Source of the DNA: a virus
Length of the DNA stretch: 24,517 nucleotides
Strand: one strand, 5' to 3'
Virus record (IMG/VR): IMGVR_UViG_3300047317_000278
Location: 1 to 24,517 of that record
Made by a program: the position numbers and the translations under genes. Position 1 is the stretch's first letter. Every line of letters begins with the position of its first letter. Of the stretch, positions 1-24,517 are shown piece by piece. The notes beneath the pieces are model-generated. The model was not told where the DNA came from. It saw nothing but the letters and a program-made list of their open reading frames with translations, and did not search any database.

Positions 1-161
1 CCAACATGTTCTTCATTGGAGGGTTCTCGCTAGGCTATTGGCTCGCGCTTGCTGCGCTCGCGGCCGACAGGATCGACAGCATCATTTCCGGCCTGAAAAT
101 CCCGGGGGTACTTTCACCCGCCTCGGCCAGCTTCGAGAGCAAGACCTTCAGAAAAGGTTGA
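1..161 (+). CDS. Possible end of a small hydrophobic protein (convergent, doubtful)
   Basis: An open frame runs from the window edge; its first visible ATG is at 6 and it ends with TGA at 159-161, giving at least 51 residues. The N-terminal part (MFFIGGFSLGYWLALAALAA) would be a membrane helix, followed by a charged tail ending SKTFRKG. It overlaps the 3' end of the opposite-strand hydrolase gene by about 127 nt. It could be the last rightward late gene meeting the leftward operon, but no ribosome binding site can be checked because the upstream sequence is missing. It may equally be a chance frame opposite an Ala/Ser-rich C-terminus. Confidence 0.25.
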   Translation, partial: NMFFIGGFSLGYWLALAALAADRIDSIISGLKIPGVLSPASASFESKTFRKG

Positions 162-982
162 GGCGGCGGTCGATGACCTTCGCCCCAGTTCCCGGCATGA
201 AGATACAGGCGGTCGCCGTACGAACACGATTCAAAAGTGGCGGGCAGCGAGTACCCTTGTGCGGACAGGAACGGGGCCAGGTGGTGGCCGATATGCCAGT
301 CGCCTGAGTTCTGCAGGTACAGCACATGGCTGCTGTAGCCTTGCCCGTATAGCCTGGCTACGTTCGTCTCGATCTTGGACGGCAGCTGCTTATGATCTTC
401 AAGGTCGAAGGCCGCGCGGGCATATGCGCCTACCCACTCGGGAACATACCGCATGATGTCCGTTTGGGGGTTCCAGACAACTGCAATCGAATCCCTGATA
501 AACCGAGAATAGTAAAGGCTTGCGAACCCGCCTCCCGACCCACCGACGAAGATAACCCGGCTCGGTTTGGCGAGCGTGATGATCGAATTCAAAGCGAGAG
601 TCAATAGCGCCTGAGTGTTGAATTTCGAGCAGCCCCCGTACCAGCCGAGTGTTAGCGTTTCATCGCGATAGAGCACCGGATCGCTGATATAGACCCGGCT
701 TACATTTCCCTCCGGGGCGATGCCAAAGCCTGAGAATATTGGCAGCTTGATCTCGGGTGCGCGCTTCGACGCGGCCCCGTTTAAAAATACGATTAGCGGC
801 GCACCGGGAATCAAATCCTCGTAGATGTCGATTGGAATGCCATTCTCAACAGATGTGTGAATTCCCTTTTTGCGCTTCGGTGTCATCGCATAGTCTTTCA
901 CTCCGTGATAGTAGAAGGCTTCAGCGCCCCACCGCTCAAGCGAGCGGACGCCACTATATTCTGAGTTTATGAACGTTTCCAT
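35..982 (-). CDS. Alpha/beta-hydrolase-like protein (Asp2-like fold), possible moron
   Basis: The product is 315 aa. A beta-strand followed by the nucleophile elbow VGGSGGG puts the likely catalytic Ser near residue 149. QNSGDWH (Asp near 228) and a late EGH (His near 270) could complete a Ser-Asp-His triad. This arrangement recalls the Asp2-like hydrolases often found beside glycan-modifying enzymes; that assignment is from memory of the family. No signal peptide is visible, so it is probably cytoplasmic. It is the last leftward gene, 49 nt beyond the helicase, with a possible promoter of its own. Its codons look more AT-rich than its neighbours', which fits late acquisition. In the prophage it would lie close to attR, so a lysogenic-conversion role such as changing surface glycans is possible but unproven. 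The start lacks a clear Shine-Dalgarno sequence. Confidence 0.6.
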   Translation of the reverse strand: METFINSEYSGVRSLERWGAEAFYYHGVKDYAMTPKRKKGIHTSVENGIPIDIYEDLIPGAPLIVFLNGAASKRAPEIKLPIFSGFGIAPEGNVSRVYISDPVLYRDETLTLGWYGGCSKFNTQALLTLALNSIITLAKPSRVIFVGGSGGGFASLYYSRFIRDSIAVVWNPQTDIMRYVPEWVGAYARAAFDLEDHKQLPSKIETNVARLYGQGYSSHVLYLQNSGDWHIGHHLAPFLSAQGYSLPATFESCSYGDRLYLHAGNWGEGHRPPPQPFLKVLLSKLAEAGESTPGIFRPEMMLSILSAASAASASQ

Positions 983-999
983 CCGGACGCGTGAGACGC

Positions 1000-1028
1000 A
1001 ATAAATTCGACGGGTTGTACTATAGCAA
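1000..1028 (-). promoter_or_regulatory. Weak candidate promoter for the hydrolase gene
   Basis: On the minus strand TTGCTA (1023-1028) and TTTATT (1000-1005) are separated by exactly 17 bp, each matching four of six sigma-70 consensus bases. It lies between the helicase stop codon and the hydrolase start at 982. A private promoter would fit a moron gene, but the match is weak and operon read-through is the alternative. Confidence 0.3.
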
Positions 1029-1031
1029 ATA

Positions 1032-2474
1032 TTACTTCATACCTTTCCGCTTCATCGCATCAAGCAGGATGTCCTGCACTTCGCGCTTGCTCTCCCGCCG
1101 CAGCATCACGTCCTCGTCGATCGTGTCGCGTGCAATTATATGATAAATAAAAACCGGCCTTTTGTACCCGGCCTGAAGTTGGCGCGTCGGGCCGATCCGC
1201 TCGATGATCTGCTGGAATTCTTCCAGGTTCCACCAGTGGCCGAAAAACGCGATGATGTTGCCGCCATCCTGCAGGTTCAGTCCGTGGCCGGCGCTGGCAG
1301 GATGCGCGAACAGGATCGGGATCTTGCCGGCGTTCCAGTCCCTTATGGTCTGCGGGTTCTGGTCGAGCGTACGGCCGCGCGGGAAAGCGCGAGTAAGCCG
1401 AGCCAGATCAGACTTGAAGTGATAAGCCACGAGCACGGGCATGCCAGCAGCTTCCTCGATAATGTCTTCGAGCGCACTGAGTTTCCCATCGTGTACCTCT
1501 TTCCAATTGCCCGACTCGTCGACGTACGCCGCGCCGTTGGCAAGCTGTAAGCATTTAATCGTGCGGCTCGCGGCGTTCATCGCCTCGATCTCGTGCTCGC
1601 CGATTTCCATAAACATCTTGCGTTCCATGTCCTGATACAGCCGCCGCGCGCCGCTGGGCAGGTCCACGTACACCGGGCGCACGATCGGCTGCTGAAGGTC
1701 AAACCAGTCGGCCGCGTCGAGCGATATCGTGCAGTCCTGCAGCGCGGCGTGAATCTGCTCTTGCGCGTGCGCGAGCGGCTTCACCTGCCGATAACCCTGA
1801 CCGCCCGGCACGGACTGAAACCAGCGCCCCTCAAACGCGGTATAGCTGCGGCCAAGCCGCTGACCGCCGTCGACGAACCACTGCTGGCCCCACAGATCCT
1901 TCAGGCCGTTCGGTGCCGGCGTGCCGGTCAGGTTGATCCAGCGCCGCACCTTCGTGTGCGCGACCTGCGCGAGCGCCCGGCCGCGCACGCTGCCGCCCGT
2001 GCCCTTCTGGAATTCCTTGCCCTTCTTGCTGGTCTGCGTCGAGATCCGCGTCGACTTCAGCTTCGTCGACTCGTCGGCCACGATCGTGCCGAACGGCCAG
2101 GGGCGCGGGTTGTGCTTGAACCAGTCGATTAGCCACGGTAAATTTTCGTAGTTGATCGAGAAGACCGGCGCGTCTTTCCGCAGCCGCATGGCGCGTTCGG
2201 CCGCGGTGCCGATCAGCGGCACGACTTCCATACCGCGCAGATGCTCCCACTTCTGGCACTCGTCGGGCCACGTGGATTGCGCAACGCGCAGCGGCGCGAT
2301 CACGAGCGAAGGCTGGGTCTCGATGCCGAGCGAATACAGCGCGTCGAGATGCGTCATGGTCGAGCTGGTCTTGCCCATGCCCATCCCGGCCCACACGTTG
2401 CAGCGCTCGACTTCGGCCTGGTGTTCCAGAATCAACTTCTGGTATTCGAAAGGAACGTAAACTCGGCGGGTCAT
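1032..2474 (-). CDS. SNF2/DEAD-like superfamily 2 helicase
   Basis: The product is 480 aa. The start chosen is the ATG at 2474, which overlaps the cupin stop as TGATG. The longer in-frame opening to 3032 covers the cupin gene in another frame and is a shadow. Visible motifs are Walker A GMGMGKT (residues 30-36), motif Ia IAPLRVAQSTWP, motif II DEST (134-137), motif III LTGTPAPNGL, and a C-terminal motif V/VI block with GHGLNLQ and ERIGPTRQ. This is the compact SNF2-type helicase found in replication modules of many temperate phages, usually with VRR-NUC, DUF2800 and DUF2815 proteins, all present here. It probably remodels DNA during replication or recombination. The attP site separates it from the rest of that module. 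Confidence 0.88.
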   Translation of the reverse strand: MTRRVYVPFEYQKLILEHQAEVERCNVWAGMGMGKTSSTMTHLDALYSLGIETQPSLVIAPLRVAQSTWPDECQKWEHLRGMEVVPLIGTAAERAMRLRKDAPVFSINYENLPWLIDWFKHNPRPWPFGTIVADESTKLKSTRISTQTSKKGKEFQKGTGGSVRGRALAQVAHTKVRRWINLTGTPAPNGLKDLWGQQWFVDGGQRLGRSYTAFEGRWFQSVPGGQGYRQVKPLAHAQEQIHAALQDCTISLDAADWFDLQQPIVRPVYVDLPSGARRLYQDMERKMFMEIGEHEIEAMNAASRTIKCLQLANGAAYVDESGNWKEVHDGKLSALEDIIEEAAGMPVLVAYHFKSDLARLTRAFPRGRTLDQNPQTIRDWNAGKIPILFAHPASAGHGLNLQDGGNIIAFFGHWWNLEEFQQIIERIGPTRQLQAGYKRPVFIYHIIARDTIDEDVMLRRESKREVQDILLDAMKRKGMK

Positions 2475-2959
2475 CAGTCGCCCTTCCGCGCAAGGTATTC
2501 CCAAAACGGAACCTTCACGCCGTTGACCTTGAACCCCCACGCCCCGCGAAACTTGCCGGTGACGAACAGGGTCCACACCCCGCCGTCTGACACTTCGGTG
2601 ATCCGGTGGTATTCGCCGAAGTTCAGCCGGGCAGTGTCGCCGGCCACGCGCCGGATGACAGCGCCGTCTTCGCGCACTTCCCGATACCAGCCGTGCAGGA
2701 TGAACGTGCGAGCGTTCCACGGATGGTCGTGAAGATCGCGATCCTGGTCCGGTTCCATGATGTGGTGGATCCGCAGACTCAACGGGAACCACGAATGTTT
2801 CGTTTTGCGCGAGATACTGTCGTACGGGTTTACCAGCCAGTACCGCTCCATGTACGTGACGCCGTCTTTGACGATGTGCAGGTAGGGCGTACGCACGGAT
2901 CGGCGGATTAGCCACACCGTAACGGCCGGAATAGCGAGCAGTCGAGCGATCGTTTTCAT
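2474..2959 (-). CDS. Phage cupin-fold protein
   Basis: The product is 161 aa. An N-terminal stretch that may be a short membrane or signal-like segment (ARLLAIPAVTVWLI) precedes a small beta-rich domain. LHDHPW (histidines near 78 and 80), a conserved Gly turn and EYHRI near residue 116 give a cupin-type metal-site pattern. The substrate is unknown. The ATG has a good AGGAAA ribosome binding site six bases upstream, and that leader overlaps one of the CTGTCTAAT boxes near attP, so integrase binding could affect its expression. It is translationally coupled to the helicase. When integrated it would be the first gene inside attR, facing away from the host DNA. Confidence 0.6.
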   Translation of the reverse strand: MKTIARLLAIPAVTVWLIRRSVRTPYLHIVKDGVTYMERYWLVNPYDSISRKTKHSWFPLSLRIHHIMEPDQDRDLHDHPWNARTFILHGWYREVREDGAVIRRVAGDTARLNFGEYHRITEVSDGGVWTLFVTGKFRGAWGFKVNGVKVPFWEYLARKGD

Positions 2960-2967
2960 GTGATTTC

Positions 2968-3210
2968 CTGTCTAATAAGTGCTCTGCAATTGGCCGCAAA
3001 CCCGCGTGGTTTGTTGCCCGTTTCTTAGGCATTCGATTAGACAGCAGCGCCGGGTACGCCTTATGCTGTAAGCCTTCGCGCGTCGTTTCACATTCTGATT
3101 TGGGATCAGAGGGTCGAAGGTTCGAATCCTTTCGCTCCGACCAACGAATACGGGGCTTTCAGCGGGGTACTCAAACTGCTGTCTAATGCCAAGTCTAACG
3201 ACTGTCTAAT
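2968..3210. repeat. Arm-type integrase boxes (CTGTCTAAT) around attP
   Basis: The 9-mer CTGTCTAAT occurs at 2968-2976, 3179-3187 and 3202-3210, and inverted at 3036-3044. A related AGTCTAAC is at 3192-3199. Two copies lie left of the tRNA-like core and three to the right. Short repeats on both sides of a core, next to an integrase gene, are what lambda-type integrases use as arm sites. Binding is inferred, not shown. Confidence 0.6.
3094..3143 (+). other. attP core: 3' half of tRNA-Pro(TGG)
   Basis: The stretch folds as the 3' part of a tRNA: anticodon stem TCTGA/TCAGA around loop TTTGGGA (anticodon TGG at 3101-3103), a variable loop, a T-arm with loop TTCGAAT, the acceptor strand CGCTCCG, discriminator A and CCA. 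The matching 5' acceptor strand (CGGAGCG) and D-arm are absent upstream, so it is not a working tRNA. Temperate phages carry such 3' halves as the crossover region that rebuilds the host tRNA after integration. Phage genes on both sides indicate attP. Confidence 0.8.
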
Positions 3211-3224
3211 AAATTACTGATTTG

Positions 3225-3362
3225 TTAGCGCCAGAGCCCGCCGCTAAAGCACCGGACGAAGGCGACGCCGAGCGCGGCGAATGCACACAGCAGAAGTGCT
3301 GCCGGTACGCCGACACCGATACCGAGCGTCCATAGCAGCCATGCCGGTATGGTGATTGTCAT
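3225..3362 (-). CDS. Small membrane protein, 45 aa
   Basis: The ATG at 3362-3360 overlaps the integrase stop codon as ATGA, the coupling seen throughout this operon. The product begins MTITIPAWLLWTLGIGV and is almost entirely hydrophobic up to about residue 36, enough for one long or two short membrane helices, followed by a short tail ending GGLWR. No family is recognised. It is the last gene before attP on this side. It could be a membrane peptide acting on the host or a superinfection function, but nothing in the sequence decides this. Confidence 0.55.
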   Translation of the reverse strand: MTITIPAWLLWTLGIGVGVPAALLLCAFAALGVAFVRCFSGGLWR

Positions 3363-4444
3363 GCTGCTCTCCCAGGTATGCGCAGCCGAACGTCCGCGAC
3401 CGGCACGTTACGCTGCTTGATGTAGTCTTCCGTCATTTCCTTCGTGGTGTGCGCGCCGGCAACCTGCAGCGCTTCGATGCTGTAGCCGTCGCGCACGCCG
3501 TCGGTCAGCGCCTTCGCGCGGATATCCTTGATCGTGTACCCCAGCTCAAGCAGCTTCGCGCGATCGGCCGCAGCCTTCCACGCCTTGAGCACCGTGTTCG
3601 CCGCGTAGCGCGTGCCGCGCTGCGTGTGGATCACCGGCTTGTCACCGATACTCGGCCGTCCGTCGATCGTCTGCACGCGCGCGAGCACGGCTTCGATCTC
3701 TGGTGTGATCCTGAAGTCGACGCGCACGCCGCTAGAGTCTTCCGTTTTGGACGGCACGAAGTGGATCACCCCGGCCTTGCGGTCAATGTCCGACCACTTC
3801 AGATTGCGGATCTCGGTCGAGCGCTGCGCGGTCAGATAGCACAGGTCGACCATGCACTGCATCATCGGGCCGGTCGGCACTTCGGCGGTGATCTCTTTCC
3901 CGCTGCGCTCGTACGTCACTTCGAGCATGGCTGAGCGGATTGCGGCGAAGTGCTCGTCGGTGATATACGTCTGGCGAACCTTCGGCTTCTTGAGCTTCAC
4001 TTCCTTGCAGGGGTTTGTGTCGCGCTTGTTCTCGTTGATGCACCACTGGAAGAATCCCGACAGGAACGCACGCATCACGCGCTGCATCGGCAGCTTGCCG
4101 GCGTACTTGACCTTGAGCCAGTTCGAGATGTGCGAAGGCTTCACGTCCGCGACGTTCACGTTACGAAAGCCCTTGCCGGCGTATGCGCCGTAAGACGGCC
4201 ACGCCTTCTCGCGGTGTTCGGCCTTGTGCTTGCGCACGTATTCGTCGATCAGCGGGCGCATGTCGCCGGTGCCTTCGGGCCGCTCAACCTTGGCGCGCTC
4301 GGCGGCGAGCCGTGTGACCAGCACCGTTTCGCTTTCCTCAAGCGAACAGAGCCGAATCCATTTCCCGGATATCGGCTCCGACCAGTACCACGCGCCGTGC
4401 TTCTCGTACACGCGCGGGTATTTAGCTTTTTTGCGGGCGGTCAT
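3359..4444 (-). CDS. int: Tyrosine recombinase / integrase
   Basis: The product is 361 aa from the ATG at 4444, which overlaps the upstream stop codon as ATGA; an ATG at 4462 would add six residues. The N-terminal part (about 1-60) is the arm-binding region, about 60-150 is the SAM-like core-binding domain, and the catalytic domain follows. Catalytic candidates are Arg208 (TAQRSTEIRNLKW), Lys233 (PSKTED), Arg309 (IKDIRAKALTD), His332 (GAHTTKEMTEDY) and Tyr341. The usual His of the HxxR motif is Lys306, a substitution also known in some phage integrases. It should carry out integration at the tRNA-Pro site lying about 220 nt beyond its 3' end. No separate excisionase is obvious; the DUF4224 or XRE protein upstream could serve. 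Confidence 0.93.
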   Translation of the reverse strand: MTARKKAKYPRVYEKHGAWYWSEPISGKWIRLCSLEESETVLVTRLAAERAKVERPEGTGDMRPLIDEYVRKHKAEHREKAWPSYGAYAGKGFRNVNVADVKPSHISNWLKVKYAGKLPMQRVMRAFLSGFFQWCINENKRDTNPCKEVKLKKPKVRQTYITDEHFAAIRSAMLEVTYERSGKEITAEVPTGPMMQCMVDLCYLTAQRSTEIRNLKWSDIDRKAGVIHFVPSKTEDSSGVRVDFRITPEIEAVLARVQTIDGRPSIGDKPVIHTQRGTRYAANTVLKAWKAAADRAKLLELGYTIKDIRAKALTDGVRDGYSIEALQVAGAHTTKEMTEDYIKQRNVPVADVRLRIPGRAA

Positions 4445-4626
4445 GGTGCGCGGCGGTTCCATTCGATTGCCGCAGCCAATTTCGACTTATGCCAGCCGAG
4501 CGCCCACGGTCCAGTCATCAATTGGAAGTCACAGTTTGGGCAACCGACACCAAAGCAGTCTTCCTCAATTTTCTCGATCTCCGCTTCCCCGCCGCAGAAC
4601 GGACACGGTTTCAGTTCTTCAGTCAT
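4441..4626 (-). CDS. Lar-like zinc-ribbon protein
   Basis: The product is 61 aa. It opens MTEELKPCPFCGGEAEI, has a second Cys group (CFGVGCPNC) and ends AAIEWNRRAP. This matches the pattern of the Lar family (restriction alleviation protein), named after a Rac prophage protein that reduces type I restriction. Many phage members have no tested function, so an anti-restriction role here is only suggested. The start is inside the previous gene (ATGACTGA overlap of 8 nt), and the stop overlaps the integrase start as ATGA. A TTG at 4638 is an alternative start. Confidence 0.7.
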   Translation of the reverse strand: MTEELKPCPFCGGEAEIEKIEEDCFGVGCPNCDFQLMTGPWALGWHKSKLAAAIEWNRRAP

Positions 4627-4843
4627 AGCAGAGTTCAACAGGTTGCGAAGCGTTGGCGCCGGCCGTGCCGTTCTTCTTTGCGAGCAGCGCGTCGAACTGC
4701 ACCCACGTCATCACGAGCTTGCCGTCGGCCGCGCGCGTGACGCTGACACCGAACTGGTCTTTGAACCAGTCGGCCTGCTTGCTGTAGCGGCGCTTGCCGG
4801 TGACGCGCACCAGGTCTTCGTCGGACATCAGTCGGGCGTTCAT
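4619..4843 (-). CDS. DUF4224-like phage protein
   Basis: The product is 74 aa. The sequence around EDLVRVTGKRRYSKQADWFKDQFGV followed by a short beta segment (AADGKLVMTW) matches the DUF4224 pattern, in which a small domain reads like a winged-helix or excisionase-type DNA binder. Family members usually sit directly upstream of phage integrases, as here. A role in controlling integration or excision is therefore reasonable, though inferred. The start overlaps the preceding stop codon as ATGA. Confidence 0.65.
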   Translation of the reverse strand: MNARLMSDEDLVRVTGKRRYSKQADWFKDQFGVSVTRAADGKLVMTWVQFDALLAKKNGTAGANASQPVELCYD

Positions 4844-4953
4844 AGCAACCCCATAAGGTGGCCTGCGACCAGCAAGCCAAGGATAACGCAGCCGAGCCCC
4901 GTGCGAACGTACAGCACGAACCGATCAGCGTCGAGAATGAGTTCGGTGCTCAC
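4840..4953 (-). CDS. Single-pass membrane peptide, 37 aa
   Basis: The gene starts at GTG 4953-4951, which overlaps the XRE gene's stop codon as GTGA, preceded by an AAGGTAG ribosome binding site. A short polar N-terminus (STELILDADRF) leads into one hydrophobic helix (about residues 17-33) ending HLMGLL. Its stop overlaps the next start as ATGA. No homologue is recognised. Overlaps at both ends argue that it is translated. Confidence 0.5.
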   Translation of the reverse strand: MSTELILDADRFVLYVRTGLGCVILGLLVAGHLMGLL

Positions 4954-5183
4954 GGTTCTACCTTCAACGGGCGACGTTCGTCGGTCAGGCAGCACAGCCA
5001 GTCGAGCGAGACATCGAGCGCGCGGGCCAGCGATACGAGCGTCTTGAACGACGGATTGAACCGGCCGTGTTCCAGTTCGCACAGCACGCCGCGCCGTATG
5101 CCGGCCTTTTTGGCGAGTTCGAAAGAACGCAGGCCCGCGGCGGATTCCGCGCGCAGCAGGCGCACCGCGAAAGTTTCAGTCAT
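4950..5183 (-). CDS. XRE-family HTH regulator
   Basis: The product is 77 aa and is nearly all one helix-turn-helix domain of the lambda-repressor type: RSFELAKKAGIRRGVLCELEHGRFNPSFKTLVSLARALDVSLDWL. It has no cleavage or dimerisation domain, so it is Cro-like in size. It lies inside the leftward operon, far from the immunity region, between the VRR-NUC and DUF4224 genes. It could regulate integrase or the small genes, or act against host regulators. Both ends overlap neighbours by 4 nt. Confidence 0.75.
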   Translation of the reverse strand: MTETFAVRLLRAESAAGLRSFELAKKAGIRRGVLCELEHGRFNPSFKTLVSLARALDVSLDWLCCLTDERRPLKVEP

Positions 5184-5458
5184 GGTGCAACCTCATTAAA
5201 GAAAGCATCAACGGCTTCGAGCGTATCGAGCACGCGCACGTCGGCGCCGATGCGGCGAAGCCGTTGATGTTCTCGCGCCTGATGATCTTCGGCCTTGCCG
5301 TTCGGGCGCTTAAGTTCGACGAAGAACACGCGGCCGTACGGCAGGATCAGCAGCCGGTCAGGCGCGCCGCGCCGGCCGATGTACGCCAGCTTGCGCACTT
5401 CGCCGCCGCGCGCATTGGCGCAGTCGACGAAGTGCTGCTCTACCTTGCTCTCAAGCAT
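5180..5458 (-). CDS. VRR-NUC domain nuclease
   Basis: The product is 92 aa, a stand-alone VRR-NUC domain, the PD-(D/E)XK-type fold also found in FAN1. The active site reads GAPD (Asp34) then VELKRP (Glu48, Lys50), with Glu7 as a possible fourth residue. Phage members are usually encoded with SNF2 helicases and family A polymerases, as here, and are thought to cut branched DNA in replication or recombination. Its stop overlaps the XRE start as ATGA. Confidence 0.87.
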   Translation of the reverse strand: MLESKVEQHFVDCANARGGEVRKLAYIGRRGAPDRLLILPYGRVFFVELKRPNGKAEDHQAREHQRLRRIGADVRVLDTLEAVDAFFNEVAP

Positions 5459-5633
5459 GGCGCTGCAAACTCAGTTCGATGCGCAGCAGCTCGGCGCTGA
5501 TCGCGTCGGCCTCGCGGCGCAGTTGCGATTCACGGCGCACCGATTCGCGCCGGATCTGGAATACAAAGTCGGTTTCGCGCTTCAGGGTGCGCAGCCTGCG
5601 CGTCAGCAGCCAGCGGCGGATTTTGGTTTTCAT
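5451..5633 (-). CDS. Small basic helical protein, 60 aa
   Basis: The product is Arg/Glu-rich and predicted to be one long helix or coiled coil (RRWLLTRRLRTLKRETDFVFQIRRESVRRESQLRREADAISAELLRIEL). The ATG follows the preceding stop by one base and the end overlaps VRR-NUC by 8 nt, so it is in the coupled chain. No family is recognised. A nucleic-acid-binding or adaptor role is possible from the charge pattern alone. Its start context (CTGACATGAAAACC) is identical over 14 nt to that of the next gene upstream. Confidence 0.5.
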   Translation of the reverse strand: MKTKIRRWLLTRRLRTLKRETDFVFQIRRESVRRESQLRREADAISAELLRIELSLQRHA

Positions 5634-5634
5634 G

Positions 5635-5778
5635 TCAGTCTCCCGCGCCTACTTCGATGATGAACAGCACCGGGTTTTGTGCATCCGTATCGCGCGCCAC
5701 TGCCGCTTCGGCCAGCGGCAGATACATCAAGTGCTTCCAAACGCTGAAATCGGCGCAAAGGATTTTGTAGGTTTTCAT
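5635..5778 (-). CDS. Hypothetical 47-aa protein
   Basis: The start at 5778 is preferred because the upstream in-frame extension runs into the polymerase gene and the ATG carries the CTGACATGAAAACC context repeated at the next gene. The product opens MKTYKILCADFSVWKHLMYL and ends VLFIIEVGAGD. It reads like a small folded domain but is not recognised. A 70-nt gap with an inverted repeat separates it from the polymerase. Confidence 0.5.
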   Translation of the reverse strand: MKTYKILCADFSVWKHLMYLPLAEAAVARDTDAQNPVLFIIEVGAGD

Positions 5779-5795
5779 GTCAGGTCTCACTCGTT

Positions 5796-5841
5796 TTGTC
5801 AGGCATAACCGTACTTTAGTCTGTTCGGCTTCGCCTGACAA
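5796..5841. repeat. 9-bp perfect inverted repeat between pol and the small genes
   Basis: TTGTCAGGC (5796-5804) and GCCTGACAA (5833-5841) are exact reverse complements separated by 28 nt. On the minus strand no T-tract follows the second arm, so it is not a normal terminator for the operon. On the plus strand five T's follow shortly after. It may be an RNA-processing hairpin or a protein-binding site downstream of the polymerase gene. Confidence 0.4.
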
Positions 5842-5848
5842 GCCCTTT

Positions 5849-7969
5849 TTAATCCTTCCGGTACCGATACCCATCGAAGCCGCCCGCCGACAGGGGCAAA
5901 CCCTCGGCCCAGCTGGGCACCGTAGCCATCAGCGCCGAGAGTCCGTCGGCGGTGAAGTCGTCTGTGTCAGGCGCTTCCGTCAGCAGTTCATCGTGAATCG
6001 ACAGCAGGATCTCGTAGCCGGCGTTCTCGACGTGCGGCATGTTCTCGAACAGCACGTCGCGCGCAACGGCTTGGCACAGGTTTTCAAACAGCTTCCCGCC
6101 GTACGTCTTCACGCGCTGCCATTTCCGCGTGTACTGATTGACGCCCATGTAGCTGATCTGCCCGCTGTCGTCGACGCGCGGCGCGATGTAGCAAAGCTGC
6201 CGGCCGCTCGGCATCTGCACGCGCAGCCAGTTGCCGTCACGGCGCAGCACGATGCGTCGCGCGCGCACGGTCTTGCCGGGCGAGCAGATCGCGGAGATCG
6301 CCGCATCTTTCAGTTCCGGCCAGTAGCTCGACGTCTGCGGGTGCGCGTTGCGCCAGGCGCGCTTCAGGATGTCGCACGCGATATAGACGTCTTTCTCAAG
6401 CCCCAGCGTGCGCTTCTGTTTCGTCGCCCACTCCCACGCGTTGCGCGCCTCGCGCACGACGTCAGGGTCGACGAGATCGAGCGCCGCGAACACCGCCGTG
6501 CGGATATCGTTCAGTTCCATCTTGTACGTGAGCGTGAAGGTCACGAACGCGCCGACGCCGCCTTCGTACGCGAGCGCGAGTTCCTGCACCTTGCCGAGCT
6601 GGCGCCGGTCTTTCGTCACGTCGTCCACGCTCACGCCGAACGAGCGCGCGTATGCAAGCTTGTACAGGTCGGCACCCGTACCGGCATCGAAGTCCCGGAA
6701 CGCCTGCAGCTTCCAGTCTTCGCCCGACAACCACGCCGCGACGCGGCCTTCGATGTTGGACAGGTCGGACACGACCAGCTTCTTGCCTTCCGGCACGATG
6801 ATCGAGCCACGGATAACGTTCGACGTCAGGCCCATGACGTTGCCGAATATCTGGTCGGCGCAGTCAGCCTTGAGCGCTTCTATGCCCATCGCGGTGTAAC
6901 GCTCGGCATCGCCGTCGGCCAGCTTCTCGACGCCGAGTTCCAGCTTCATCAGATCGACGTTCGGGCGCGGCATGTTGCCCGGCTGCAGCCCGCGGTGCGC
7001 GACGCGGCCGGTGCGGTTTGCGCCGCAGAACTGCTGCGTACCGCGCAGGCGCCCGTCGCTCGACACGCTTTTCAGCAGCGTCTTGTACTTCGACGAGCTG
7101 GTCATCGTGGCTTCGAGCCGGATAGCCAGCAACTCGCGCAGCGGGTCAGGCAGATCCGGGTCGTTAATGCGACGCTCGAGCGTCGACTTCTTCATGTCCG
7201 GCAGTTCGATTTCGTATTCGGCCAGCAGGTACTTCAGCAACTTGTCGCGCTGCGTGGCCTTCTGGACTTCGCCGTCGGTCAACTCAGCGGTGCGTGCGGC
7301 GTGTCCTTTCTGTGCGCGGTCGATCGCCTTCACGGCAGCGCGCGCCAGATCCGTGTCGACGCACATGCCGCGCTGGTTGATCCGCACATCAAGGTTAGAA
7401 AAGCCAAGTTCCTTTTTGTTGTTCGGATAATTCCACTTGGGCATCTTGTTGTGGATCGCGCGCATCGCCGAGATGTCGCGGCCCGCGTACACGAGGAAGC
7501 GCGCCCACTCGGCGGGGTGCGTCAGGCGCGTGTTGCGCCCGCCATCACGTCTCGGTTTGCAGAACAACTGGATCAGCGCGTTACCGTCCTTGCTTTTTGC
7601 CTGGTCGAGCGGCACGCCGAGAATCGCGCACAGCAGATCGAGCGCGCCCGGCAGGCTGTGCTCGTATGCCTGCACCATCGTGTCGCGCCACTTCTCGGCC
7701 GGCATGCGCTCGCGCAGTTCCGGCATGCCGTGGCCGAGCACGGTGTAGTCGAACATATTTCCGTTCTGCCACCAGTACTCGTCGGCCTCGTCGATCGCGA
7801 AGTCGAGTTCGGCAGGCATCGCCAGATCTGCGGTGCGATCCCACGTGCCGACAGGACCGTCGTCGACGGCCCACGTCACGATCATGATCTCGACCGGCTC
7901 GGCGTAGATGTGCGTGCCCGACTTCAAAGGCGTCGGCGAGTAGGTTTCAGTGTCGAGCCACAGTTTCAC
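5849..7969 (-). CDS. Family A DNA polymerase with 3'-5' exonuclease domain
   Basis: The product is 706 aa. The N-terminal proofreading domain shows exo I LDTET (Asp6, Glu8), exo II NGNMFDY and exo III YAGRDISAM. The polymerase domain shows motif A VVSDLSNIEGR, the O-helix KDRRQLGKVQELALAYEGG and motif C SIHDE (659-661). There is no 5'-3' nuclease domain, as usual for phage replicases of this type. It should be the phage's replicative polymerase. The start overlaps the clamp-like gene's stop codon by 4 nt, and the pair probably work together. A candidate hairpin follows its stop. Confidence 0.95.
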   Translation of the reverse strand: MKLWLDTETYSPTPLKSGTHIYAEPVEIMIVTWAVDDGPVGTWDRTADLAMPAELDFAIDEADEYWWQNGNMFDYTVLGHGMPELRERMPAEKWRDTMVQAYEHSLPGALDLLCAILGVPLDQAKSKDGNALIQLFCKPRRDGGRNTRLTHPAEWARFLVYAGRDISAMRAIHNKMPKWNYPNNKKELGFSNLDVRINQRGMCVDTDLARAAVKAIDRAQKGHAARTAELTDGEVQKATQRDKLLKYLLAEYEIELPDMKKSTLERRINDPDLPDPLRELLAIRLEATMTSSSKYKTLLKSVSSDGRLRGTQQFCGANRTGRVAHRGLQPGNMPRPNVDLMKLELGVEKLADGDAERYTAMGIEALKADCADQIFGNVMGLTSNVIRGSIIVPEGKKLVVSDLSNIEGRVAAWLSGEDWKLQAFRDFDAGTGADLYKLAYARSFGVSVDDVTKDRRQLGKVQELALAYEGGVGAFVTFTLTYKMELNDIRTAVFAALDLVDPDVVREARNAWEWATKQKRTLGLEKDVYIACDILKRAWRNAHPQTSSYWPELKDAAISAICSPGKTVRARRIVLRRDGNWLRVQMPSGRQLCYIAPRVDDSGQISYMGVNQYTRKWQRVKTYGGKLFENLCQAVARDVLFENMPHVENAGYEILLSIHDELLTEAPDTDDFTADGLSALMATVPSWAEGLPLSAGGFDGYRYRKD

Positions 7970-8622
7970 AGCAACTCTTCTGCAGTGTCGGGCTGCGTTG
8001 CCGGTGCTTTCTCGGCAGTGAGCGCGCGGCGGAACGATGACGTGTCGGGCACCGGCAGCGGCTTGCGCGACTTCGGGTCGTGGGTCAACGGCATCACGAC
8101 ACCAATGAAACGGTCTGCGCCTATCAAACCGAAAAGCGCCGCGTCAGTGGGGCCGTTGTGCCAGATGCACGCGGTACGCTTCTTGTCGACGATTTTCTGC
8201 GCCTTGTCGATGCGGCCGAGCAGATCGCCGGCAAACTGCGCCGCTTCGCCGCTCACCTTCTGCGGGACGGTACGCGTGTAATCGGGAAAGCGTCCGTCGG
8301 CGGGATTGAACGTGAAAGCGCGATCGTCATACTGCTGGATACGAAACTGCCCGGCGTCGATCGTGACACGAACCGGAAACTTTGCATCCGGTTTGAGCGC
8401 GTCGATCACATCGGTGGGGATAATCAACTCATCGAACGTGACGCCTTCGTTCTGCTGCTCGCGGTCGAACACGCCGACGATCGTGCCGTCGGTCCCGACA
8501 ATGCGCGTCTCTTTCGCCGTCGCCTGCACGAGCACGCCGTTGAGGTAATAGCGAATGTCCTGCTTCGCAGCGAACACGCGCACGGCTTTAAGTTCGGTTG
8601 CGTCGATATAGATCGTCTTCAT
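7966..8622 (-). CDS. Sliding-clamp (DnaN)-like protein
   Basis: The product is 218 aa from the ATG at 8622 (TGATG overlap with the HNH gene); a GTG at 8625 is also possible. The segment IRYYLNGVLVQATAKETRIVGTDGTIVGVF resembles the characteristic strand-turn of bacterial beta clamp domains (YYLNGV...L.ATDGHRL). A similar beta-rich second half contains FTFNPADGRFPDYTRTVP, where clamps have GRFPDY. Cellular clamps are about 370 aa with three domains, so this one would have about two and might form a larger ring. Placement directly before the polymerase supports a processivity role. The tail (RALTAEKAPATQPDTAEELL) is disordered. Confidence 0.72.
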   Translation of the reverse strand: MKTIYIDATELKAVRVFAAKQDIRYYLNGVLVQATAKETRIVGTDGTIVGVFDREQQNEGVTFDELIIPTDVIDALKPDAKFPVRVTIDAGQFRIQQYDDRAFTFNPADGRFPDYTRTVPQKVSGEAAQFAGDLLGRIDKAQKIVDKKRTACIWHNGPTDAALFGLIGADRFIGVVMPLTHDPKSRKPLPVPDTSSFRRALTAEKAPATQPDTAEELL

Positions 8623-9005
8623 CACAGCAGCTCCAATTGTTCAAACGGCATATCAGGCCAGGTTCCCCAGCCCTTCTTCGAATTCTCTTTCCAGTGAATC
8701 ACCCGCATGTTCCAGTGCACGTGCAGGCCGCAGACCAGCTTCCCCGCCAGTGGCACGATGTGATCCACCACGTACAGTTCGCCCGTCGCTTTCGTCATCA
8801 GTTCGGCTTGCCGGTACATCGAGCGGATCGCTTTCATATCCGCCCATGCCGGCGTCGCCGTCCATTCCCGCCGCCTGCGCCGCTTGCCACCCAAAGTGCC
8901 ACCATGAATCACAGGGGCGCGTCGCTTCTGAACAATAAAGAGCGGGCCAACGTGGTAGCCCGTCGTGAGGGCAAGCGTAAGTTGCCCGTTCAGTTCCATC
9001 GGCAT
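8622..9005 (-). CDS. HNH endonuclease-like protein
   Basis: The product is about 127 aa if it starts at ATG 9005; ATG 8999 is an alternative, and the longer frame to 9143 seems a shadow. The conserved part is WADMKAIRSMYRQAELMTKATGELYVVDHIVPL...VCGLHVHWNMRVI...KENSKKG, the usual HNH core (DHI, then N, then the N/K-rich end) of a common phage HNH group. It lies in a different frame from the zinc-ribbon gene and overlaps it by about 350 nt. No strong ribosome binding site is seen at either start. Confidence 0.65.
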   Translation of the reverse strand: MPMELNGQLTLALTTGYHVGPLFIVQKRRAPVIHGGTLGGKRRRRREWTATPAWADMKAIRSMYRQAELMTKATGELYVVDHIVPLAGKLVCGLHVHWNMRVIHWKENSKKGWGTWPDMPFEQLELL

Positions 9006-9264
9006 TGAACCAGCAGCCGAACGAGCCGCGTCGGTGAGGCGGCGTAGATGCGCTGTAGTTGCTTGCGCGCAGTTCGCCGTAGACACGGCCAGCGCAGTTG
9101 CATGTGTGGGCATTGCGATCCTTTGCTCTGTTCGGGATGACACGGAACCGCGTGCCGCCGCAGCCTTTGCACTTGCGCGGCACCTTGTAGTCGTCGGGGT
9201 GCTTTGTGAAGACGTAGCGCAGCTTGCATTTCTCGCGGCTACAACGAACGTTCCAGCGCGCCAT
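8653..9264 (-). CDS. Zinc-ribbon phage protein, probably with an out-of-frame tail
   Basis: The first roughly 95 residues look real: MARWNVRCSREKCKLRYVFTKHPDDYKVP, CKGCGG, HTCNCAG and then PPHRRGSFGCWFNADGTE, a pattern familiar from small zinc-binding proteins in beta/gammaproteobacterial phages that end soon after this point. The rest of the 203-aa frame runs through the HNH gene in another register and reads as a shadow. Either the original stop codon was lost by a small indel, or the two genes truly overlap by about 350 nt. The start is two bases after the preceding stop codon. Confidence 0.55.
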   Translation of the reverse strand: MARWNVRCSREKCKLRYVFTKHPDDYKVPRKCKGCGGTRFRVIPNRAKDRNAHTCNCAGRVYGELRASNYSASTPPHRRGSFGCWFNADGTERATYACPHDGLPRWPALYCSEATRPCDSWWHFGWQAAQAAGMDGDAGMGGYESDPLDVPASRTDDESDGRTVRGGSHRATGGEAGLRPARALEHAGDSLEREFEEGLGNLA

Positions 9265-9266
9265 GC

Positions 9267-9422
9267 TCAGTGAATGATGAACAGCGCGAGCAGCGCCACG
9301 AGCATGCCGGTTATCGCGCCGCTGGCTGCGGTCAGCAGATTGGGATCGGCCGAGAGCCACACGAACAGCAGGCACGAGCCGGTCGGCGAAAGCCACATAA
9401 TCACAAGCCAGAACCACAACAT
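9267..9422 (-). CDS. Small two-helix membrane protein, 51 aa
   Basis: ATG 9422 has a strong ribosome binding site (GGGGGAT, six bases away), so it is preferred over the longer frame to 9566. The product MLWFWLVIMWLSPTGSCLLFVW...GAITGMLVALLALFIIH would cross the membrane twice. Size and topology are holin-like, but it sits in the replication operon, not a lysis cassette, so the role is unknown. It is the first gene after the structured gap at 9423-9704. Confidence 0.55.
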   Translation of the reverse strand: MLWFWLVIMWLSPTGSCLLFVWLSADPNLLTAASGAITGMLVALLALFIIH

Positions 9423-9607
9423 GATCAATCCCCCAATTAGTACAACTAAACCGGCATGCTCTAGCTTTCGCGCTAATGATTTAAGCGCACCGCGTTTACG
9501 CACCCCAGCGCCGTGAGTCGTTCGTTCGCGGGCGGCACAGGTTAGCGAGCTAGAGCTTTGTGCCACGCTGCCGGGCGTAGCTTGGAGATGTGCGCCCCAC
9601 TCTTACG

Positions 9608-9669
9608 GATGGCGACTGGCCGTTGAACTTCAGTGTTTAAACGGTCATTTACCGTCACCGGTCGCCATC
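9608..9669. ncRNA. Possible structured RNA or cruciform element
   Basis: The ends GATGGCGACTGG (9608-9619) and CCGGTCGCCATC (9658-9669) pair over 12 bp with one G-U wobble. Inside, CCGTT/AACGG and ACGGT/ACCGT arms allow one or two internal helices, giving a branched fold. It could be a small RNA, an anti-terminator-like leader or a protein-binding cruciform. Only the pairing potential is seen; expression and strand are unknown. Confidence 0.35.
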
Positions 9670-9670
9670 A

Positions 9671-9696
9671 TTAAGAGCCCCGCCCGAAGGCGGGAC
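9671..9696 (-). terminator. Probable terminator after the low-complexity gene
   Basis: On the minus strand CCCGCC-TTCG-GGCGGG forms a very stable UUCG-capped hairpin ten bases after the stop codon at 9705, followed by GCTCTTAA. The T-tract is short, so termination may be partial. The UUCG loop lies in the minus-strand transcript, supporting that direction. Confidence 0.6.
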
Positions 9697-9704
9697 CGTG
9701 CTAC

Positions 9705-10535
9705 TTACTGCGCCGCTTCGACGTCGATCTGCGAGCGGACCTGATCGAAGAACGCATCGGCCGCATGCTTCAGGCTGGCGGTCGGCGTGATGATCTGCGC
9801 GATCGCGAACAGCATGTCGGCTTCGAGCTGGTCGGCAACGATGTGCTTGCCCTTCGCATCGAGCGTGGCGCCGTTGCCCGGCGTCGGGCCGCCAGTCGGG
9901 TTGCCGGTGGCCGAGTCCGTGACGGGCGGCTGGATCGGGTTCAGCGTGGCCGGGTCAGAAACCCCAGCTTCGGAGCTTTGCGAGGCAACGGTGTCCGGCT
10001 TCGCATCCGCAGATGTCGACGGCGATGAGGCGGGTTCGGCTGGGGTAGTGGCCGACGCCGGCGCATCGGCTGCAACGTTTCCCGCTTCACCAGCGCCGAG
10101 CGCCGTATCGGGCGCATCCGCAATCCCGAAGGATGCACCCGTCGCTTCGTTCGTTGTCGCAGACTCCCCAGCGGAGTTTCCCGCCGCGGACGACGGGGTG
10201 ACGTTTCCCGCTTCACCTTGCGCCGACGGTGCGGTGCCATCCGGCGTACTGGTCGACAAACTTGCGGGCGTCGTCGCTGCTGCGGGGTCGGTTTGGGTCG
10301 ATGCCGTCGCCGAAGACGGGGTATCGGCCTGTGTGTCGGTCGTACCAGATGAAGCCTGTCCGGCAGGGGCCGATGCAGGCGTATCGGACTCCCCCGGTGC
10401 ACTCACCGCGACGGGCGGCGCATCGGCGGTGATCGGGGTCGACGAGTCGACGATCGTGAAGTCGGCTTCGTTGGCGAAGTCGCGGGCCGGCGCTTCGAAG
10501 ACGTCGCCCGTCAGGTTGTTTTTGATTCGTGCCAT
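9705..10535 (-). CDS. Low-complexity Ala/Ser/Thr/Pro-rich phage protein
   Basis: The product is 276 aa. A short N-terminal domain (MARIKNNLTGDVFEAPARDF...ADFTIV) and a C-terminal helical domain (about residues 230-276, ADQLEADMLFAIAQIITPTASLKHAADAFFDQVRSQIDV) are joined by about 190 residues of disordered Ala/Ser/Thr/Pro/Gly sequence with recurring GEAGNV units. Shorter proteins with similar ends are common beside DUF2815 genes; the function is unknown. Placement 57 nt after the ssDNA-binding protein suggests a replication accessory or tether. Linker expansion by repeat slippage is likely. Confidence 0.7.
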   Translation of the reverse strand: MARIKNNLTGDVFEAPARDFANEADFTIVDSSTPITADAPPVAVSAPGESDTPASAPAGQASSGTTDTQADTPSSATASTQTDPAAATTPASLSTSTPDGTAPSAQGEAGNVTPSSAAGNSAGESATTNEATGASFGIADAPDTALGAGEAGNVAADAPASATTPAEPASSPSTSADAKPDTVASQSSEAGVSDPATLNPIQPPVTDSATGNPTGGPTPGNGATLDAKGKHIVADQLEADMLFAIAQIITPTASLKHAADAFFDQVRSQIDVEAAQ

Positions 10536-10592
10536 GGTGCTTGCTCCAAGTATTGCGAAAAGAGAACCGGCGCCGCGCGCCGGCAGTGGCGT

Positions 10593-11183
10593 TTAACCGA
10601 TGTCGTCTTCGGTTTCCGGCGCTTCGATCTCGTCGAAGTCGTCGTCGCTGACCGGCGTGCCAGCGCTGAATGCGTCGCCATCCTTGACGAACTGGACGCC
10701 GCGCAGCGTGGCGCGGATGCCCTTGCCGAATTTGTTGTCTTGCGCCCACACTTCCACGGTGCCGTTCACGTAGCAGCCTGCGTACGGCTTGCCGTCCGAC
10801 TCGGTGAGCGGTGCCTTGTCGTTGTCGACGATCAGCGGGCGTCCCTTGTCCTGGCCGCGCGAGGCCGACAGCACGAAGTTGCCTTCGTAGCCGTCGTATT
10901 CCTTGATATTGCCGTCATACCAGCAGCACTTCTGCGGGTTGCCTTCGAGCGTCTTGAGGATCGCGGCGGCCTTGGCCTTCCACGCTTCCGATGCGACGGC
11001 TTCGATCACCTTGCCCATCGTGGTTTTCTTCCACGACTTGTCGGCCTGCTGAAGCATCACCGGCTGGTCTTCGGGTTGCAGGAACGCTGCGCGATAGCTG
11101 AACGGGCCGGCGCCTTCGAACTGGACGGCGGTGAACAGATCCGGAAACGACAGGCGGCCATTCAAAAGTTTTACGATTGCCAT
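10593..11183 (-). CDS. DUF2815 ssDNA-binding protein
   Basis: The product is 196 aa. It opens MAIVKLLNGRLSFPDLFTAVQFEGAGPFSYRAAFL and contains CCWYDGNIKEYDGYEGNFVLSASR and YAGCYVNGTVEVWAQDN, all typical of DUF2815, an OB-fold single-stranded DNA-binding family related in design to T7 gp2.5. The C-terminus is strongly acidic (DDDFDEIEAPETEDDIG), as in SSB proteins that recruit partners through an acidic tail. An AAGGAT ribosome binding site precedes the ATG. It should coat ssDNA for the polymerase and primase-helicase of this phage. Confidence 0.88.
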   Translation of the reverse strand: MAIVKLLNGRLSFPDLFTAVQFEGAGPFSYRAAFLQPEDQPVMLQQADKSWKKTTMGKVIEAVASEAWKAKAAAILKTLEGNPQKCCWYDGNIKEYDGYEGNFVLSASRGQDKGRPLIVDNDKAPLTESDGKPYAGCYVNGTVEVWAQDNKFGKGIRATLRGVQFVKDGDAFSAGTPVSDDDFDEIEAPETEDDIG

Positions 11184-11188
11184 GATGT

Positions 11189-11377
11189 TTAATCCTTGAA
11201 ATAAGACGGGTATTGCCGACGGACGCGCGCGATTGCGTTTTCGATAGTCATTTCGCGCTGCAGCGGGTCTGCGATATTTTTCGCTTCGAACGCCGCCCGG
11301 GCGAGGTACATACGCGCGTCGGGCGGCAGTAACGCGCTGAGCACATTCGGCATGCTGAAACCGGGTCTTCCGTTCAT
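11189..11377 (-). CDS. Hypothetical 62-aa protein
   Basis: The product is MNGRPGFSMPNVLSALLPPDARMYLARAAFEAKN...IENAIARVRRQYPSYFKD, small and mainly helical, with no recognised motif. It starts on an ATGA overlap with the 85-aa gene and ends five bases before the DUF2815 start, so it is translated as part of the replication operon. A small replication accessory or anti-host protein is possible. Confidence 0.6.
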   Translation of the reverse strand: MNGRPGFSMPNVLSALLPPDARMYLARAAFEAKNIADPLQREMTIENAIARVRRQYPSYFKD

Positions 11378-11631
11378 TTATCCAGCTCCGCTATCAGGGC
11401 ATCGGCCTGCGCTACTGCACCTTGCGCGAAGTCGGCGGGTTTAACGTCGGCGTCCGAAGACTTGATCAGCAGCGCGCTGAGCGTGGCAATCGCGATCCGG
11501 TCGCGGCGCGCCTTGCTGCGCAGCGCCGTGGCGCGGATATGCTCGTCACGCTGCTTCAACTTGCTCAGCGCCTGCAGCCGATTCATGCCGGTCGACACGA
11601 GCGCGTCGACGATTTCGCGATCGGTCAACAT
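11374..11631 (-). CDS. Hypothetical 85-aa helical protein
   Basis: The product opens MLTDREIVDALVSTGMNRLQALSKLKQRDEHIRATALRSKARRDR and continues as predicted helix, possibly a coiled coil, ending ADALIAELDK. No family is recognised. The start overlaps the end of the DUF2800 gene (ATGTTGA, 7 nt) and the stop overlaps the next start as ATGA. The position between the nuclease and the ssDNA-binding protein suggests a recombination or replication accessory. Confidence 0.6.
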   Translation of the reverse strand: MLTDREIVDALVSTGMNRLQALSKLKQRDEHIRATALRSKARRDRIAIATLSALLIKSSDADVKPADFAQGAVAQADALIAELDK

Positions 11632-12923
11632 AGGTCGTCTCCCTCGTCGGCGGTCACCACTTCGAAGTCGTCAGCAGGTGGCGCGATCACCAGCGCCGGG
11701 CGCTTGTCGGATTCCGGCGCCACCGACGGCGAGCCGTCGCGCTGGGTGATCAGCGACTCGACCTTCTTCCAGCGGCGCGGCGATTCCTTGGCGAGCAGCT
11801 TGTCGGCCTGTGTCGGGCTGATCAGCTTGAAGTTGTACATCTGCTCCTGCTTGAGCCGCATCGACTTGAGCAGGGCTTCAGCTTCCTCGGTGCTCGACCA
11901 CTGGCGCGCACCGCGTCGACCTTGTACGAGCTTGACGCCCGGCACCGCGTTGCCGTTCAGCAGTTCGTACTCGATGCGCCCGCGCACTGCCTTGGCCCAC
12001 GAGTCGATCAGGTCGAGCGACGTGTAGATCGTGCCGAGATCATCGGCGGTGAGCATTTCGACGGCAGAGTCGATGCCAAACACCATGCCGTGCGCGATTT
12101 CTTCGAAGTCAGCGCCGATCGTTTCCTCGACGTGCTTCGCCAGTGCCGGGCATACAGCCTTCGCCTTGCAGAACCGGCACTGCTTTTCGCCGGGCACGAA
12201 GTCGCCCATAGAGAGCGGCACGAAGTCGACCGACTCGACGTAGAGCATTCCCTGCTCGGCTGCGGGCTTCGCGACCTCCTGTATCCATGCGGTCAACCCC
12301 AACGGCGTGATCTCCCACTCGCTCGGCTTCTCGCTGATACGCGGCTGGTGGATCACGATGCGCACGCTGGTGAAGTCGTAGAAGTCGGCGTGCTCGTTGC
12401 GCGCAGCTTCGGCGTAGATCATTCCCTGATAGTTTTCGACCGCGCTCACTTCAACGCCACGCCCATACTTCAGGTCGATTACGCATATCTCGGCGCGGGC
12501 ATCCGGCCACACGGCGATCAGCACGCAGTCGCTGGTGCCCTTCGCGCCTTTCTCGCCGGTGATGTGCTCGATCGACAGACGTTGCTCGACGAACATCTCG
12601 ACCGTGGCGCCGGTCAGCTTGTACGCTTCGATGCGCTCGCGGATGCCGTCGAGATACATCTGCACGTACTCGGCGCGCTCGTCGTCGACTTCGAACTCGC
12701 GCTCACCGACCTTGATGATGCGGCCCATGTAGGCGACCGCATCGGTGCCGGCGTCCAGACACCACTTCGCCAGTTCGTGGCTCGCGGTGCCGTCGTCGGC
12801 GAACTCGCTGCTGTCGTCGGGCTGGCCGAGTTGCGCGGCGGTGGATGCCTTGCAGTTCACCCAGGTATAGGCCGACGAGGGCGAGAACAGCGCGTGGGCG
12901 CGTTCTTCGGTGGCGGGTGTCAT
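11625..12923 (-). CDS. DUF2800 protein, Cas4/RecB-like nuclease
   Basis: The product is 432 aa. The PD-(D/E)XK core is GTSDCVLI (Asp132) and ICVIDLKYGRG (Asp150, Lys152), with His50 (ASHEL) upstream and NYQGMIYAEAA (QxxxY-like) downstream. Cys24 together with Cys249, Cys252 and Cys258 (CRFCKAKAVC) forms the four-cysteine iron-sulfur pattern of Cas4/AddB-type nucleases. Phage DUF2800 proteins accompany DUF2815 ssDNA-binding proteins and are thought to process DNA ends for recombination or replication. The C-terminal third is less conserved. The start overlaps the preceding gene by 4 nt. Confidence 0.88.
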   Translation of the reverse strand: MTPATEERAHALFSPSSAYTWVNCKASTAAQLGQPDDSSEFADDGTASHELAKWCLDAGTDAVAYMGRIIKVGEREFEVDDERAEYVQMYLDGIRERIEAYKLTGATVEMFVEQRLSIEHITGEKGAKGTSDCVLIAVWPDARAEICVIDLKYGRGVEVSAVENYQGMIYAEAARNEHADFYDFTSVRIVIHQPRISEKPSEWEITPLGLTAWIQEVAKPAAEQGMLYVESVDFVPLSMGDFVPGEKQCRFCKAKAVCPALAKHVEETIGADFEEIAHGMVFGIDSAVEMLTADDLGTIYTSLDLIDSWAKAVRGRIEYELLNGNAVPGVKLVQGRRGARQWSSTEEAEALLKSMRLKQEQMYNFKLISPTQADKLLAKESPRRWKKVESLITQRDGSPSVAPESDKRPALVIAPPADDFEVVTADEGDDLC

Positions 12924-13498
12924 TCCGACACCATCGAAGCAGTTGCGTCGACCTTGCCCGACAGCACTTCCAGGCAGAGCACGAAGAAGTCGGCGTACTG
13001 CGATTCGTCGAGCCCCTTCTTGTTGTCCTTGGGCGTGACAGCCTGGACGCCGAAGCGACCGAGCACCGCCGTCGCCTGCTCGCGGCCGATCAGCGAGTTG
13101 ATGCCGAGCACGGCCTTGCGCACGTTGTCGAGATCCGCCGTCGCGTCTTTCAGTTCAGCGAACTTCGCCGCCGTCTTTTCCGCCCAGGGCTGCATTTCGC
13201 CGGTCGGCTCGCTCGAAGATGACTCGCCAGTCGGTGCAGACTGTTCGCCAGATGCAGAGGGGGCAGTTTCCGCAGCCGGCGTCACATCCGTTGCCGTAGC
13301 GACCTTCTCCGACTTTTTTGCGTCGGCCGCCTTCTGCGCAGCAACCACCGCTTTAACCGCCGGCGACGAATGCGCCGCTGCGCTAGCTTGTGCGGTCTGC
13401 AGTGCGCCTGCCGCGGTAAGCGCGGCAATTAGTTCACGCAGCACAGCAGTGTTCTGCTCTACGGCGGTTTTTAGTTCTTCGACTTTGGGTTCAAGCAT
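12920..13498 (-). CDS. Internal-start product of the fusion gene, 192 aa
   Basis: ATG 13498 is in frame with the fusion and preceded by AAGGGGATAACC, a near-ideal ribosome binding site, better than that of the full-length start. The product is the coiled-coil plus C-terminal domain without the nuclease. In the ancestral phage this was probably the whole gene, lying just upstream of DUF2800. Its function is unknown; the operon context suggests recombination. Confidence 0.55.
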   Translation of the reverse strand: MLEPKVEELKTAVEQNTAVLRELIAALTAAGALQTAQASAAAHSSPAVKAVVAAQKAADAKKSEKVATATDVTPAAETAPSASGEQSAPTGESSSSEPTGEMQPWAEKTAAKFAELKDATADLDNVRKAVLGINSLIGREQATAVLGRFGVQAVTPKDNKKGLDESQYADFFVLCLEVLSGKVDATASMVSE

Positions 13499-14017
13499 GG
13501 TTATCCCCTTCATAGTTGGGCGTGCGAGGTATTCCGCCGCGGCGTTCAGCAAGTTCGGCGAATCTTTAAAAATTCCTAAGCCCACGTTGCAGTGACGGCA
13601 CAGCACTCCGCGTGGCTCGTTGGTTCGGTGATCGTGGTCCGCGTGCACTTCCCGTGTTTCCAGTTCGCTAAAAAGCGTTTTGCAAATTGCGCAGCGGTTG
13701 CGCTGAACCGCGAGTGCTAATGCGTATCCGTCTTCGCTAAAGCCCTTAAGACGCAGCGATCGCAACTTGTCGGCCTTTCGCACTTTTTCCGCGTTTTCTG
13801 CCTTCCACCGCTTACTGCTTTCCTTTATCTTTTCAAGGTTTCCTGCCCTCCATCGAGCGTGTTTCTCCCGCATCGTTTCGGGATCTGCGTGATACCGACG
13901 GGTCTTCTGCACCCTCACCTTGTCAATGTTTTCGGTGCGGTAAGCAGCGTGGTAATGCTTCGAACACATTCCCTTGCTGTAGCGAGCGCTTTCGCAGCCC
14001 TCAACCGAACAAGACAT
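12920..14017 (-). CDS. Endonuclease VII-like domain fused to an unknown phage protein
   Basis: The product is 365 aa. Residues 3-21 hold a small Cys/His cluster (CSVEGCESARYSKGMCSKHY), then a basic helical spacer. Residues 109-145 form an endonuclease VII-type zinc/HNH site: CAIC, HADHDH (125-130) and CRHC. From residue 174 (MLEPKVEELKTAVEQN...) the sequence changes to a coiled coil, an Ala/Ser-rich linker and a C-terminal domain (NSLIGREQATAVLGRFG...DATASMVSE) that looks like an independent phage protein. The first part is more AT-rich. A strong internal ribosome binding site precedes Met174, so both a fusion and a shorter protein may be made. Confidence 0.75.
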   Translation of the reverse strand: MSCSVEGCESARYSKGMCSKHYHAAYRTENIDKVRVQKTRRYHADPETMREKHARWRAGNLEKIKESSKRWKAENAEKVRKADKLRSLRLKGFSEDGYALALAVQRNRCAICKTLFSELETREVHADHDHRTNEPRGVLCRHCNVGLGIFKDSPNLLNAAAEYLARPTMKGITMLEPKVEELKTAVEQNTAVLRELIAALTAAGALQTAQASAAAHSSPAVKAVVAAQKAADAKKSEKVATATDVTPAAETAPSASGEQSAPTGESSSSEPTGEMQPWAEKTAAKFAELKDATADLDNVRKAVLGINSLIGREQATAVLGRFGVQAVTPKDNKKGLDESQYADFFVLCLEVLSGKVDATASMVSE

Positions 14018-14018
14018 T

Positions 14019-14159
14019 TCAGCAGCCGGCGCGGACGTCAGCGACGCCCGGCGCGATCAGGTTCAAGGCGACTTCGCGGAGCAGATGCCCGATCAACGAA
14101 CCGCGTTCCGTGCCGCCTAAGCGGACCAGTTCCAGCAGATCTTTCGCGAGCGTCGACAT
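14019..14159 (-). CDS. First gene of the leftward operon, 46 aa
   Basis: ATG 14159 has a strong ribosome binding site (CAGGAGACGGAA) and lies about 35 nt downstream of the predicted PL start. The product MSTLAKDLLELVRLGGTERGSLIGHLLREVALNLIAPGVADV is helical and of unknown family. Its stop is followed by the next start as TGAAATG. As the first early protein it would be the most strongly and earliest expressed, a position where phages often place host-takeover or anti-termination factors. Confidence 0.5.
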   Translation of the reverse strand: MSTLAKDLLELVRLGGTERGSLIGHLLREVALNLIAPGVADVRAGC

Positions 14160-14190
14160 TTCCGTCTCCTGTCAGGCGTTGTTTGGTAAC

Positions 14191-14244
14191 GCCGTACACG
14201 TAATGTAGTGCAACGCCGAACCTTTGTAAAGCGATACCGTACAC
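14191..14244. promoter_or_regulatory. Candidate repressor/Cro operators at PL
   Basis: GCCGTACAC (14191-14199) and ACCGTACAC (14236-14244) flank the predicted PL promoter. Reversed, the second reads within TTGTTG-TGTACGGTATC. The divergent promoter region has TTGTTGACTGTACGGTTTC at 15138-15156, the same element apart from two inserted bases and one change. Sharing between PL and PR is what CI/Cro operators show. The precise operator limits are not resolved. Confidence 0.45.
14202..14230 (-). promoter_or_regulatory. Predicted PL promoter for the leftward operon
   Basis: On the minus strand TTTACA (14225-14230, five of six to consensus) and TACATT (14202-14207, four of six) are spaced by exactly 17 bp. 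The start of transcription would be near 14195, just before the 46-aa gene, and just after the terminator that ends the repressor transcript. Confidence 0.65.
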
Positions 14245-14252
14245 AACAAGCG

Positions 14253-14278
14253 AAAAAATACCCGCACTCGGCGGGTAT
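14253..14278 (-). terminator. Rho-independent terminator of the repressor transcript
   Basis: On the minus strand ATACCCGC, a five-base loop and GCGGGTAT are followed by six T's. It lies 22 nt after the stop codon of the small membrane gene that follows the repressor and upstream of PL, separating lysogenic from early transcription. Confidence 0.88.
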
Positions 14279-14300
14279 CGATCAGAAGCGGGAAGTTACG

Positions 14301-14432
14301 TCAGGTGCGGCCGTTCCAGTAGGCCTCGTGCGCGCGGCGGTGGCGGCCTTGCCACCAGACTACCGCGGCGCCAGTTGCGACCAGGGCGCCGAAGTTCAGC
14401 GCGACGCACAGCACGTACAGGATGAAGTCCAT
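14301..14432 (-). CDS. Small membrane protein co-transcribed with the repressor, 43 aa
   Basis: ATG 14432 follows the repressor stop by one base (TAATATG) and has a strong GGAGGG ribosome binding site. The product is MDFILYVLCVALNFGALVATGAAVVWW followed by a basic tail (QGRHRRAHEAYWNGRT): one membrane helix with a positively charged cytoplasmic end. It lies between the repressor and its terminator, so it should be made in lysogens. That is the usual place for superinfection-exclusion membrane peptides, which is the inference here; no homologue is recognised. Confidence 0.6.
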   Translation of the reverse strand: MDFILYVLCVALNFGALVATGAAVVWWQGRHRRAHEAYWNGRT

Positions 14433-14433
14433 A

Positions 14434-15117
14434 TTAGTGTTCCCTCCATTGTCCAGTGACCACACCGACAACCCTGCAGTCGGCGTCGTACGGAAGATAC
14501 TTGTTAGGCCAGCTCGGGTTCAGCGCGTGAAGCAACACCGAGCCGTCATTTTCCACCAGGTACTGCTTGAACGTCGGCACCGACTCGCCGCGCCGCTGCA
14601 CAACCACCAGCTTTTTGTGCGCCACTTCGCGCTGCGTGCTGACTGAGATCAGATCCCCGTCGCGGAAAGACAGATCCCCGCCAGGGTTATACATACTGTC
14701 GCCCACCACTCGCAAAACGAATTCTCCCGGGTACGGGCTCGTCACCCATTCCACGGAGTCTCCCAAGTCCTTTGCATTCAATTTTTCACCCCATTCTCCG
14801 GCCTGTGCCCAGGATATAACCGGCAACTTTCCGGCCGGTTGATCCGTGCCGGCTACGTTACGGTCGGTAATCGTATGCTTAATAGACGGGGGTGATTGAG
14901 TAATTACGACCGGTTTACCATCGCTATTTTCGAGTAGGTATTCGACAGTTGTGTCCAAGGCTTGAGCAAGCCTGACAAATTTATCGGCGTCAGGTCGCGT
15001 CGCTCCGCGCTCCCAATCGGACACCGACGAGCGGGAGATGCCGAACACGTCGCCCAGCTGCTGGCCTGACATGCCCTTGGCCTTCCGCTTTTCGCGGATA
15101 CGATCGCCCAGGCTCAT
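14434..15117 (-). CDS. CI-like repressor with S24/LexA self-cleavage domain
   Basis: The product is 227 aa. Residues 1-65 are an HTH_3 domain (MSGQQLGDVFGISRSSVSDWERGATRPDADKFVRLAQALDT). The C-terminal S24 domain shows the cleavage pair Ala106-Gly107 (WAQAGEW), nucleophile Ser141 (VGDSMYNPG) and general base Lys184 (TFKQYLVE). It should repress PL and PR in lysogens and be cleaved when RecA is activated, so the phage is expected to be SOS-inducible. A GGGGAT ribosome binding site precedes the ATG. The gene faces Cro across an 87-nt control region. Confidence 0.94.
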   Translation of the reverse strand: MSLGDRIREKRKAKGMSGQQLGDVFGISRSSVSDWERGATRPDADKFVRLAQALDTTVEYLLENSDGKPVVITQSPPSIKHTITDRNVAGTDQPAGKLPVISWAQAGEWGEKLNAKDLGDSVEWVTSPYPGEFVLRVVGDSMYNPGGDLSFRDGDLISVSTQREVAHKKLVVVQRRGESVPTFKQYLVENDGSVLLHALNPSWPNKYLPYDADCRVVGVVTGQWREH

Positions 15118-15140
15118 TGTTTCATCCCCGATACATTTTG

Positions 15141-15169
15141 TTGACTGTACGGTTTCTCCTGACTAGAAT
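15141..15169 (+). promoter_or_regulatory. PR promoter with operator in the spacer
   Basis: TTGACT (15141-15146) and TAGAAT (15164-15169) lie 17 bp apart, a near-consensus sigma-70 promoter reading into the Cro-like gene. TGTACGGT (15146-15153), the inverse of the element near PL, begins at the end of the -35 hexamer and runs into the spacer, so a bound repressor would block polymerase. The repressor's own promoter must lie in the same gap but cannot be placed confidently. Confidence 0.8.
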
Positions 15170-15204
15170 GTCGGGAAACGCCTAACATTTGTAGGGGGCT
15201 CGTA

Positions 15205-15429
15205 GTGTCCATGATTAAAGACGCAGTAGATAAGGCGGGGAAAGCGGGGGCGGTTTCACGTGCATTGGGCATCTCGCGCATCTCCGTTTACGAATGGATT
15301 GAAAAGGACCGCCTCCCGCCCGACCGTGTGCTCGCGCTTGCCGAGCTGACCAGCTGGGAATTCACTCCCCACATGCTGGCCCCTGAACGGTACCCAAATC
15401 CGACTGACGGCTTACCCGTAACTGTGTAA
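15205..15429 (+). CDS. Cro/YdaS-like HTH protein
   Basis: The product is 74 aa, starting at GTG 15205, six bases after a GTAGGGGG ribosome binding site; ATG 15211 is the alternative. The helix-turn-helix is AGKAGAVSRALGISRISVYEWIEKDRLPPDRVLALAELT, of the type seen in Cro and YdaS-like proteins. It is divergent from the repressor, making it the probable Cro equivalent favouring lytic growth. The C-terminus (ERYPNPTDGLPVTV) is short and disordered. Confidence 0.8.
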   Translation: MSMIKDAVDKAGKAGAVSRALGISRISVYEWIEKDRLPPDRVLALAELTSWEFTPHMLAPERYPNPTDGLPVTV

Positions 15430-15470
15430 GGTCAAGCCTAACACGGACCGAACAGTAGCGGAAAAATAAG

Positions 15471-15496
15471 GGCGCTAGGGAATTCCCCTATGCGCC
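15471..15496 (+). promoter_or_regulatory. Hairpin in the leader of the nuclease-primase genes
   Basis: GGCGCTAGGGAA (15471-15482) and TTCCCCTATGCGCC (15483-15496) pair over 12 bp with two single-base bulges. No T-run follows directly, so it is not a clear terminator. It sits between the Cro-like gene and the nuclease gene and could tune read-through or act as a binding site. It also covers the unlikely upstream ATG at 15490. Confidence 0.4.
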
Positions 15497-15534
15497 GTGG
15501 GGTTATTCGTCTTAAGAAAAGGGGATCTTTTCCC

Positions 15535-16032
15535 ATGAAAGCGATCGAGACAAAGTACAAGGGCTGCCGGTTCCGGTCGCGCCTTGAGGCGCGGTGGGCG
15601 GTGTTCTTCGATGTGCTTGGCGTGGCATGGGAATACGAGCCCGAAGGCTTTGAACTGGGCGGCGGTGTGCGTTATCTGCCTGACTTCGCGTTGCGGTGTG
15701 GTGGCAAAGACGTCACTGACGCCATCGAGATTAAACCTTTCGCGCCCGCGTCGGCAGATCTTGCGAAGTTAGCGAGCGTGTGCCGCGGGCTGCGTTGCAC
15801 GGGCGCCGTTTTGTACGGCGTGCCCGGCGAGCATGGGATCGTGCGCACCTTCCCGAAGATTGCGCCGCGGTTCGACGGTCTTGACCCAACCAACAGGCAC
15901 ATCGATTTTCAGGTGTGGGCATGGCGTGGCTATCCAGACGATCGCCGCGCCAATTTCGCTTTGACGTGTGAAGCTATCGCCGCGGCTCGTGGCGCGCGTT
16001 TCGAATTCGGTGAATCAGGGGCGCGTGCATGA
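15535..16032 (+). CDS. PD-(D/E)XK nuclease-like phage protein
   Basis: The product is 165 aa. The start chosen is ATG 15535, which has AAGGGGAT upstream, over the ATG at 15490. MKAIETKYKGCRFRSRLEARWAVFFDVLGVAWEYEPEGFEL...YLPDFAL...DAIEIKPF has the E...D...ExK order of a PD-(D/E)XK nuclease: Glu19 (RLEARWA), Asp46 (LPDF) and EIK. Similar small proteins are widespread in phages and mostly untested. It overlaps the primase-helicase start as ATGA, so it probably acts on replication or recombination intermediates. Confidence 0.65.
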   Translation: MKAIETKYKGCRFRSRLEARWAVFFDVLGVAWEYEPEGFELGGGVRYLPDFALRCGGKDVTDAIEIKPFAPASADLAKLASVCRGLRCTGAVLYGVPGEHGIVRTFPKIAPRFDGLDPTNRHIDFQVWAWRGYPDDRRANFALTCEAIAAARGARFEFGESGARA

Positions 16033-18383
16033 TCAATCAAGAATTGGTCGACGCGCTCGCGCCGATTGTTAGTCGTGTGCGCACGTCAACGTGCTGCGTC
16101 AAGAAACCAGGCATGGCGCCGGCGCGAATCAACCAGGCGCTGACAGCCGCCAAGTTGGCAAAGCATTGCGACGGCGGGCCCGCGTACGGCGTTTATCCGA
16201 TGTTGCCCGGTGAGTCGACGACGCGTATCGCGCTGCTCGATCTGGATTCGCACAAGGGTGAAACGCCGTGGCCCGACATGCAGGCCGCGGCGCTCAACAT
16301 CATGGCGGATCTCGAATCGTACGGAATGCGCCCGATCCCGTTTCGCTCGTCGGGCGGCGCCGGGCTGCATATCTATCTGCTGTGGGACACGCCGCAAGAC
16401 GCGTACAGCGTGCGGCATCGCCTGCGCCACGTGCTCGCGCATTCCGGATTCAAGGATGGAACTGCAGGCGTCGCAGCCGGCGAGATTGAAGCGTTTCCGA
16501 AGCAGGATTCGGTCCCCGCCGACGGCTACGGCAACATGTTCGTGCTGCCGCTCGCCGGCAAGTCGGTGCCGCTTGAATCTTTCGAGCTTGACGACATGCC
16601 GAAAGACTTCGTCATCGGTATGGACTGGCCTGTATCTGACGACGTGCCGCTGGCCCCGCGCCCAGTGCGTGAAGTCGAGTCGGTCGGTACGCCGACGGGC
16701 ATCACTCCGACGATACGCTCGGCGCTCGACGCGATTCTCAACAGTGGTGACGACGAACTCGATTACGACGGCTGGCGTACTGTGCTGTTCGCGATCAACT
16801 TCGAGACGGGCGGATCCGACGAAGGCCTCGCACTGGCCCATGAGTTCTCAGCGCGATCGAGTAAGTATGACGCGGACAAAGTAGAGCGCGACTGGAACTA
16901 CGCCGGCCGCAGCGACGCGGCGCCAATCACTGGCCGTTCGATCCTGCATCTGGCGCGCGAGCTGCACAAGTGGCAAGAGCCCGTCGAGGATGACTTCGAA
17001 GTCGTTGAGAACGAGACCGCCAAGGGGGAAACCTGGCTCACAGGTTGGCATTTCCTGACCGCGCGCGATCGACTCGCGAAAGTCGGTGAGCCCGGCACGT
17101 TGAGCATCACCGGATTCAACACACGTTTCGCACGCATGATGGCGGCCGGCAAAAATGGTGGCAAGCCGGCTGCGTTCGAGACAGTGAAGAACGGGCCGGG
17201 CTTTCCGATCGCGGCAGATCTGGTCTACGCCGCTGGGCAGGAACCCGTGTTCGAGTTCAACGGCATGCGATATCTCAATGCCTACCGCGAATCCAGCACG
17301 CCGGCCCCGGCAGCCGACTACACCGACGGGGGACGTGCGGCCGTGGATCTGGTGCGTGCGCATATCCGGATGCTGACTGGTGACGACGAAACCGCGCACA
17401 TGGTCGAGACGTGGATCGCGCTGAATGTGCGCGCGCCGGGCCAGTTGATGGGTGTGTCGCTGCTCGTGAAAGGCGTGCAGGGTGACGGTAAAACCATTCT
17501 GTTCCGCCAGCTGATGGCCACGGTTATGGGCGCCGAGAACGTGGGCGACGTCGCGAACGCGGAAGTGCGCAGCCAGTTTTCCGGTTGGGCGGTTGGGCGC
17601 GCGCTGCGTGTGGTGGAAGAACTCAAGGCGCCCGGCCACAACCGGCACGATGTGCTGAACAGCGTGAAGCCTTACATCACCAATCCGACGATCTCGGTGC
17701 ACCGCAAAGGCCAGGATGGCTTCGACGCGCTGAACACCACGAACTACGTCTGTCTGACCAACTACGAAGACGCACTGCCGATCGACGACACCGATCGCCG
17801 CTGGTGGGTCATCTTCTCGCCGTTCACCAGCATCACCGATGTGGTCGCGCTAGTGGGTCCGGTCGAGCCGTACTTCGATCGGCTCACGACAGCGATCAGG
17901 GCGCACGGCACCGAACTGCGGAAGTACTTCATGGAATGCCCGCTGCATGCCCGCATCCGGCACAACATGCGCGCACCGGAAACTGCTGGCCGTGCTCGCA
18001 TGATCCGCGCCGAGAACGACATGTCAGGCGGCGATTTCCTGGACGGTTATCTGCGCGATGGCGCCTACGGTATCAGTGGCGAAGTCGTCGCATCGGCCGA
18101 ACTTACCCGGCAACTGCATTCCGACATGGGCGACGACCATCCGCGCACGAAACAGATCGCGGCGTTGCTGGCGTCGCGCGGCTTCAAACAATGCGACGGA
18201 ACGCTCAAATGGGACGGTCGGAACCATCGCGTGTATGTGCACGACGCGCGACTTGTGACCGCGACCGGTAACGAACTAGGTCGGCAGCGTCTTCGCAAGA
18301 TGTTGGACGAAACTGCAAAAAACAACGAACACGCAGAATTTGACGATTTGCGTATGTCTGGCACCGCCGACGACCTGATGTGA
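16029..18383 (+). CDS. Primase-helicase (AEP primase, PriCT-2, SF3-type helicase)
   Basis: The product is 784 aa. Residues about 1-200 form an archaeo-eukaryotic-type primase domain with IALLDLDSHKG (near 65-75) and FRSSGGAGLHIYLLW (near 105-120). Residues about 230-310 resemble PriCT-2 (YDGWRTVLFAINFETGG...ERDWNYAG). The helicase half has Walker A GVQGDGKT (near 482), VVEELK as the Walker B region, and TTNYVCLTNYEDALPIDDTDRRWWVI with an arginine finger, as in the D5/DUF5906 phage helicases. It should unwind and prime the phage origin. The likely origin-like repeat block starts at its stop codon. Confidence 0.93.
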   Translation: MINQELVDALAPIVSRVRTSTCCVKKPGMAPARINQALTAAKLAKHCDGGPAYGVYPMLPGESTTRIALLDLDSHKGETPWPDMQAAALNIMADLESYGMRPIPFRSSGGAGLHIYLLWDTPQDAYSVRHRLRHVLAHSGFKDGTAGVAAGEIEAFPKQDSVPADGYGNMFVLPLAGKSVPLESFELDDMPKDFVIGMDWPVSDDVPLAPRPVREVESVGTPTGITPTIRSALDAILNSGDDELDYDGWRTVLFAINFETGGSDEGLALAHEFSARSSKYDADKVERDWNYAGRSDAAPITGRSILHLARELHKWQEPVEDDFEVVENETAKGETWLTGWHFLTARDRLAKVGEPGTLSITGFNTRFARMMAAGKNGGKPAAFETVKNGPGFPIAADLVYAAGQEPVFEFNGMRYLNAYRESSTPAPAADYTDGGRAAVDLVRAHIRMLTGDDETAHMVETWIALNVRAPGQLMGVSLLVKGVQGDGKTILFRQLMATVMGAENVGDVANAEVRSQFSGWAVGRALRVVEELKAPGHNRHDVLNSVKPYITNPTISVHRKGQDGFDALNTTNYVCLTNYEDALPIDDTDRRWWVIFSPFTSITDVVALVGPVEPYFDRLTTAIRAHGTELRKYFMECPLHARIRHNMRAPETAGRARMIRAENDMSGGDFLDGYLRDGAYGISGEVVASAELTRQLHSDMGDDHPRTKQIAALLASRGFKQCDGTLKWDGRNHRVYVHDARLVTATGNELGRQRLRKMLDETAKNNEHAEFDDLRMSGTADDLM

Positions 18384-18573
18384 TTTGTGACCTTGGGTCT
18401 TTTGTGACCTGATTTGTGACCTCGCCGAAAGCCTTATCCAGTATGTGTTTCGGTGTTTTAAGGTCACAAGTCACAAATCATTTTAATTAATACGTATACG
18501 CACACACGCATGCGCACACACGTGCATGTGCATGCATGGATTGAAATGATTTGTGACTTGTGACTTGTGACCT
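18382..18573. repeat. Iterated TTGTGAC boxes with inverted arms around a Z-DNA-prone tract
   Basis: TTGTGAC occurs direct at 18385, 18402 and 18414, inverted (GTCACAA) at 18463 and 18470, and direct again at 18551, 18558 and 18565. The blocks 18463-18483 and 18544-18564 are perfect 21-nt inverted repeats. The 60 nt between them contain 18491-18538, 48 bases of unbroken pyrimidine-purine alternation (many CA/TG and CG steps), preceded by AT-rich TTTTAATTAA. Iterated boxes, an AT-rich stretch and supercoil-sensitive DNA right after the primase-helicase gene suggest a replication origin; a packaging or control site next to terminase is the alternative. Confidence 0.75.
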
Positions 18574-18613
18574 GATTCACAACATGAAAAAAGTTACGCG
18601 TTCGGGGTGGACC

Positions 18614-18841
18614 ATGAAAAAGATAGTTGGTGTGAATGAAAAGGGTTTGCGCGTGGGTCAGGACCACCAGCGCGCAAAGCTGAGCGATGCCGCCGTCGAG
18701 ATGATCCGCCGGCTGCACGAGGATGGATTGTCGTATCGCGTGATCGCTCAGAAGTTCGAGATTGCGAAATCCACAGTGCAGGACATCTGCACGTATCGGC
18801 GCCGGGCACAAACCGCTGTGAAGTGGCGCACGACAGGTTGA
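18614..18841 (+). CDS. Small HTH DNA-binding protein
   Basis: The product is 75 aa from ATG 18614, which follows GGGGTGG; ATGs at 18560 and 18584 are in frame but lack such a site. RVGQDHQRAKLSDAAVEMIRRLHEDGLSYRVIAQKFEIAKSTVQDICTYRRR is a resolvase-type HTH also found as a tail of phage homing nucleases. With nothing else attached it is a stand-alone binder. It lies between the repeat block and terminase, so binding to the TTGTGAC boxes and control of origin or late genes is a testable guess. Confidence 0.65.
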   Translation: MKKIVGVNEKGLRVGQDHQRAKLSDAAVEMIRRLHEDGLSYRVIAQKFEIAKSTVQDICTYRRRAQTAVKWRTTG

Positions 18842-18882
18842 GCCGTACGCATACGCAATAAGCCGCGCGCGACGATTCGCGC

Positions 18883-19365
18883 ATGGCACAGGAAAGCACC
18901 TACACCCCCGAACTGGCTGAAGAAATTTGCGAGCGCATCGCGAATGGCGAGACTTTGCGTGATATTTGCCGCAGTCCGCACATGCCGTCTTACCGCTCCG
19001 TCTACCGTTGGCGTGAAGCGAATCCCGAATTTGCGTCACGCATCGCGCACGCACGAGATTGCGGCTTCGATGTCATCGCCGAAGAGACGATCGCAATCGC
19101 CGACGACGCGACGAACGACACGATCGAAACCGAGCACGGCGAGAAGCCGAACAGCGAATGGATCGCCCGGTCCCGGCTGCGCGTTGATACGCGCCTCAAG
19201 CTGCTTGCGAAGTGGTCGCCGCGGTATAGCGAGCGCATCGACGTGACCACGGGCGGCCAGTCACTGAACCTCACAGCCGAAGAACGCGCCGCCAAGCTGG
19301 CGTCGATTGCCGAACAGGCAGCACGGCGCAAGGCCGAACAGGAAGACGGCGAAGACCTGCTATGA
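18883..19365 (+). CDS. Terminase small subunit
   Basis: The product is 160 aa. An N-terminal HTH (YTPELAEEICERIANGETLRDICRSPHMPSYRSVYRWREANPEF) is followed by helices (ARDCGFDVIAEETIAIADD, WIARSRLRVDTRLKLLAKWSPRYSERIDV) and a charged tail. This is the pattern of Sf6-like small terminases, which bind the packaging site as a ring. It overlaps the large subunit start as ATGA. The gap upstream carries one CGTACGCATA repeat. Confidence 0.9.
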   Translation: MAQESTYTPELAEEICERIANGETLRDICRSPHMPSYRSVYRWREANPEFASRIAHARDCGFDVIAEETIAIADDATNDTIETEHGEKPNSEWIARSRLRVDTRLKLLAKWSPRYSERIDVTTGGQSLNLTAEERAAKLASIAEQAARRKAEQEDGEDLL

Positions 19366-20918
19366 ACGCCGCAGAACTCGAAGCGCTGCGTCCGTACATG
19401 ACGCCGGAAGAACGCGCCGAAGTCGACATGCTGCTGGCGACATATACGCCGCCCATCTGGAGCCCGCTGCGCGGCCCGCAATCGCTTGCATACGAATCGA
19501 TCGCTGACGTCATTGGCTTCGGTGGCGCGGCCGGTGGTGGCAAGACTGACCTGGCCATTGGCAAGGCGCTCACGCAGCACCAGAAGTGCATTGTGGTCCG
19601 GAAGAACGGCACCGAGCACGTCGGCATGGTCGACCGTATGGGAGAACTGCTCGGCACGCGCGATGGCTGGTCGAGCAAGGATGCGATCTGGCGCCTGCCC
19701 GATGTGCAGGTCGAATTCGGCTCAGTGCCGAACATGGGCGACGAGCAGAAGTACCGCGGGCGCCCCCACGACCTGATCATCTACGACGAAGCCGCCGAGA
19801 TCCCTGAGTTCCAGATCCGGTTCCTGATGGCATGGAACCGCACCACGGACCCGAAACAGAAGTGCCAGACGCTGCTCACGTTCAACCCGCCTTCGTCCGC
19901 GGAAGGCCGCTGGCTGATCGAGTTCTTCGCGCCGTGGCTCGATCGCAAGTACCCCGGCAAGCGCGCGGCGCCCGGCGAGTTGCGGTGGTTTGCCACGGTC
20001 GACGGGCACGACATCGAAGTCGCAGACAGCACGCCATTCGAGCACGGCGGCGAACTCGTCATTCCGCGCTCGCGCACGTTCATTCCCTCACGCGTGACCG
20101 ATAACCCACACCTGGTGGGCACGAACTACGTGTCGCAGCTGCAGGCACTCCCTGAGCCGTTGCGCTCGCAAATGCTGTACGGCTCATTCGAGGCAGGCAT
20201 GGAAGACGACGCAATGCAGCTGATCCCCACCGAGTGGGTCGATATCGCAATGGCGCGCTGGGCCGAGAAGCAGGCCAAGCCGCCAATGGATTCGATCGGC
20301 GTGGACGTTGCACGCGGTGGGCGCGACAACACGGTGATCGCGCGCCGGCACGGCATGTGGTTCGACGCGCCGATCGTCAAGCCGGGCAGCGCAACACCGG
20401 ACGGCCCGACGGTTGCCGCCTACACGATCGCCGAGCTGCGCGACAACGCACCGATCCACATTGACGTGATCGGCGTGGGCTCGTCGCCGTACGACTTCCT
20501 GAACCAGATGAACATTCAGGTGTACGGCGTGAACGTGTCCGAAGCCGCACGCGGCGTCGACAAGTCGGGGCGGCTCCGGTTCTTCAACCTGAGAACTGAA
20601 CTGTGGTGGCGCATGCGCGAGGCGCTGGACCCGCTTGCGAACAATGGCATAGCACTACCCCCGGACAAGCGTCTCGCGGCCGATCTGTGCGCCCCAAAAT
20701 GGCGCGTGCAGGGCAAGACCGTACAGGTCGAGTCCCGCGACGACATCGAGAAACGCATCAAGCGATCTCCTGACTGGGCATCCGCTTACGTGCTCGCGCT
20801 GATCGACACACCGAAGATCGCCGACATGCAGCGTACGCATACCGGATCGCGCGACGAATACGATCCGTACGCATATTCGATGCCTCGCAACCGTGGCGAG
20901 CACAACCCCTACGCGTAA
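19362..20918 (+). CDS. Terminase large subunit
   Basis: The product is 518 aa. The ATPase half has Walker A GGAAGGGKTD (Lys61) and Walker B DLIIYDEAAE, followed by LLTFNPPSSAEGRW. The RNase H-like nuclease half has IGVDVARGGRDNTVIARR, HIDVIGVGSSPYDFL and a C-terminal DWASAYVLALIDT. All the expected acidic residues appear to be present. It cuts and drives DNA into the prohead with the small subunit and portal. The packaging strategy cannot be told from this sequence. Confidence 0.95.
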   Translation: MNAAELEALRPYMTPEERAEVDMLLATYTPPIWSPLRGPQSLAYESIADVIGFGGAAGGGKTDLAIGKALTQHQKCIVVRKNGTEHVGMVDRMGELLGTRDGWSSKDAIWRLPDVQVEFGSVPNMGDEQKYRGRPHDLIIYDEAAEIPEFQIRFLMAWNRTTDPKQKCQTLLTFNPPSSAEGRWLIEFFAPWLDRKYPGKRAAPGELRWFATVDGHDIEVADSTPFEHGGELVIPRSRTFIPSRVTDNPHLVGTNYVSQLQALPEPLRSQMLYGSFEAGMEDDAMQLIPTEWVDIAMARWAEKQAKPPMDSIGVDVARGGRDNTVIARRHGMWFDAPIVKPGSATPDGPTVAAYTIAELRDNAPIHIDVIGVGSSPYDFLNQMNIQVYGVNVSEAARGVDKSGRLRFFNLRTELWWRMREALDPLANNGIALPPDKRLAADLCAPKWRVQGKTVQVESRDDIEKRIKRSPDWASAYVLALIDTPKIADMQRTHTGSRDEYDPYAYSMPRNRGEHNPYA

Positions 20919-20924
20919 CGATCC

Positions 20925-21383
20925 ATGACCGACATCCGCGAATGCACGTTCGATGAACTCGCCAGTGCGGCGGGCTTCGACGCGCTGTGCGCGGAATACG
21001 CCGCCGAGTCGGGCCGCATGGCCGAGTTCGGTGCGCCGCAGGTCGACGCGAACGCGTACCGCGCAATGGAAGCCGCGGGCGTCGGGCAGTGCATTGGTGT
21101 CTGGCGCGGCGATGAACTCGCCGGCTTCGGCGTGGTGACGATCTCGGTGCTGCCGCATTACACGAAGCTGATCGGCTGTCTGATCTCGTTCTTCGTGACG
21201 GCGAACGCACGTATGGGAAGCGCAGGAACGCGGCTTCGGCAAGCTGCCGAGCGCATCGCCCAGGAGCGCGGCGCCGTCGGCCTGATGATCAGTGCGCCGT
21301 GCGATAGCCGGCTCGACGTGATCCTGCCGCGCAACGGGTACCGCGAGACGAACCGCCTGTACTTCAAGGGGTTCGATCAATGA
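20925..21383 (+). CDS. GNAT-fold acetyltransferase-like protein
   Basis: The product is 152 aa. It has a GNAT layout: an N-terminal strand and helices, GVWRGDELAGFGVVTISVLPHY (central strands), a turn ANARMGSAGTRLRQAAERIAQERGA in the acetyl-CoA-binding position, and RNGYRETNRLYFKGF at the end. The binding loop is not a clear Q/RxxGxG/A, so activity is uncertain. Such proteins occur between terminase and portal in several podoviruses; the target is unknown. It overlaps the next start as ATGA. Confidence 0.72.
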   Translation: MTDIRECTFDELASAAGFDALCAEYAAESGRMAEFGAPQVDANAYRAMEAAGVGQCIGVWRGDELAGFGVVTISVLPHYTKLIGCLISFFVTANARMGSAGTRLRQAAERIAQERGAVGLMISAPCDSRLDVILPRNGYRETNRLYFKGFDQ

Positions 21384-21835
21384 ACGCGCTAACCAAGGTT
21401 TCGCCCGCGCTCGTCGAGCCCGATCCGCAGACGCTTGTCGCGCTGCGCAATCTCGATGCCGCGATGCTCGCACAGCCACAGGCCGAGATCCGCATCGATC
21501 ACCTGATCCACGGCGGCATGTACGCGAGAACCGCGCACGTGCCCGCCGACAAGCTGGTGTCGGGCGTGGTGCTGAGCCGCGCCACCGTGCTGATTCTGGC
21601 CGGCGACGTGACGGTATTCACGGGCACCCAATCGGTACGGCTCACAGGCTTTCACGTGTTGCCGGGCAGCGCCGGGCGCAAGCAGCTATTTCTCACGCAT
21701 GCCGCAACGCACATGACGATGGTCCTGCCGAGCACCGCGCAATCAGTTACCGAAGCCGAACACGACTTTACCGACGAACCGGAACTGCTTATGTGGACAC
21801 CCGGCTGCGTCACGATCACAGGGGAAAGAGCATGA
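21380..21835 (+). CDS. Cupin-like phage protein
   Basis: The product is 151 aa. A helical N-terminus precedes a beta-rich section (IDHLIHGGMYARTAHVPADKLVSGVVLSRATVLILAGDVTVFTGTQSVRLTGFHVLPGSAGRKQLFLT) resembling a single cupin barrel. The usual metal-binding histidine pair is incomplete, so a structural rather than enzymatic role is possible. It is translationally coupled on both sides within the terminase-portal block. Confidence 0.6.
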   Translation: MNALTKVSPALVEPDPQTLVALRNLDAAMLAQPQAEIRIDHLIHGGMYARTAHVPADKLVSGVVLSRATVLILAGDVTVFTGTQSVRLTGFHVLPGSAGRKQLFLTHAATHMTMVLPSTAQSVTEAEHDFTDEPELLMWTPGCVTITGERA

Positions 21836-22152
21836 GCGGAGTCATTTCGGCAATCGGCGTGGGCATTGCCGCCGCATCAGCAGTCGCAGCGCACGTGGCG
21901 TCGAACAAGCAGGCCGCCGATGCGCGCGGCCTGGCAGGCGATGCCGCTGCGGCCACGAAAGCCGCGGGCACCGCACAGAACGGCACCGCAGCCGACACGT
22001 CGGGCGTGACCGGCGCCAACGCGCCCGCTGCGGCCGGCGTGAACAGCGGCCCCTCGTCCACGCTGCTGACGGGTTCCAGCGGCGTTGCCAATTCCGCGCT
22101 GACCCTGGGCGGTGGCAGCGGGCTCGGCTCGAATACGCTGCTGGGCAGCTGA
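21832..22152 (+). CDS. Small Gly/Ala-rich phage protein
   Basis: The product is 106 aa. The start at 21832 gives an ATGA overlap and has a GGGGAAAG ribosome binding site; a longer frame to 21793 is less likely. An N-terminal hydrophobic helix (SGVISAIGVGIAAASAVAAHVA) is followed by a disordered Ala/Gly/Ser/Thr region. It may be an internal or membrane-active virion component, but no family is recognised. It overlaps the portal start as TGATG. Confidence 0.55.
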   Translation: MSGVISAIGVGIAAASAVAAHVASNKQAADARGLAGDAAAATKAAGTAQNGTAADTSGVTGANAPAAAGVNSGPSSTLLTGSSGVANSALTLGGGSGLGSNTLLGS

Positions 22153-23978
22153 TGGCAACGCTTCTCACGAACGACCAGACCGCGCAACCGGACGCGAACG
22201 CCACGAAACCGAGTCAGTCGGGTGGCAACGCGAAGCCGGTCAAGACGCGCAAGGAACTGCTTCTTCAGCGCTGGTATGCGCTGAAGAACGAGCGGTCGTC
22301 GTGGATCCGTGAATACAAGGACATCAGCAATGTCCTGCTGCCGCGCGCCGGCCGCTTCTTCGTGGAAGACCGCAACCGCGGCAACCGGCGCAACCAGAAC
22401 ATCTTCGACAGCACGGCGACCAAATCGCTGCGCGTGCTGGGCGCCGGGCTCATGGCCGGTGCGACATCGCCCGCACGCCCGTGGATCGCGCTCAAGACGC
22501 CATACGACGATCTGAACAAGAAACAACCGGTCAAGAAGTGGTGCGCCGACGTCACGAAGCTGATCCTCGACATCTTCAACCGCTCGAACGTCTACCGTTC
22601 GCTGCACTCGATGTACGAGGAAATCGGCGCGTTCGGGACCGCGGTGTCGATCATCATGACCGATTACCAGGACGTGATCCGCATGTACCCGCTGACGGCC
22701 GGCGAGTACTGCATCTCGACCAGTGATCGCGGCGAAGTCGACACGCTCTATCGTGAATTCCAGAAGACTGTCGCCCAGCTCGTGAAGCAGTTCGGCTACG
22801 AGAACGTGAGCGACAACTGCCGGTCGATGTACGACACCGGCAATCTGGACGTGTGGCGCACGGTGATCCACTGCATCGAGCCGAACGAAGACCGCGACCC
22901 GTCGAAGTCCGACGCACGCAATATGGCGTGGACGTCGACCTATCTGGAAATCGGCGGCTCGTCGGACTCGCAGCAGACATCGAACATGGGCACGACGGGC
23001 GGCGATAACGCGCTGCTATCAGTGTCGGGCTTCAAGAAATTCCGCGTCGTGGCGCCGCGCTGGTCGACGTACGGCGGCGACATCTACGGCAACGGGCCGG
23101 CGATGGACGCGCTTGGGGATATCCGCCAGTTGCAGCACGAGCAACTGCGCAAGGGACAGGCAATCGACTACATGACGAAGCCGCCACTTCAGGTGCCGAC
23201 TTCGCTCAAGAACCACGACATCGACACGCTGCCGGGCGGCATCTCGTACGCCGATTCGGTCAGCCAGAACAGCGGTATCCGCTCGATCTTCGACGTCCAG
23301 CTTCCGCTGCAGTATCTGCTGGCCGACATCGAAGACGTGCGCGCACGCATCAAGAGCGCGTTTTACGAGGATCTGTTCCTCATGCTCGCGAACAACACGA
23401 ACGCGAACATGACGGCGACGGAAGTCGCGGAACTGCACGAAGAAAAGATGCTGATGCTCGGCCCGGTGATCGAGCGCCTGCACGACGAACTGCTCAAGCC
23501 GCTCGTCGACGCGGCGTTCGACATCGTTGTCGAAGCGGGTCTGCTGCCTCCGCCACCGCCCGAATTGGGCGGCGTTGCGCTGCAGGTTGAGTTCGTCTCG
23601 ATCCTCGCGCAGGCACAGAAGCAGATCGGCACGAACTCGATCGACAAGCTGACCGTTGCGCTCGGCTCGGTGGCGATGATGCAGATCAATGCCCAGCAGG
23701 CGCCGACCGTGCTCGACAACTTCGACCCCGATGGCTGGTACGAGCAATACAGCGACGCGCTCGGCACCGATCCGGCTCTCGACATCGATCCCGATCAGCG
23801 CGACGCGACGCGCGCCGCCCGCGCCAAGGCCGCACAGCAGGCGCAGCAGCAGGCCGCGATGCAGCAGGCCGCAGAGACGGCGAAGACGGCCGCCGCCGCA
23901 CCGACGCAGGGCGGCGCAAGCAATGTGCTGTCCGACACCATGAGCAACCTCACCGGATACACGGGCGGCCCGCAATGA
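22152..23978 (+). CDS. Portal (head-to-tail connecting) protein
   Basis: The product is 608 aa. It matches the podoviral connector family (Head-tail_con type): RWYALKNERSSWIREYKDISNVLLPRAGRFF near the start, NIFDSTATKSLRVLGAGLMAGATSPARPW, YEEIGAFGTAVSIIM, a central GPAMDALGDIRQLQHEQLRKGQAIDYM and a helical C-terminus with MTATEVAELHEEKM. The last 60 residues are Ala/Gln-rich and probably disordered. It forms the dodecameric DNA entry ring. The length and the absence of a separate head-protease fusion fit T7/epsilon15-like portals. Confidence 0.93.
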   Translation: MATLLTNDQTAQPDANATKPSQSGGNAKPVKTRKELLLQRWYALKNERSSWIREYKDISNVLLPRAGRFFVEDRNRGNRRNQNIFDSTATKSLRVLGAGLMAGATSPARPWIALKTPYDDLNKKQPVKKWCADVTKLILDIFNRSNVYRSLHSMYEEIGAFGTAVSIIMTDYQDVIRMYPLTAGEYCISTSDRGEVDTLYREFQKTVAQLVKQFGYENVSDNCRSMYDTGNLDVWRTVIHCIEPNEDRDPSKSDARNMAWTSTYLEIGGSSDSQQTSNMGTTGGDNALLSVSGFKKFRVVAPRWSTYGGDIYGNGPAMDALGDIRQLQHEQLRKGQAIDYMTKPPLQVPTSLKNHDIDTLPGGISYADSVSQNSGIRSIFDVQLPLQYLLADIEDVRARIKSAFYEDLFLMLANNTNANMTATEVAELHEEKMLMLGPVIERLHDELLKPLVDAAFDIVVEAGLLPPPPPELGGVALQVEFVSILAQAQKQIGTNSIDKLTVALGSVAMMQINAQQAPTVLDNFDPDGWYEQYSDALGTDPALDIDPDQRDATRAARAKAAQQAQQQAAMQQAAETAKTAAAAPTQGGASNVLSDTMSNLTGYTGGPQ

Positions 23979-24067
23979 TCATCGCACTGCTTGTCGTCTC
24001 ACACATCGCGGCCTTTGTGCTCGGCGGCTACGCCACGCTCAAGTGGCTCGGCCGCGTCTTCAGTTAA
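23975..24067 (+). CDS. Membrane peptide, 30 aa
   Basis: The start overlaps the portal stop as ATGA and the frame ends with TAA at 24065-24067, ten bases before the staple-like gene. The product MIIALLVVSHIAAFVLGGYATLKWLGRVFS is one membrane helix with a basic end. Coupling to the portal supports translation; the function is unknown. Confidence 0.45.
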   Translation: MIIALLVVSHIAAFVLGGYATLKWLGRVFS

Positions 24068-24076
24068 GGGCTCGCC

Positions 24077-24394
24077 ATGATCTCGATGAAACTCACCGCG
24101 GCCGAAGCCAAGTCGGAAACGATGCTCGGCGACTCGGACGATGACCAGCCCGCATATCCGTACGGGCTGTCGATCTGCCTGTGCGACGACGAACTGGCGA
24201 AGCTCGGCATCACTGAGTTGCCGCCCGTCGGCACGGTCATGCAACTCACCGCGCTCGTCGAAGTGTGTTCGATCTCGCAGTACGAGAACCAGGACGGCGC
24301 GGACAAGAGCATGAATCTGCAGATCACCGACATGGAACTCGCGAACGGGAACAGCGAGCCGAAGTCGATCGCCAATCGCATCTACGGCGAATAA
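24077..24394 (+). CDS. Capsid staple/decoration-like protein
   Basis: The product is 105 aa from ATG 24077 with an AAGGG ribosome binding site. MKLTAAEAKSETMLGDSDDDQPAYPYGLSICLCDDELAKLGITELPPVGTVMQLTALVEVCSIS...MNLQITDMEL has the features of the small beta-rich capsid staple proteins known from epsilon15 gp10 and related phages (YPYGL, the ELPPVGT turn and the final QITDMEL strand). It would lock neighbouring capsomers on the outside of the head. The assignment rests on remembered family pattern and on the position after the portal. Confidence 0.65.
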   Translation: MISMKLTAAEAKSETMLGDSDDDQPAYPYGLSICLCDDELAKLGITELPPVGTVMQLTALVEVCSISQYENQDGADKSMNLQITDMELANGNSEPKSIANRIYGE

Positions 24395-24436
24395 CCGTAC
24401 GCATACCCGAAACACGCGCCCTTATTCTCCGCACTC

Positions 24437-24517
24437 ATGAGCAGCGACTTCAACCCGACCGATCTTGCAGCACTGGACGAACAGCGCGCCGCAGCGAAAG
24501 AGCAAACGCGCTTCGAA
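24437..24517 (+). CDS. Bbp19-like phage protein (5' part only)
   Basis: Twenty-seven codons are visible before the window ends: MSSDFNPTDLAALDEQRAAAKEQTRFE. The DLAALDEQRAAAKEQ pattern is the usual opening of the roughly 100-aa Bbp19-like proteins found between portal and capsid genes in BPP-1-type phages. Scaffolding or head assembly is the usual guess; the rest lies beyond the window. Confidence 0.55.
   Translation, partial: MSSDFNPTDLAALDEQRAAAKEQTRFE

What the first reader, a model, noticed from the sequence alone, without database searches (positions are those of the whole stretch)
18382..18573. Eight TTGTGAC boxes and 21-nt inverted arms enclosing a 48-bp alternating pyrimidine-purine tract
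Directly seen: three direct boxes after the primase-helicase stop, then two perfect 21-nt inverted arms (18463-18483, 18544-18564) with further boxes, and between them 48 strictly alternating bases (18491-18538) next to an AT-rich patch. Such a tract can flip to Z-DNA under negative supercoiling. Inference: a replication origin recognised by the primase-helicase or the 75-aa HTH protein next door, where Z-DNA formation might sense supercoiling; or a packaging or late-control site. I know of no described phage origin with this design. TGTGA is also a CRP/Vfr half-site, so host CRP-like binding is a rival idea.
Basis: partly seen in the sequence, partly recalled or inferred. Interest (0 to 1): 0.82.

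Follow-up and report, generated by a model that had tools for sequence, protein, structure and literature searches.

The report
Phage replication origin with alternating core
A short stretch in a bacterial virus looks like the place where its DNA copying starts: repeated boxes, apparently read by the tail end of the virus's own primase-helicase, sit in two mirrored blocks around an unusual 49-letter strictly alternating DNA stretch that could flip into left-handed form.

Summary
In detail: eight TTGTGAC boxes, perfect 21-nt inverted arms, and an alternating tract of 49 nt (18490-18538). The same layout (tandem 7-10 bp boxes in head-to-head blocks around a core) follows the primase-helicase gene in about 25 relatives, including Bordetella phage BPP-1, whichever gene comes next. 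Box sequence is hypervariable and covaries with the primase-helicase's C-terminal winged helix after correcting for the rest of the helicase (partial Mantel r=0.39, p=1e-4). It does not covary with the 75-aa HTH protein (r=0.10, p=0.30); two phages with identical HTH proteins have different boxes. Between the window and its nearest kin (88% identical primase), all eight boxes changed, only at positions 5-6 (14/16 sites versus 0/40). The tract changed only by transitions and 2-nt indels, staying alternating (54 nt). Best reading: an iteron replication origin loaded by its own primase-helicase, like SaPI or P4 origins; a BPP-1 stem-loop origin was proposed in 2014. New here: the boxes-plus-wing reading, and a core of Z-prone alternating DNA, seen in only two lineages. 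Origin activity and Z-DNA formation are inferred, not shown.

The parts
16029..18383 (+). primase-helicase (AEP + PriCT_2 + DUF5906), proposed initiator
   Evidence: Pfam/PHROG matches; helicase part matches NrS-1 primase structures 6k9c/6k9e, E 6e-9 (that these entries are NrS-1 is from my own knowledge)
18126..18245 (+). codons for the C-terminal winged-helix-like segment (about residues 700-739), proposed box reader
   Evidence: sequence analogy to the type-B C-terminal winged helix; type-A AlphaFold model itself is low confidence
18385..18420 (+). three proximal TTGTGAC boxes (18385, 18402, 18414)
   Evidence: positions kept in L016 as TTGTAGC/TTGTAGC/TTGTGTC
18423..18455 (+). small hairpin (CCGAAAGCCTTATCCAGTATGTGTTTCGG region) between proximal boxes and left arm
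   Evidence: predicted fold; AAAGCCTTA-NCAGTA motif also in many type-B gaps
18463..18483 (.). left inverted arm with two GTCACAA boxes
18484..18543 (.). origin core: AT patch at its left end, then the alternating tract
   Evidence: core length similar to type-B cores
18490..18538 (.). 49-nt strictly alternating purine-pyrimidine tract
   Evidence: best predicted B-Z site of the window
18544..18571 (.). right inverted arm (18544-18564) overlapping the right block of three tandem TTGTGAC boxes (18551-18571)
18566..18581 (.). perfect CRP consensus TGTGACCTGATTCACA formed by the last box and an inverted TTCACAA
   Evidence: left half lost in L016 (TGTATCCCGATTCACA)
18614..18841 (+). 75-aa HTH protein; neighbour, not the box reader

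Best explanation
The gap 18384-18613 holds the replication origin of a Rauchvirus (BPP-1)-like podovirus. The primase-helicase made from the gene just upstream binds the TTGTGAC boxes through a C-terminal winged helix (inferred from covariation). The head-to-head box blocks load two ring helicases facing each other across a ~60-bp core (inferred from SaPI/P4/T-antigen practice). The core is opened and the AEP domain primes both strands (inferred). In this lineage the usual AT-rich core is largely replaced by an alternating Pu/Py tract whose YR steps are easily unstacked and which can absorb negative supercoiling as Z-DNA (energetics computed, function inferred). The tract also carries several GTG/CAC triplets, the start motif of related prim-pols. 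Box sequence and the winged helix diverge together, giving each phage its own origin specificity (covariation shown, purpose inferred).
For: Same layout directly after the primase-helicase gene in about 25 distinct relatives of three helicase types, with three different next genes: HTH, small terminase, another 89-aa protein. Box distance follows winged-helix distance, partial Mantel given helicase r=0.39 p=1e-4; helicase given winged helix r=-0.01; in ten close relatives the wing gives r=0.64 p=0.002 versus helicase r=0.29 p=0.24; the HTH protein gives r=0.10 p=0.30. VRxR/VRxQ wing goes with TAG/AAG boxes, RxF wing with TAC boxes, without exception in the nine close relatives that have either wing. 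All eight boxes differ from L016 only at positions 5-6, 14/16 versus 0/40, P=2e-11. Tract differences are 6 transitions, 0 transversions and 2-nt indels, versus 19:24 in the rest of the gap and 215:204 in the gene (P about 0.02-0.03). The gap holds the easiest-melting stretch of the window (18434-18498) and its best Z site (sigma -0.0325). Published parallels: SaPI Rep and Cch2 bind iterons just 3' of their own gene with the C-terminal domain (PMC7581432); pRN1 needs an element just 3' of its prim-pol-helicase gene and BIP-1/BPP-1 has a stem-loop there (PMC4234260).
Against: No origin activity or binding has been measured. GC skew gives no origin signal in seven genomes. Covariation was measured in type-B phages and carried over to the window's type A, which has only two lineages. 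The type-A C-terminal fold could not be modelled (pLDDT 38). Mantel p-values are not fully corrected for shared ancestry, and box registers were partly chosen by hand. Alternation in the tract could come from dinucleotide slippage.
Confidence: 0.8

Rival explanations
1. Stem-loop origin of the pRN1 type: the 102-nt inverted repeat is recognised as an extruded hairpin or cruciform, and box letters matter only through pairing.
For: Strong DNA fold in window and L016, z -5.8 and -5.7, no shuffle as good; pRN1 needs stem integrity and Berkner et al. proposed this for BIP-1/BPP-1.
Against: Box spacing differs between the left and right blocks in several relatives (9 versus 10 or 7 bp), so stems are not perfect while boxes are kept; boxes covary with the winged helix; arm complementarity weakens in L016.
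Confidence: 0.12
2. Operator of the 75-aa HTH protein, controlling the late operon that starts with its own gene.
For: The HTH gene starts 42 bp after the last box; its recognition helix differs between window and L016 as the boxes do.
Against: Identical HTH proteins with different boxes (L015 versus L016) and three HTH variants with one box TACACCACC; Mantel r=0.10 p=0.30; boxes persist where the HTH gene is absent (L054, L080); no sigma-70-like site found.
Confidence: 0.04
3. Packaging (pac/cos) or late-control site beside the terminase genes.
For: The small terminase gene starts about 310 bp downstream.
Against: Box type follows the upstream primase-helicase, not the terminase; the next gene varies; a similar array follows the primase in Psp6 about 1.3 kb from the terminase.
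Confidence: 0.03
4. Host CRP/Vfr-like regulator sites.
For: One perfect TGTGA-N6-TCACA at 18566-18581.
Against: The other boxes are direct repeats without the CRP half-site spacing; in L016 none of the eight boxes keeps TGTGA and the CRP site becomes TGTAT-N6-TCACA; relatives use unrelated boxes.
Confidence: 0.02
5. The alternating tract itself is neutral: a slippage-grown spacer in a real iteron origin, with only its length mattering. (This rival concerns the tract only and is compatible with the origin reading.)
For: Indels are 2 nt and the tract is CA/TG-rich; several relatives have cores with no long alternation (L014, L080, L029).
Against: Not a simple repeat; six substitutions all transitions; short alternating runs are over-represented in the cores of several relatives (L054, L058, BPP-1, Psp6; combined P 5e-8, loci not independent).
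Confidence: 0.35

Closest known systems
SaPI / SCCmec Rep (Cch2) iteron origins
   Same: self-loading helicase-initiator, short iterons just 3' of its gene, C-terminal domain binds them, two helicase rings (PMC7581432)
   Different: here the helicase is a DUF5906 type fused to a prim-pol; boxes change fast between close phages; the core is alternating DNA
Phage P4 alpha protein / ori
   Same: primase-helicase whose winged helix binds repeats at the origin (as described in PMC4234260)
   Different: P4 primase is Toprim type; no alternating core known to me
pRN1 ORF904 origin, and the BIP-1/BPP-1 stem-loop noted in PMC4234260
   Same: AEP-SF3-winged helix protein with a ~100-nt inverted repeat just 3' of the gene; BPP-1 is a relative of the window
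   Different: that paper saw a stem-loop and dismissed iterons in BIP-1; here BPP-1 arms are read as tandem TTTGCCTCG boxes
NrS-1 phage prim-pol (NrSPol)
   Same: helicase part matches 6k9c/6k9e (E 6e-9); primes at GTG/GTGA/TTTGGTTA (PMC8718748)
   Different: NrSPol motifs are single-strand start sites; the boxes here are taken as duplex binding sites
SV40 T-antigen / papillomavirus E1 origins (general knowledge)
   Same: inverted pairs of short sites around a melting core set up a helicase double ring
   Different: N-terminal origin-binding domains, unrelated proteins, eukaryotic hosts

Membership tests
Iteron origin of a self-loading primase-helicase (SaPI/P4 kind) | origin directly 3' of the helicase gene | tested here: met
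Iteron origin of a self-loading primase-helicase (SaPI/P4 kind) | tandem short repeats in two blocks | tested here: met
Iteron origin of a self-loading primase-helicase (SaPI/P4 kind) | C-terminal winged helix in the initiator | tested here: inconclusive
   type-B model pLDDT 78 with winged-helix topology; type-A model too poor
Iteron origin of a self-loading primase-helicase (SaPI/P4 kind) | initiator specificity matches the iterons | tested here: met
   covariation in 19 type-B loci; indirect evidence, carried over to type A by analogy
Iteron origin of a self-loading primase-helicase (SaPI/P4 kind) | AT-rich melting core between the blocks (usual, not strictly defining) | tested here: inconclusive
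   window core 18484-18543 is about 47% GC (genome 61%), so not AT-rich as a whole; an AT patch lies at its left end and 18434-18498 is the easiest-melting stretch of the window
Iteron origin of a self-loading primase-helicase (SaPI/P4 kind) | autonomous replication and initiator binding | not testable with these tools
   bench work needed
pRN1-type stem-loop origin | ~100-nt stem-loop 3' of the rep gene | tested here: met
pRN1-type stem-loop origin | pairing kept while sequence changes | tested here: inconclusive
   boxes invert in both blocks, but spacing differs between blocks in several relatives
CRP/Vfr binding site | TGTGA-N6-TCACA, conserved | tested here: not met
   one perfect site at 18566-18581, left half lost in L016
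Z-DNA element | sequence able to flip at natural supercoiling | tested here: met
   predicted sigma -0.0325 in both lineages, using the dinucleotide energies of PMC3024258 and a long-domain approximation; a computed value only
Z-DNA element | Z form present in cells | not testable with these tools
   needs probing

The most novel reading that the evidence does not exclude
A phage replication origin whose unwinding core is a selected, strictly alternating purine-pyrimidine tract (Z-forming or all-YR-step DNA) that senses supercoiling or presents GTG primer sites on both strands, inside a family where box and winged helix re-specify each other within close kin.
Probability: 0.3. Interest if true: 0.8.

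Novelty: new variant of a known kind. Interest (0 to 1): 0.62.

Why it matters
It places a testable origin in the BPP-1 (Rauchvirus) group. It offers a natural series of matched box/winged-helix pairs for working out how a primase-helicase recognises its origin and how phages may escape each other's replication machinery. It also offers a clean natural test of whether Z-prone alternating DNA can serve as an origin core in place of AT-rich DNA.

Tried and rejected
HTH protein as box reader: looked promising from window versus L016, rejected. CRP: rejected as a general explanation. GC skew as origin evidence: uninformative in seven genomes. Rfam: only sub-threshold eukaryotic miRNA matches to the CA-rich tract, taken as chance. 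Sigma-70 promoter/terminator scan of 18300-18700: none. AlphaFold of the type-A C-terminus with two sequences: pLDDT 38, not used. Foldseek of the type-B C-terminus: only weak hits, many of them winged-helix proteins; a Z-alpha domain is among the weak hits, which I do not take as evidence of Z-DNA binding. Further type-A relatives: three more viral scans (protein A1, protein A5, DNA pattern) found only the same three contigs, plus one remote 24% hit. DNA search of the gap in named phages: no match.

Full report
WHAT IS THERE. The window is an IMG/VR virus record of 24,517 bases. Its genes are those of a temperate podovirus: CI-like S24 repressor, YdaS/Cro-like protein, prim-pol helicase, HTH protein, terminases, head-tail connector, and on the other strand a family-A DNA polymerase. 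The alternating run is 49 nt, 18490-18538; the next longest in the window is 16, and 300 Markov-simulated sequences reached at most 30. Eight TTGTGAC boxes lie in 192 bp, with only one other copy in the window (18253).

NEAREST KIN. Three contigs (L003, L004, L005) encode an 88%-identical primase-helicase. Their gap has exactly the same length, 230 nt. The boxes sit at the same places, but every one of the eight has changed, and only at positions 5 and 6 of the 7-mer: TTGTGAC became TTGTAGC, TTGTATC or TTGTGTC (14 of 16 possible sites changed there, 0 of 40 elsewhere, P=2e-11). The tract is still strictly alternating, now 54 nt with different letters. Inside the tract the aligned differences are six transitions, no transversions and 2-nt indels; in the rest of the gap they are 19 transitions to 24 transversions, and in the gene 215 to 204 (P about 0.02-0.03). 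So both the boxes and the alternation look constrained, in different ways.

THE WIDER FAMILY. Searching with the HTH protein and with two other primase-helicase types gave about 25 distinct relatives in IMG/VR plus BPP-1, Caulobacter phage SR18 and others. All intact ones I read carry, directly after the helicase gene, tandem boxes of 7-10 bp in head-to-head blocks around a core. Exceptions are the Manatee Spring, Limnohabitans and zth2-2 records and L032, which have other genes upstream of the HTH gene. Three helicase types occur: A (DUF5906; window and L003-5), B (VapE-like; 9-bp boxes), C (D5_N/P4-like, including BPP-1; 8-10 bp boxes). The next gene may be the HTH gene, a small terminase (L054, named from its sequence by eye) or an unrelated 89-aa protein (L080, L085). 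The array therefore belongs to the primase-helicase, not to the HTH or the terminase.

WHO READS THE BOXES. Across 19 type-B loci, box distance correlates with distance in the C-terminal winged helix (r=0.62), and still does after removing the helicase distance (r=0.39, p=1e-4). The helicase explains nothing once the winged helix is removed (r=-0.01). In ten close relatives the wing gives r=0.64, p=0.002, the helicase r=0.29, p=0.24. The HTH protein gives r=0.10, p=0.30 in nine. Concretely, a VRxR/VRxQ wing goes with TAG or AAG boxes and an RxF wing with TAC boxes. L015 and L016 have letter-identical HTH proteins but unrelated boxes. Caveats: shared ancestry is only partly controlled; the boxes of L021, L025 and L057 were read by hand and registers were set by eye. 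The extension to type A rests on sequence analogy (RTKQIAALLASRGFKQ...HRVYV against RIGKVLQALGYVR...RVWV) because the type-A model is poor. The type-B C-terminus models as a winged helix with the covarying residues on the first wing strand.

THE CORE. Using the dinucleotide energies printed in PMC3024258 and a long-domain approximation, the tract is the best B-Z site of the window (sigma -0.0325; next -0.0386 for a 12-bp CG-rich run), with the same value in L016. The easiest-melting stretch of the whole window is 18434-18498, i.e. part of the hairpin, the left arm and the AT patch up to the tract (melting energies recalled from the SIDD literature). Other cores are mostly AT-richer (27-48% GC) and several hold shorter alternating runs: 18 nt in L054, 17 in Psp6, 16 in L058, 14 in BPP-1; some have none. 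The window's tract looks like an extreme of this tendency. An untested idea: the tract carries several GTG/CAC triplets, and GTG or GTGA is the primer start motif of NrSPol and ORF904 (PMC8718748); the window helicase matches structures 6k9c/6k9e, which I know as NrS-1.

KNOWN OR NEW. Iteron origins just 3' of a self-loading helicase gene, bound by the C-terminal domain, are known for SaPIs and SCCmec Cch2 (PMC7581432), and P4 alpha binds repeats with a winged helix (as stated in PMC4234260). Berkner et al. 2014 proposed a stem-loop origin 3' of the BIP-1/BPP-1 replication gene and dismissed iterons. My reading revises that: the BPP-1 arms are tandem TTTGCCTCG boxes. I found no paper on an alternating purine-pyrimidine core in a phage or plasmid origin, within an open-access library only. 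Verdict: a new variant of a known kind. Shown: sequence, conservation, covariation. Inferred: origin function, helicase loading, Z-DNA. Failed to help: GC skew.

Noticed in passing
window 18590-18606; the 30 bases before the HTH start in L016 and L033: A motif like AAAWTTRCRCGTTC lies just upstream of the HTH gene in all types including BPP-1, and a similar one follows the primase stop in type C (L080, L084). It may be a late promoter or another binding site.
   Followed up: partly
window 18423-18455: Hairpin with AAAGCCTTAT-CAGTA loop motif between proximal boxes and left block, shared by type A and many type-B gaps; could be a terminator remnant or a priming hairpin.
   Followed up: partly
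L083 (BcepC6B NC_005887, last 52 bases): The linear BcepC6B record ends inside its putative origin, next to the left box block; L046 also breaks at the primase end. Whether this is an assembly break at repeats or a real end is not known.
   Followed up: no
PQ492659 (L036): Limnohabitans phage DC33 is filed under Inoviridae although its genome is 39 kb and carries this HTH gene in a gene order that looks like a tailed phage; probably misfiled.
   Followed up: no
OR844948, OR848870 (hits H21, H29): Short records named Enterococcus and Listeria phage carry a primase matching at the same level as those of Salmonella phages; may be mislabelled or contaminated.
   Followed up: no
window 7966-8625 (-): A 219-aa protein with a DNA polymerase III beta-clamp central domain (E 6.5e-8), i.e. 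a likely phage-encoded sliding clamp, next to the family-A polymerase gene.
   Followed up: no
L105 3780-4080 (Pseudomonas phage Psp6), L104 4474-4746 (Curvibacter phage PCA1): More distant phages with a type-A-like C-terminus also have box arrays (GTTACC; GGAACC) after the primase and short alternating runs (17 and 12 nt) in the gap.
   Followed up: partly
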